A DNA stretch of 64,000 nt. Origin: Enterobacter hormaechei subsp. hoffmannii. Its GTDB lineage: Bacteria; Pseudomonadota; Gammaproteobacteria; Enterobacterales; Enterobacteriaceae. The position numbers and the translations under genes are program-made. The notes beneath the pieces are model-generated. The model was given only the letters and a program-made list of their open reading frames with translations. It had not been told where the DNA came from and made no database searches. Location: positions 4,154,001-4,218,000 of the forward strand of contig NZ_CP017186.1 of the NCBI RefSeq assembly GCF_001729745.1. The letters are read 5' to 3'. This document shows, in pieces, positions 1 to 64,000 of the stretch. The first letter of the stretch is position 1, and each line of letters starts with the position of its first letter.

Positions 1-1
1 G

Positions 2-463
2 CAAGGCACCGGCTGGCGAGCGGGCCGCGATTTGCAGCGCCGCGACATCGGCGGCAAAACAGGCACAACCAACAGCTCAAAAGATGCCTGGTTCTCAGGT
101 TATGGCCCGGGCGTTGTCACCTCGGTCTGGATTGGTTTTGACGATCACCGCCGCACTCTGGGGCGCACAACCGCTTCTGGCGCGATTAAAGATCAGATTT
201 CCGGTTACGAGGGTGGGGCTAAGAGTGCGCAACCGGCCTGGGATGCTTACATGAAGGCCGCTCTCGAGGGCGTGCCGGAGCAGCCGCTAACGCCTCCGCC
301 GGGCATTGTCACGATCAATATTGACCGCAGCACCGGACAGCTCGCGAATGGCGGCAACAGCCGTGCCGAGTATTTCATCGAGGGTACGCAGCCAACCACG
401 CAGGCGGTGCATGAGGTGGGTACCGAAATCATTGATAACGGCGAAACGCACGAACTGTTCTGA
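2..463 (+). CDS. mrcA: Penicillin-binding protein 1A, C-terminal part (5' end outside window)
   Basis: This is the last roughly 153 residues of a bifunctional class A penicillin-binding protein, which polymerises and crosslinks peptidoglycan from the inner membrane. The frame is open from base 2, so the start lies upstream of the window. The visible part belongs to the transpeptidase domain: it holds the KTG box (GGKTGTT, Lys at about visible residue 19) followed by DAWFSGYGP, both typical of the penicillin-binding fold. The tail ends in a short polar stretch. The gene converges on nudE, with a hairpin terminator between them. Assignment to mrcA rather than mrcB rests on the sequence resemblance to E. 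coli PBP1A and on the nudE-igaA neighbourhood. Confidence 0.95.
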   Translation, partial: QGTGWRAGRDLQRRDIGGKTGTTNSSKDAWFSGYGPGVVTSVWIGFDDHRRTLGRTTASGAIKDQISGYEGGAKSAQPAWDAYMKAALEGVPEQPLTPPPGIVTINIDRSTGQLANGGNSRAEYFIEGTQPTTQAVHEVGTEIIDNGETHELF

Positions 464-476
464 CGCCAACAAAAAA

Positions 477-509
477 GCCGGGCGGTGGCGACGCCTGACC
501 CGGCCTACA
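477..509. repeat. REP-type palindrome after mrcA
   Basis: An imperfect GC-rich inverted repeat (GCCGGGCGGTGGC ... ACCCGGCCTAC) of the same family as other copies in this window, placed directly after the mrcA stop codon. It may stabilise mRNA 3' ends, as REP elements do in enterobacteria; that role is inferred. Confidence 0.7.
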
Positions 510-517
510 GCGTAATG

Positions 518-546
518 CAAAACGGCAACCATCGGTTGCCGTTTTT
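518..546. terminator. Bidirectional hairpin terminator between mrcA and nudE
   Basis: A perfect stem AACGGCAACC / GGTTGCCGTT with a short loop, flanked by A residues on one side and a T run on the other. It sits between two convergent genes, so it can serve as an intrinsic terminator for both. Confidence 0.85.
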
Positions 547-556
547 ACGGGTGGCG

Positions 557-1117
557 CTACAAACGCCCCTGCCCCTTCAGCCACTCCCGCACCAGGAACA
601 GTGCGCTCACGTTGCGTGCCTCGTTAAAGTCAGGATCTTCCAGCAAATCCATCAGGTGGGCCAGCGGCCAGCGAACCTGCGGCAGCGGTTCCGGCTCGTC
701 TCCTTCCAGCGATTCAGGATAGAGATCTTCCGCGACAACAATGTTCATTTTGCTGGAGAAATAGGACGGCGCCATGCTCAGCTTTTTCAGGAACGTCAGC
801 TCTTTCGCGCCAAAGCCGACCTCTTCTTTCAGCTCCCGGTTTGCCGCTTCAAACACCGTTTCGCCCGGATCGATCAGTCCTTTGGAGAAGCCCAGCTCGT
901 AGGATTCTGTGCCCACAGCGTATTCACGAATGAGGATCAGGTGCTCGTCGACGATAGGCACTATCATCACCGCTTCACGCGAGGAGGGGCGCATACGCTC
1001 ATAAACACGACGCACACCGTTGCTGAACTCCAGATCCACGCTTTCAACATTAAACAGACGCGATTTTGCGACGGTTTCAACATTCAGAATGGTGGGCTTT
1101 TGTAAGGGTTTGGTCAT
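557..1117 (-). CDS. nudE: ADP compounds hydrolase NudE (Nudix family)
   Basis: A 186-residue Nudix hydrolase, the same length as E. coli NudE, which cleaves ADP-ribose, NADH and diadenosine polyphosphates and so cleans up nucleotide metabolites in the cytoplasm. The Nudix box lies at residues 80-102, with the pattern G...GE...REL.EE.GFG and the metal-binding glutamates intact. The ATG at 1115-1117 matches the family N-terminus. The gene is divergent from igaA across a 327-base intergenic region and convergent with mrcA. Nothing is unusual about it. Confidence 0.96.
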   Translation of the reverse strand: MTKPLQKPTILNVETVAKSRLFNVESVDLEFSNGVRRVYERMRPSSREAVMIVPIVDEHLILIREYAVGTESYELGFSKGLIDPGETVFEAANRELKEEVGFGAKELTFLKKLSMAPSYFSSKMNIVVAEDLYPESLEGDEPEPLPQVRWPLAHLMDLLEDPDFNEARNVSALFLVREWLKGQGRL

Positions 1118-1444
1118 CTTGACGGGTCTTTGCTGGGTGAACTGGCTTTATTGTGCGATACGCCGCACGGTTTCGGCAATGTCAATTGCTCTTTATTTAC
1201 ATTTATGCAACGTAACTGTAGGCAATTCTCATTTCAAAACAAATGTCAAGAGGTTGAAAAGTTTCCAGGAATTTGCTGATATCGCGCCGGAACAGGCTTT
1301 GTTATCATTACCGGTCACTGGGATGCGCGTCAACATGCTCAAGTTAGACTCCATACTTGCCGATAGCCGACCACAGAATCTCATTCATTGTACAAAAGGT
1401 GCGTCTGACAACACCTGTAAGAAGATAAGTAAGATGGGGAAAGC
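1118..1444. promoter_or_regulatory. Divergent nudE/igaA intergenic region
   Basis: This 327-base stretch carries no convincing gene and must hold the promoters of nudE and igaA. One candidate sigma-70 promoter for igaA is TTGAAA at 1254-1259 with TGATAT at 1277-1282 and a 17-base spacer; the -10 match is only fair. An open frame that enters from inside nudE (1020-1448) lacks any family resemblance and is not counted as a gene. Confidence 0.4.
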
Positions 1445-3583
1445 ATGAGCACCATTTTGATTTTTCTCGCTGCTGTGCTGGCCTGCGCGTCGATTGCGGT
1501 GTGGGTATTCAGGCGCCGCGTACATCGCCGTTATCGGCTGCCCTTTTTGAACGCGTTTGCCGGGGCAAACACGCGCAAGCTTTCGCCAGAGGAACGCAGC
1601 ACCGTTGAGCAGTATCTCGACACGCTGAACCGATCCCGGCTTTCGCCTGGCCCTACCGGCGCCAGCGCCGCCCCCGTATCGCTCAACCTGAACGCCCAAA
1701 GCGACACCGTTCTGTGCGTAACGCGCTCCATTACCCGCTACGGCATCACAACCGACGATCCCAACAAATGGCGTTACTATCTCGACTCTGTTGAAGTGCA
1801 CCTGCCTCCCTTCTGGGAGCAGTATATCAACGACGAAAACAGCGTCGAGCTCATCCATACCGATACGCTGCCGCTGGTTATCTCCCTTAATGGTCATACT
1901 CTGAGCGAATATGTTCAGGAAGCGCCACGCTTTGCGCTGGAACGCGCAAGCGGAACGCAGGCCTCTATTCGTGGTGAAGAGACAGAGCAGATTGAACTGC
2001 TCAACATCCGCCAGGAAACGCATGAAGAGTACGTCCTGAGCCGCCCGGATGGCATTCGCGAAGCGGTGCTGATTGTCGTCTCGTTCCTGCTCTTTTTCAT
2101 CTGCCTGCTGACGCCGGACGTGTTTGTTCCGTGGCTCGCGGGTGGCGCAGTACTGCTTCTGGCCGCCGGGCTGTGGGGCATATTTGCCCCGCCGGCAAAA
2201 ACGTCATTACGCGAAATTCACTGCCTGCGCGGAACCCCAAAACGCTGGGGACTGTTCGGCGAAAACGATCAGGAACATATCAACAATATCTCGCTCGGGA
2301 TCATCGATCTCATCTATCCGCGCCACTGGCAGCCGTGGATTGCGCAGGACCTGGGCCACAAAACGGATATTGATATCTATCTCGACCGCCACGTTGTACG
2401 CCAGGGACGTTACTTATCCCTGCACGACGAAGTAAAAAACTTCCCGCTTCAGCACTGGCTTCGCAGCGCGGTGATTGCCGGTGGCGCCGCGTTAATCTTC
2501 CTCATGCTGCTGCTTTTCGTGCCGCTGGATATGCCGATTAAATTTACCCTGTCATGGATCAAAGGGGCGCAAACCGTGGAAGCCACCAGCGTACAGCAGC
2601 TCGAAGAAGCGGGTGTACGCGTGGGGGATACGTTGCGGCTGAAAGGCACCGGGATGTGTAATATCCACTCACCGGGCGCCTGGAACACGCGCCAGAACTC
2701 GCCGTTCGCGCCGTTCGACTGCTCTCAGATCATCTGGAATGACGCCTCTCCGCTGCCGCTTCCGGAATCGGATGTGGTCAATAAGGCCACCGCGCTCACC
2801 CAGACGATTAATCGCCAGCTCCATCCAAAACCGGATGATGATTCTCGCGTCAGCCCTGCCCTGCGTTCGGCCATTCAGAAGTCCGGCATGGTGCTGCTGG
2901 ATGACTTTGGCGAAATCGTCCTGAAAACAGAAGATCTCTGCTCAGCTCAGGATGACTGTATCCGGCTGAAGAACGCGCTGGTCAACCTCGGCAACAGCAA
3001 AGACTGGGACGCGCTGGTGAAACGCGCCGAAGCGGGACGCCTCGATGGTGTGAATGTGCTTCTGCGTCCGGTCAGCGCCGAGTCGCTGGATAACCTGGTG
3101 GCGACCTCTACCGCCCCCTTCGTGATGCGTGAAACCACCCGTGCCGCCCAGGCGCTTAACAGCCCGGCGCCAGGCGGATTTGTGATTGCCAGCGATGAAG
3201 GCAGCGACCTGGTGGATCAACCCTATCCGCAGGTTTCGCTGTATGACTATCCTGCTCAGGAACAGTGGAGCGAATTTCAGCGTCTGGCGCAGATGCTGAT
3301 GCGAACGCCGTTCAGCGCAGAAGGGATCGTCACCACCCTCTTTACCGACGCCAACGGCACGCGTCATATTGGCCTGCACCGCATGCCGGACAGCGCTGGC
3401 CTGTGGCGCTATGTAGGGACATCCCTGCTGCTGATTGCGATGCTGGCGTGTATTGTCTGGAACGGTTATCAGGCCGTACGCCGCTATCAGCGCTCCCGCA
3501 CGCGACTGGCAGAAATCCAGGCCTACTACGAAAATTGCCTAAACCCGAAACTGATCTCCTCTTCTGAGAGCCTGATCGGTTAA
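1445..3583 (+). CDS. igaA: IgaA/YrfF/UmoB family inner-membrane repressor of the Rcs phosphorelay
   Basis: A 712-residue inner-membrane protein, matching the 711-residue E. coli YrfF. In Salmonella and E. coli this protein holds the Rcs envelope-stress phosphorelay off, and its loss is lethal unless Rcs is inactivated (family knowledge). Five hydrophobic segments are visible at about residues 2-22, 205-225, 229-248, 342-362 and 656-675. This gives two cytoplasmic regions and one large periplasmic region (about 363-655), which contains cysteines that could form disulfides. The start at 1445 follows a purine-rich GGGGAAAGC stretch. Downstream are yrfG, hslR and hslO on the same strand. A strong hairpin at 3590-3620 separates it from yrfG. 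Confidence 0.95.
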   Translation: MSTILIFLAAVLACASIAVWVFRRRVHRRYRLPFLNAFAGANTRKLSPEERSTVEQYLDTLNRSRLSPGPTGASAAPVSLNLNAQSDTVLCVTRSITRYGITTDDPNKWRYYLDSVEVHLPPFWEQYINDENSVELIHTDTLPLVISLNGHTLSEYVQEAPRFALERASGTQASIRGEETEQIELLNIRQETHEEYVLSRPDGIREAVLIVVSFLLFFICLLTPDVFVPWLAGGAVLLLAAGLWGIFAPPAKTSLREIHCLRGTPKRWGLFGENDQEHINNISLGIIDLIYPRHWQPWIAQDLGHKTDIDIYLDRHVVRQGRYLSLHDEVKNFPLQHWLRSAVIAGGAALIFLMLLLFVPLDMPIKFTLSWIKGAQTVEATSVQQLEEAGVRVGDTLRLKGTGMCNIHSPGAWNTRQNSPFAPFDCSQIIWNDASPLPLPESDVVNKATALTQTINRQLHPKPDDDSRVSPALRSAIQKSGMVLLDDFGEIVLKTEDLCSAQDDCIRLKNALVNLGNSKDWDALVKRAEAGRLDGVNVLLRPVSAESLDNLVATSTAPFVMRETTRAAQALNSPAPGGFVIASDEGSDLVDQPYPQVSLYDYPAQEQWSEFQRLAQMLMRTPFSAEGIVTTLFTDANGTRHIGLHRMPDSAGLWRYVGTSLLLIAMLACIVWNGYQAVRRYQRSRTRLAEIQAYYENCLNPKLISSSESLIG

Positions 3584-3589
3584 CGTCCC

Positions 3590-3620
3590 TGCGCGACAAG
3601 TTGTGCTACCCTGTCGCGCA
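3590..3620 (+). other. Intercistronic hairpin between igaA and yrfG
   Basis: A perfect nine-base inverted repeat, TGCGCGACA (3590-3598) and TGTCGCGCA (3612-3620), encloses a 13-base loop. No T run follows, so it is not a classical intrinsic terminator. It could protect the igaA message end or reduce read-through into yrfG. Confidence 0.6.
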
Positions 3621-3647
3621 CGTTTCTTCTGGCTGGAGTTCCCCCTT

Positions 3648-4331
3648 ATGCATCTTAATATCGACTGGCAGGCGGTCGATACCGTCCTGCTTGATATGGA
3701 CGGCACGCTGCTTGATCTCGCCTTTGATAACTATTTCTGGCAAAAGCTGGTTCCGGAAACGTACGGTGAACAGCAGGGGATCTCCCCGGCGGAAGCGCAG
3801 GAATTCATTCGTTCGCAATATAGCGCGGTGCAGCATACGCTAAACTGGTACTGTCTTGACTACTGGAGCGAGCGACTCGGTCTGGATATTTGCGCCATGA
3901 CCACCGCCCAGGGCGCACGCGCCGTACTGCGCGACGATACGGTCCCGTTCCTGGACGCGCTGAAAGCCTGCGGTAAGCGCCGTATTTTGCTGACAAATGC
4001 GCATCCCCATAACCTGGCCGTGAAGCTGGAACATACCGGTCTTGCTTCGCACCTTGATTTATTGCTTTCCACCCACACATTTGGTTATCCGAAAGAGGAT
4101 CAGCGGTTGTGGCATGCCGTGGTGGAAGAGACCGGTTTACAGCCGGAACGCACGCTGTTCATTGACGACAGCGAGCCGATTCTGGATTCTGCGGCCGCAT
4201 TTGGCATTCGCTATTGCCTTGGCGTGACCAATCCTGATTCCGGCCTGGCTGAAAAAAGCTATCTGCGACATCCGGGGCTGAACGACTATCGCCGGATGAT
4301 CCCCTCACTCACCGTGAAGGAGACGCCATGA
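3648..4331 (+). CDS. yrfG: GMP/IMP nucleotidase, HAD superfamily (YrfG)
   Basis: A 227-residue haloacid-dehalogenase-type phosphatase. E. coli YrfG removes the 5' phosphate from purine nucleotides such as GMP and IMP. Motif I is LLDMDGTLLD, with nucleophile Asp16 and acid/base Asp18. Motif III/IV is near FIDDSEPIL. The region LLTNAHP supplies the motif II threonine. An in-frame upstream ATG at 3603 exists, but it lies inside the hairpin region and adds residues without family support, so I use 3648, which follows the GGAG at 3634-3637. The last four bases overlap the hslR start, indicating translational coupling. Confidence 0.93.
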   Translation: MHLNIDWQAVDTVLLDMDGTLLDLAFDNYFWQKLVPETYGEQQGISPAEAQEFIRSQYSAVQHTLNWYCLDYWSERLGLDICAMTTAQGARAVLRDDTVPFLDALKACGKRRILLTNAHPHNLAVKLEHTGLASHLDLLLSTHTFGYPKEDQRLWHAVVEETGLQPERTLFIDDSEPILDSAAAFGIRYCLGVTNPDSGLAEKSYLRHPGLNDYRRMIPSLTVKETP

Positions 4332-4729
4332 AAGAAAAACCCTCTGATGGGGTAAGACTGGATAAATGGCTGTGGGCCGCCCGTTTTTACAAAACGCGCG
4401 CCCTTGCCCGTGAAATGGTTGACGGCGGAAAGGTGCATTACAACGGTCAGCGCAGCAAACCGAGCAAGCTGGTTGAACTGAATGCCACGTTAACGCTTCG
4501 CCAGGGCAACGATGAGAAAACGGTGGTGGTGAAAGCCATTACCGAACAGCGGCGGCCCGCAACCGAAGCCGTTTTGCTGTATGAAGAGACGGCCGAAAGC
4601 ATAGAGAAGCGCGAGAAAACCGCGCTGGCGCGCAAAATGAACGCGCTGACGATGCCTCACCCGGACCGGCGACCGGATAAAAAAGAGCGCCGCGATCTGA
4701 TGAAATTTAAACACGGTGAGAGCGAGTAA
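4328..4729 (+). CDS. hslR: Heat-shock protein 15, ribosome-associated S4-domain protein
   Basis: A 133-residue, very basic protein with an S4 RNA-binding fold in the first 60 residues (VRLDKWLWAARFYKTRALA...). Hsp15 binds stalled 50S subunits that still carry a nascent peptidyl-tRNA and helps recycle them after heat shock (family knowledge). The C-terminal tail is a long Lys/Arg/Glu-rich helix ending in KKERRDLMKFKHGESE. The start overlaps the end of yrfG by four bases and hslO follows after 24 bases, consistent with an yrfG-hslR-hslO operon. Confidence 0.96.
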   Translation: MKEKPSDGVRLDKWLWAARFYKTRALAREMVDGGKVHYNGQRSKPSKLVELNATLTLRQGNDEKTVVVKAITEQRRPATEAVLLYEETAESIEKREKTALARKMNALTMPHPDRRPDKKERRDLMKFKHGESE

Positions 4730-4753
4730 CCCTCACCTGCATGAGAGATGAAA

Positions 4754-5632
4754 ATGGCCCAACACGACCAATTACACCGCTATCTGTTTGAACAATTCGC
4801 CGTGCGCGGCGAGCTGGTCACCGTATCCGAAACCTGGAAACAGATTCTGGAAAACCACAACTACCCGCTGCCGGTAAAAACCCTGTTGGGCGAACTGCTG
4901 GTTGCCACCAGCCTGCTGACCGCCACGCTGAAGTTTGCTGGCGATATTACCGTCCAGTTGCAGGGCGATGGCCCAATGTCGCTGGCGGTGATCAACGGCA
5001 ATAACCAGCAGCAGATGCGCGGCGTGGCGCGCGTTCAGGGCGATATCCCTGAAAATGCGGATCTGAAAACGCTGGTCGGTAACGGCTACCTGGTCATCAC
5101 GATTTCGCCTGAAGAGGGGGAACGCTATCAGGGCGTTGTCGGTCTGGAAGGCGATACGCTTGCCGCCTGCCTGGAAGATTACTTCATGCGTTCCGAACAG
5201 CTGCCAACCCGTCTGTTCATCCGCACCGGTGAAGTGGATGGCCAGCCTGCTGCCGGTGGTATGCTGCTTCAGGTTCTGCCTGCGCAGGATGCGCAGACCA
5301 ATGATTTCGAACATCTGGCAACGCTGACGGAAACCATCAAAGCGGAAGAGCTGTTCACCCTGTCGGCGACCGACGTGCTGTGGCGTCTCTACCACGAAGA
5401 AGAAGTGACGGTTTACGATCCGCAGGCGGTGGAATTTAAGTGCACCTGCTCCCGCGAGCGTTGTGCTGGCGCCCTGAAAACGCTGCCGGATGAAGAGATC
5501 GACAGCATCATGGCGGAAGACGGTGAAATCGATATGCACTGTGACTACTGCGGTACGCACTACGTGTTCAATTCGATGGATATCGCGGAGATCCGCAATA
5601 ACGCCTCTCCGGCGGATCCGCAGGTTCACTAA
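4754..5632 (+). CDS. hslO: Redox-regulated chaperone Hsp33
   Basis: A 292-residue cytosolic holdase that is switched on by oxidation. The C-terminal zinc centre is intact: Cys230-x-Cys232 (CTC) and Cys263-x-x-Cys266 (CDYC), separated by about 30 residues. Oxidation of these four cysteines releases zinc and exposes the client-binding surface in the known family members. An ATG two codons upstream (4748) is possible, but the ATG at 4754 gives the same length as the E. coli protein. The gene ends the igaA-side cluster and converges on yhgE across a double REP element. Confidence 0.97.
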
Positions 5633-5644
5633 GCTCTGAGCCTG

Positions 5645-5742
5645 TTGCCCGGCGGCGCTATGCTCTCACGGGCCTACAATGAATTGTGCAATTTTTTGAT
5701 ATGATTGCTAATTGTAGGCCGGGTAAGCGTAGCGCCACCCTG
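5645..5742. repeat. Pair of inverted REP-type palindromes between hslO and yhgE
   Basis: Two units in opposite orientation, GCCCGGCGGCGCTATGC... at 5647-5678 and TGTAGGCCGGGTAAGC... at 5713-5742, separated by an AT-rich linker containing a TTTTTT run. The arrangement resembles bacterial interspersed mosaic elements and sits between two convergent genes, where it could help terminate both transcripts. Confidence 0.75.
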
Positions 5743-5754
5743 CAAGAAAGAGCA

Positions 5755-7512
5755 CTAACGCCGCTGCGCATTATTGTAACTGTCGTAGCTCATATCGACA
5801 CGCTCCCCAAAAATCTCAATATCCGCCCAGGGCTTCACGACAGATTTCACTTTCCTCTGCCTTAATGCGCGGTCAAGTTCTTCTCTGGTCAATGCCTCCG
5901 GCATTTTCCACGCGTCCCCGGCGATCCTCCAGCCCGTGTTGGTTTGTGTGTAAGCCACGATCGTGCGATCGGTAAATTGAAATAGCACGGCTTCAGGCTT
6001 GCCGTCGCCGTTAAGATCCAGCGGCATGAGTAAACAGTTACTCTGGGCGCTATCGCAGCTCTCAAAGCGATACTGATTGCTGAGCATGGCTTGCCACAAT
6101 GCCTTATCAGGACGAGCCATTCCCGGTGCGAGCTGGACCTGTTTTTCCAGCATCGCGGCGGTCATCTTACCTGCTCCGCCAGCGTTCCTGGAGAGAAGAC
6201 CATTTATTTCACGCTGGTGTTTTGGGTTAGAGATAAACTGCGGATCGTTTTGCAGCGTGAGCATTGCCTCCCGCCCCTTTCGTCCAGCGTTACTGAGCAT
6301 ATACAGGCTGACTTGATCCGCCGTTATTCTGCCGTCCTGATAGCGGGCCATATGGCTTGCAACGCTTATTCGCCACGGATCCAGCACGGGGGTATGGATC
6401 AACGCCAGGAAGATGAGGGAAAGCAGCCCGGTCGTCGGGATGACGTACGCATGGATCTTCTGCGGTTCACGGCGCTGAATCAGAACGCTGGCGCAAAAAC
6501 CGACCGCCCAGACCAGCGCCACGATGGTTATCAATACCCCGTACAGACGCTCGGGTGACCAGCCGTATTGCGAAATGCGTAGCCACAGCGCCCACCCCGC
6601 CAGAACCGGATACGCGGGTACGATAGCCACAGCAAGGCGAATCATCCCTCGCAACGGGGCATAGTAAGGCAGCGTTTGACGCTGTGGATGCCACACTATC
6701 GTCACCAGGAATAACAGCAGCAGCGCTAAGGTGGTCAGCAAGCCCGCGGCGGATATTCTGGCTGAAATGGATTCAAAGCCGACAAAAGGCAACGCGCCAA
6801 TAAAGAGCAGCGCCAGCGCCGCCATCAGGGGAAGCAGACCGGTGGCTATGAGGGTCAGCAGATTTTGCAGGGCAAGGATTAACCTTACCTGCATGCGCGT
6901 GAGCACGGCCGCACTGGCTGAAACCACGCCAATCGCCACTGAAATAAATCCGTCAGAATGAAAGAAAAGCCGATCAAAAAAGCCGATGCCGATAAGTTCG
7001 AAAAGCTCGGCCCAGAGGAAAAGCACCAGCCAGAAGAGACCATTCGAAACAAAAATAATGAGCAGTGTCAGCGCGTTATGCCAGTTTCGTTGATAAAAGT
7101 CGCTGTAGAACGAGGTAGTCGGGACGGGATCCAGACGCCGCTGAAGCCATGGCAACACGAACAGCGTCATCAGCAGCAGATGAAAGCCGAAAACGAGCAT
7201 CTCATCTCTGAGATTCCAGCTTTCGAGTCCTGCAACGCTCCACTTAAGCCAGCCGCCCATACCCGCGACTGCCGCGCCGATCATCCCGAGTGACAGCCAC
7301 AACAATGGCTTTCTGAATGACGTCATGGCAAGAGACAACGTGGTTGTCATTACCACGGTGGCAGGTACTACACACATCAGCCACAGCGTATCCGATGGCA
7401 ATTTTGCGTACTCGATATACCACGTAATTACATAGCAAATTACGCCCTGTAGAGCCCCCGCCAGCACGACGGCTACGCGCGTTGAAGGAGATAACGTCTC
7501 ACGGTTTTCCAT
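5755..7512 (-). CDS. yhgE: DUF4153-family inner-membrane protein YhgE
   Basis: A 585-residue polytopic membrane protein; E. coli YhgE, at the same location between hslO and pckA, has 574 residues. The first roughly 390 residues are a run of about ten to twelve hydrophobic segments. The last roughly 190 residues are soluble and include DLNGDGKPEAVLFQF, which resembles an FG-GAP or calcium-binding loop. No catalytic motif is evident and the function is not established. It reads away from pckA. The ATG at 7510-7512 begins MENRETLSPSTRVAV; a GGGATGAG stretch precedes it. Confidence 0.88.
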   Translation of the reverse strand: MENRETLSPSTRVAVVLAGALQGVICYVITWYIEYAKLPSDTLWLMCVVPATVVMTTTLSLAMTSFRKPLLWLSLGMIGAAVAGMGGWLKWSVAGLESWNLRDEMLVFGFHLLLMTLFVLPWLQRRLDPVPTTSFYSDFYQRNWHNALTLLIIFVSNGLFWLVLFLWAELFELIGIGFFDRLFFHSDGFISVAIGVVSASAAVLTRMQVRLILALQNLLTLIATGLLPLMAALALLFIGALPFVGFESISARISAAGLLTTLALLLLFLVTIVWHPQRQTLPYYAPLRGMIRLAVAIVPAYPVLAGWALWLRISQYGWSPERLYGVLITIVALVWAVGFCASVLIQRREPQKIHAYVIPTTGLLSLIFLALIHTPVLDPWRISVASHMARYQDGRITADQVSLYMLSNAGRKGREAMLTLQNDPQFISNPKHQREINGLLSRNAGGAGKMTAAMLEKQVQLAPGMARPDKALWQAMLSNQYRFESCDSAQSNCLLMPLDLNGDGKPEAVLFQFTDRTIVAYTQTNTGWRIAGDAWKMPEALTREELDRALRQRKVKSVVKPWADIEIFGERVDMSYDSYNNAQRR

Positions 7513-7888
7513 TTCTCATCCCTTGTTCATGAAAAATCTATTGTCTCATCAAGGCAAAACTCTGGCCCCCACCTCAAACTCTGAAAATAGCTGACCCAAG
7601 AGACCTGAATCGTTTTCCCAATGTAACTCTTACGTAATTTTCTTTCATGTATGCGATTACATTCACATTCTTCTGGATAAATTCACCAGAGATTAACCTT
7701 TTAAGAACATTTTCCCCAACCAAAAAGCGATTCCTGCGATAATCTGCCCGCCCTGTGACTGGAGTCGCAGCGTTTTCCGTTAGTAAGGGTTTTGACCAGA
7801 TACGTAAATCTATGAGCCCCGTCGCGGTTAACATCCCCAGAAAAACCCTACAATTTCAGGCAGTACATATTGGCTAAGGAGCAGTGAT
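7513..7888. promoter_or_regulatory. yhgE/pckA divergent intergenic region with CRP-type site
   Basis: This 376-base region contains no gene I can support. TGCGA-TTACAT-TCACA at 7652-7667 matches the CRP consensus TGTGA-N6-TCACA with one mismatch. This fits cAMP-CRP activation of pckA known in E. coli. The AAGGAG at 7876-7881 is the pckA ribosome binding site. Confidence 0.65.
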
Positions 7889-9505
7889 ATGCGTGTTAAT
7901 GGTTTAACCCCGCAAGATCTCAAGGCTTATGGTATTCACGACGTCCAGGAAGTGGTCTACAACCCCGATTACGATACGCTGTATCAGGAAGAGCTCAATC
8001 CGGCACTGGAAGGGTACGAGCGAGGTGTGTTGACGAATCTTGGTGCTATCGCCGTCGATACCGGTATTTTTACCGGCCGTTCGCCGAAAGATAAATACAT
8101 CGTCCGAGATGATACCACCCGCGATACGCTGTGGTGGGCCGATAAAGGCAAAGGGAAGAACGATAACAAACCGCTCTCTCCTGAAACCTGGCAGCATCTG
8201 AAAGGGCTCGTCACCCATCAGCTTTCCGGCAAGCGTCTGTTCATCGTCGATGCTTTCTGCGGCGCTAACGCCGACACCCGTCTCTCCGTTCGGTTTATCA
8301 CTGAAGTGGCCTGGCAGGCGCATTTCGTGAAGAACATGTTCATTCGTCCGACCGATGAAGAACTGCAAAACTTCACCCCTGACTTTATCGTGATGAACGG
8401 CGCGAAATGCACCAACCCGCAGTGGAAAGAGCAGGGTCTGAACTCCGAAAACTTCATCGCCTTCAACCTGACCGAGCGTATCCAGCTGATCGGCGGTACC
8501 TGGTACGGCGGCGAAATGAAGAAAGGGATGTTCTCGGTCATGAACTACCTGCTGCCGCTGCGCGGTATCGCCTCCATGCACTGCTCGGCGAACGTCGGTG
8601 AAAAAGGTGACGTGGCGGTGTTCTTCGGCCTTTCCGGCACCGGTAAAACAACGCTGTCCACCGATCCAAAACGTCGTCTGATTGGCGACGACGAGCACGG
8701 CTGGGACGACGACGGTGTGTTTAACTTTGAAGGCGGCTGCTACGCGAAAACCATTCGCCTGTCTGAAGAGGCAGAGCCGGATATCTACCACGCGATTCGC
8801 CGCGATGCGCTGCTTGAAAACGTCACCGTGCGTGCCGATGGCTCTGTCGACTTCGACGATGCGTCCAAAACCGAAAACACCCGCGTGTCTTACCCGATTT
8901 ACCACATCGACAACATCGTGAAGCCGGTGTCGAAGGCGGGCCACGCCACGAAGGTGATTTTCCTGACCGCGGACGCGTTCGGCGTGTTGCCGCCAGTTTC
9001 CCGCCTGACCGCCAGCCAGACGCAGTACCACTTCCTCTCTGGCTTTACCGCTAAGCTGGCGGGTACCGAGCGCGGCGTGACCGAGCCAACCCCAACCTTC
9101 TCCGCCTGCTTCGGCGCGGCGTTCCTGTCGCTACACCCGACGCAGTACGCGGAAGTGCTGGTGAAACGCATGCAGGCATCCGGCGCACAGGCATACCTGG
9201 TGAACACCGGCTGGAACGGGACGGGCAAACGTATCTCCATCAAAGATACCCGCGCCATCATCGACGCGATTCTGGATGGTTCGTTGGATAACGCCGAGAC
9301 CTTTACGCTGCCGATGTTCAATCTGGCGATCCCAACAGAGCTGCCTGGCGTGGATACGCGTATCCTCGATCCGCGTAACACCTATGGTTCACCGGAACAG
9401 TGGCGCGAGAAGGCAGAATCGCTGGCGAAACTGTTTATCGAAAACTTTGAGAAGTATACCGACACCCCGGCGGGTGCTGCGCTGGTGAGTGCGGGACCAA
9501 GGTAA
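7889..9505 (+). CDS. pckA: Phosphoenolpyruvate carboxykinase (ATP)
   Basis: A 538-residue cytosolic enzyme (E. coli 540) that converts oxaloacetate plus ATP to phosphoenolpyruvate, CO2 and ADP, the entry step of gluconeogenesis from C4 acids. The kinase P-loop [11 protein letters not shown] lies at about residues 247-257. The substrate-binding RSPKDKY is at about 65, and the metal-binding [19 protein letters not shown] follows the P-loop. The start codon has a strong AAGGAG five bases upstream of a short spacer. A hairpin terminator follows immediately. The gene is monocistronic. Confidence 0.98.
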
Positions 9506-9510
9506 AAGCA

Positions 9511-9536
9511 AAAAGGCAACGAAAGTTGCCTTTTTT
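9511..9536 (+). terminator. Intrinsic terminator of pckA
   Basis: The stem AAAGGCAAC / GTTGCCTTT closes on a stable GAAA tetraloop and is followed by a T run. It starts a few bases after the pckA stop codon. The A-run upstream means it could also act on envZ-side transcription. Confidence 0.9.
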
Positions 9537-9543
9537 AATGTTT

Positions 9544-9581
9544 TCTCCCTCAGCCCCGTGGGAGAGGGCCGGGGTGAGGGC
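9544..9581. repeat. GAGGG-type palindrome, single unit
   Basis: The sequence TCTCCCTCAGCCCCGTGG followed by GAGAGGGCCGGGGTGAGGG is one unit of a palindromic family seen at several other 3' gene ends in this window (14794, 29508, 31615, 52000 and 57891). Here it separates pckA from the convergent envZ. Confidence 0.7.
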
Positions 9582-9599
9582 ATCAGGCCCCACCCTTTT

Positions 9600-11662
<2,063 letters not shown>

Positions 11663-11890
11663 TGTGTGTACTCCCAAAGGTTCGGATAAGCCTGGAACAG
11701 CGTATTCTAAAAAAGTGCACGGGTTCGACCAGCAAATTCTGGTATAAATTCTAGACGAAATTGTTACAAAGCATATTTAACAGCAGCTTATCTGTTCATT
11801 TCATCACATAAATCATTATTAATCTTGTCTGTTACACTGTGCGCTACGTATTGTGCGCAAAGACAGTTAACCGGCATTAAAGGCAGCACC
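11663..11890. promoter_or_regulatory. Divergent ompR/greB promoter region
   Basis: An AT-rich 228-base region between two divergent genes must contain both promoters. I see runs of A/T with TATAAAT at 11750-11756 and TTGTTACAAAG nearby, but I cannot place a promoter with certainty. A longer greB reading from 11825 runs through this region and is not used. Confidence 0.4.
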
Positions 11891-12364
11891 ATGAAAACGC
11901 CTCTGATCACCCGCGAAGGGTACGAGAAACTCAAAAAAGAGATGGATTACCTGTGGCGCGAAGAGCGTCCGGAAGTGACCAAAAAAGTCACCTGGGCCGC
12001 AAGTCTGGGCGACCGCAGCGAGAATGCGGACTATCAGTACAATAAAAAGCGACTGCGCGAAATCGATCGCCGGGTACGCTACCTGACGAAATGCCTCGAG
12101 AATCTCAAAATTGTCGATTACTCCCCGCAGCAGGAAGGTAAAGTGTTTTTCGGCGCGTGGGTCGAAATTGAAAACGACAACGGCGACACCCTGCGTTTTC
12201 GTATCGTTGGCTATGATGAAATTTTCGGTCGTAAGGATTACATTTCTATCGATTCACCCATGGCCCGCGCCCTGCTGAAAAAAGAGGTGGGCGATTTAGC
12301 CGTTGTCCAGACGCCCGCGGGTGAAGCAAGCTGGTACGTCAACGAAATCGAGTATGTTAAATAG
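11891..12364 (+). CDS. greB: Transcript cleavage factor GreB
   Basis: A 157-residue protein (E. coli 158) that enters the RNA polymerase secondary channel and stimulates cleavage of backtracked RNA. The N-terminal half is a coiled coil whose acidic tip (GDRSENADYQYNKKRLREID) carries the residues that help position magnesium. The C-terminal half is the FKBP-like globular domain ending in AGEASWYVNEIEYVK. The upstream in-frame start at 11825 lies in the promoter region; MKTPLITREGYEKL is the family N-terminus. yhgF follows after 87 bases on the same strand. Confidence 0.97.
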   Translation: MKTPLITREGYEKLKKEMDYLWREERPEVTKKVTWAASLGDRSENADYQYNKKRLREIDRRVRYLTKCLENLKIVDYSPQQEGKVFFGAWVEIENDNGDTLRFRIVGYDEIFGRKDYISIDSPMARALLKKEVGDLAVVQTPAGEASWYVNEIEYVK

Positions 12365-12451
12365 TCCGAGAGCGCCCTCCCCGGCTGGCATTTTTTGGTG
12401 TCAGCCCGTATAACTATCCCCCTGATTTTCGATCCACAAGATGAACTGACC

Positions 12452-14782
12452 ATGATGAAAGAGTCGCTCTGCCGCATTATTGCGGGTGATATTCAGGCCA
12501 GAGCCGAACAGGTAGAAGCTGCCGTTCGTCTGCTTGATGAAGGGAACACCGTGCCGTTTATTGCACGTTATCGTAAGGAAGTCACCGGCGGTCTGGATGA
12601 CACGCAGCTGCGAAACCTGGAGACCCGTCTGGGCTATCTTCGCGAGCTGGAAGACCGACGTCAGGCGATCCTCAAATCTATCGGCGAGCAGGGCAAGCTG
12701 ACCAGTGACCTGGAAAAAGCCATTAACGGTACCCTGAGTAAAACCGAGCTCGAAGACCTCTATCTGCCGTACAAACCGAAGCGCCGCACGCGCGGGCAGA
12801 TTGCGATCGAAGCCGGCCTTGAGCCACTGGCCGATCTGCTGTGGAACGAGCCGTCTCACGATCCGGAAACCGAAGCCGCCAAATTTATCGACGCCGATAA
12901 AGGCGTAGCGGACACCAAAGCTGCGCTGGACGGCGCGCGCTATATTCTGATGGAGCGCTTCGCCGAAGACGCGGCGCTGCTGGCCAAAGTGCGTGATTAC
13001 CTGTGGAAGAACGCCCATATCGTCTCCACCGTGGTGTCCGGCAAAGAGGACGAAGGCGCGAAATTCCGCGACTACTTCGATCACCACGAACCCATTTCTA
13101 CCGCGCCGTCTCACCGCGCGCTGGCGATGTTCCGCGGTCGTAACGAAGGCGTGCTGCAACTCTCCCTGAATGCCGATCCACAGTTTGACGAGCCGCCAAA
13201 AGAGAGCCACTGCGAGCAGATCATTATGGATCACCTCGGTCTGCGCCTGAACAACGCCCCGGCGGACAGCTGGCGCAAAGGCGTGGTGAGCTGGACCTGG
13301 CGCATTAAGGTGCTGATGCACCTCGAAACCGAGCTGATGGGCACCGTGCGCGAGCGCGCCGAAGACGAAGCGATCAACGTCTTCGCCCGTAACCTGCACG
13401 ACCTGCTGATGGCTGCGCCAGCTGGCCTGCGCGCCACCATGGGTCTCGATCCGGGTCTGCGTACCGGCGTGAAGGTGGCCGTGGTTGACGGCACCGGCAA
13501 GCTGGTTGCCACCGACACCATTTACCCGCACACCGGTCAGGCAGCGAAAGCGGCTGTCGTCGTCGCCGCGCTGTGCGAGAAGTACAACGTTGAGCTGGTT
13601 GCCATCGGTAACGGTACGGCGTCCCGCGAAACCGAACGTTTCTATCTCGACGTGCAGAAGCAGTTCCCGAAAGTGACGGCGCAGAAAGTGATCGTCAGTG
13701 AAGCGGGGGCATCTGTCTATTCCGCCTCGGAACTGGCAGCGCAGGAGTTCCCGGATCTGGACGTTTCCCTGCGCGGTGCGGTCTCTATCGCCCGTCGTTT
13801 GCAGGATCCGCTGGCGGAGCTGGTGAAGATTGACCCGAAATCCATCGGCGTGGGCCAGTATCAGCACGACGTGAGCCAGACGCAGCTGGCGCGCAAGCTG
13901 GATGCGGTAGTGGAAGACTGTGTTAACGCCGTCGGCGTGGACCTGAACACCGCTTCCGTTCCCCTGCTGACCCGCGTGGCGGGTCTGACCCGTATGATGG
14001 CGCAGAATATCGTCGCCTGGCGTGATGAGAACGGTCAGTTCCAGAACCGCCAGCAGTTGCTGAAGGTGAGCCGTCTGGGGCCGAAAGCATTTGAGCAGTG
14101 CGCGGGCTTCCTGCGCATCAACCACGGCGATAACCCGCTGGATGCCTCTACCGTTCACCCGGAAGCCTATCCGGTTGTCGAGCGTATCCTGGCCGCCACC
14201 CAGCAGGCGCTGAAAGACCTGATGGGCGACAGCAGCGCGCTGCGTAACCTGAAAGCGGTGGATTTTACCGACGAACAGTTCGGCGTGCCGACGGTCACTG
14301 ACATCATCAAAGAGCTGGAAAAACCGGGCCGCGATCCGCGTCCTGAGTTTAAAACCGCGACCTTTGCTGACGGCGTGGAAACCATGAACGACCTGCTGCC
14401 GGGCATGGTGCTGGAAGGGGCGGTAACCAACGTCACCAACTTTGGCGCGTTTGTGGATATCGGCGTGCATCAGGACGGTCTGGTGCATATCTCTTCCCTC
14501 GCCGACAAGTTCGTTGAAGATCCGCACACCGTGGTCAAAGCGGGCGACATCGTGAAGGTGAAAGTGCTGGAAGTGGATCTTCAGCGCAAGCGTATCGCCC
14601 TGACCATGCGTCTGGACGAGCAGCCGGGCGACACTAACGCGCGCCGTGGCGGTAATGGCGGTGGCCGTGAACAGCAGCGTCCGGCAGCGAAAGCCGCGAA
14701 GCCACGCGGACGTGACGCACAGCCAGCAGGCAACAGCGCGATGATGGATGCTCTGGCAGCGGCGATGGGTAAGAAACGCTAA
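12452..14782 (+). CDS. yhgF: Tex-family transcription accessory protein YhgF
   Basis: A 776-residue RNA-binding protein of the Tex family (E. coli 773). Domains in order are a helical N-terminal Tex domain, a YqgF/RNase H-like fold near residues 325-450 ([17 protein letters not shown]), tandem helix-hairpin-helix modules near 490-560 ([15 protein letters not shown]), and an S1 RNA-binding domain near 645-720 ([20 protein letters not shown]). The Gly/Arg/Lys-rich tail is disordered. Known members affect transcription and rescue of stalled complexes. The upstream start at 12395 adds 19 residues not seen in the family, so MMKESLCRI is chosen. Confidence 0.95.
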
Positions 14783-14793
14783 TCCTGTAAATG

Positions 14794-14842
14794 CCCCTCA
14801 CCCTAACCCTCTCCCCAAAGGGGAGAGGGCCGGGGTGAGGGG
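14794..14842. repeat. GAGGG-type palindrome, single complete unit
   Basis: An almost perfect palindrome with arms CCCCTCACCCTAACCCTC and GAGGGCCGGGGTGAGGGG around a CCCCAAAGGGG core, placed 11 bases after the yhgF stop. It can form a long hairpin in RNA and probably marks the transcript end. It belongs to the dispersed family listed under 9544. Confidence 0.8.
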
Positions 14843-14953
14843 AAAAATTATATCGTAAAATATGAAACCGATTGCATATCCATATTTAAACCGCTATTTA
14901 TCACTCCATTAACAAATACGCTTTTTATTCCTTCCCGGGTATTCCCGCAAATA

Positions 14954-14967
14954 TTGAGCAAGGTCAA
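14954..14967 (+). promoter_or_regulatory. FNR-like site upstream of feoA
   Basis: TTGAG-CAAG-GTCAA matches the FNR consensus TTGAT-N4-ATCAA at eight of ten positions. It is placed about 120 bases before feoA. Anaerobic activation of feo by FNR is established in E. coli; binding here is inferred. Confidence 0.55.
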
Positions 14968-15024
14968 GCAGACCGCAAATTAATACGATTAACAACATCC
15001 CGTCACATTTTTATTATTGCTGAT

Positions 15025-15043
15025 AAAAACTATTCTCATTATC
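15025..15043. promoter_or_regulatory. Fur box upstream of feoA
   Basis: The 19-base stretch ending in TCTCATTATC matches the Fur consensus GATAATGATAATCATTATC at 13 of 19 positions, including an intact right half. It sits about 45 bases before the feoA start, which fits iron repression of feoABC. Confidence 0.65.
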
Positions 15044-15085
15044 ATCGCAGTGTTGATTATTTAACCTCTCGTGGAATCAGGCGCT

Positions 15086-15313
15086 ATGCAATTCACTCCA
15101 GAAAGTGCGTGGAAAATTATCGGTTTTACCCGTGAGATAAGCCCGGCCTATCGGCAGAAGCTACTGTCACTGGGCATGCTACCCGGCTCATCATTCCAGG
15201 TGGTGCGCGTGGCGCCGTTGGGCGATCCTGTTCATATCGAAACCCGACGCGTTAATCTGGTTCTGCGTAAAAAAGACCTCGCATTAATTGAAGTTGAATC
15301 TTTATCCCGTTAA
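15086..15313 (+). CDS. feoA: Ferrous iron transport protein A
   Basis: A 75-residue cytosolic SH3-like protein, the same size as E. coli FeoA, which assists the FeoB iron permease. The sequence [18 protein letters not shown] is nearly that of the E. coli protein, and the core [20 protein letters not shown] is conserved. A start five codons upstream (15071) is possible, but ATG 15086 matches the family. feoB begins 30 bases after its stop. The promoter region carries the Fur and FNR-like sites. Confidence 0.96.
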
Positions 15314-15343
15314 CAAGCCAGCGGTTTCAGTGAGTCTAAAACA

Positions 15344-17662
15344 ATGAAAAAATTAACTATTGGCTTAATTGGCAATCCTAATTCCGGCAAGACAACCTTA
15401 TTTAATCAGTTAACCGGCGCACGCCAGCGTGTGGGAAATTGGGCAGGCGTAACGGTTGAACGCAAAGAAGGCCTGTTCACCACGACAGATAATCAGGTCA
15501 CGCTGGTTGATTTACCGGGGACCTATTCACTCACCACAATTTCATCTCAGACCTCTCTCGATGAGCAAATTGCCTGCCACTATATTCTGAGCGGCGACGC
15601 GGATCTGCTCATCAATGTGGTGGATGCCTCCAATCTCGAACGAAATCTGTACCTCACGCTACAGCTGCTGGAGCTGGGGATCCCCTGCATCGTAGCGCTT
15701 AACATGCTCGACATCGCCGAGAAGCAAAAGCTGCGCATCGACGTCGACGCCCTCTCCGCCCGTCTGGGCTGCCCGGTGGTTCCGCTGGTTTCTACCCGCG
15801 CGCGCGGCATTGACGCCCTGAAGCTGGCAATTGACCGCCACACGGGCAATGCCGACGTCGAACTGGTGCACTACGCCCAGCCGCTGCTGCGCGAGGCCGG
15901 GCAGCTGGCGCAGGAGATGGACAACGCCATGCCCGCCAGACAGCGCCTGTGGCTTGGCCTGCAAATGCTGGAAGGCGATATCTACAGCCGCGCCTACGCA
16001 GGCGATGCGGCGGATAAACTGAGCGTTGCACAGGCTCGCCTGAGCGACGAGCTCGACGACCCGGCCCTGCATATTGCGGATGCGCGCTATCAGGCCATCG
16101 CCGCTATCTGTGACGTGGTCAGCAATGCATTAACCGCTGAACCCAGCCGCTTCACCGCCGCCGTGGATAAGATTGTGCTCAACCGCTTCCTCGGTTTGCC
16201 AATCTTTTTACTGGTGATGTACGTAATGTTCCTACTCGCTATAAACATCGGCGGTGCATTACAACCCATCTTTGATGGCGGCTCTGTCGCTATCTTCGTG
16301 CACGGTATTCAGTGGCTGGGCTACACCCTCCACTTCCCGGAATGGTTGACCATCTTCCTTGCGCAGGGGATCGGCGGCGGGATCAACACCGTCCTGCCGC
16401 TGGTACCGCAGATCGGCATGATGTACCTGTTCCTCTCCTTCCTTGAGGATTCCGGTTACATGGCACGCGCCGCCTTCGTGATGGACCGCCTGATGCAGGC
16501 GCTGGGGCTGCCGGGGAAATCCTTCGTGCCGCTGATTGTCGGTTTTGGCTGTAACGTGCCGTCAGTCATGGGCGCGCGTACGCTGGACGCACCGCGCGAA
16601 CGCCTGATGACCATCATGATGGCGCCGTTCATGTCCTGCGGCGCACGTCTGGCGATCTTCGCGGTCTTTGCCGCGGCGTTCTTTGGTCAGGAAGGGGCGC
16701 TAGCCGTCTTCTCCCTGTATGTGCTGGGTATCGTGATGGCTATTCTCACCGGCCTGATGCTGAAGCACACCATCATGCGTGGCGAAGCGTCGCCGTTCGT
16801 GATGGAACTGCCGGTTTATCACGTTCCGCATCTGAAAAGCCTGATTATTCAAACCTGGCAGCGCCTGAAGGGCTTCGTTCTGCGCGCCGGTAAGGTGATT
16901 GTAGTGGTCAGCATTTTCCTGAGCGCCCTGAACAGCTTCACCCTGAGCGGCCAGGCAGCGGACAACATTAATGACTCTGCCCTTGCCTCCGTCAGCCGGA
17001 TCATTACGCCGGTCTTCAAACCGATTGGCGTACAGGAAGACAACTGGCAGGCAACCGTGGGCCTGTTCACTGGCGCGATGGCAAAAGAGGTGGTTGTCGG
17101 CACCCTGAACACGCTCTACACCGCGGAAAACATCCAGGAAGAGGAGTTCAACCCGGCTGAGTTCAGCCTCGGTGACGAACTTCTGGGTGCAGTAGAAGAG
17201 ACCTGGCAGAGCCTGAAAGACACCTTCAGCCTGAGCGTGCTGGCGAACCCGATTGAAGCCAGCAAAGGCGACGGCGTAATGGCGACCGGAGCAATGGGCG
17301 TGATGGGCCAGAAATTTGGCAGCGCGTCGGCGGCCTACAGCTACCTGATCTTCGTCCTGCTCTATATTCCGTGCATCTCGGTCATGGGCGCCATTGCCCG
17401 TGAGTCCAGCCGCGGCTGGATGGGCTTCTCCATTCTGTGGGGGCTGAACATTGCCTACTCGCTGGCGACCGTGTTTTATCAAACCGTCAATTACAGCCAG
17501 CATCCGCGCTACAGCCTGGTCTGTATCCTCGCGGTGATCCTGTTTAACGTGATGGTGATTGGCCTGCTGCGCCGGGCACGTAGCCGCGTTGACGTTAACC
17601 TGCTGGCAACGCGCAAAACCCCAACGACCTGCTGTAGTAGCCCTGCGGGCGACTGTCACTGA
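15344..17662 (+). CDS. feoB: Ferrous iron permease FeoB
   Basis: A 772-residue inner-membrane Fe(II) transporter with a cytosolic GTPase domain. G-protein motifs are visible: G1 GNPNSGKTT at about residues 10-18, G3 DLPGTYSL at about 54, and G4 NMLD at about 120. After a helical GDI-like region, about nine membrane segments begin near residue 283. They contain the Gate motifs with conserved cysteines ([14 protein letters not shown] and [13 protein letters not shown]). The C-terminus is cysteine-bearing ([11 protein letters not shown]), as in E. coli. It is the middle gene of feoABC. Confidence 0.98.
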
Positions 17663-17673
17663 GGGGAAAAAAG

Positions 17674-17910
17674 ATGGCATCGTTGATTCAGGTCCGTGAC
17701 TTACTGGCGTTACAGGGACGAATGGAGGCGAAGCAGCTCAGCCTCAGCCTGCATACGCCGCAGCCGATGATCGATGCCATGCTGGAAAGGCTGGAGGCGA
17801 TGGGGAAAGCCGTGCGCATTCAGGAAGAGCCGGACAGTTGTCTGTCCGGCAGTTGTAAAAGTTGTCCGGAAGGTAAAGCCTGCCTCAGGGAGTGGTGGAC
17901 GCTTCGCTGA
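17674..17910 (+). CDS. feoC: Fe(2+) transport protein FeoC
   Basis: A 78-residue winged-helix protein that, in related bacteria, protects FeoB from proteolysis and binds an Fe-S cluster. The N-terminal 50 residues form the winged helix ([20 protein letters not shown]). The C-terminal loop holds four cysteines in [16 protein letters not shown] perfect eight-base inverted repeat at 17829-17850 lies in the codons for the first two of these cysteines. Its last 26 bases overlap the convergent bioH gene. Confidence 0.93.
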
Positions 17911-18667
17911 TAAAACCGGTCAGCGCTGAACAAAACTCAGCAGGATGAGAGATGAACGGCGCATGTGCCGCTTTGGCAACCACCATTGATTCACTCTCCG
18001 GCCACAGCGCATCCAGCAGCGGAACAACCTTGCGCGGGACCAGTCCATCCAGATAGCCATAAATACGCAGATGCGGCACCGTCAGTGACGCCAGCGGCTC
18101 ACGCAGATCGGCCGTTTTCAGGATCTCCAGTCCACCGTTCAGCACCTCAACCTCCGGCATCGGCAGGGAAAGCACCGTCTGCTTCAGCATCCGCGCGTCC
18201 TGACGGGCGGTTTCAGTTCCCATCGTCTGCAACGCCAGGAAACGCTCCACCGTCCGCTGGAAATCTTCGCTCAACTGGTGCTGGAACCCGGCCAGCACCT
18301 CAGGTTTGATGCCCGGCCACGCCTCGCGGGCGCTGAAACAGGGTGATGAGGCAACGGTGATCAGCGCCTGGACCCGCTCAGGATGGCGCAGCGCAATCTG
18401 GCTTGCCACCAGCCCGCCCAGGCTCCAGCCGAGCCAGACGGCTTTTTGCGGCGCCGCTTCCAGAACCTGCTCCGCCATGTCCTCGAGCGTCATCGCGCCG
18501 TAGCCGTGGCTACGGCCATACCCCGGCAGATCCACCAGGTGTACCGTAAATTGCGAGGCCAGTTCCTCACTTATGCAACGCCACACTTCGGCGTTCAGTC
18601 CCCATCCGTGCAGCAGCACAAGATGACAATTTCCCGTCCCAACGGTCTGCCACCACAGCGTCTTCAT
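17885..18667 (-). CDS. bioH: Pimeloyl-[acyl-carrier protein] methyl ester esterase (biotin synthesis)
   Basis: A 260-residue alpha/beta hydrolase (E. coli 256) that removes the methyl group from pimeloyl-ACP methyl ester, releasing the precursor for biotin ring assembly. The nucleophile is Ser82 in LGWSLGGL. The acid is the Asp in YGYLDGLVP and the base is the His in [14 protein letters not shown]. The N-terminal [10 protein letters not shown] is the oxyanion region. It is convergent and overlapping with feoC at its 3' end, and divergent from gntX with only 36 bases between the starts. It has a slightly different C-terminal tail ([11 protein letters not shown]) from E. coli. Confidence 0.96.
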
Positions 18668-18703
18668 CAGTTAACGTTCTCTTTTTTCACATGGAGGTTG
18701 CGT

Positions 18704-19384
18704 ATGCTAACAGTGCCCGGCTTGTGCTGGCTATGCCGAATGCCACTTGCGCTGAGCGCGTGGGGCGTCTGTTCCGTTTGCACGGGAGCGCTGGGTTACC
18801 TGAAGGGCTGTCCGCAATGCGGCTTGCCTGCCGTAAGCCAGACGCTCCCCTGTGGTCGATGCCTGAAAAAAGCGCCGCCGTGGAGCGCGCTGGTGGCGGT
18901 GGATGATTACGTTTTGCCGCTGAGTCGTCTGGTTCATCAGTTTAAGTTTTCCAGCCAGTTCGCGCTGGCGCAGCCACTGGCACGCCTGTTATTACTGGCG
19001 GTATTGCAGGCGCGAAGAACGCGCGGGCTACCGTCGGTCGACACGCTCGTGAACGTGCCACTCTTTCAGCGTCGGCACTGGCGGCGGGGATACAATCAGA
19101 GCGACCTGCTGTGCCGTCCGCTCGCCCGCTGGCTGGGTTGCCGGTACCCCGCCTCTGCGCTGAAACGTATTCATGCCACTGCCGTTCAGCACCGGCTCAA
19201 CGCCCGGTCGCGCAAAAGAAACCTGAAAAACGCCTTTCGCCTTGAATTGCCGGTCAACGGTCTCCATATCGCGATTGTGGATGATGTCGTCACCACGGGC
19301 AGTACCGTGGCTGAACTTTCCCGACTGCTTTTGCAAAGCGGCGCCGCGTCAGTTCAGGTATGGTGTCTGTGCCGTACCTTGTAG
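18704..19384 (+). CDS. gntX: ComF-family DNA utilization/gluconate periphery protein GntX
   Basis: A 226-residue protein of the ComF phosphoribosyltransferase-like family. The N-terminus has a zinc-ribbon-like cysteine set (CWLC, CSVC, CPQCGLP, CGRC). The C-terminal half has the PRTase signature IAIVDDVVTTGST. In E. coli the homologue (also YhgH) is needed for use of DNA as a nutrient. A longer reading from 18383 extends into bioH on the other strand and is rejected; ATG 18704 gives the family N-terminus MLTVPGLCWLC. nfuA follows after 61 bases. Confidence 0.9.
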   Translation: MLTVPGLCWLCRMPLALSAWGVCSVCTGALGYLKGCPQCGLPAVSQTLPCGRCLKKAPPWSALVAVDDYVLPLSRLVHQFKFSSQFALAQPLARLLLLAVLQARRTRGLPSVDTLVNVPLFQRRHWRRGYNQSDLLCRPLARWLGCRYPASALKRIHATAVQHRLNARSRKRNLKNAFRLELPVNGLHIAIVDDVVTTGSTVAELSRLLLQSGAASVQVWCLCRTL

Positions 19385-19445
19385 CCCTTCTTCAATGGGC
19401 GTATGATTATACCCAGGTAATTTAGTCAACTATTAGGCCAAAGCT

Positions 19446-20021
19446 ATGATCCGTATTTCCGATTCTGCACAAGCGCACTTTGCCAAACTGCTGGCAAATC
19501 AGGAAGAAGGGACGCAGATCCGCGTGTTTGTGATCAATCCAGGCACTCCGAATGCAGAATGTGGTGTCTCTTATTGTCCTCCGGATGCTGTGGAAGCAAC
19601 TGACACTGCCCTTAAATTTGAACAGCTCACCGCATACGTTGATGAGCTGAGCGCGCCGTATCTTGAAGATGCGGAGATTGATTTCGTCACCGACCAGCTG
19701 GGTTCTCAGCTGACGCTGAAGGCGCCAAACGCGAAGATGCGTAAAGTCTCTGACGATGCCCCGCTGATGGAGCGTGTGGAATATCTGCTGCAATCGCAGA
19801 TCAACCCGCAGCTGGCCGGCCACGGTGGACGTGTTTCCCTGATGGAAATCACCGAAGATGGTCTGGCGATCCTGCAATTCGGCGGCGGCTGTAACGGCTG
19901 CTCCATGGTCGATGTAACCCTGAAAGAAGGGATCGAGAAGCAACTGCTGAACGAATTCCCGGAACTGAAAGGCGTGCGCGATCTGACCGAACACCAGCGC
20001 GGCGAGCACTCTTACTACTAA
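19446..20021 (+). CDS. nfuA: Fe-S biogenesis protein NfuA
   Basis: A 191-residue Fe-S cluster carrier. The N-terminal half is a degenerate A-type scaffold domain that has lost the usual cysteine ligands. The C-terminal half is the Nfu domain with Cys149 and Cys152 ([14 protein letters not shown]), which bind a [4Fe-4S] cluster in the dimer. It delivers clusters to apo-proteins under oxidative stress or iron limitation (family knowledge). Length equals E. coli NfuA. A REP-type hairpin with a T run follows. Confidence 0.97.
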
Positions 20022-20040
20022 TTCAGTGCCCGTCTGTATT

Positions 20041-20075
20041 GCCCGGTGGCGCTGCGCTTACCGGGCCTGCTTTTT
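20041..20075 (+). terminator. REP-type hairpin with T run after nfuA
   Basis: GCCCGGT (20041-20047) pairs with ACCGGGC (20060-20066), followed by CTGCTTTTT. It is a REP-family unit that could also function as the nfuA terminator. Confidence 0.65.
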
Positions 20076-20151
20076 CTTGCCTCCCCCTCTATATGTTGAC
20101 CTGCGTCTCATAATTCAAATTTTGCCTCCCTGGGTGATTCTCAATCACGCC

Positions 20152-20167
20152 ATGTTACCCGTATCAT
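20152..20167. promoter_or_regulatory. Upstream GntR operator of gntT
   Basis: ATGTTACCCGTATCAT agrees with the GntR consensus ATGTTACCGGTAACAT at 14 of 16 positions. It lies 160 bases before the gntT start. Repression of gntT by GntR is known in E. coli. Confidence 0.7.
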
Positions 20168-20291
20168 TCCCATGGGCACTCAACACCCTTATAACAGCCG
20201 ACTAAACTTATCGTTTTCGCAGGCATCAGTATGAGTGCCGTTAATACTCTGTTCCCAGTTGGGACAACCGGAATTTGTCGTTGAAACAATG

Positions 20292-20307
20292 ACGTTACCC
20301 ATAACAA
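20292..20307. promoter_or_regulatory. Downstream GntR operator of gntT
   Basis: ACGTTACCCATAACAA agrees with the GntR consensus at 12 of 16 positions and lies about 20 bases before the gntT start. With the site at 20152 it gives a paired arrangement about 140 bases apart, suitable for looping. Confidence 0.6.
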
Positions 20308-20326
20308 TTCAAAGGCCAGGTCAATC

Positions 20327-21643
20327 ATGCCATTAGTCATCGTCGCTATCGGTGTTGTGTTATTACTGCTCTTGATGATCCGCTTCAAAATGAACGGATT
20401 TATCGCTCTGGTTCTGGTGGCACTTGCAGTCGGTCTGATGCAGGGAATGCCGCTGGTTAAAGTTATCAGCTCCATTAAAGCCGGTGTCGGCGGTACGCTC
20501 GGCAGCCTGGCGCTGATCATGGGCTTCGGCGCCATGCTCGGTAAAATGCTCGCGGACTGCGGTGGCGCGCAGCGTATTGCCACTACCCTTATCGATAAAT
20601 TTGGCAAGCAGCACATCCAGTGGGCGGTGGTGTTAACCGGTTTTACCGTCGGTTTCGCACTGTTCTATGAAGTGGGCTTCGTCCTGATGCTGCCGCTGGT
20701 GTTCACCATCGCCGCTGCCGCCAACATCCCGCTGCTGTTCGTAGGCGTACCGATGGCTGCGGCGCTGTCCGTCACCCACGGCTTCCTGCCGCCGCATCCG
20801 GGTCCAACGGCTATCGCCACCATCTTCCACGCCGACATGGGTAAAACCCTGCTGTTCGGTACGATTCTGGCGATCCCAACGGTTATCCTGGCCGGTCCTG
20901 TTTATGCGCGCTTCCTGAAAGGCATTGATAAGCCCATCCCGGAAGGCCTGTACAGCGCCAAAACCTTCACAGATGCAGAGATGCCTGGCTTTGGCGTCAG
21001 CGTCTGGACCTCTCTGGTGCCGGTGATCCTGATGGCAATGCGTGCCGTAGCAGAGATGGTTCTGCCGAAAGGTCACGCGTTCCTGTCCGTTGCGGAGTTC
21101 CTGGGCGACCCGGTGATGGCAACACTGATTGCGGTCCTGATCGCCATGTTCACCTTCGGTCTTAACCGTGGTCGTTCCATGGATCAGATCAACGACACGC
21201 TGACCTCTTCCATCAAAATCATTGCCATGATGCTGCTGATCATCGGCGGTGGCGGCGCGTTTAAGCAGGTGCTGGTCGACAGTGGCGTGGATAAATACAT
21301 TGCTGCCATGATGCATGAAACCAACGTATCGCCGCTCCTGATGGCATGGTCTATTGCCGCGGTGCTGCGTATCGCGCTGGGCTCTGCAACCGTTGCGGCG
21401 ATTACCGCGGGTGGTATCGTTGCGCCGCTGATTGCGACCACGGGCGTAAGCCCTGAGCTGATGGTTATCGCGGTCGGTTCGGGCAGCGTGATTTTCTCCC
21501 ACGTGAACGATCCGGGCTTCTGGCTGTTCAAGGAGTACTTCAACCTGACCATCGGTGAAACCATCAAGTCCTGGTCCGCGCTGGAAACCATTATTTCGGT
21601 GTGTGGCCTGGTCGGGGTGCTGCTGTTGAATATGGTGGTCTGA
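20327..21643 (+). CDS. gntT: High-affinity gluconate transporter GntT
   Basis: A 438-residue inner-membrane gluconate:proton symporter of the GntP family with about 12 to 14 hydrophobic segments. The GntP signatures GLMQGMPL, GGTLGSLALIMGFGAMLGK and SHVNDPGFWLFKEYF are present. It is paralogous to gntU at 46312-47652 but clearly distinct. The preceding 305 bases hold the nfuA terminator and two GntR operators. E. coli has the gene at the same position between nfuA and malQ, which supports gntT over the other paralogues. Confidence 0.95.
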   Translation: MPLVIVAIGVVLLLLLMIRFKMNGFIALVLVALAVGLMQGMPLVKVISSIKAGVGGTLGSLALIMGFGAMLGKMLADCGGAQRIATTLIDKFGKQHIQWAVVLTGFTVGFALFYEVGFVLMLPLVFTIAAAANIPLLFVGVPMAAALSVTHGFLPPHPGPTAIATIFHADMGKTLLFGTILAIPTVILAGPVYARFLKGIDKPIPEGLYSAKTFTDAEMPGFGVSVWTSLVPVILMAMRAVAEMVLPKGHAFLSVAEFLGDPVMATLIAVLIAMFTFGLNRGRSMDQINDTLTSSIKIIAMMLLIIGGGGAFKQVLVDSGVDKYIAAMMHETNVSPLLMAWSIAAVLRIALGSATVAAITAGGIVAPLIATTGVSPELMVIAVGSGSVIFSHVNDPGFWLFKEYFNLTIGETIKSWSALETIISVCGLVGVLLLNMVV

Positions 21644-21651
21644 TGCCCTAA

Positions 21652-21684
21652 GTCGGGTGGCGGCTACGCCTTACCCGACCTACA
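21652..21684. repeat. REP-type palindrome after gntT
   Basis: GTCGGGTGGCGGCTACGCC paired with TTACCCGACC, a member of the REP family in this window, placed just after gntT. Confidence 0.7.
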
Positions 21685-21702
21685 TGAGCACGACCTGATA
21701 AT

Positions 21703-21729
21703 AAAAAACCCGCCACTGGCGGGTTTTTT
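21703..21729. terminator. Bidirectional terminator between gntT and malQ
   Basis: Perfect stem AAAAAACCCGCCA / TGGCGGGTTTTTT around a short CT-containing loop, with A and T runs on opposite sides. It lies between two convergent genes and can stop both transcripts. Confidence 0.92.
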
Positions 21730-21730
21730 A

Positions 21731-23809
21731 TTATTTCTTCGCGGCTGCTTTTCGCCGTTTATCCAAATCCTTAATCAGCCTGTTCACCCCGTCATCGGCG
21801 AACATCGCTTCAAGCGTAGTGGACAGCTTGCGACGCCAGTTTTTGTACTGATAGCTGGTACCGGGTATGTTTACCGGCTCCGCCATATCAATCCAGTCTT
21901 CCGGTTGCAGACCGAGCAACGCGCTGTTGCTGTCGGCAATATAGCGCTGTAAGCCACGGTTAAGCGTTGGCGTCATCGACATCAGCGACGCCTTATGCCC
22001 GGCGCGCTTCGGCAGACAGCCATGCTTATGCAGCGCATCCAGCAGCCCCTGTTTCGCCAGCTCGCGATCCTGATACAACCCACGCAGAACCTCTTCATCC
22101 GGGTAGAGACCCAGCGTTTTGCCGAGCGTCAGGTCGCCGCTTTCCCAGTAGCCTCTGAGCGTAGGAAGATCATGCGTCGTCGCGACTGCCATTGACTGTT
22201 CAGGGTACGCTTTCGGCGCGCGGAAGGTTTTCTCATGGTCGTTTTCAAAATAGAGCACTTTGTAGGAGTAAACCCCGCTGTCGCGGAGCTTGCTGACAAT
22301 CTCAACCGGCACGGTACCGAGATCTTCGCCAATCACCATGCACTGATGACGTTTACTCTCCAGCGCGAGGATTGAGAGCAGATCGTCCACCGGATACTGC
22401 ACGTACGCCCCGTGATCGGCCGTTTCACCGTACGGGATCCACCACAGACGCAGCACAGACATGACATGGTCGATACGCAACGCGCCGCAGTTCTGCATGT
22501 TAGCGCGCAGCAGATCGATAAACGGCTCGTAGGCACGCGCCGCCATCACGTGTGGATCCATCGGCGGCAAGCCCCAGTTCTGACCAAGCGGGCCCAGAAT
22601 ATCCGGCGGCGCACCGACGGAGGCTTTCAGACAGTAAAGTTCACGGTCACACCAGGTCTCCGCCCCGCCTTCCGCCACGCCGACGGCCAGATCGCGATAC
22701 AGACCGATCGGCATGTTATAGCCCTGACTCACCTGCCAGCAGGCAGCAAACTGGCTGTACGCCAGCCACTGCAACCAGAGATAGAAATCCACCTCGTCGG
22801 CATGCGTCTCACAAAACGCCTTCACTTCCGGGGTATCCACGGACTGATACGCTTCCGGCCACACCGGCCAGCCCCAGCGCATCTCATCCTCCTGGACCTG
22901 ATACGCATGCAGCGCATCAAACGCCGCCTGCCAGTAAAGGCTCTCGCCTTCCTGCATCACAAACTGGCGGAAGGCTGCCATCTGCTCGTCGTCACGCTTC
23001 GCAAAGCCCTTCCAGGCCAGACGCAGCGCCGCCATTTTCAGCGCGGTCACGGAGGCATAATCGACCCAGTCCGCATCGCGGGCCTGTTTCAGCATCTGTT
23101 GGGTGGTGTCCAGCTTCCACCACGCCTGCGCCTCTTTGCTGTTTTTGAAATCGTCTAACGCGTTAACGTCGATGTAGATCACGTTCAGCCAGCGGCGGGA
23201 AGACGGGCTGTACGGGCTCGCGCTTTCCGGATTCGCCGGATAGAGGGCGTGGATCGGGTTGAGGCCGATAAATGCCCCGCCGCGCTCACCAACAGATGCC
23301 AGCATCTTTTTCAGGTCGCCAAAATCGCCAATGCCCCAGTTGCTGTCTGAACGCAAGGTGTAAAGCTGCACACAGGCGCCCCACAGCTTTTTGCCTTCGA
23401 GTAGCGCCTGCGGCTCATAGCAGCGCTTCGGCGCGACGATCACCCGACAGTGGAAGCGGCTGTCATTCTGGGTGAGCGTCAGGCTGTGATAGCCCTCCGG
23501 CAGCTTCGCCGGAAGGGTGAGGGTTTTGCCGCCGGTGGCATGGCCTTTATGCTGATGCCCCTCTTCGGTAGTGAGCAGCCAGCTGAACTCGCCGCGTCCT
23601 TCCACCGCCAGCGGCATCTTTTTGCCCGCGGTAAAGACCTTCACGTTCGGCACCGGCGCTCCCGACGCTTTCGCGTCGGTTTTGTGCATGGCATCCAGCA
23701 AACGTCTTTTGGTGTCCGCACCAATAGACTGCGGTTTGCCGTGCGCATTGATGTAACTGAGGCTAATTCCCGCCGCCTGCGCGGCACTGTCCAGACGTTT
23801 ACTCTCCAT
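21731..23809 (-). CDS. malQ: 4-alpha-glucanotransferase (amylomaltase)
   Basis: A 692-residue GH77 enzyme that transfers maltosyl and longer dextrinyl groups between maltodextrins and releases glucose. Catalytic motifs are visible: the nucleophile Asp in LRIDHVMSV, the acid Glu in VIGEDLGTVP and the transition-state Asp in ATTHDLPTL. The N-terminal region is the extension typical of enterobacterial MalQ. malP lies upstream with a nine-base gap, forming the malPQ operon activated by MalT. Length is close to E. coli MalQ (694). Confidence 0.97.
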   Translation of the reverse strand: MESKRLDSAAQAAGISLSYINAHGKPQSIGADTKRRLLDAMHKTDAKASGAPVPNVKVFTAGKKMPLAVEGRGEFSWLLTTEEGHQHKGHATGGKTLTLPAKLPEGYHSLTLTQNDSRFHCRVIVAPKRCYEPQALLEGKKLWGACVQLYTLRSDSNWGIGDFGDLKKMLASVGERGGAFIGLNPIHALYPANPESASPYSPSSRRWLNVIYIDVNALDDFKNSKEAQAWWKLDTTQQMLKQARDADWVDYASVTALKMAALRLAWKGFAKRDDEQMAAFRQFVMQEGESLYWQAAFDALHAYQVQEDEMRWGWPVWPEAYQSVDTPEVKAFCETHADEVDFYLWLQWLAYSQFAACWQVSQGYNMPIGLYRDLAVGVAEGGAETWCDRELYCLKASVGAPPDILGPLGQNWGLPPMDPHVMAARAYEPFIDLLRANMQNCGALRIDHVMSVLRLWWIPYGETADHGAYVQYPVDDLLSILALESKRHQCMVIGEDLGTVPVEIVSKLRDSGVYSYKVLYFENDHEKTFRAPKAYPEQSMAVATTHDLPTLRGYWESGDLTLGKTLGLYPDEEVLRGLYQDRELAKQGLLDALHKHGCLPKRAGHKASLMSMTPTLNRGLQRYIADSNSALLGLQPEDWIDMAEPVNIPGTSYQYKNWRRKLSTTLEAMFADDGVNRLIKDLDKRRKAAAKK

Positions 23810-23818
23810 CGCGCTTCC

Positions 23819-26212
23819 TTAGCGTTTTGCCTGCCAGATACGAGCCTGATAATCACGGATTGAGCGGTCAGAGCTGAACATACCGCAGCGCGCGGTGTTC
23901 AGGATACATGCGCGAGTCCAGGCATCCTGGTCACGGTACAGCACGTCGACCTGCTTCTGCGCTTCAACGTAAGCGGTGAAGTCCGCCATCACCAGGTACG
24001 GGTCGCCGCCCTGTTTGTCCATGCTGTGCAGCATCTGGTCAAACGCGTGCTTGTCGCCGTCGCTGTACTTCCCGCTTTCCAGCTCTTTCAACACCGCATC
24101 CAGCACTTTGTCTTTTTTACGCCATTTCACCGGGTCGTACCCTTTGGCTTTGATGGCTTTCACTTCTTCAACAGTATGGCCGAAGATAAAGATGTTCTCT
24201 TCACCGACCTTCTCGGCGATTTCAACGTTCGCACCGTCCAGCGTGCCGACGGTCAGCGCGCCGTTCAGGGCCAGCTTCATGTTGCCGGTGCCGGACGCTT
24301 CTTTACCGGCGGTAGAGATCTGCTCGGAAATATCCGCCGCCGGGATCAGCATTTCAGCCGCAGAGACGCAGTAGTCCGGCAGGAACACCACCTTCAGCTT
24401 GTCGCCCACTTTCGGATCGTTGTTGATCGCCGCCGCCACTTTATTAATGGCAAGGATAATGTTTTTCGCCAGGTAGTAGCCCGGCGCCGCTTTCGCACCG
24501 AACAGGAACACGCGCGGGACGCGGTCGGCCTGAGGGTTCTCGCGGATCTCTTTGTACAGCGCCAGAATGTGCAGCAGGTTCAGGTGCTGACGTTTGTACT
24601 CGTGCAGGCGTTTGATCTGGATATCGAAAATCGCATTTGGGTTAATTTCAATTCCGGTACGCATTTTCACGAACTCGGCCAGACGTACCTTGTTCTCCAG
24701 CTTAATGGCGCGGTACTGCTCGCGGAACTTCGCGTCGTCAGCGTATTTTTCCAGGTTGATGAGCTGGTCCAGATCGTTGGCCCACTCTTTCTTCAGGGTC
24801 TTGTCCAGCAGGCCGGCCAGCAGCGGGTTGCACTGTTTGATCCAGCGACGCGGCGTAATGCCGTTGGTCACGTTGTGGAATTTGGTCGGCCACAGCTGGT
24901 GGTATTCCGGGAAGAGATCTTTCACCACCAGATCCGAGTGCAGCGCGGCCACGCCGTTCACCGCAAAGCCGCTTACCACGCACATGTTCGCCATGCGCAC
25001 CTGTTTGTTGTGTACCACGGCCAGCTTCGCCCAGACGGCTTTGTCGCCCGGCCAGGTTTTCTCCACCAGCGTTTTGAACTGGTCGTTAATCTTATTGATG
25101 ATCTGCATATGGCGCGGCAGCAGCGTTTTCACCAGCTTCTCATCCCAGCACTCCAGCGCTTCTGGCATCAGGGTGTGGTTGGTGTAGGCGAAGGTACGGC
25201 TGGTGATGGCCCAGGCGTCGTCCCAGCTCAGCTGATGCTCGTCGATCAGCACGCGCAGCAGTTCCGGGATGGCAATGGTTGGGTGCGTGTCGTTGAGCTG
25301 AATAACTTCGAAGTCCGGCAGCTGCGCCAGCTTGCGGCCTGCCAGGTGGTGGCGGCGCAGAATGTCCGCCACGGAGCAGGCGCACTGGAAGTATTGCTGC
25401 ATCAGGCGCAGCTTTTTACCCGCCAGATGGTTGTCGTTCGGGTAGAGCACTTTGGTCAGCTTCTCGGCGTCGATACCCTGCTGCTCGGCGCGCAGGAAAT
25501 CACCGTCATTGAATTTAGTCAGGTTAAATGGATGCGCGTGCTTCGCCTGCCACAGACGCAGCGGCTGCGCCACGCCGTTACGGTAGCCGAGCACCGGCAG
25601 ATCCCAGGCTTCACCGGTAATGGTGAACGCTGGTTCCCAGAGCCCCTGCTTCGTGACTTTCCCGCCAATCCCGACCTGCACATCCAGCTGTGCGTTGTGG
25701 CGGAACCACGGGTAAGTATTACGATGCCAGTCGTCCGGCGCTTCCATCTGGTGGCCGTCAGCGAACGACTGGCGGAACAGACCGTACTGGTAGTTCAGAC
25801 CATAGCCAATGGCCGACTGGCCCACGGTTGCCATGGAATCCAGGAAGCAGGCTGCCAGACGTCCCAGACCGCCGTTACCCAGCGCCGGATCAATCTCTTC
25901 TTCCAGCAGATCGGTCAGGTTGATGTCGTGTTCTTTTAGCACATCGCCGACGTCCTGATACCAGCCAAGGTTCAGCAGATTGTTACCCGTCAGACGGCCA
26001 ATCAGGAACTCCATCGAAATGTAGTTGACGTGACGCTGGCCTTTCACAGGCTTCGTCGCGGGCTGAGCGTCCAGCTGCTCTGCGAGCGCCCCGCTCACCG
26101 CCTGCCACCACTGGTGAGGCGTCATCTCGTTTGCAGCATGAAGGCCAAAACGCTGCCACTGACGCGTCAGGGCAGCCTGGAATTGAGCTTTGTTGAAAGT
26201 AGGCTGTGACAT
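23819..26212 (-). CDS. malP: Maltodextrin phosphorylase
   Basis: A 797-residue glycogen-phosphorylase family enzyme, the same length as E. coli MalP, producing glucose-1-phosphate from maltodextrins. The pyridoxal-phosphate lysine is in [15 protein letters not shown]. The conserved [21 protein letters not shown] is near residue 85. A longer reading from 26245 adds 11 residues ([11 protein letters not shown]) not found in the family, so [11 protein letters not shown] is chosen. It lacks the regulatory N-terminal extension of animal phosphorylases. A paralogue, glgP, is encoded at 33425-35872. Confidence 0.97.
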
Positions 26213-26291
26213 AGGGAATCGGCATCCTGTAGAGAGAAAACACATTTGGCGCTAGTGTGCCTGGCTCATTGCGCCTCTTCCTCCTCCTGTC

Positions 26292-26325
26292 GGGGATTAG
26301 GCAGGGAGGAGTAGCGGGGATGAGC
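26292..26325 (+). promoter_or_regulatory. Cluster of three MalT boxes
   Basis: GGGGATTAGG (26292-26301), AGGGAGGAGT (26303-26312) and GGGGATGAGC (26316-26325) resemble the MalT box GGGGA(T/G)GAGG at 9, 8 and 9 of 10 positions. They lie 80-113 bases upstream of malP, as expected for MalT activation of malPQ. Confidence 0.75.
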
Positions 26326-26332
26326 ATAAAAG

Positions 26333-26348
26333 TGTGATCGAGGCCACT
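26333..26348 (+). promoter_or_regulatory. CRP-like site beside the MalT boxes
   Basis: TGTGA-TCGAGG-CCACT has a perfect left half and a degenerate right half of the CRP consensus. Its function is uncertain, since E. coli malPQ is usually described as needing only MalT. Confidence 0.4.
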
Positions 26349-26648
26349 GTGTAAGTGTGCGCTTCGCTGAAAAAGCGATCCCGGAAGAGCGTCAAAGAAA
26401 TGAAATGCAGTTTCGGAGGAAATTAATCATCGCTGAAATGATTACTTACGTAGAATAATATTTCTCACGTACAGCGGCTTTCCAGCAACACTATTAAGCC
26501 AGAGCAACTTTCCCCAAAGTTAATTAACTTCACCGTCATTATCTCTTTCTGAAACCAGTTTCAGCGCAACCGCGCGCCATGCAGACAAGCCAGTAACAGC
26601 GCGGCATCCAGCCATTTATGAAAAGTTCCACCAATGATGAGAATGTTT

Positions 26649-26664
26649 TGTGACAGAGTGCAAA
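26649..26664 (+). promoter_or_regulatory. CRP site upstream of malT
   Basis: TGTGA-CAGAGT-GCAAA, 122-137 bases before malT, closely matches the well-known E. coli malT CRP site. The left half is perfect and the right half is poor, as in E. coli. Confidence 0.75.
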
Positions 26665-26731
26665 TTCAGAGCCTCCAAACCCAGACATAACTTGCAATAG
26701 TTCCTCTATTGGCCGAACTTATAGATATTAA

Positions 26732-29491
<2,760 letters not shown>

Positions 29492-29507
29492 TTTTGTGCG
29501 GCCTGAT

Positions 29508-29582
29508 GCCCTCACCCCGGCCCTCTCCCACAGGGAGAGGGAGAACAATTTGTAGGTCGGGTAAGCGCAGCGCCACCCGACA
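29508..29582. repeat. GAGGG-type palindrome followed by REP half-element
   Basis: GCCCTCACCCCGGCCCTCTC with CAGGGAGAGGGAGAA (29508-29545) is a partial GAGGG-family unit. A REP-family unit TGTAGGTCGGGTAAGCGC with CGCCACCCGACA follows at 29551-29582. They fill the gap between convergent malT and glpR. Confidence 0.7.
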
Positions 29583-29588
29583 CAACCG

Positions 29589-30347
29589 CTAGCACAACTC
29601 CAGCTGCAAATTGTTATCCTTAATCACCTGCAACACGCCCGCCGGCGGCATCTCGTCGGTGTAGACCGCATTCACCATGCTAATGCTGCCCATGTTGACC
29701 ATCGCATTGCGGCCAAATTTCGAGTGATCCACCACCAGCATCACGTGGCGCGAGTTCTCAATAATCGCGCGCTTGGTGCGCACCTCGTGGTAATCAAACT
29801 CCAGCAGCGAGCCGTCGGTGTCGATGCCGCTGATCCCCAGAATGCCGAAATCGAGGCGGAACTGAGAGATAAAATCGAGCGTCGCTTCGCCGATAATGCC
29901 CCCGTCGCGGCTGCGCAGTTCGCCGCCCGCGAGGATGATGCGGAAATCGTCTTTCTGCATCAACGTGTTGGCCACGTTCAGGTTGTTGGTCACCACGCGG
30001 AGGTTCTCGTGATTCAGCAGCGCATGGGCGACCGCTTCCGGCGTGGTGCCGATATCAATAAACAGCGTCGCGCCGTTCGGGATCTGGCTCGCCACTTTAC
30101 GGGCGATACGCTCTTTCTCTGCCGTTTGCGTCGCCTTACGGTCATGCCATGAGGTGTTCACCGAGCTGGACGGCAGCGCCGCGCCGCCGTGATGGCGCAG
30201 AATACGGTTCTGATCGGCCAGGTCGTTGAGGTCACGACGGATGGTTTGCGGGCTGACGGCAAACTGCTCCACCAGCTCTTCAGTACTGACGTATCCCTGT
30301 TTTTTTACCAGTTCGATAATGGCGTCATGACGTTGTGTTTGTTTCAT
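29589..30347 (-). CDS. glpR: Glycerol-3-phosphate regulon repressor
   Basis: A 252-residue DeoR-family repressor, same length as E. coli GlpR. The N-terminal helix-turn-helix is YVSTEELVEQFAVSPQTIRR. The C-terminal DeoR sensor domain binds glycerol-3-phosphate and carries NNLNVANTL and GEATLDFI. It represses glpD, glpFK, glpTQ and glpACB in E. coli. The longer reading from 30482 runs through the glpG C-terminus and is rejected; MKQTQRHDAII is the family start. It is the last gene of glpEGR. Confidence 0.97.
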   Translation of the reverse strand: MKQTQRHDAIIELVKKQGYVSTEELVEQFAVSPQTIRRDLNDLADQNRILRHHGGAALPSSSVNTSWHDRKATQTAEKERIARKVASQIPNGATLFIDIGTTPEAVAHALLNHENLRVVTNNLNVANTLMQKDDFRIILAGGELRSRDGGIIGEATLDFISQFRLDFGILGISGIDTDGSLLEFDYHEVRTKRAIIENSRHVMLVVDHSKFGRNAMVNMGSISMVNAVYTDEMPPAGVLQVIKDNNLQLELC

Positions 30348-30363
30348 GAAATATCCCTGGGAA

Positions 30364-31194
30364 TTATGTTCGTTTTCGCGCATGGAGCGTATCGGCCAGC
30401 GCCATCGCCAGCCCAACCGCCAGGCCGGTAACGTGCGCACCATTGGCGATAGACATACCAAACAGATCAAACCATCCGGCAATAAGCCATATTAACGCAA
30501 AGGTTATTAATCCACGTTGTAAATAGATGCCGCTTTCCGGGTCGCGCTCGCCTCTGAGCCAGGCGTAACCCATCAGGGCGTACACCACGCCGGATAACCC
30601 GCCAAACCACGGACCGCTGAATTTATGCTGCACATAGCCGCTTAACAGGGCGCTGATAAGGGTGATCACAATCAGCTTGCCGCTGCCGAGCCGCTTCTCC
30701 ACCGCCCCGCCGAGATACCACCACCACAGCAGGTTAAAGAGGATATGCATCACCGAGAAGTGCATCAGCGCATGCGTGAAGTAGCGCCAGACGTCAAATT
30801 GCAGGGAGGGATCGTACGGCCATGCGAGGGCAATCATCACGCTCTGGTCGCCCACCACGCTCATAATAATGAAGACGATGATGCAGGCTGCCATCAAAAG
30901 CAGCGTAAACGGTCCTGCACGCTCGCGGAGGGTGGCGAGAAACGGAAAACGTTGATAGTGCAGGCCACTGCCGGTCTGGCCGGATTGCCAACTTGCCGCC
31001 AGATAACGCGGGTCGCCCGGGTTTTCCAGGAAACGCGCCAGCTCGGCGTTCACGCGCCCAGCCTGGCTTTCGTCTGCCAGCCAGACATCCGTCTGTGTAT
31101 GCTGCTGAATAGTCAGGATAATGCCCTGCGTCGCCATATAATCGACAAACGCCTGGGCGACGCGCGGGTTGCTAAAAGAGGTGATCATCAACAT
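30364..31194 (-). CDS. glpG: Rhomboid intramembrane serine protease GlpG
   Basis: A 276-residue inner-membrane protease. The cytosolic N-terminal domain spans about residues 1-65, followed by six membrane segments. The catalytic dyad is intact: Ser201 in [13 protein letters not shown] and His254 in [30 protein letters not shown] supplies the oxyanion-side histidine and asparagine. It matches E. coli GlpG in length and numbering when started at [10 protein letters not shown]. It lies 16 bases before glpR and 47 bases after glpE. Its physiological substrates remain poorly defined. Confidence 0.97.
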
Positions 31195-31241
31195 GGGCAG
31201 CGGTCGCTTATTTCCACACAAAAGGGGACAGTATAGCGGGA

Positions 31242-31574
31242 TCAGCGCTCAAACGCGTATTCAACTTCTGCCGGGAAATGACGATGCCATGCATCGAAGC
31301 CGCCATCGACGCTGTATACCGCGTCGTAACCCTGCTGGAGCAGATACTGCGCCGCGCCTTTACTGCTGTTGCCGTGATAGCACATCACCATCACCGGCGT
31401 GTCGAAGTCGTTATCGCGCATAAACGCGCCCAGCGTGTCGTTGGTGAGATGGAACGCGCCCGGCGTGTGGCCCATCGCAAAGCTCTGCGGATCGCGGATA
31501 TCCACCAGCACCGCGGTTTTCTGGTGCATCTTCTGATGGGCTTCTTCTACGTTAATACATTCAAACTGATCCAT
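31242..31574 (-). CDS. glpE: Thiosulfate sulfurtransferase (rhodanese) GlpE
   Basis: A 110-residue single-domain rhodanese (E. coli 108). The active-site Cys65 lies in [18 protein letters not shown] and accepts sulfur as a persulfide. The longer reading from 31622 adds residues without family support; [13 protein letters not shown] is the family start. It heads the glpEGR cluster. The link of a sulfurtransferase to glycerol metabolism is by position only. Confidence 0.96.
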
Positions 31575-31614
31575 GGTGTTCTCTTTCTGTTGTTCTGGTT
31601 GGGTGCGCTCTGGT

Positions 31615-31654
31615 GCCCTCACCCCAGCCCTATCCCACAGGGAGAGGGAGAAAA
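31615..31654. repeat. GAGGG-type partial palindrome upstream of glpE
   Basis: GCCCTCACCCCAGCCCTATC with CAGGGAGAGGGAGAAAA, a degenerate copy of the dispersed family. Unlike the others it lies between divergent genes, upstream of glpE rather than after a gene. Confidence 0.6.
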
Positions 31655-31711
31655 GTTAGTCGCACGATTTTACCCCGTAGTGTACGTCCTGGCGGCGGGT
31701 AAACGCCATTA

Positions 31712-31727
31712 TGTTATCCATATCACT
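31712..31727 (+). promoter_or_regulatory. CRP-like site in the glpD promoter region
   Basis: TGTTA-TCCATA-TCACT resembles TGTGA-N6-TCACA with two mismatches. The same sequence context occurs upstream of E. coli glpD, which is activated by cAMP-CRP. Confidence 0.55.
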
Positions 31728-31773
31728 CTAAATTGTTTTTTTGATGTTACCAAAAGCGCGTTCCTTTGCTATT

Positions 31774-31791
31774 ATGAGCGATATCGAACAT
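31774..31791. promoter_or_regulatory. GlpR operator upstream of glpD
   Basis: The 18-base near-palindrome ATGAGCGATATCGAACAT resembles the GlpR operator core ATGTTCG...CGAACAT. The right half is perfect and the left half has two changes. It lies 34-51 bases before the glpD start. Confidence 0.7.
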
Positions 31792-31824
31792 TTTTGAGCT
31801 TTAACGAAAGTGCATGAGGGTGTT

Positions 31825-33333
31825 ATGGAAACCAAAGATCTGATTGTGATAGGCGGGGGCATCAACGGTGCCGGTATTGCGGTTGATGCCGCAGGACGCG
31901 GTTTATCCGTGCTGATGCTGGAAGCTAACGATCTCGCCTGCGCGACGTCGTCCGCCAGCTCCAAGCTGATCCACGGAGGCCTGCGCTACCTGGAACACTA
32001 CGAATTCCGCCTGGTCAGCGAAGCGCTGGCCGAACGCGAAGTGCTGCTGAAAATGGCTCCGCATCTGGCGATCCCGATGCGCTTCCGCCTGCCCCACCGC
32101 CCGCACCTGCGTCCGGCGTGGATGATCCGCATCGGCCTGTTCATGTACGATCATCTGGGTAAACGCACCAGCCTGCCGGGTTCGACCGGTTTGCGTTTTG
32201 GCTCAGAATCGGTCCTTAAGCCTGAAATCGTGCGCGGTTTCGAATATTCCGACTGCTGGGTGGACGATGCGCGTCTGGTGCTGGCTAACGCGCAGATGGT
32301 CGAGAAGAAAGGCGGCGAGGTGAAAACCCGTACCCGCGCGATCGCCGCGCGCCGCGAAAACGGCCTGTGGATCGTGGAAGCGGAAGACGTGGATACCGGC
32401 GAGAAGTTTAGCTGGAAAGCGCGCGGCCTGGTGAACGCCACCGGCCCGTGGGTGAAACAGTTCTTCGATGACGGTATGCACCTGCCTTCTCCGTACGGCA
32501 TCCGCCTGATCAAGGGCAGCCACATTGTGGTGCCGCGCGTGCATACCCAGAAGCAGGCTTATATCCTGCAAAACGAAGACAAGCGCATCGTGTTTGTGAT
32601 CCCGTGGATGGACGAGTTCTCCATCATCGGCACCACTGACGTGGAGTACAAGGGCGATCCGAAAAACGTTGAGATTGAAGAGAGCGAAGTCAGCTACCTG
32701 CTGAAAGTGTACAACGCACACTTTAAGAAACAGCTGGCGCGCGATGACGTGGTCTGGACCTACTCCGGCGTGCGTCCGCTGTGTGATGACGAGTCTGACT
32801 CACCGCAGGCCATCACCCGTGACTATACGCTTGATATTCATGACGTGGACGGTCAGGCGCCGCTGCTGTCGGTGTTTGGCGGTAAGCTCACCACCTACCG
32901 TAAACTGGCGGAGCACGCGCTGGAGAAACTGGCGCCGTATTACAAAGGCATCGGCCCGGCGTGGACGAAAGGCGCCGTGCTGCCTGGCGGCGATATCGGC
33001 AATAACCGCGACGATTACGCCGCGAAGCTGCGTCGCCGCTTCCCGTTCATTACCGAAGGAATGGCGCGCCACTACGCCCGCACCTACGGCAGCAATACCG
33101 AACTGTTCCTCGGCAACGCGAAAGAGATTGCCGATCTGGGCGAGCATTTTGGCCATGAGCTGTACGAAGCGGAACTGCGCTACCTGGTGGAACACGAATG
33201 GGTGCGCCGTCTGGACGATGCCATCTGGCGTCGTACTAAAGAAGGGATGTGGCTGAATGCCGAGCAGCAGTCTCGCGTGGCGCAATGGTTGCAACAGCAT
33301 GCGGGAAAGCGTGAATTGTCACTGGCGTCCTGA
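31825..33333 (+). CDS. glpD: Aerobic glycerol-3-phosphate dehydrogenase
   Basis: A 502-residue membrane-associated flavoenzyme (E. coli 501) that oxidises glycerol-3-phosphate to dihydroxyacetone phosphate and passes electrons to ubiquinone. The FAD-binding GGGINGAGIAVDAAGRG is at residues 10-26. The substrate-binding region includes SASSKLIHGGLRYLEHYEF, and FGGKLTTYRKLAEHAL is the C-terminal FAD contact. ATG 31825 follows GAGGG; the ATG five codons upstream lacks that spacing. It is divergent from glpEGR, with a GlpR operator between. Confidence 0.97.
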   Translation: METKDLIVIGGGINGAGIAVDAAGRGLSVLMLEANDLACATSSASSKLIHGGLRYLEHYEFRLVSEALAEREVLLKMAPHLAIPMRFRLPHRPHLRPAWMIRIGLFMYDHLGKRTSLPGSTGLRFGSESVLKPEIVRGFEYSDCWVDDARLVLANAQMVEKKGGEVKTRTRAIAARRENGLWIVEAEDVDTGEKFSWKARGLVNATGPWVKQFFDDGMHLPSPYGIRLIKGSHIVVPRVHTQKQAYILQNEDKRIVFVIPWMDEFSIIGTTDVEYKGDPKNVEIEESEVSYLLKVYNAHFKKQLARDDVVWTYSGVRPLCDDESDSPQAITRDYTLDIHDVDGQAPLLSVFGGKLTTYRKLAEHALEKLAPYYKGIGPAWTKGAVLPGGDIGNNRDDYAAKLRRRFPFITEGMARHYARTYGSNTELFLGNAKEIADLGEHFGHELYEAELRYLVEHEWVRRLDDAIWRRTKEGMWLNAEQQSRVAQWLQQHAGKRELSLAS

Positions 33334-33346
33334 GGGTGACAAAAAA

Positions 33347-33418
33347 TGCCCGGTGGCGCTGCGCTTACCGGGCCTACAGGATCGAGTAGGCCGGGTAAGG
33401 CGGAGCCGCCACCCGGCT
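33347..33418. repeat. Inverted pair of REP-type units between glpD and glgP
   Basis: TGCCCGGTGGCGCTGCGC ... ACCGGGCCTAC (33347-33376) is followed by the reverse-oriented GTAGGCCGGGTAAGGCGG ... CCACCCGGC (33386-33416). The pair sits between convergent glpD and glgP, a typical place for such mosaic elements. Confidence 0.8.
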
Positions 33419-33424
33419 TTGTTT

Positions 33425-35890
<2,466 letters not shown>

Positions 35891-37324
35891 TTACATCAAG
35901 CGTTGATAAAGGTCGCGGTAGGACTGCGCCGCAACGTGCCAGCCAAAGTCCATGGACATCGCCTGACGTTGTACGTAACGCCACAGGGATGGACGGGACC
36001 ACAAGACGAAAGCACGCCGGATCGCCCGAAGTAGCGACCAGGCATTACTGTCCTCGAAAACAAACCCGCTGGCGATACCATCCGCCAGGTTTTCCAGGGA
36101 GCTGTCAGACACCGTATCCGCCAGCCCGCCCGTGCGGCGTACCAGCGGCAGCGTGCCGTATTTCAGACCATAGAGCTGCGTCAGGCCGCAGGGCTCGAAA
36201 CGGCTCGGCACCAGAATCACGTCTGCGCCGCCCATGATGCGGTGCGAGAACGCTTCGTGATAGCCAATCTGCACGCCCACCTGCCCCGGATGTTCCGCCG
36301 CGGCCGCGAGGAAACCTTCCTGCAATACCGGGTCGCCCGCGCCGAGCAGCGCCAGCTGGCCGCCCTGCTCCAGTAATCCTGGCAGCGCTTCCAGCACCAG
36401 ATCCAGCCCTTTCTGGCTGGTCAGGCGGCTGACCACCGCAAACAGCGGTACCTTGTCGTTGACCTTCAGCCCCATCGCAATCTGTAGCTGACGCTTGTTC
36501 TCCGCTTTGTCCTCCACGGAGTCGCGACCATAGCGCGCTGCCAGCAGGAGGTCCGTTTCCGGATTCCAGATCTGTTCATCCACGCCGTTCAGAATGCCCG
36601 ACAGACGACCTTCACGGTGGCGCTGTTGCAGTAGCCCTTCCATACCGTAACCGAACTCCGGCTGGGTAATTTCCCGCGCGTAGGTTGGGCTGACCGCCGT
36701 GATGTGGTCGGCGTAGTACAGACCGGCCTTCAGGAACGAAATCTGTCCGTTAAACTCCAGTCCGTGCATGTTAAAGAACGACCATGGCAGATCGATGTCA
36801 TTCATATGATGCGCGTAATACATGCCCTGATACGCCAGGTTGTGCACCGTAAACACCGATTTCGCCGGGTGTCCTTTCGCCGCCAGATACGCAGGAGCCA
36901 GCCCCGCATGCCAGTCGTGCGCGTGCACCACGTTCGGACACCAGAACGGATCCAGCCCGACGGCCATCTCCGCCCCCACCCAGCCGAGCAGGGCAAAGCG
37001 CAGCACGTTATCGGTATAGGCGTACAGGTTGGTATCGTGATACGGGCTGCCGGGTCGGTCGTATAAATGCGGCGCATCAATCAGGTAAATCCCTACGCCA
37101 TTGTAATGTCCAAACAGCAGGGTGATACGTCCCGCGAAGGTCTCGCGGCGGGTAACAACCTTCGCATCGGGAATACCACGCCGGATATCCGGAAAAGCGG
37201 GTAACAACACGCGGGTATCCACCCCTCCGGCAATTTGCGCCGCCGGTAATGCACCAAGAACATCCGCCAGTCCGCCCGTTTTTAACAACGGGAACATCTC
37301 AGAACATACGTGTAAAACCTGCAT
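35891..37324 (-). CDS. glgA: Glycogen synthase
   Basis: A 477-residue GT5 glycosyltransferase, same length as E. coli GlgA, adding glucose from ADP-glucose to the growing alpha-1,4 chain. The ADP-glucose contact [13 protein letters not shown] is at about residues 15-27. The C-terminal Rossmann half has [17 protein letters not shown] with the catalytic Glu. The start [13 protein letters not shown] shares one base with the glgC stop codon (TGATG), so translation is coupled. The longer reading from 37492 runs inside glgC and is rejected. Confidence 0.97.
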
Positions 37325-38619
37325 CATCGCTCCTGTTTGATTTGCAGCTTCCGCAACATTTCCCGTGTTACTAACACGATCCCCTCTTCCGATCGGTAGA
37401 AACGACGTGCATCTTCTTCCGCGTTTTCCCCAATCACCATCCCTTCGGGAATGACGCAGGCACGGTCGATAACGCAGCGACGCAGACGACATGAGCGCCC
37501 TACCCAGACATCCGGCAGCAGGACTGCCGAATCGATATTACAGAATGAGTTTATACGCACGCGCGGGAACAGCACGGACTGCACCACCACCGAACCGGAG
37601 ATAATGCACCCGCCAGAGACCAGCGAGTTCAGCGTCATACCGTGGCTGCCGGAGCGATCCTGGACGAACTTCGCCGGCGGCAGCGATTCCATATGGGTGC
37701 GAATCGGCCAGTTCTGGTCGTACATATCCAGTTCAGGCGTCACGGACGCCAGATCGAGGTTGGCTTTCCAGTAGGCTTCCAGCGTGCCGACGTCGCGCCA
37801 GTAAGGTTCCGCATTCGGATCGGACTGCACGCAGGACAACGGGAAAGGATGTGCATACGCCATGCCAGCTTTGGTAATTTTCGGGATGATGTCTTTACCG
37901 AAGTCGTGGCTGGAGTTTTCGTCTTTGTCGTCTTCTTCCAGCAGTTCATAAAGATAATCGGCATCAAAGACATAGATCCCCATGCTGGCGAGCGATTTGG
38001 TGTCGTCTCCCGGCATGGTTGGCGGATTCGCCGGTTTTTCGACAAAGTCGATAATCTTGTCATCGCCATCTACATGCATCACGCCAAACGCGGTTGCTTC
38101 TGCAACAGGCACCGGCAGACACGCCACGGTGCAGCGCGCACCTTTTTCGACGTGGTCGATCAGCATGTGGGAGTAATCTTGCTTGTAGATGTGGTCCCCG
38201 GCGAGGATAACGATGTATTCCGCGTTGTAGCGGCGAATGATGTCGAGGTTCTGGGTCACGGCATCCGCCGTGCCGCGGTACCAGTTCTCCCCGTGAACGC
38301 GCTGCTGCGCCGGGAGCAGATCGACAAACTCGTTCATCTCTTCGCTGAAGAATGACCAGCCGCGCTGAATGTGCTGCACCAGCGTGTGCGACTGATACTG
38401 GGTAATGACGCCAATACGGCGAATGCCTGAGTTCAGGCAGTTGGAGAGTGCAAAATCGATAATACGGAACTTACCACCAAAGTGAACGGCCGGTTTGGCG
38501 CGCTTGATGGTCAAATCTTTCAGACGGGTACCACGCCCGCCCGCGAGGATCAGGGCAACTGTTTTTAATGGTAGCTGGCGCGCCAACATTAACGGATCGT
38601 TCTTCTCTAATCTAACCAT
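37324..38619 (-). CDS. glgC: Glucose-1-phosphate adenylyltransferase
   Basis: A 431-residue ADP-glucose pyrophosphorylase that makes ADP-glucose from ATP and glucose-1-phosphate, the controlled step of glycogen synthesis. The nucleotidyltransferase signature [13 protein letters not shown] is at about residues 26-38. The substrate-binding [21 protein letters not shown] and the C-terminal left-handed beta helix ([20 protein letters not shown]) follow. It has the E. coli length when started at [12 protein letters not shown]; the reading from 38655 is not supported. The enzyme in enteric bacteria is activated by fructose-1,6-bisphosphate. Confidence 0.97.
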
Positions 38620-38636
38620 GACTAACTCCTTTTTTA

Positions 38637-40610
38637 TCATCTTTGGAATACGCACACTCCGTGCGCAGGCCCGTGCCAGACAGCCATAACAACCGGATTA
38701 TCCGCTCCGGCAAAGGGAGGAATGGCTCGCCATTCCCCGTCAGGTAAAACAATCTCTGCGACGTCATCCGTCGCGTTCAGCGTCACCAGCCACGCATCCG
38801 AAAGCAGGATTTGCAGACAGGGTATGCTGTGTTGCCACTCTTGCGCGCTTAACGGTTGCGCGTCTTTATTCAGCCAGCGAACGTTGCCGTCGCCCTCTTC
38901 CCACCAGCTGTCGGCGGTGAGCGCGGGGATGTGCTGGCGAAGATGGATCAGCGCCGCGGTGAAATGGGTCAACCCGCTGTTCGCTTCTTCCCAGTTGAGC
39001 CAGGTCAGGGTGTTGTCCTGGCAATAGGCGTTGTTGTTGCCGTGCTGGCTGTGACCGTGCTCATCGCCCGCCAGCAGCATCGGCGTGCCCTGCGACAACA
39101 AAAGCGTCGTCAGCAGCGCATGAACGCTGGCGCGTCGCCGCTCGATCACATCCAGACTTCCGCCTAACCCTTCTATACCATGGTTAAAGCTATGGTTGTT
39201 GTTAGTCCCATCGCGATTCTCTTCGCCGTTTGCCTCATTGTGTTTCTGATTGAAACAAACGCAGTCGCGCAGCGTAAAACCGTCGTGCGCCGTCACCAGA
39301 TTAATGGTGGCCGACGGACGTTTGCCGTCACGCTTAAAGAGATCGCTGGAGCCGGCAAAGCGACCGGCAAACTCCCCCAGCGACAGATCGCGCGTCAGCC
39401 AGAAGCGGCGGACGGCATCGCGGAAGTGGTCGTTCCACTCGGCAAACAGCGGCGGGAAGTTCCCCACCTGATAACCGCCCTCGCCGATGTCCCAGGGCTC
39501 CGCAATCAGCTTCACCTTTGAAAGCACCGGACAGTTTTTGATGGCCTCAAACAGCGGCGCCTGCTGGCTGAACGCCGGGGTGCGCCCCATTACCGGCGCC
39601 AGGTCGAAACGAAAACCGTCCACGTGGAACGTCTCAACCCAGTATTTCAGGCACGCGTACGCGTAATGCGTAACGGCCGGATCACTGAGGTTGAGGGTGT
39701 TACCGCACCCGGTCCAGTTCTCGTAATCGCCGTCGTCCCTGATCCAATAATAGCTACGGTTATCGATTCCGCGCTGTGAGAGCGTCGGGCCATCAAGATC
39801 GCTTTCTGCACTGTGGTTCAACACCACGTCCAGAATGACCTCGATACCCGCCGCGTGAAGCGCCTTCACCGCATCGCGAAACTCATCCCGCGCCTTCTCC
39901 GGATGCACCGCGTAGCGCGGGTCGAGGGCGAACATCGCCAGCGGGTTGTAGCCCCAGTAGTTGCTTAACCCAAGACGCTGCAGCCGCGGCTCGCTGGCAA
40001 AATGCGCCACGGGCAACAGCTCCAGGGCGGTGATCCCTAAGTGCTTCAGGTACGCGACCATCGTCGGATGCCCAAGCGCTTTGTAGGTACCGCGCATCTC
40101 TTTGGGGATTGACGGATGCAGATACGTCAGCCCTTTGACGTGGGCTTCATAAATAACGGTGTTGCCCCACGGCGTGCGAGGCGGGGCATCGTCTTCCCAG
40201 TCGTAGAGATCGTGTACCACCACGCTTTTGGGCGCGACGGGTGCGCTGTCGCGGTGGTCTGGTTCGCCGTAGCCAACGTGGAACAGCGGGTCGTCTTTAA
40301 ACTCGCCGTCCACGCGGTGCGCACATGGGTCAATCAGCAGCTTCGCCGGGTTAAACCAGTGCCCCTGAGAGGGCTCCCAGGGGCCGTGTACGCGAAAACC
40401 GTAGTGCATCCCCGGCCGTCCTCCGGGCAGGTAGCCATGCCAGGTATCCCCCGTGCGCGCCGGTAAATCGTAACGGTGTTCGTTACCTTCCCCGTCAAAC
40501 ACACAGAGTTCCACCCGCTCAGCGTGGGCAGAAAAGAGCGTAAAGTTCACCCCCTTTCCGTCAAAACTCGCCCCGAGCGGTTCGGGTTTACCTGCCGAGA
40601 GCTGCGTCAT
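38637..40610 (-). CDS. glgX: Glycogen debranching enzyme
   Basis: A 657-residue GH13 isoamylase-type enzyme, equal in length to E. coli GlgX, hydrolysing alpha-1,6 branches of phosphorylase-trimmed limit dextrin. It has an N-terminal CBM48 domain ([16 protein letters not shown]), then the catalytic barrel. [10 protein letters not shown] holds the nucleophile Asp, [14 protein letters not shown] the acid Glu and [11 protein letters not shown] the third Asp. It overlaps the glgB stop by four bases and lies 17 bases before glgC. Confidence 0.97.
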
Positions 40611-42793
40611 TCTCCCTCCCGCACCAGCCAGATTGTGCTCAGCGGCGGCAGCGTCAGGCCAAGGGAGTTCGGACGACCGTGGCTTTCGATGGCGTCGCTC
40701 TGTACCAGGCCACCGTTACCGGCGTTGCTGCCGTGGTAGTGCATGGAGTCGGTGTTAAGGATTTCGCGCCATTTGCCCGGCTGGTTTATGCCGAAGCGGT
40801 AGTGTTCGCGCGGTATCGGCGTGAAGTTGCTGGCGACGATGATCTCGTTACCGGCTTTATCACGTCGTACAAAGACAAACACCGAGCGCTCGTGGTCGTC
40901 CACCACCAGCCACTCAAAGCCGTACGGATCGAAGTCCAGCTCGTGCAGCGCTTTGTGGTGACGATAGGTCAGGTTCAGGTCGCGAACCAGACGCTGCACG
41001 CCGTGGTGCCAGTTGTCCGCGCCTTCCAGCAGATGCCAGTCAAGGCTGGTGTCGTGGTTCCATTCGCGCCCTTGCGCAAATTCGTTGCCCATAAACAGCA
41101 GTTTTTTGCCCGGGAAGGCGAACATCCAGCCGTAATAGGCGCGCAGGTTGGCAAACTTCTGCCACGCGTCCCCCGGCATGCGGTCGAGAACGGATTTCTT
41201 GCCGTGTACCACTTCATCGTGCGAAAGCGGCAGCATGAAGTTTTCGGTGTAGTTGTAGAGTAGCCCGAAGGTGAGCTTATCGTGGTGATACTGACGATAA
41301 ACCGGGTCAAGCTTCATGTAGTCGAGCGTGTCGTGCATCCAGCCGAGGTTCCACTTGTACCAGAAGCCCAGGCCGCCCATTGCCGGTGGACGGGAAACGC
41401 CCGGGAAGTCTGTTGACTCTTCCGCCATGGTCACGGCGCCTTCCACCTGCTCGCCGATAATGCGGTTGGTGTTGCGCAGAAACTCAATCGCTTCGAGGTT
41501 TTCACGCCCGCCATACTCGTTTGGGATCCACTCACCCTCTTTGCGGCTGTAGTCGCGGTAGATCATCGACGCCACTGCATCGACGCGCAGGGCATCAATG
41601 CCGAAACGTTCGATCCAGTACAGCGCGTTCCCGACCAGGTAGTTTGACACTTCACGGCGACCGTAGTTGTAGATCAGCGTGTTCCAGTCCTGGTGATAGC
41701 CTTCGCGCGGATCGCTGTGCTCGTACAGCTTCGTACCGTCAAACTCTGCCAGCGCAAAATCATCCGACGGGAAGTGGCCCGGCACCCAGTCGAGGATCAC
41801 GTTCAGTCCGGCAGCGTGCGCGGCATCAATGAAATAGCGGAAGTCATCGCGCGTGCCGAAGCGGCGCGTAGGCGCATATAGCCCGGTCGGCTGATAGCCC
41901 CAGCTACCGTCGAACGGGTGTTCGTTGATTGGCAGCAGCTCCAGATGGGTAAAGCCCATCCATTTGGCGTACGGCACCAGCTGGTCCGCCAGCTCGCGAT
42001 AGCTCAGCCAGAAGTTGTTATCGGTGTGGCGACGCCAGGAGCCGAGATGCACTTCATAGACGGAGATCGGCGCATCAAAGCGGTTGGCCTGCTTGCGCTC
42101 CTCGCTCTGGACAACCTTCTCCGGCAGGCCGCAAATCAGCGAGGCGGTATTCGGGCGCAGTTCGGCCTCAAAGGCGTACGGGTCGGATTTAATACGCAGC
42201 TTGCCGTTGGCATCGATCATCTCGAATTTGTAGAGCTGACCGTTGTGCGCGCCGGGGATAAACAGCTCCCAGATACCGGTTTCCCGGCGCAGGCGCATGG
42301 GGTGACGACGACCGTCCCAGTAGTTGAACTGCCCGACGACGGAGACGCGCTGGGCGTTTGGCGCCCATACGGCAAAGCGCGTGCCGGTGATACCGTCCAT
42401 GGTATCCGCATGGGCACCCAGCGTTTCGTAGGGGCGTAAATGGGTCCCTTCGGACAGCAGCCAGGCGTCCATCTCTTTTAAGAGCGGGCCGAAGCTATAG
42501 GGATCATCAATCAGGTTTTGCTGACCGTGCCAGATAACGGCAAGCTGATAACGAAAAGGATTTTTACGGCGGGGCATGACGCCCGAGAAGAAGCCACGCG
42601 AGTCGAGGCATTCCAGATTACCCACCTTGCGGCCGGTTTTGGGTTCGATAACCCACACTTCTGTTGCATCCGGTAACAGCGCCCGAACTTCCAGTCCGGC
42701 CTCTGTACGGTGCATCCCTAGCACAGAAAAGGGGTCGGCAAAGTGACCCGCAATAAGCGCATTAATCACGTCTCTCGAAATACGATCGGACAT
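40607..42793 (-). CDS. glgB: 1,4-alpha-glucan branching enzyme
   Basis: A 728-residue GH13 enzyme that cuts alpha-1,4 chains and reattaches them through alpha-1,6 links. Two N-terminal beta-sandwich domains (about residues 1-225) precede the barrel. [17 protein letters not shown] holds the nucleophile, [10 protein letters not shown] the acid and [12 protein letters not shown] the third carboxylate. The E. coli length results from the start at [11 protein letters not shown]; the reading from 42802 adds three residues. It is first in the glgBXCAP operon; its promoter must lie in 42794-42990. Confidence 0.97.
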
Positions 42794-42990
42794 GGTATTC
42801 ATCCTGTTTTTTTATGTCGCCCTTTTTACGCGCTCCGGGACGACTTTTAATGTGACCTAAACGGTGCAGTTAATCCTCTCTGCTCCGCCCTACCCTCAGG
42901 TGAGAAATAAATCTTCCTTAAAGCATAGCCAACGTCGTGGGCCCTCCTGATAAAAAATAAGACATCTGCGTTTTACTCCATGTAGTACGC

Positions 42991-43016
42991 AAAAAAAGGG
43001 GGTGACATTCACCCCC
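42991..43016 (-). terminator. Intrinsic terminator of asd
   Basis: Read on the minus strand, GGGGGTGA / TCACCCCC forms a strong stem and is followed by a run of T residues. It begins 16 bases after the asd stop and precedes the glg promoter region. Confidence 0.9.
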
Positions 43017-43032
43017 GGTGTTTAACAAATTA

Positions 43033-44136
43033 TTACGCCAGCTGGCGCAGCATGCGGCGCAGCGGCTCGGCGGCACCCCAAAGAAGCTGGTCGCCAACGG
43101 TGAACGCGGAGAGGTACTCCGGTCCCATGTTCAGCTTGCGCAGGCGGCCAACCGGGGTGGTCAGCGTGCCGGTAACGGCTGCCGGGGTCAGTTCGCGCAT
43201 GGTGATATCGCGATCGTTTGGCACCACTTTCGCCCACGGGTTGTGCGCGGCCAGCAGCTCTTCCACGGTAGGAATAGACACATCTTTTTTCAGTTTAATG
43301 GTGAAAGCCTGGCTGTGGCAGCGCAGCGCGCCGATACGCACGCACAGACCGTCAACCGGAATGGTGTTCGCGGTGGCGAGGATTTTGTTGGTCTCAGCCT
43401 GGCCCTTCCACTCTTCGCGGGTCTGGCCGTTATCCAGCTGTTTGTCGATCCACGGTATCAGGCCGCCAGCCAGCGGTACGCCAAAGTTATCCACCGGCAA
43501 CTCGCCGCTGCGGGTGAGCTGAGTGACTTTACGCTCGATATCGAGGATCGCGGACGCCGGGTTTGCCAGCTCGGTCGCGACGCTCTGGTGCAGCTGGCCC
43601 ATCTGGGTCAGCAGCTCGCGCATATGACGCGCGCCGCCGCCGGACGCCGCCTGGTAGGTCGCTACGGAGACCCACTCCACCAGATCCTGTGCGAACAGGC
43701 CGCCGAGGGACATCAGCATCAGGCTGACGGTGCAGTTACCGCCAACAAACGTTTTCACGCCGTTGTTCAGGCCGTCGGTGATGACATCCTGGTTAACCGG
43801 GTCGAGAATGATGATGGCATCGTCTTTCATACGCAGCGAAGAGGCCGCGTCAATCCAGTAGCCCTGCCAGCCGCTTTCACGCAGCTTCGGATAAATTTCG
43901 TTGGTATAATCGCCGCCCTGGCAGGTCACAATAATGTCGAGTGCCTTCAGCGCTTCCAGATCGTAAGCATCCTGCAACGTGCCTGTGGTACCACCAAAGG
44001 ACGGTGCAGCCTGGCCGAGCTGGGAAGTGGAGAAGAAGACCGGGCGGATGGCGTCGAAATCGCGCTCTTCAACCATGCGTTGCATGAGTACAGAGCCGAC
44101 CATACCGCGCCAGCCGATAAAACCAACGTTTTTCAT
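43033..44136 (-). CDS. asd: Aspartate-semialdehyde dehydrogenase
   Basis: A 367-residue cytosolic enzyme, identical in length to E. coli Asd, converting aspartyl phosphate to aspartate semialdehyde with NADPH. It feeds lysine, diaminopimelate, threonine and methionine synthesis. The nucleotide-binding [17 protein letters not shown] is at residues 5-21. The catalytic Cys135 is in [10 protein letters not shown] and the basic His in [12 protein letters not shown] reading from 44154 adds MQEKNA, not seen in the family. The gene is monocistronic and divergent from yhgN. Confidence 0.98.
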
Positions 44137-44314
44137 AGCATTTTTTTCCTGCAAGGGGTGTGTGCTGATTGTGCAAGCCAGTATTGAACTGGGATATGCT
44201 TCACATTACAAAATGCTGCCAAAGTCGCAAGCGAAATTAATCGATGATTGCCCGGCAATCAGAAAAAGTGCTAATCATCGCAATGACCACAATAAGTATC
44301 AGGGATAATTTAAG

Positions 44315-44908
44315 ATGAGTGAAATCATTTCCGCAGCGGTTTTATTGATCCTGATTATGGATCCGCTCGGTAATCTGCCGATCTTCATGTCGGTGCTGAA
44401 GCACACCGAGCCGAAGCGCCGTCGGGCGATCATGATCCGCGAGCTGCTCATCGCCCTGCTGGTGATGTTTATCTTCCTGTTCGCCGGTGAAAAAATCCTC
44501 GCTTTCCTGAACTTACGTGCCGAAACGGTCTCCATTTCCGGCGGGATCATTTTGTTCCTGATTGCCATAAAGATGATTTTCCCGAGCGCGGAAGGCAGCA
44601 GCAGCGGCCTGCCTGCGGGTGAAGAACCGTTTATCGTGCCGCTGGCGATTCCGCTGGTCGCCGGGCCAACGATTCTGGCGACGCTGATGCTGCTGTCGCA
44701 TCAGTACCCGAATCAGATGAGCCACCTGGTCATTGCCCTGCTGATCGCCTGGGGCGGGACATTTATTATTCTGCTGCAGTCGTCGCTGTTCCTGCGCCTG
44801 CTGGGAGAGAAAGGGGTGAACGCCCTCGAGCGCCTGATGGGGCTGATTCTGGTGATGATGGCGACGCAGATGTTCCTGGATGGGATCCGGGCATGGATGA
44901 AAGGGTGA
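44315..44908 (+). CDS. yhgN: MarC-family inner-membrane protein YhgN
   Basis: A 197-residue membrane protein with six predicted hydrophobic segments, the same length as E. coli YhgN. It begins MSEIISAAVLLILIMDPLGN and contains the repeated MarC/UPF0056 signature (MDPLGNLP ... PLAIPLVAGPTILAT). The family function is not settled, and export of small metabolites has been proposed for some members. It is immediately followed by the REP element that received the IS481-type insertion. Confidence 0.93.
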   Translation: MSEIISAAVLLILIMDPLGNLPIFMSVLKHTEPKRRRAIMIRELLIALLVMFIFLFAGEKILAFLNLRAETVSISGGIILFLIAIKMIFPSAEGSSSGLPAGEEPFIVPLAIPLVAGPTILATLMLLSHQYPNQMSHLVIALLIAWGGTFIILLQSSLFLRLLGEKGVNALERLMGLILVMMATQMFLDGIRAWMKG

Positions 44909-44935
44909 AGATGTAAAAAAGCCGGGTGGCGCTTA

Positions 44936-46229
44936 GGTATGAACCGGGAACATGGGTAACACTTTAGACCGGATACATGGGTAACAGTTATAACTGGCAT
45001 AGAAGAGGAGACTCGCTATGCCCTGGACTGAGACCCGACCTATGCAACGCCTTGATTTCATCCGTGCCTGCCATGCAGGTACGGATTCTTTTTCTGCCCT
45101 CTGCCGTCTCTTCGGCATCAGTCGAAAAACCGGTTACAAATGGCTTCAGCGTTTTGACCCCTCTGACCTGTCATCTCTCTCTGACCGGTCACGTGCTCCG
45201 CACTCCCACTCCCGGACAGTTCCTGATGATATCGCCGGGCAGCTTACGGCCCTGAGGCAAAAACACCCTGACTGGGGCCCCAAAAAACTGCGGATGTGGC
45301 TGCTCAATCATCACGTCGATTTTACCGTCCCCGCTGCCAGTACTATCGGCGATATCCTCAAGCGTGAAGGCCTGGTTCCGGATAAAAAGCGAAAACGCAG
45401 AACCCCGGGCAATCGCCAGCCCCTGACCATCATCAGTGAGAACAATCAGGTCTGGAGCGCTGATTTTAAAGGCAAGTTCAGGCTGCTGAGCCGGAAATAC
45501 TGTCATCCCTTCACCCTCACCGACAATCACAGCCGGTATCTTCTGAGCTGCCGGGGAGCAGACCGGGAGAGCGAGCCCTTCGTCAGGCAGTGCCTGACGG
45601 ATGCGTTCCTGGAGTACGGTCTGCCGGAAGTCCTGAGAACGGATAATGGTCAGCCTTTCGCAGGAACAGGTATCGCCGGGTTAAGTCGCCTTGCAGTCTG
45701 GCTGATAAAGCTGGGCATCAGACCGGAACGCATCAGAAAGGGGCATCCGGAAGAAAACGGCCGTCATGAGCGAATGCATCGTTCGCTGAAAAGTGCAGTA
45801 AAACAGGGCAACATATTTATGACGATGGAAGAACAACAGCGGTGGTTCAGTGGCTACCGGGAAGAGTTTAACTATGAAAGGCCACATGAAGCCCTGGCGG
45901 GTGCAACGCCCGGAACGGTATGGCAACCCTCAGGCCGGCACTGGGATGGCAGGGTTCCTGAATATGCTTATCCGGAAGGAGGTACGGTCTACAGGGTGAA
46001 ATCAAGGGGGACACTCTATATGGGGAAAAAGGGGACGGTGTTCCTGAGTGAAGCGCTGACTGATGAGTACATCATGCTGGAAGAACAAGATGATGGCCTG
46101 GAGGCCATCATCTTTAATGGAATAACGCTTGCGTACTACGACCGAAAAACCCAGAGTGTGCTCCGGATAGACTGAAAAGTGTTACCTATGTTCCCGGTCT
46201 GATCTGTTACCTATGTATACGGTCATACA
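44936..46229 (+). mobile_element. IS481-family insertion sequence, complete
   Basis: A 1,294-base element flanked by the direct repeat CTTA (44932-44935 and 46230-46233). Its ends are imperfect inverted repeats of about 50 bases. Each end contains two tandem 19-base sites: ACCGGGAACATGGGTAACA and ACCGGATACATGGGTAACA at the left (44943-44961, 44968-44986), with their inverted counterparts at 46180-46198 and 46205-46223. One intact transposase gene fills the interior. The element appears complete and potentially active. Exact end bases are inferred from the duplication; starting at TATGA two bases inside is the alternative. Confidence 0.88.
45018..46175 (+). CDS. IS481-family DDE transposase
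   Basis: A 385-residue transposase. The N-terminal helix-turn-helix is near residues 25-45 (FSALCRLFGISRKTGYKWLQ). A second DNA-binding region follows, and then the retroviral-integrase-like core with Asp149 (VWSADFKG), Asp209 (LRTDNGQPF) and a Glu in the GHPEENGRHERMHRSLK region. Glu251 is the likeliest third catalytic residue, with Glu245 or 246 as alternatives. The RRPHEALAG-type block appears as NYERPHEALAG. The ATG follows AGAGGAG. No stop or frameshift interrupts it. Confidence 0.93.
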   Translation: MPWTETRPMQRLDFIRACHAGTDSFSALCRLFGISRKTGYKWLQRFDPSDLSSLSDRSRAPHSHSRTVPDDIAGQLTALRQKHPDWGPKKLRMWLLNHHVDFTVPAASTIGDILKREGLVPDKKRKRRTPGNRQPLTIISENNQVWSADFKGKFRLLSRKYCHPFTLTDNHSRYLLSCRGADRESEPFVRQCLTDAFLEYGLPEVLRTDNGQPFAGTGIAGLSRLAVWLIKLGIRPERIRKGHPEENGRHERMHRSLKSAVKQGNIFMTMEEQQRWFSGYREEFNYERPHEALAGATPGTVWQPSGRHWDGRVPEYAYPEGGTVYRVKSRGTLYMGKKGTVFLSEALTDEYIMLEEQDDGLEAIIFNGITLAYYDRKTQSVLRID

Positions 46230-46311
46230 CTTACGCTTACCCGGCCTACGGGACCTGATTTTTTTGTAGGTCGGGTAAGGCGAAGCCGCCACCCGACAAA
46301 ATACGGTCTCG

Positions 46312-47652
46312 TTAGCTCAGCAGCGTAAACGCAATCATCCCGACAACCGCACCCGTCGTGCCGAGGATGGTTTCCATCAGCGTCCAGGTTTTGAGGGTTT
46401 GCGCTTCGGTTGCGCCGGTAAATTTACCGAACAGCCAGAAGCCTGCGTCGTTCACGTGAGATACCACAATCGAGCCGCCCGCGATACAGATAGAGAGCGC
46501 CGCCATCTGCGCGCCGGAGTAGTTCAGCTGTTCAATTACCGGCATCACCAGCCCCACCGCGGTTAAGCACGCCACGGTCGCGGAGCCCTGAATGATACGC
46601 ACCGCCGCGGCCAGCACGAAGCAGGTGACCGCAATCGGCAGGCCCATTCCGGTCAGCGCTTCGCCCAGCGCCGGACCCACACCGGAATCCACCAGCACCT
46701 GCTTGAACACGCCGCCCGCCCCGATCACCAGCAGAATAATCCCCGCCGGTTGTAGCGCGGCACCGCATATCTCCATCACGCGATCTTTTGGCATGCCCTG
46801 ACGCATCGCCAGCCCGTAAATCGCGACCAGACACGCCACCAGGATCGCAGTGAACGGATGACCAATAAATTCGAACCATTCGTAAGCGGTTGACCCCACC
46901 GGCACAAAGCGGGCAGCGATGGTTTTCAGGCCCACCAGCACCAGCGGCAGCAGGATCAGCGACAGACTGAAGCCGAAGGACGGCATTTTGCCCTCGCCCA
47001 GGTGCGGCTCGGAGATGTCATCCGGAATGTGCAGCTCAACGTAACGGCTAATGAAGTTGCCCCACAGCGGACCGGCGATAATCATCCCCGGGATCGCCGC
47101 ACACAGGCCAATCAGGATCATCCAGCCAAAGTCAGCATGCATCTGGGAAGCCAGCAGCATCGGCGCAGGCCCCGGCAGCAGAAACGCCGCCGCCGCCGCC
47201 ACGCCCGCAAACAGCGGAATGACCAGCTTCACGAGGTTGGTACCGGTATGGCGTGCCATGGAGAACGCCACGCTAATCAGCAGCACCACCGCCACTTCAA
47301 AGAACAGCGGCAGCGCGCAAATCAGACCAGCCAGACCAATCGCGTAGTGCGCACGGCTGTGTCCGAAGGATTTCAGCATCTTGACGGCAATCTGATCGAC
47401 CGCGCCCGTCTCGTGCAAAATCTTGCCAAACATCGCGCCGAGCGCGACTACGATGGCCAGGAAGCCGAGCGTGCCGCCCATCCCTTTTTCCATCGTCGCC
47501 GCAATTTTGTCGAGCGGCATTCCGGAAAAGAGACCGGCACCAATAGAAACCACCATCAAAGCAACGAAGGCGTGCATACGTGCCTTCATCACTAAAAACA
47601 GCAGCAGCAATACGGAACCCACTGCTGTCAAAACAAGCGTTAATGTACTCAA
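46312..47652 (-). CDS. gntU: Low-affinity gluconate transporter GntU
   Basis: A 446-residue GntP-family symporter, same length as E. coli GntU, with about 12 to 14 hydrophobic segments. Family signatures are GGTLGFLAIVVALGAMFGK and SHVNDAGFWLFGKF. The start is an unusual TTG at 47650-47652, preceded by AAAAGG about ten bases upstream within the end of gntK. The gntK stop is separated from it by only three bases, indicating coupled translation. It works with gntK in the GntR regulon; gntT is the high-affinity paralogue. Confidence 0.96.
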   Translation of the reverse strand: MSTLTLVLTAVGSVLLLLFLVMKARMHAFVALMVVSIGAGLFSGMPLDKIAATMEKGMGGTLGFLAIVVALGAMFGKILHETGAVDQIAVKMLKSFGHSRAHYAIGLAGLICALPLFFEVAVVLLISVAFSMARHTGTNLVKLVIPLFAGVAAAAAFLLPGPAPMLLASQMHADFGWMILIGLCAAIPGMIIAGPLWGNFISRYVELHIPDDISEPHLGEGKMPSFGFSLSLILLPLVLVGLKTIAARFVPVGSTAYEWFEFIGHPFTAILVACLVAIYGLAMRQGMPKDRVMEICGAALQPAGIILLVIGAGGVFKQVLVDSGVGPALGEALTGMGLPIAVTCFVLAAAVRIIQGSATVACLTAVGLVMPVIEQLNYSGAQMAALSICIAGGSIVVSHVNDAGFWLFGKFTGATEAQTLKTWTLMETILGTTGAVVGMIAFTLLS

Positions 47653-47655
47653 AAC

Positions 47656-48183
47656 TTACTGCCTTTTATTAATAACCTCGATGGTGCTGGCAACAACACC
47701 TTCCAGCGGCTGATCGATATCAACCACTAAGACATCCTGTTCGTCAGCCCCCGGCTCCTGCAACGCTTCGAACTGCGTTACCAGCATCTGGGTTTTGAAG
47801 AAGTGGCCTTTACGCGCCTTCAGGCGGCTTTCAATTACCCCGAAATCGCCTTTCAGGTAGATGAAAGAGAGGTTCGGGTTGCCATCGCGCAGCAGGTCGC
47901 GATAGGTTTTTTTCAGCGCGGAACAGACTATCAGGGAGACTTTATTGGTGCGCTGCATCGCGAACGCGGCATCATTCAGCGCCTGCAACCAGGGTTTGCG
48001 GTCGTCGTCATTCAGCGGCTCGCCGGAAGCCATTTTCATGATGTTGCTGCGCGGATGGAGGAAGTCACCATCAAGAAACGCAGCCTGGAGTTGATGCGCC
48101 ACTTCGCTCGCCACGGCAGATTTACCGCTACCGGACACGCCCATCAGGACGTAAACGTGGTGATCGTGATTAGTCGTGCTCAA
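47656..48183 (-). CDS. gntK: Gluconokinase GntK (thermoresistant)
   Basis: A 175-residue gluconate kinase, same length as E. coli GntK, making 6-phosphogluconate for the Entner-Doudoroff and pentose phosphate routes. The P-loop is GVSGSGKSAVA near residues 15-25. The start is TTG at 48181-48183 (product MSTTNHDHHVYV), with GAGGG eight to nine bases upstream. Another TTG six codons earlier overlaps the GntR operators and lacks a ribosome binding site. The gene lies between gntR and gntU with its own operator-bearing promoter. Confidence 0.95.
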   Translation of the reverse strand: MSTTNHDHHVYVLMGVSGSGKSAVASEVAHQLQAAFLDGDFLHPRSNIMKMASGEPLNDDDRKPWLQALNDAAFAMQRTNKVSLIVCSALKKTYRDLLRDGNPNLSFIYLKGDFGVIESRLKARKGHFFKTQMLVTQFEALQEPGADEQDVLVVDIDQPLEGVVASTIEVINKRQ

Positions 48184-48201
48184 AGGGTGTCCCTCAGTCA
48201 A

Positions 48202-48230
48202 TTGTTACGGGTAACAGTTATCGGTAACAT
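48202..48230. promoter_or_regulatory. Overlapping pair of GntR operators before gntK
   Basis: Two 16-base sites, TTGTTACGGGTAACAG (48202-48217) and CAGTTATCGGTAACAT (48215-48230), each match the GntR consensus at 13 of 16 positions and overlap by three bases. They lie immediately upstream of the gntK start region, fitting GntR repression of gntKU. Confidence 0.8.
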
Positions 48231-48309
48231 TGTCCTGCCGGGGCATAAGAGAAGCAATATCCAAACGTGCGTGAAGTGAATAAGTGTGAGCTACTTCAAA
48301 TTTGTCGGA

Positions 48310-49305
48310 TTAAATAGATCCACCCGGTGACAAGGTGAAACCTAAATCTAACATTTTAGGGGTAACTGCCTCACCACGAATGCGCGCCAGCAGGCGTTCT
48401 GCACCAATGCGGCCCATGCGTTCACGCGGGGTCAGGACGCTTGCGAGACGCGGCTCCATCACCTGGCCAATGTCGTGGCCGTGGAAGCCGGCAATCGCCA
48501 TATCATCCGGGATTTTTAAACCCAGGCGCTGACACTCAAACGCGGCGCCGACCGCAAGGTCATCGTTGGTACAGAAAATACCGTCCAGTTGCGGATACTC
48601 GCGTCGCGCCTGACGCATCAGCTCAATACCCGACGTATAAGAGGAAGATTGCTCCACCATCACGCTGTACGGGGTTAAACCGGCGTCGAGCATCGCCTGC
48701 TCGTATCCCTTCTGTTTGATGATAGTACGTTCATCCAGACGCGCACCCAGATAGGCCACATGGCGATGACCGCGGGCGATGATCGCCGCCGTCATCTGAC
48801 GCGCCGCTTCAAAGTTATCGAACCCCACGGCGATGTCGAGGCACGGCGACTGGCTGTCCATCAGCTCCACCACCGGAATGCCTGCCACTTCAATCATTTT
48901 CAGCGTGCGCGGGGTGTGAGTACGTTCCGTTAAAATCAGGCCGTCAATGTTCCAGGAAAGCATCGATTCAAGACGTTCCTCTTCCAGTTCCGGCTTGTAC
49001 CCATAGTGGGCGAGCATGGTCTGATAACCAAAGGCATCGGTCACGCTTTCGATGCCACGCAGCACTTCAGCGAAAACCTGGTTGGTTAAGGAAGGAAGCA
49101 GGACGCCCACCGCACGGCTGGTCGCATTGGAGAGAATATCGGGCGCGCGGTTGGGGATATAACCCAGTTCATCAAGGGCGGCGGCAATCTTGCCACGCAA
49201 CGCCACGGAAACCTGCTCCGGGTTACGTAAAAAACGGCTGACCGTCATTTTGGTCACACCGACGCGATCGGCGACATCCTGAAGTACGGGGCGTTTCTTT
49301 TTCAT
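48310..49305 (-). CDS. gntR: Gluconate utilization repressor GntR
   Basis: A 331-residue LacI/GalR-family repressor, identical in length to E. coli GntR. The helix-turn-helix is VLQDVADRVGVTKMTVSRFL at residues 7-26. The hinge helix region is SNATSRAVGVLLPSL. The periplasmic-binding-protein-like core follows and senses gluconate. The reading from 49362 adds 19 residues not seen in the family; MKKKRPVLQDV is chosen. gntK follows 126 bases downstream with separate operators. Confidence 0.97.
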   Translation of the reverse strand: MKKKRPVLQDVADRVGVTKMTVSRFLRNPEQVSVALRGKIAAALDELGYIPNRAPDILSNATSRAVGVLLPSLTNQVFAEVLRGIESVTDAFGYQTMLAHYGYKPELEEERLESMLSWNIDGLILTERTHTPRTLKMIEVAGIPVVELMDSQSPCLDIAVGFDNFEAARQMTAAIIARGHRHVAYLGARLDERTIIKQKGYEQAMLDAGLTPYSVMVEQSSSYTSGIELMRQARREYPQLDGIFCTNDDLAVGAAFECQRLGLKIPDDMAIAGFHGHDIGQVMEPRLASVLTPRERMGRIGAERLLARIRGEAVTPKMLDLGFTLSPGGSI

Positions 49306-49357
49306 CGTCCTGAGAAATCTTGAAGTGAGAGATTTGCTCAGTTTATCACGGACAAAG

Positions 49358-49389
49358 CTCAACCTTCCCCGTTTAAAGGGAAGGTTGAG
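49358..49389. other. Inverted repeat between gntR and yhhW
   Basis: CTCAACCTTCCC and GGGAAGGTTGAG pair perfectly around an eight-base loop. It lies eight bases after the yhhW stop and 53 bases before the gntR start. On the minus strand the tail is only CTTTGT, so it may be a weak yhhW terminator. Confidence 0.6.
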
Positions 49390-49396
49390 AAATTAT

Positions 49397-50092
49397 TTAG
49401 ACCGGCGGCAGATCAAACAGCAGAATTTCACTTTCGCTGTCGGCATGCACGGAGAGCGCCTGCTCATCCCAGACTGCCAGGCCATCGGCGGTGGTGGCTT
49501 TGGTGCCGTTGATGGACACCTCGCCTTTCACCACCTGGATCCACACGCGGCGGTTGGCGGCGATCTGGTGCACAGACTGTTCATCTTTCGCCAGCGCCCA
49601 GCGGTACAGCTCCATATCCTGATGCACTTTCAGGGAACCTTCACGCGCATCCGGGGAGAGCACCAGCTGTTTACCCTGTTTCGCATCGAAGCGGCGCTGT
49701 TCGTAGCGAGGCGTGATGCCGGTCTCTTCTGGAATGATCCAGATTTGATACAGGTGCAGTTTTTCCGTTTTGCTCGGGTTGTACTCAGAGTGACGCACCC
49801 CGGTCCCCGCGCTCATAATCTGGAACTCGCCCGCCGGAACCTGCTCTTTATTGCCCATGCTGTCCTGGTGCTCAACCGCCCCTTCCAGCACATAGGTCAG
49901 GATTTCCATGTCCTTGTGCGGGTGGGTACCGAAGCCCTGGCCTGCATCAATCACGTCGTCGTTAATGACGCGCAGCGCGGAGAAGCCCATGAAGTTCGGG
50001 TCGTAGTAGTCGGCAAACGAGAATGAATGCCATGAGTCCAGCCAGCCATGATTCGCGTGACCACGTTCGTTTGCTTTGCGTAAGTAGATCAT
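49397..50092 (-). CDS. yhhW: Pirin-family quercetin 2,3-dioxygenase YhhW
   Basis: A 231-residue bicupin (pirin family), same length as E. coli YhhW, which oxidises quercetin in vitro. The N-terminal cupin carries the metal ligands in GFGTHPHKDMEILTYVLEG and later GTGVRHSEYNP (three His and one Glu). The second cupin lacks obvious metal ligands. The reading from 50152 adds 20 residues without support; MIYLRKANERGHANHG is the family start. Its natural substrate is not known. An operator-like palindrome lies upstream. Confidence 0.94.
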   Translation of the reverse strand: MIYLRKANERGHANHGWLDSWHSFSFADYYDPNFMGFSALRVINDDVIDAGQGFGTHPHKDMEILTYVLEGAVEHQDSMGNKEQVPAGEFQIMSAGTGVRHSEYNPSKTEKLHLYQIWIIPEETGITPRYEQRRFDAKQGKQLVLSPDAREGSLKVHQDMELYRWALAKDEQSVHQIAANRRVWIQVVKGEVSINGTKATTADGLAVWDEQALSVHADSESEILLFDLPPV

Positions 50093-50168
50093 TGTTTTCA
50101 CCCTCAGTTCGTTTCGATGGAGTAAGTGTGGACGCAAACGCTCAGGGATCATAGAGGGTGAAAATTGA

Positions 50169-50205
50169 CTCCTCTGTTCAAAAATTTAGAACAAGAACAA
50201 AGGAG
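50169..50205. other. Inverted repeat between yhhX and yhhW
   Basis: CTCCTCTGTTC (50169-50179) pairs with GAACAAAGGAG (50195-50205) with one wobble pair and a 15-base AT-rich loop. It may be the yhhX terminator or, because its inner core TGTTC-N9-GAACA is symmetrical, an operator for yhhW. Confidence 0.5.
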
Positions 50206-50215
50206 CCATTTTTGC

Positions 50216-51253
50216 TTATCTGGCGAGGGTTAGCGTGGCAGGGGAAGCCTGTTCGAAGGCCCGTTCAAGGATTTCCAGGTTCGTCAGAACGTCAGATTCC
50301 TTGACGTAATTCGGCGTGCCGCTGGAGAGGGTTTCATACAGCGCATCGTAGACGCGTCCATAATCGCCCGTTTCCGGCTTCAGCTCTTCCCTGACCGTCA
50401 GGCCCTCGTCGTTCACGTACTCCAGCACGCCCACGGAATCATCTGCCGCAAAGCCCGGTTCGCCCGGCATGATGTTGGCCTTCAGGCTGGTCTCCTGCTG
50501 GTCGATGCCGTACTTGATAAATGAGCCTTTCTTGCCGTGAACGATAAATTTCGGGTAGTCGATTTTCACCAGATGACTGGTTTTGACGATGGCTTTCAGG
50601 TCGCCGTAGAACAGCTGGGCTTCGAAGGTATCGTCCGGATTGGCCTTATTGCGCAGGCTGCGGATGTCGTACGTCACGTGGTCCGGGCGGCCAAACAGGG
50701 AGATGATCTGGTCCATGGTGTGTACGCCCAGACCGTAGAACGACCCGTCCTGCGGCAGGCCGGGTTTGGTTTCTGCCACAGGGCGGTAGTAATCGAAGTG
50801 GCTTTCGATTTCAACGATCTCGCCGAGCTTGCCGCTTTCGATTGCCTTTTTTGCCGTCAGGAAGCAGCTGTCAAAGCGACGGTTCTGGTAGGGCGTGACG
50901 GTCAGGCCTTTGCTTTTCGCCAGCGCAAAGAGTTCCTTCGCTTCGGCGATGGTCGGGGTGAACGGTTTTTCCACCAGCACGTTTTTACCTGCTTCCAGCG
51001 CGCGTTTCGCGTAGTCAAAGTGGCTGTCGGCGTGGGTACAGACCACCACCAGCTTCACCTGCGGATCATTTAACACTTCATCAAGATCGCTGGTGAAATG
51101 AATATGGGAATACTGCGGAGACTGCTCTTCTGGCTTCGCGCGGCGGCGATAGATATGGGCCACGTGCCAGGTCTCTTTTCGGTTAAGAACATACGGAAGG
51201 TGGTAACGCGTGGTGCTTTTGCCAAATCCAATAAATGCACAATGTAGTGTCAT
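50216..51253 (-). CDS. yhhX: Gfo/Idh/MocA-family oxidoreductase YhhX
   Basis: A 345-residue NAD(P)-dependent oxidoreductase, same length as E. coli YhhX. The dinucleotide-binding N-terminus is CAFIGFGKSTTRYHLPYV. The family signature VLVEKPFTPTIAEAKEL is at about residues 93-109, with the Lys of EKP near the active site. GLGVHTMDQI carries the catalytic-type His. The substrate is unknown. It lies next to ryhB on the same strand, 40 bases downstream of the RyhB terminator. Confidence 0.94.
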   Translation of the reverse strand: MTLHCAFIGFGKSTTRYHLPYVLNRKETWHVAHIYRRRAKPEEQSPQYSHIHFTSDLDEVLNDPQVKLVVVCTHADSHFDYAKRALEAGKNVLVEKPFTPTIAEAKELFALAKSKGLTVTPYQNRRFDSCFLTAKKAIESGKLGEIVEIESHFDYYRPVAETKPGLPQDGSFYGLGVHTMDQIISLFGRPDHVTYDIRSLRNKANPDDTFEAQLFYGDLKAIVKTSHLVKIDYPKFIVHGKKGSFIKYGIDQQETSLKANIMPGEPGFAADDSVGVLEYVNDEGLTVREELKPETGDYGRVYDALYETLSSGTPNYVKESDVLTNLEILERAFEQASPATLTLAR

Positions 51254-51293
51254 GGCTCAGTCCTTTTGGAAGGTTACTGAGTCTAACCATAAC

Positions 51294-51389
51294 AAAAAAA
51301 AAGCCAGCGAGAAGCTGGCTAAAGTAATACTGGAAGCAATGTGAGCAATGTCGTGCTTTCAGGTTCCCGTAGGAGGTCTTCCTGAATGC
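51294..51389 (-). ncRNA. ryhB: Small regulatory RNA RyhB
   Basis: The minus strand reads GCATTCAGGAAGACC..., then ACCTGAAAGCACGACATTG and CTCACATTGCTTCCAGTATT, which match E. coli RyhB closely. It ends in the terminator hairpin AGCCAGC-TTCTC-GCTGGCT followed by nine T residues. RyhB is an Hfq-dependent RNA made under iron starvation that represses iron-using proteins such as SdhCDAB and SodB. The location between yhhX and yhhY is the same as in E. coli. The length here is about 96 bases against 90, with differences near the 5' end and in the terminator loop. The promoter -10 TATTAT (51396-51401) overlaps a Fur box. Confidence 0.95.
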
Positions 51390-51391
51390 AG

Positions 51392-51410
51392 AGCAATAAT
51401 AATCATTCTC
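51392..51410. promoter_or_regulatory. Fur box over the ryhB promoter
   Basis: The 19-base site around AATAATAATCATTCTC matches the Fur consensus at 14 of 19 positions. It covers the -10 element TATTAT on the minus strand; a -35-like TGGACA lies at 51420-51425. This fits Fur repression of ryhB when iron is plentiful. Confidence 0.8.
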
Positions 51411-51510
51411 ATTCGCACTTGTCCAACACTTTTTGCAAAAAATAGCGATTGACTCAACTTTTAAAGTCACTGATGTTGGAAGGGACTTTTAACTGACTGA
51501 GGAACAAGGA

Positions 51511-51999
51511 ATGAGTGAGATAGTGATACGCCACGCTGAACCGAAAGATTACGACGCCATTCGTCAGATCCACGCCCAGCCGGAGGTGTACCACAACACG
51601 CTACAGGTTCCTCATCCCTCAGAGCAGATGTGGCATGACCGGCTAACCGATCAGCCCGGTATCAAGCAGCTTGTCGCATGTATTGATGATACCGTCGCCG
51701 GGCATCTGTGCATTGCCGTAGCCCAGCGTCCGCGCCGCAGCCACGTTGCCGATTTTGGAATTTGTGTGGGTGCGCAGTGGCAAAACCGGGGCATCGCCAG
51801 CGCGCTGATACGCACCATGATTGATATGTTCGACAACTGGCTGCGCGTCGACCGCATCGAGTTAACGGTGTTTGTCGATAATGAACCGGCAATCGCGGTG
51901 TACAAAAAGCACGGGTTTGAGATTGAAGGCACCGGCAGGCGCTACGCCCTGCGCAACGGCGAGTACGTGGATGCGTATTATATGGCGCGTATGAAGTAA
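51511..51999 (+). CDS. yhhY: GNAT-family N-acetyltransferase YhhY
   Basis: A 162-residue acetyltransferase, same length as E. coli YhhY, which has been shown to acetylate some amino acids. The acetyl-CoA-binding motif A is VGAQWQNRGIASALI near residues 87-101. Motif B follows as AIAVYKKHGFEIEGTGRRYA. It starts ATG 51511 with AGGAACAAGGA just upstream. A composite palindrome separates it from the convergent ggt. Its in vivo role is unclear. Confidence 0.93.
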   Translation: MSEIVIRHAEPKDYDAIRQIHAQPEVYHNTLQVPHPSEQMWHDRLTDQPGIKQLVACIDDTVAGHLCIAVAQRPRRSHVADFGICVGAQWQNRGIASALIRTMIDMFDNWLRVDRIELTVFVDNEPAIAVYKKHGFEIEGTGRRYALRNGEYVDAYYMARMK

Positions 52000-52094
52000 C
52001 CCCTCACCCCGACCCTCTCCCCGAAGGGGCGAGGGAGAAAAGACCGCACCGTGCAATCCCCTCTCCCCTATGGGGAGAGGGTTAGGGTGAGGGG
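52000..52094. repeat. Composite double GAGGG-type palindrome between yhhY and ggt
   Basis: Two units in inverted order: CCCCTCACCCCGACCC with GAAGGGGCGAGGG, then CCCCTCTCCCCTATGGGGAG with GGTTAGGGTGAGGGG, joined by a linker containing GCACCGTGCAA. The whole element is almost the same as the one at 57891-57985. It fills the space between two convergent genes. Confidence 0.85.
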
Positions 52095-52099
52095 AGCCC

Positions 52100-53845
52100 T
52101 CAATACCCCGCCGTTAAATCATCCACCGACCGCGGATCCGACGCGCCAAACAGGGCCCCGTCCGGCCCGACCATAATGCTCTGGGTGCTGCCCATCGCCT
52201 CCTTCACCGCCACCTTCTGCCCGCGCTGCTCAAGCAGCTTGAGGGTATCCGGGCTAAAGCCCTTCTCCACGCGCAACTCGTCCGGCAGCCACTGGTGATG
52301 GAAACGCGGCGCATTGGTCGCTTCGGCGACGTTCATCCCAAAGTCGATGCTGTTCACTACCATTTGCAGCACGGTGGTGATAATCCGGCTCCCGCCCGGG
52401 CTGCCGGTCACCAGCCAGGTTTTGCCGTCTTTCACCACGATGGTGGGCGACATGGACGACAGCGGGCGCTTCTTCGGCCCGACCGCATTTGCATCGCCGC
52501 CGACCAGCCCGTAGACGTTCGGCACGCCCGGCTTGGCCGAGAAGTCATCCATCTCGTTGTTCAGCAAAATACCGCTGTTGCCCGCCACAATCCCGGTGCC
52601 GAAGGTGGTGTTGAGCGTGTATGTCACCGCCACCGCGTTTCCGTCTTTGTCCACGACCGAGAAGTGGGTGGTCTGGTTACTTTCATACGGCGCCAGCTTG
52701 CCCGGGCGGATCTCGCTGGACGGTTTAGCCTTGTTGATGTCGATCTCATCGGCAATCGATTTGGCATAGGCTTTGTTGGTCAGCGCCTGCCACGGCACCT
52801 TCACGAAATCCGGATCGCCAAGGTATTCCGAGCGGTCCGCGTAGGCGCGCTTTTCCGCCTCCGCCATCACCTGCATGGCATCGGCACTACCGAAGCCGAA
52901 CTTGTGCATATCGAAGTTTTCCAGAATATTGAGGATCTGCACAATGTGAATGCCCCCGGAGGACGGCGGCGGCATAGAGAAGACCTCGTAGCCGCGATAG
53001 GTGCCGCTAATCGGCTCGCGCTCCACCGCCTTATATTCCGCCAGATCCGCTTTGGTGATCAGCCCGCCGTTCTTCTGCATCTCATCGGCAATCTGATCGG
53101 CAATCGGCCCCTTATAGAAGGCGTCCGGACCGTTTTCGGCAATCAGTTCGAGACTTTTTGCGAGGTTCTTCTGCACCAGCTTATCGCCCTTCTTCAGCGG
53201 CTCGCCGTCTTTCCAGAAGATAGCCTTGCTGTTTTCATGATTGGGAATAACTTCGCTGCCGTAGGTTTTGAGGTCGTCCGCCAGCGCGTCGTTGACGACG
53301 AAGCCGTCGCGCGCCAGCCTGATGGCAGGCTGCACCACTTTATTCAGCGGCAGCGTGCCGTATTTTTCCAGCGCCAGCGAGAACCCCGCAACAGTGCCCG
53401 GCGTGCCGGAGGCAAGGTGCGAGGTCAGGGATTTTTTACTGTCCGGATTGCCCTGATCGTCGAGGAACATATCGCGGGAGGCCTGATTCGGTGCCATCTC
53501 ACGAAAGTCGATGGCCGTAGTTTTACCGTCTTTCGTGCGCAGCATCATAAACCCGCCGCCGCCCAGGTTCCCCGCCTGTGGATGCGTCACCGCCAGCGCG
53601 TACCCGACCGCGACCGCCGCATCCACCGCGTTACCGCCCTGTTTAAGAATATCGACGCCCACCTGAGTTGCCAGCGCGTCAACCGAGGCCACCATGCCGT
53701 GCGTCGCCCGCACGGGATGAAAAACATCCTCCTCCACGCCGTAAGAGACCGGAGGAGCGGCGGGCGGGTTGGCCGCCACGGTAAATGTGCCGCCTGCCAT
53801 CAGCGCAGCGATGGCGACCCAGCGCAAAAAGGTTGGTTTCATCAT
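52100..53845 (-). CDS. ggt: Gamma-glutamyltranspeptidase (periplasmic)
   Basis: A 581-residue precursor (E. coli 580) that breaks down glutathione and other gamma-glutamyl compounds in the periplasm. A signal peptide is visible (MMKPTFLRWVAIAALMAGG..., cleavage near VAA-NPP, about residue 25). The precursor splits itself at the Thr of NQTTHFSVVD, about residue 392, whose new N-terminal Thr is the nucleophile. The small-subunit motifs NNEMDDF and SMSPTIV follow. It is monocistronic. A single extra Met at the start is ambiguous (MM). Confidence 0.96.
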   Translation of the reverse strand: MMKPTFLRWVAIAALMAGGTFTVAANPPAAPPVSYGVEEDVFHPVRATHGMVASVDALATQVGVDILKQGGNAVDAAVAVGYALAVTHPQAGNLGGGGFMMLRTKDGKTTAIDFREMAPNQASRDMFLDDQGNPDSKKSLTSHLASGTPGTVAGFSLALEKYGTLPLNKVVQPAIRLARDGFVVNDALADDLKTYGSEVIPNHENSKAIFWKDGEPLKKGDKLVQKNLAKSLELIAENGPDAFYKGPIADQIADEMQKNGGLITKADLAEYKAVEREPISGTYRGYEVFSMPPPSSGGIHIVQILNILENFDMHKFGFGSADAMQVMAEAEKRAYADRSEYLGDPDFVKVPWQALTNKAYAKSIADEIDINKAKPSSEIRPGKLAPYESNQTTHFSVVDKDGNAVAVTYTLNTTFGTGIVAGNSGILLNNEMDDFSAKPGVPNVYGLVGGDANAVGPKKRPLSSMSPTIVVKDGKTWLVTGSPGGSRIITTVLQMVVNSIDFGMNVAEATNAPRFHHQWLPDELRVEKGFSPDTLKLLEQRGQKVAVKEAMGSTQSIMVGPDGALFGASDPRSVDDLTAGY

Positions 53846-53967
53846 TATTGTTCTCCAGGTGAAGGGGCCTATATTCCCCGCTTAAGCCTGGTTCACAACT
53901 CTTAAAAAATCATCGTTATGCCGGAATCAGGATAAACTTAAGAGAAGCCTCAAAGGAGGAGATAACC

Positions 53968-54339
53968 ATGAAACGATTACCGATCCTGATCGCGCTGCTT
54001 CCGTTCGCCGCGCTCGCACAGCCGATAAACACGCTGAACAACCCGAACCAGCAGGGCTATGTCATTCCGAGCCAGCAGCGTATGCAGACGGAGATGATGA
54101 GCCAGCAACAGCAGCAGAAAGGGATGCTTAATCAGCAGTTAAAGACGCAGACCCAGGTGCAGCAGCAGCACCTGCAAAACCAGATGAACGCTAATACCCA
54201 GCGCGTGCAGCAGGGCCAGATGCGCGAGCAGCCGCTGTCAAACTCAAACGGTGGGATGTTAGGGGGCGGGATGTCGCAAAGCAGCGGTCAGCAGCATATG
54301 CTGCCGACCCAGCAGAACGGCAGTATGCTTAATAAATAA
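53968..54339 (+). CDS. yhhA: DUF2756 family secreted protein YhhA
   Basis: A 123-residue exported protein of unknown function, shorter than the 146-residue E. coli YhhA. The signal peptide is [18 protein letters not shown]. The mature part is very rich in Gln and Met with few hydrophobic residues (for example [20 protein letters not shown]), so it is probably disordered or coiled-coil-like. A strong AAGGAGG precedes the ATG. Conservation is highest at the N-terminus ([10 protein letters not shown]). Its last 11 bases overlap the convergent ugpQ. Confidence 0.9.
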
Positions 54340-55069
54340 AGTTCGGCCCGATCTGGTCAATCGCATCGGTACAGATGCTGTCCACGCCCCAGCGCAGCAG
54401 CTCGGCTGCACGCTGGGGTTTGTTGACGGTGTAGACCAGGATATGCAGACCGGCCTCTTTCAACAGCGTCACGCGCGCTTCATCCAGCAGCTTATGGTTG
54501 AGGTGGATCGACACGCAACCTAAGCGGGCAGTCAGCGCGCGCCAGTCTTCTCGCCACTCATCCAGCAGCAGCCCGCGCGGCAGCTCTGGTACGGCCGCCT
54601 GTGCCGCTTCCAGCGCGTCGATGTCAAACGACGACAGCAGCGGTACCGTCATCCCTTCCCACAGCTCACGCGCGGCCAGCGCGATGACTTTGCCCGTCAG
54701 CGGCCCGGTGCCGGTGGTCGGTTTGATTTCGATGTTGGCCATCATGCCGTGCTGGCGGCAGCGGTCCGCCACTTCCGCCAGCAGCGGCAGCGGTTCACCT
54801 TTGAATTCCCCGCTGAACCAGCTTCCGGCATCCACCTTCAGCAGATCGCGCCACGGCAGTTCGCCCGCCACGCCCCAGCCGTTGCTGGTGCGTTCAAGGT
54901 TGTCGTCATGCAGCAGGAAAATTTCGCCGTCCTTCGACAGCTTGGCGTCGAACTCGATCATCGTGTGGCCGTAGCGCGCGCCAGCGTCAATTGCCGCCAG
55001 GGTGTTTTCCGGCGCCAGTTTACCGCCACCACGGTGGGCGACGATGTGGGGGTAAGGCCAGTTGCTCAT
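54329..55069 (-). CDS. ugpQ: Glycerophosphodiester phosphodiesterase, cytosolic
   Basis: A 246-residue enzyme (E. coli 247) that hydrolyses glycerophosphodiesters to glycerol-3-phosphate and the alcohol. The GDPD signature is [20 protein letters not shown] near residues 9-28, including the His/Arg catalytic pair. [20 protein letters not shown] supplies the metal ligands. No signal peptide is present, so it acts on substrate imported by UgpBAEC. Its start overlaps the ugpC stop by four bases. It is the last gene of ugpBAECQ. Confidence 0.97.
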
Positions 55070-56136
55070 ACTCGTTGTCCTGTTTCACCGTCAAATAAGT
55101 GCAGGTGATTTTCCGGCATATGCAGCCACAGCGTGCTGCCTGCTTTCGGGCGCTCCTGATGCGGCAGACGCACTACCAGCTTTTGCTCGCCCCAGCGTCC
55201 GTGCGCCAGGTTGTCTGCACCCAGCATCTCCAGCGTGTCCATCACCAGCGGCACGCCGCCGTCCGCCTGAGACGTCAAACCAATATGCTCCGGGCGGATA
55301 CCAAGCGTCATCTTACGCCCGGCGTAGCCACGATAGTACCAGTTGATCGGCAACGCCATCCCGCTTTCCAGCTCAAAATGGGTTCCTGCAGCATTGATCC
55401 GCCCGTCCAGCAGGTTCATCGCCGGGCTGCCGATAAAACTCGCCACAAAACGGCTGGCCGGTTTTTCGTAGACTTCCACCGGGGTGCCAATCTGCTCGGC
55501 GATGCCTTTGTTCATCACCATCACGCGCTGGGCGAGAGTCATGGCCTCTACCTGATCGTGGGTCACGTAGAGGGACGTGGTTTTAAGGCGGCGATGCAGC
55601 TGCTGTAGCTCAAGGCGCATCTGCACGCGCAGCTTGGCGTCGAGGTTTGACAGCGGTTCGTCGAACAGAAAGACCGCCGGGTCGCGCACGATGGCGCGCC
55701 CCATCGCCACGCGCTGACGCTGGCCACCCGAAAGCTCACGCGGGCGACGCTTGAGCAGGCCGTCAAGCTCCAGAATGCGCGCGGCTTCTTTCACGCGCTC
55801 CTCGATATGGCCTTTGCCCATGCCGCGAATTTTCAGCCCCCAGGCCATGTTCTCTTCCACGCTCATGTGCGGATAGAGGGCGTAGTTCTGGAACACCATC
55901 GCGATGCCGCGATCTTTGGGCTCCATCTCGGTGACGCGCTGGCGGTCAATCCAGATATCCCCGGACGTTACGCGTTCCAGCCCCGCCACCATGCGCAGCA
56001 GCGTGGATTTCCCACAGCCGGACGGGCCGACCATGACGATAAATTCCCCGTCCGCCACGTCGAGCGTCAGCGGCTGAATGACCTGGGTTTTGCCGTCCCA
56101 GCTTTTGGTTACTGCCTGTAATTTTAAACCTGCCAT
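55066..56136 (-). CDS. ugpC: sn-glycerol-3-phosphate ABC transporter ATPase
   Basis: A 356-residue ABC ATPase, same length as E. coli UgpC, closely related to MalK. The Walker A is [11 protein letters not shown] near residues 37-47, signature [14 protein letters not shown], Walker [17 protein letters not shown], and the H-loop [11 protein letters not shown]. The C-terminal OB-type domain carries [10 protein letters not shown]. The reading from 56148 adds MRNK and is not used. Gene order and overlaps with ugpE and ugpQ indicate one operon. Confidence 0.97.
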
Positions 56137-56137
56137 C

Positions 56138-56983
56138 TTATTTCTCACTGTCCACTAAACCACGCACAAACGCACGCTGCATGGCTAAAACGATAACGAC
56201 CGGGGGGATAAGGGTGAGCAGCATCGCCGCCATTACCTGGTTCCAGAGGGTGGTGCCTTCGCCGGTGGCTATCATGCCTTTGATGCCTGCCACGGCGGTG
56301 CCGAGGTTGACGTCCTGAACGATCAGCAGCGGCCACAGGTACTGGTTCCAGCCGTAGATAAAGGTGATCACAAACAGCGCCGCAAGGTTGGTTTTCGACA
56401 GCGGCAGCACGATGTCGCGGAAGAAGCGCATCGGCGAGGCGCCGTCAATACGCGCGGCTTCAATCAGCTCATCCGGCAGGGTCATAAAGAACTGGCGGAA
56501 CAGGAAGGTGGCGGTCGCCGAAGCCATCAGCGGCAGGGTTAAGCCCGCGTAGCTGTCGAGCATCTTCAGATTGGCGATCACCTCCACCGTCGGGAAGATA
56601 CGCACCTCCACCGGCAGCATCAGGGTGATGAAAATCATCCAGAAAAACAGGTTACGCAGCGGAAAGCGGAACCAGACGATGGCAAACGCCGAGAGCATCG
56701 ACACCGTGATTTTGCCGACGGTGATGCCGAACGCCATGATGAAACTGTTGAGCATCATCAGCCAGAACGGCGCGCTGTTGGCCCCCACGCCCTGGGTCCA
56801 GATAGTTTTCATGTTCTCGAAAAGATGCCCGCCGGGGACGAGCGTCATCGGCGTGTCGAACACCGCTTTGGTGTCCAGCGTGGCGGCGACGAAGGCCACG
56901 TACAGTGGGAACAGGATGACGAGGATGCCCAGGATCAGCAGGGTATGGCTGAAAATCGTCAGCCCGCGACGGTTCTCAATCAT
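56138..56983 (-). CDS. ugpE: sn-glycerol-3-phosphate ABC transporter permease UgpE
   Basis: A 281-residue inner-membrane permease with six hydrophobic segments, same length as in E. coli. The EAA loop that contacts the ATPase reads [20 protein letters not shown] near residues 191-210. It pairs with UgpA to form the transport channel. Its ATG overlaps the ugpA stop by four bases; ugpC starts one base after its stop codon. Confidence 0.97.
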
Positions 56984-57867
56984 TGGTAGCGCACCTTACT
57001 TTCGACATAGCGGAACTGCACCACCGTGAGGATGATGACGAGGAACATCAGCACCACGGACTGGGCGGCAGAGGCAGAGAGATCAAGCCCGGCAAAGCCT
57101 TCGCGGTAAATTTTATAAATCAGCGTGGTCGTCGCCTGTACCGGACCGCCCGCAGTGGCGGCGTCGATCACCGGGAAGGTGTCGAAGAAGGCGTACACCA
57201 GGTTGACCACCAGCAGGAAGAAACTCACCGGGGCGATCAGCGGCAGCGACAGTTTGAAGAAGCGACGAACGGGCCCTGCGCCGTCAATCGCGGCGGCCTC
57301 CACCAGCGAACGCGGGATAGACTGTAGCGCGGCGAAGAAAAACAGGAAGTTATAGCTGATCTGCTTCCACACCGAGGCGAACACCACCAGGAACATCGCC
57401 TGACCGCTGTTCTGGGCGTGGTTCCAGTCGTAGCCAAACTCGCCCAGGAAGTGGGTAATCAGCCCGCGCCCCGGGTTAAACAGGAAGATCCACAGCACGG
57501 CGGCCACGGCGGGAGCCACAGCGTAAGGCAGCAGCATCAGGGTCTGATACAGACGGCTGCCGCGCACTACGTAATCCACCAGCGCGGCGAAGAACAGCGA
57601 CGCGACAAGACCGCTGACGGTGACCAGCGCGCTGAATTTGATCGTCGTCCAGAAGGAGTCCAGGTAGTAGCTGTCATGGAACAGCGCGGTAAAGTTGTCC
57701 AGCCCGACAAACTGGCTGGAAAGCCCGAACGGATCGACGCTTTGTACCGAGTACCACAGCGCTTCGCCCGCAGGCCAGATAAAGAAGATAACGGTGATGA
57801 CCAGCTGCGGCGCGACCAGCAGGTACGGCAGCCAGCGGGAACGGAACACCGGACGGGATGATGACAT
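56980..57867 (-). CDS. ugpA: sn-glycerol-3-phosphate ABC transporter permease UgpA
   Basis: A 295-residue inner-membrane permease with six hydrophobic segments, same length as E. coli UgpA. The EAA loop is [20 protein letters not shown] near residues 207-226. It is separated from ugpB by 129 bases occupied by a composite palindrome, which may help maintain the usual excess of binding protein over membrane components. Overlap with ugpE implies coupled translation. Confidence 0.97.
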
Positions 57868-57890
57868 AGGTTAGCTCAAGTAGGTTTTCG

Positions 57891-57985
57891 CCCCTCACCC
57901 CGGCCCTCTCCTCATAGGGGCGAGGGAGAAAAGACGGCTCCGTGCAGTCCCCTCTCCCCTATGGGGAGAGGGTTAGGGTGAGGGG
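57891..57985. repeat. Composite double GAGGG-type palindrome between ugpB and ugpA
   Basis: CCCCTCACCCCGGCCC with GGGGCGAGGGAGAAAAGAC, then CCCCTCTCCCCTATGGGGAG with GGTTAGGGTGAGGGG. It is almost the same as the element at 52000-52094, including most of the inner linker. It lies inside the ugp operon, between ugpB and ugpA. Confidence 0.85.
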
Positions 57986-57996
57986 TAAGATTTTAA

Positions 57997-59313
57997 TTAA
58001 GACTTCGTCGACTGCTCAAAGCGGCGTAACAGTTGGTTGCCGCGCTCTACCGCTGAATCCAGCGCCTGCTGAGGCGTTTTCTTCCCGGTCCAGACGCTTT
58101 CCAGCTCTTCATCAACGATGGTGCGGATCTGTGGCATGTTGCCCAGACGCAGGCCTTTGGTGAACGGCAACGGCGGCTTGTTCAGCATCTGACGCGTCGC
58201 GATGTCCGCGCCCGGGTTCTTGCTGTAGAAGCCCTGCTCCCGGGTCAGGTCGTACGCGGCTTTGGTGATCGGCAGGTAGCCGGTCTTCTGGTGCCACTCG
58301 GCGGCGTTTTCCGGCTTCGCCAGGAAGTCGAGGAACTCGGCCACGCCTTTGTAGGTGCCGTTGTCTTTACCCTGCATCACCCACAGGCTCGCCCCGCCGA
58401 TGATGGCGTTCTGCGGCGCGCCTTTTACATCAGCGTCGTACGGCATCATGCCCACGCCGTAGTTGAATTTGGCGTAGTGACGGATGTCCGCCAGCGAACC
58501 GGAAGACGCGGTAGTAATGGCGCAGTCACCGTTGTAGAACTTCTCGGTGGATTCGTCTTTGCGCCCGAAATAGCTGAAGTCGCCCTTCTTGTTCAGATCG
58601 GCCAGCAGCGCGATGTGCTTCACCTGCTCCGGCTTGTTAAATTCCAGAACCGCGTCGGTGCCATCGAAGCCGTTGTTTTTGGTGGCAACCGGCAGGCCGT
58701 GCCAGGCGCTGAAGTTTTCAATCTGGATCCAGCCCTGCCAGCCGCTGGCGTAGCCGCACTTCATCCCCGCCGCTTTCAGCTTCGCGGTGTACTCCGCCAG
58801 ATCCTGCCAGGTTTTTGGCGGCTGTTCCGGATCTAAACCGGCTTTTTTGAAGGCATCTTTGTTGTAGTACAGCACCGGCGTGGAGCTGTTAAACGGTTGG
58901 GACAGCAGGTGGCCGGTTTTGGAATCGGTGTAGTAACCGGAGACGGTCGGCACAAACTGGGATTCGTCAAAGTTGATGCCCGCGTCTTTGAACACTTCAT
59001 AGACCGGCTTGATGGCTTTGGAGGCCATCATGGTCGCGGTGCCGACTTCATAAACCTGTAACAGGGCTGGCGCATTGCCGGTACGGAAGGCGGCGATGCC
59101 CGCGCTCAGGCTCTGCTCGTAGTTACCTTTGTACACCGGCACAATTTTGTAATCCGGGTGGGTGTCGTTGAAACGTTGCGCCAGGGAGTCAACCTCTTTA
59201 CCCAACTCCCCTTCCATAGAATGCCAGAACGGAATGGTGGTCACAGCTATTGCGTTCGTCGCAAAAGCCAGACCGATTGCCAGACCCAAAGCTGTGTGTC
59301 GTAACGATGTCAT
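57997..59313 (-). CDS. ugpB: sn-glycerol-3-phosphate-binding periplasmic protein
   Basis: A 438-residue periplasmic binding protein, same length as E. coli UgpB, capturing glycerol-3-phosphate and glycerophosphodiesters. The signal peptide is [20 protein letters not shown], cleaved near AIA-VTT. The mature protein starts [19 protein letters not shown]. Two ATGs are in frame six bases apart; the downstream one (59311-59313) has better spacing from AGAGAG. Two tandem Pho boxes precede it. It is the first gene of ugpBAECQ, induced by phosphate starvation. Confidence 0.97.
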
Positions 59314-59373
59314 TGTCATCTCTCTTATTATGCCGGATGCGCGATATCACGCGTTTTGTGCTCGCGAGGTAAC

Positions 59374-59426
59374 ATGACATGCTCGAATGACAGAAAAATA
59401 ACTGTTTGTTTACAGATAGGTGACAG
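59374..59426 (-). promoter_or_regulatory. Tandem Pho boxes upstream of ugpB
   Basis: On the minus strand, CTGTCACCTATCTGTAAAC (59408-59426) and CTGTCATTCGAGCATGTCAT (59374-59393) resemble the PhoB box CTGTCAT-A/T-rich-CTGTCA-type repeats. They lie 60-115 bases upstream of ugpB. PhoB activation of ugpB is established in E. coli. Confidence 0.75.
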
Positions 59427-59475
59427 CCAGGCGTCAGAGGGATGATGGTTGTGTGAAGGGGTTAATATGAAAAAA

Positions 59476-59548
59476 AGCCGGGTGGCGGCTTCGCCTTACC
59501 CGGCCTACATGGTATCCGTAGGCCCGGTAAGCGCAGCGCCACCGGGCG
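59476..59548. repeat. Inverted pair of REP-type units between ugpB and livF
   Basis: AGCCGGGTGGCGGCTTCGCC with TTACCCGGCCTAC (59476-59508), then GTAGGCCCGGTAAGCGC with GCCACCGGGC (59518-59548). It lies between the ugpB promoter and the 3' end of livF, where it can end the liv transcript. Confidence 0.8.
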
Positions 59549-59559
59549 ATACAGACGGC

Positions 59560-60273
<714 letters not shown>

Positions 60274-60274
60274 C

Positions 60275-61042
60275 TTATGCCTCACCAAGGTATGCGCGGA
60301 TCACGTCCGGGTTGCTGCGGATCTCTTCCGGCGTGCCGTTCGCCAGCGGCGTGCCCTGGTTAACCACGTAGATACGGTCCGAAATGCCCATCACCAGCTT
60401 CATGTCATGCTCAATCAGCAGGATGGTGGTGTCGTGATGATCGCGAAGCTCGGCAATCAGCTCGTCCAGCTCTTTGGTCTCTTTCGGGTTGAGGCCCGCC
60501 GCCGGTTCGTCGAGCATCAGGATCTCCGGCTGGGTCACCATGCAGCGCACGATCTCAAGGCGACGCTGGTCACCGTAGGCGAGGTTGCTCGCCTGACGGT
60601 TGGCGTGCTGGAGCAGGCCGATACGGTCGAGCCAGGTGGCGGCGCGATCGAGCGCCTCCTCCTGCGCGCGGCGGAAGGCCGGGGTTTTCAGCAGGCCGGA
60701 AAAGAGGCCGGTTTTGAGCTGCTGATGTTGCGCCACCAGCAGGTTCTCAATCACCGTCATCTCCCGGAACAGACGCACGTGCTGGAAGGTACGCACCACG
60801 CCCATGCGGGCAATCTGCTGGCCCGGCAGCCCTTCGAGGTGCTGGTCGCGCAGCATGATGGTGCCACCTGTCGGCTTGTAAAAACCGGTCAGGCAGTTGA
60901 ATACTGTGGTTTTCCCTGCGCCGTTCGGGCCAATCAGGGAGACAATCTCTTTCTTGTGCAGATCCAGATTCACGTTGTTGACCGCCAGCAGGCCACCAAA
61001 ACGCATCATCAGACCGTTAACGGATAATAATGGCTGACTCAT
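60275..61042 (-). CDS. livG: Branched-chain amino acid ABC transporter ATPase LivG
   Basis: A 255-residue ABC ATPase, same length as E. coli LivG. Walker A is [12 protein letters not shown] near residues 38-49, the signature is [15 protein letters not shown], Walker [13 protein letters not shown], and H-loop [15 protein letters not shown]. It forms a heterodimer with LivF on the LivHM channel. Its start overlaps the livM stop by four bases. Confidence 0.97.
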
Positions 61043-62316
61043 GCCTGCTCTCCTTTCGCTTCCGCGCTCTTAAGCTTCAGCTGTGGACGCGTCATCGGCA
61101 GCAAGCCCTGCGGACGCCAGATCATCATCAGCACCATCAAGCCACCCAGCATCAGCATGCTGTATTCGTTAAAGTCGCGCATCAGCTCGCGCGAGACCAC
61201 CAGCAGGATGGCCGCGAGGATCACGGCGAACTGGGAACCCATCCCGCCGAGCACCACAATCGCCAGCACGAAGGCCGATTCGGCAAAGGTGAACGATTCC
61301 GGGCTGACGAAGCCCTGACGCGCGGCAAACAGCGTTCCGGCGAAACCGGCAAACGCGGCGCTGATGGTAAACGCGGTCAGCTTGATACGGGTCGGATTCA
61401 GGCCCAGGGAACGGCAGGCGATCTCATCCTCACGCAGCGCTTCCCATGCGCGGCCCAGCGGCATGCGCAGCAGACGGTTGATCACAAACAGGGTAATCAC
61501 CACCAGCAGCAGCGCCACCAGGTAGAGCCAGATCACGCGGTCGGACGGGTCGTATTTGATGCCAAAGAAGTTGCTGAAGGTATCCCAGCCGCCTTCGCGG
61601 GCGGTACGGCTGAACTCCAGGCCGAAGAAGGTCGGTTTCGGGATCTGGCTGATGCCGTTCGGACCGCCGGTCACTTCGGTATTGTTGAGCAGCAGGATAC
61701 GGACGATTTCACCGAAGCCTAAGGTCACAATCGCCAGGTAGTCACCGCGCAGGCGCAGCACCGGGAAGCCGAGCAGGAAGCCCGCGGCGGCAGAGACCAG
61801 CCCCGCCAGCGGCAAACAGGTCCAGAAGCCGAGGCCGTAATAATGGTTCAGCAGCGCGAAGGTGTACGCACCGATGGCGTAGAACCCGCCGTAGCCCAGC
61901 ACCAGCAGGCCAGACAGCCCCACCACCACGTTCAGACCTAGCCCCAGAATCACGTAGATCATGGTCAGGGTGGCAATATCCACCGTCCCGCGCGATACCA
62001 TAAACGGCCACGCCACGGCAGCCACCAGCAGCGCCACAAGGAACAGCTTCTGCTTCACGGTTGTACCGTCGATCGCCGGCAGGACGAATTTCGGCCCGGA
62101 GACGTTCTTCAGCGTCTTCTGGAACAGCGGACGCAGCAGCTGGAACAGGAACACCACGGCGGTGCCGATAAACACCCACTGCCAGCGAATATCAGCGGCG
62201 GTGTCGACCACCAGCTTCGTGCCGTCCAGCCCTAACTGGACGCCCATAAAGACGCCCGCCAGGACGAAGAACATGGCGGCAGAAAGCAGCGCCATCGCAA
62301 AATGCATCGGTTTCAT
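61039..62316 (-). CDS. livM: Branched-chain amino acid ABC transporter permease LivM
   Basis: A 425-residue permease, same length as E. coli LivM, with about ten hydrophobic segments. The N-terminal extension of about 100 residues is typical of the enterobacterial protein. The conserved loop [20 protein letters not shown] faces the ATPase. The motif [20 protein letters not shown] is the family signature. It overlaps livH and livG by four bases on either side. Confidence 0.97.
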
Positions 62317-63239
62317 ACTTTCTCTACCTCCGGACGGCCCAGAATACCGGTAGGCATCACCAGCAGAACCAGAATCAGCAGGGCAAACGACACCACATCT
62401 TTATATTCGGTGCTCAGGTACGCCGAGGAGAGCGCTTCGGCCACGCCCAAAATCAGGCCGCCAATCATCGCGCCCGGAATGCTGCCGATACCGCCCAGTA
62501 CCGCGGCGGTGAAGGCTTTCATCCCGGCCATAAAGCCGATGTACGGGTTGATTACGCCGTAGAACTGGCCGAGCAACACGCCCGCCACCGCCGCCATCGC
62601 TGCACCGATCACGAAGGTCAGGGCAATCACGCGGTCGGTGTTGATCCCGAGCAAGCTCGCCATCTTCAGGTCTTCCGCGCAGGCGCGGCAGGCGCGTCCC
62701 ATGCGGGAGTAGCGGATGAAAACGGTCAGGGCCAGCATCGCCAGGAAGGTCACAATCCAGATAACCAGCTGCATGGTGGTGACAGAGGCAGAGAAGTTTT
62801 CGCTGGCCCCCACAATCCACTGGCCGTTAAACAGGCTTGGAAGCGCCACGTCACGCGAACCTTCTGTCAGGCTGACGTAGTTTTGCAGGAAGATGGACAT
62901 ACCGATGGCGGAGATCAGCGCAATAAGGCGCTTGGAGCTGCGCACCGGCCGGTAGGCCACCCGTTCGATGCTCCAGCCGTAGGCGCTGGCAATCACAATC
63001 GCGCCGACAAACCCGGCGGCCACCAGCAACCAGCTGCTGTCGATGCCCATCATCATCAACGCGGCGATGATCATAAAGGAGACGTAGCTACCGATCATGT
63101 ACACCTCGCCGTGGGCGAAGTTGATCATGCCGATAATGCCGTAAACCATCGTGTAGCCGATGGCGATCAGCGCGTAGGTGCTTCCCAGCGTGACGCCGTT
63201 AAACATCTGCTGCAAAAAGTAGAGAAACTGCTCGGACAT
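62313..63239 (-). CDS. livH: Branched-chain amino acid ABC transporter permease LivH
   Basis: A 308-residue permease, same length as E. coli LivH, with about eight hydrophobic segments and the family pattern [20 protein letters not shown]. The coupling loop is [24 protein letters not shown] two codons upstream is in frame, but ATG 63237-63239 gives the family start [11 protein letters not shown]. It is separated from livK by 46 bases containing a hairpin. Confidence 0.97.
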
Positions 63240-63257
63240 ATGCAAACCTTTTTATAT

Positions 63258-63277
63258 CCGCCCGGTAAACCGGGCGG
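63258..63277 (-). other. Perfect intercistronic hairpin between livK and livH
   Basis: CCGCCCGGT and ACCGGGCGG form a perfect nine-base stem around two bases of loop, eight bases after the livK stop. No T run follows on the minus strand. It probably shields the livK message from 3' decay or causes partial attenuation, giving more binding protein than permease. Confidence 0.7.
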
Positions 63278-63285
63278 TGGGATTA

Positions 63286-64000
63286 TTATTTGGCGACCGA
63301 GGACGAACCGTCGGCGTGCCACTTAAAGACACCAAATTCAAATCCCTTCAGATCGCCTTTCTCATCCCAGTTCAGCGGCCCAATCACGGTGTTCGCCCCG
63401 TGTGCTTTTAAATCTTTCACCAGATCCAGCGGCTCTTTGCTGCCGGTGCGATCCATGGCCGTGGCCAGCGACTGCACGGCCGCGTAGGTGATCCAGACGT
63501 ATGGGCCACTCGGATCTTTCTTCTGTGCCTTGAGCGCATCCACGATAGCTTTATTCGCCGGATCCTGGTCATAGCGTTTTGGCATCGTCACCAGCATGCC
63601 TTCGGCAGAATCGCCCGCGATGTTCGACAGGGAGGCATTACCGACGCCCTCAGGCCCCATAAACTGGGTTTTCAGACCGGTGGCGCGCGCCTGGCGCAAC
63701 ATCTGCCCCATTTCCGGGTAGTAGCCGCCGTAGTAAACGAAGTCGATATTCTCTTTTTGCAGGCGGGCGATCAGCGCGGAGAAGTCTTTCTCACCGGCGG
63801 TAATGCCGTCGAAGAAGACGATATTCGCCCCGCCTTTTTTCAGGCCGTCCTGTACGGAGCGCGCCAGGCCTTCACCGTACTGCTGTTTGTCATGAATGAT
63901 GGCAATGCGCAGTGGCTTAACGGTTTCGAGGATGTATTTGGCGGCGGTTGGCCCCTGCGAGGAGTCCAGACCGGCGGTACGCATAATGTGCTGGTAACCG
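63286..64000 (-). CDS. livK: Leucine-specific periplasmic binding protein LivK (5' end outside window)
   Basis: The last roughly 238 residues of a periplasmic binding protein; the signal peptide and start lie beyond base 64000. The visible part includes [37 protein letters not shown] and [19 protein letters not shown], matching E. coli LivK better than LivJ by recollection. LivJ has a similar sequence, so the position next to livH supports livK. It is the first gene of livKHMGF and supplies leucine to the LivHMGF permease. Confidence 0.94.

Follow-up and report, generated by a model that had tools for sequence, protein, structure and literature searches.

What are the two near-identical palindromes that stand in a 64-kb stretch of an Enterobacter genome (the window), and how did both come to occupy their present places? 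The elements lie on the plus strand at 52000..52094 and 57891..57985, in the same orientation, and are identical at 88 of 95 positions (93%), so that the preliminary description of two near-identical composite palindromes of equal length holds. Each is built of 13 outer nucleotides, a 23-nt hairpin, a 23-nt linker, a second 23-nt hairpin and another 13 outer nucleotides. Element 1 runs in the order B-linker-A: its outer segment on the B side (52000..52012) is the third strand of a triplex motif read on the minus strand from 52035 to 52001, with TCG as second loop; hairpin B (52013..52035) has 10-bp stems and a 3-nt loop; the linker (52036..52058) and hairpin A (52059..52081) follow; and the outer segment on the A side (52082..52094) completes a motif whose second loop, TTA, makes it type A. 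In element 2, hairpin B lies at 57904..57926, its minus-strand triplex motif having one mismatch by eye, the linker at 57927..57949, and hairpin A with its outer 13 nt, a type A motif, at 57950..57985. Element 1 lies immediately 3′ of a GNAT acetyltransferase gene's stop codon, ahead of the convergent stop of ggt; element 2 sits in a minus-strand operon, in the spacer that separates ugpB (binding protein) from ugpA (permease). RNA folds at the elements are strong (z from -7.4 to -9.3). The linker had been taken as the telling, almost unchanged part, but it is not the best-kept one: the right arms are identical (36/36), the left arms differ at 4 of 36 positions and the linkers at 3 of 23, a divergence slightly above that of the arms.

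The arms are copies of the intrastrand triplex motif TM-ECO, which the parts of Holder et al. 2015 (PMC4666352) covered here, citing Maher and colleagues 2000, equate with the PIT element and the BoxC motif, and for whose folding as an intrastrand triplex they give biophysical support. Against the published pattern (CCCTCNCCC-N3-6-GGGNGAGGG-N3-GGGNGAGGG, one mismatch tolerated), three of the four arms are exact matches, and the fourth, on the left of element 2, shows a single mismatch by eye. The window holds six exact matches where none is expected (100 shuffles), so their occurrence is not due to chance, and the genome holds 142, with none for a control in which the pattern was reversed. Across 11 genomes the number of exact motifs ranges from 2 to 182. 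Judged by these motifs, both elements are resident TM-ECO/PIT/BoxC copies, arranged as an outward-facing inverted pair of type B arm, linker and type A arm. Two relatives lie elsewhere in the window, a short single triplex motif on the minus strand (29509..29541) and a 49-bp solo palindrome on the plus strand (14794..14842); in a sister genome, G001, the site of the latter is taken by an 82-bp pair between the same adjacent flanks, a difference of 33 bp. No open reading frame of 90 aa or more spans an element at the 29 loci examined.

A search of the genome returned 81 BLAST rows in classes of 95, 82 and 103 bp, in which many places appear once per strand, and yielded at least 17 near-full-length copies of the pair, the two window elements included; these counts are lower bounds, 40 of 132 first-look candidates having been scored. 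Across the 17 copies the linkers have a mean pairwise identity of 0.749, against 0.271 for shuffled linkers (maximum 0.297 in 200). Linkers across the genome are thus non-random, and a linker common to separate sites indicates that the pair multiplied as a unit, as the preliminary description had proposed. Most copies examined lie just 3′ of a stop codon, and 29 loci comprise 15 convergent, 12 tandem, 1 divergent and 1 undetermined context (two entries of this tally, L019 and L023, being one place). The ends of the copies are mostly constant, and their junctions are imprecise. Several candidate sources were rejected. Three Enterobacter plasmid matches, considered as possible donors, sit on segments whose gene content looks chromosomal. 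A MITE of about 430 bp holds half of a 95-bp element, and is kept separate because it has its own ends and shows no origin-proximal clustering. Common flanks of at least 7 bp, sought as a trace of a donor, occur in 27 of 4,560 end pairs against 1 of 4,371 in the control, a signal discounted because extension of the short motif itself accounts for 24 of the 27 and the MITE for one more.

Comparison with the sister genome G001 revealed how the sites change. By a hand tally of 24 comparable sites, nine have the same class and orientation, eight are inverted (four with the same linker class, four with another), three keep the orientation with another linker, two hold a solo palindrome and two a REP pair. 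Among eight inverted copies of the same length, the linker of the copy's own site is the nearest or tied in six, where 1.19 would be expected (P=1.5e-4), which argues that these copies flipped in place; the other two (L242 and L244) carry the linker of another subfamily. Opposite orientations also occur within near-identical flanks (L264 and L268 versus L271; L272 versus L278), and at the site of element 2 a further genome, G012, has the identical linker inverted (L114, the same as L271). At many changed sites the 1-14 bp beside the element are altered as well, a result not expected from exchange between the arms alone. On a poorly resolved ugpAB tree a minimum of 18 changes is required, and recombination between species could have carried some alleles.

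The two window sites remain occupied throughout. A repeat was found in all 30 genomes at the ugpB-ugpA spacer (16 TM, 9 REP, 5 both) and in all 30 at the GNAT-ggt spacer (18 TM, 6 REP, 6 both), and in 0 of 30 at one convergent control spacer, picked as repeat-free in the window; for each site the 30 were the best matches of 60 drawn, and so are close relatives. The resident varies among a 95- or 82-bp pair, a solo palindrome, the short motif and a GTAG REP pair. When the 64 kb were compared with G001, all 11 repeat-bearing spacers carried a repeat there, against 2 of 22 repeat-free ones (Fisher p=4e-7), or 10/10 against 1/21 after spacers mapping to one G001 spacer were merged. Occupancy is not universal outside the two window sites: twelve sites in eight genomes gave 95 regions, three of which are without a flank; among the remaining 92, neither TM nor REP is present by pattern in 15. 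Nine of these 15 hold 0.6-3.6 kb of other DNA (L008, L009, L011), three, all from G006, are short and clean (L137, L169, L177), and three resemble a decayed TM or a variant REP by eye. No clean example of a precise empty site with target duplications was present in the 95 regions and 14 further orthologous ones, the G006 junctions being too diverged. At E. coli rhaA-rhaD, 785 of 5,375 matched genomes have a place that covers 80% or more of the 501-bp query, but a clean insertion was rejected because more than the pair is replaced, and gcvP-ygfF was ruled out likewise.

Taken as a whole, we favour, at a probability a little above one half, an account in which the TM pair multiplied as a unit in the past and its arms drive rewriting in place at sites where a 3′ hairpin is kept. 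Being both strong hairpins and inverted repeats, the arms would permit exchange with one another, flipping the element; slippage from one hairpin to the other would delete one and reduce a pair to a solo palindrome; and template switching to another copy would swap the linker. The spot may be kept filled because a stable RNA hairpin behind a stop codon is useful, possibly by shielding the upstream mRNA or by reducing expression of the gene that follows, as in the case of ugpB and ugpA; alternatively, palindromes may attract new palindromes. Against the arm-driven account stands the replacement of a GTAG REP by a TM pair, which cannot rely on arm homology. A further proposal, that of "palindrome docks", is more tentative: at fixed spots behind certain genes, selection would keep a double hairpin while structure-driven recombination inverts, halves or exchanges the resident, with the unrelated TM pairs and GTAG REPs functionally interchangeable and inversion frequent enough to show between sister species.

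The strongest competitor, which we regard as possible though unlikely, is an active MITE-like element whose putative transposase targets hairpins, so that turnover would reflect repeated insertion in or beside palindromes and loss of the old copy. Nested insertions fit it: a short TM between both REPs of a REP pair (L284), the ~430-bp MITE inserted in TM loops, and an IS481-type element inside a REP. So do the altered flanks beside many changed copies and the orthologous regions that have no repeat. It accounts poorly for the retention of the site's own linker in most inverted copies; no constant target duplication was seen by eye at the imprecise junctions; and the repeat is scarce both on plasmids of E. 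coli (18 of 39,419 places) and in phages (2 of 50,697 records), with no match to the exact linker pattern in viral_contigs.

Much less probable is the initial suggestion of true REPINs, in which a RAYT tyrosine transposase acting in trans mobilises inverted REP pairs. Inverted hairpin pairs with a common linker, intergenic 3′ sites and copying as a unit are all what REPINs would give. Nevertheless, PF01797 has no match at E<=0.001 in this genome, the positive control being detected in E. coli, and it is absent from 30 of 36 genus genomes, this one included, and present in six. The triplex motif occurs in none of 20 fetched Y1 transposase loci of 1.6-3.4 kb (the best match per genome only, Y1 also covering IS200), and neither a GTAG nor a CGTC tag is found on either strand of the 95-class consensus. 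A RAYT/IS200 link, sought in this genome and in 60 genomes, is disfavoured. Whatever enzyme first copied the pair, it is no RAYT that this genome has today; a lost RAYT is possible, since GTAG-type REPs are present in the window although the genome is without a Y1 transposase.

It is more doubtful still that these are ordinary terminator hairpins, inherited vertically and conserved by descent at each site. The copies do lie behind stop codons, about half of the loci between convergent genes, and E. cloacae DSM 26481 has both elements at the same sites. Linkers common to separate sites refute this as a full explanation; the inverted copies, and the swaps with unrelated REP families, that are seen at one site also speak against it, and no terminator-like site with a T-run was found at the elements. 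A local duplication of one palindrome, isolated to the window, which the preliminary description had set against its own proposal and which is favoured only by the nearness of the elements and their 93% similarity, is excluded because the DSM 26481 linkers are identical to the window's site by site whereas the window pair differs at 3/23 (that of element 1 being identical at its site also in two further genus genomes, L293 and L296), and copies elsewhere in the genome are just as close (L002, 94%; L003, 93%).

What is new here is the behaviour at fixed sites, namely inversion in place and exchange with other hairpins; the repeat family itself is known. In the parts of PMC4666352 covered, triplex repeats are described as places of "genomic instability", their mechanism unclear and their function unassigned. 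The present comparisons turn this into specific, testable events at named sites (in-place inversion, pair-to-solo deletion and REP exchange), for which we offer ugpB-ugpA as a test bed. The data suggest that position and hairpin are conserved more than sequence; if so, this would help to explain why REP-like repeats persist in genomes without a RAYT.

The closest known system is TM-ECO itself. As described in the covered parts of Holder et al. (PMC4666352), it likewise has arms of types A (TTA) and B (CCG-like) at intergenic positions; E. coli MG1655 has inverted A and B pairs at 5 of 18 sites; some Enterobacter carry more than 300 motifs; and the motifs, whose loci differ between strains, are without a link to transposons, phages or plasmids. 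The main pairs here differ in facing outward and in having common linkers of 23, 10 or 31 nt, whereas the Table 1 coordinates, on our reading, give an apparently inward-facing arrangement for four of the five pairs in MG1655. Inversion in place and GTAG REP exchange at fixed sites are absent from the parts of that paper covered, and no account of in-place inversion of these pairs stands among the titles of the literature matches listed. REPINs, as presented in the portions consulted of Bertels and Rainey 2011 (PMC3116915), share the design of two inverted hairpins and a spacer forming one extragenic replicative unit, but the pairs here have another sequence and no GTAG tag, and no RAYT was found for them. 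The GTAG REPs and BIMEs of enterobacteria, from what was available of Di Nocera et al. 2013 (PMC3733652), are GTAG-tagged and unrelated in sequence to the TM pairs, yet they share the downstream and convergent location and, in related species, fill the very same spots.

The two near-identical composite palindromes of the preliminary description, at positions 52000-52094 (element 1, GNAT-ggt spacer) and 57891-57985 (element 2, ugpB-ugpA spacer), were both confirmed: each is 95 nt long, they are 93% identical and equally oriented, and both consist of an outer part of 13 nt, a 23-nt hairpin, a 23-nt linker, a second 23-nt hairpin and a further 13-nt outer part. The linker had been described as almost unchanged; it does carry few changes (3/23 positions), but it is not spared more than the arms, which differ at 4/72 positions, every one in the left arm. 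E. cloacae DSM 26481, 92% identical to the window across 7.4 kb, carries both elements with sites and orientation as in the window, although in its element 1 the left arm lacks its outer part. Because each has its own site's linker in DSM 26481, neither window element was recently copied from the other, which contradicts the alternative of an isolated local duplication. In RNA folding both strands were strongly folded (z -7.4 to -9.3), and no terminator-like site was called at element 1 or element 2.

Copying of the pair as a single unit, as had been suggested, is borne out by a linker common to copies at separate sites. The genome holds at least 17 near-full-length copies (92-95 nt), a lower bound since 40/132 candidates were scored, and their linkers are non-random, with a mean pairwise identity of 0.749 versus 0.271 when shuffled; the corresponding values are 0.86-0.99 for the stems, 0.85 and 0.98 for the outer parts and 0.52-0.65 for the loops. 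The exact linker pattern was found in 21 stretches of an 84,980-species genome collection, exclusively from Enterobacter, Pseudenterobacter, Leclercia or Silvania according to record names, and in none of the viral contigs. Two Campylobacter phage records (MG065686.1 and MG065691.1) match the element at 86%, which is odd for such phages, and contamination is to be considered. With the replication origin set at dnaA, which was identified by eye where the contig begins, the 95-bp and 82-bp linker classes both lie closer to the origin than uniform (KS p=0.003, n=17 and p=0.006, n=14).

Besides copying as a unit in the past, the data show recurrent 3′ sites, inversion and exchange. Twenty-six sites were queried in the sister species (G001) and 24 were comparable, L014 (right flank gone, no element) and L002 (left flank gone) being dropped. 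By hand tally, class and orientation were unchanged at 9 of the 24, 4 were inverted with the same linker class and 4 with another linker, 3 kept their orientation with another linker, and the others held a single palindrome (solo, 2) or a pair of GTAG-tagged hairpin repeats (REPs, 2). Eight copies seen in the site comparisons to be inverted without a change of length class (6 from G001, 1 each from G003 and G012) were tested against own-genome linkers: the own site's linker was nearest or tied nearest in six (3 uniquely; expected 1.19, P=1.5e-4), and L242 and L244 had the linker of another subfamily. Among ugpB-ugpA loci, L271 carries the window's linker exactly inverted, and its flanks are almost the same as at L264/L268; L272 and L278 are likewise inverses of each other apart from one letter, again between near-identical flanks. 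At 14794, a 49-bp solo in the window faces an 82-bp pair in G001, and the adjacent flanks are equal. One G001 pair (L240) has its hairpin-linker unit expanded in tandem between otherwise unaltered flanks.

Across 12 sites in 8 genus genomes, what occupied one intergenic spot varied: the pair itself, a pair in inverted orientation, a different linker class, a solo palindrome or paired GTAG REPs. Scoring by pattern covered 95 regions, 92 of them usable (3 were without a flank): 48 held the triplex motif (TM), 23 REP, 4 both, 2 a weak TM and 15 none, so occupancy is high yet not universal. In nine of these 15 (sites L008, L009 and L011) other DNA of 0.6-3.6 kb separates the flanks, three are short and clean (L137, L169 and L177, all in G006), and three resemble, by eye, a decayed TM or variant REP (L142, L180 and L181). 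In a 64-kb comparison with G001 (94% weighted identity), over a stretch not selected by element, G001 bore a repeat at 11/11 repeat-bearing window spacers versus 2/22 repeat-free ones (Fisher p=4e-7); two of the 11 are one G001 spacer split in the window by an IS, and both gains are one G001 spacer split by a gene, giving merged counts of 10/10 and 1/21. Two motifs inside predicted ORFs were left out of the count, one that G001 has lost (31598) and one that it has gained (51280), the latter a short triplex motif (L247) near the ryhB small RNA gene (RyhB L001:796-861, minus strand). A 585-aa hydrophobic-looking ORF at 5755-7512 is absent from G001, whose short spacer there contains an 82-bp-class pair instead. 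Among the best-matching 30 of 60 genus genomes per site, a repeat occupied the ugpB-ugpA spacer in 30/30 (TM 16, REP 9, both 5; by pattern) and the GNAT-ggt spacer in 30/30 (TM 18, REP 6, both 6); a control convergent spacer, picked as repeat-free in the window, had a repeat in 0/30 and constant length. In E. coli MG1655, inspection by eye shows paired GTAG REPs at ugpB-ugpA, and the ugpAB tree, poorly resolved and with states assigned by hand, gives a minimum of 18 state changes. A triplex pair on Azospirillum brasilense plasmid p2 (L252) lies in a similar place, between ABC-transporter binding-protein and permease genes.

A flip could arise by exchange between inverted arms, a solo by slippage between the two hairpins, and a linker swap by template switching to another copy. 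The 1-14 bp flanks are altered at many changed sites, and arm homology does not explain these alterations or TM/REP exchange; insertion into existing hairpins may be needed. Examples of such insertion are L284, where a TM sits between two REPs, and a MITE-like element in TM loops. This element of about 430 bp, with no evident coding, occurs at L206, L208 and L211 and in about 17 more own-genome copies (89-95% identity to the query copy, ~14-bp terminal inverted repeats). Its insertion point is the loop of short triplex hairpins, with a 9-bp duplication in some copies, and its right end includes half of a 95-bp element; it had no Rfam match in three loci holding it (L184, L185 and L192) and no origin-proximal bias (KS p=0.83, n=20). 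At 44936-46229, an IS481-type insertion sequence (rve, LZ_Tnp_IS481) interrupts a GTAG REP hairpin and is bordered by CTTA at each end. As to function, the elements may protect mRNA 3′ ends or step down expression rather than act as intrinsic terminators, which fits the strong folds, the absence of a called terminator-like site and the position of 27/29 loci between convergent or co-directional genes.

The proposed mobility as a REPIN, an inverted REP pair mobilised by a RAYT transposase, was not supported. No Y1 transposase (PF01797) was found in the genome itself and 30/36 genus genomes were without one (6/36 had it); none of 20 fetched Y1 loci, one locus per genome, held the TM motif, and the consensus contains neither a GTAG nor a CGTC tag. 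As far as tested, the TM pairs are thus no RAYT system, although the enzyme might have been lost, since GTAG-type REPs likewise occur in the window.

What the arms match instead is TM-ECO, an intrastrand triplex motif described by Holder et al. 2015 (PMC4666352), who treat it as the same as the E. coli PIT element and BoxC motif. Exact matches to the pattern number 6 in the window (0 expected), 142 genome-wide (0 for a reversed-pattern control) and 2 to 182 per genome in ten genus relatives. In the main pair form the left arm is of type B and the right arm of type A, with third strands pointing outward, and the linker classes give lengths of about 95, 82 and 103 bp. Three E. coli loci (L216, L217 and L218) show pairs in B-linker-A and A-junction-B order, like circular permutations of one tandem unit. 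Both elements are ordinary members of a known repeat family; what is new is the behaviour, not the family, and the points worth following are in-place inversion and recurrent occupancy of identical spots by unrelated hairpin families.
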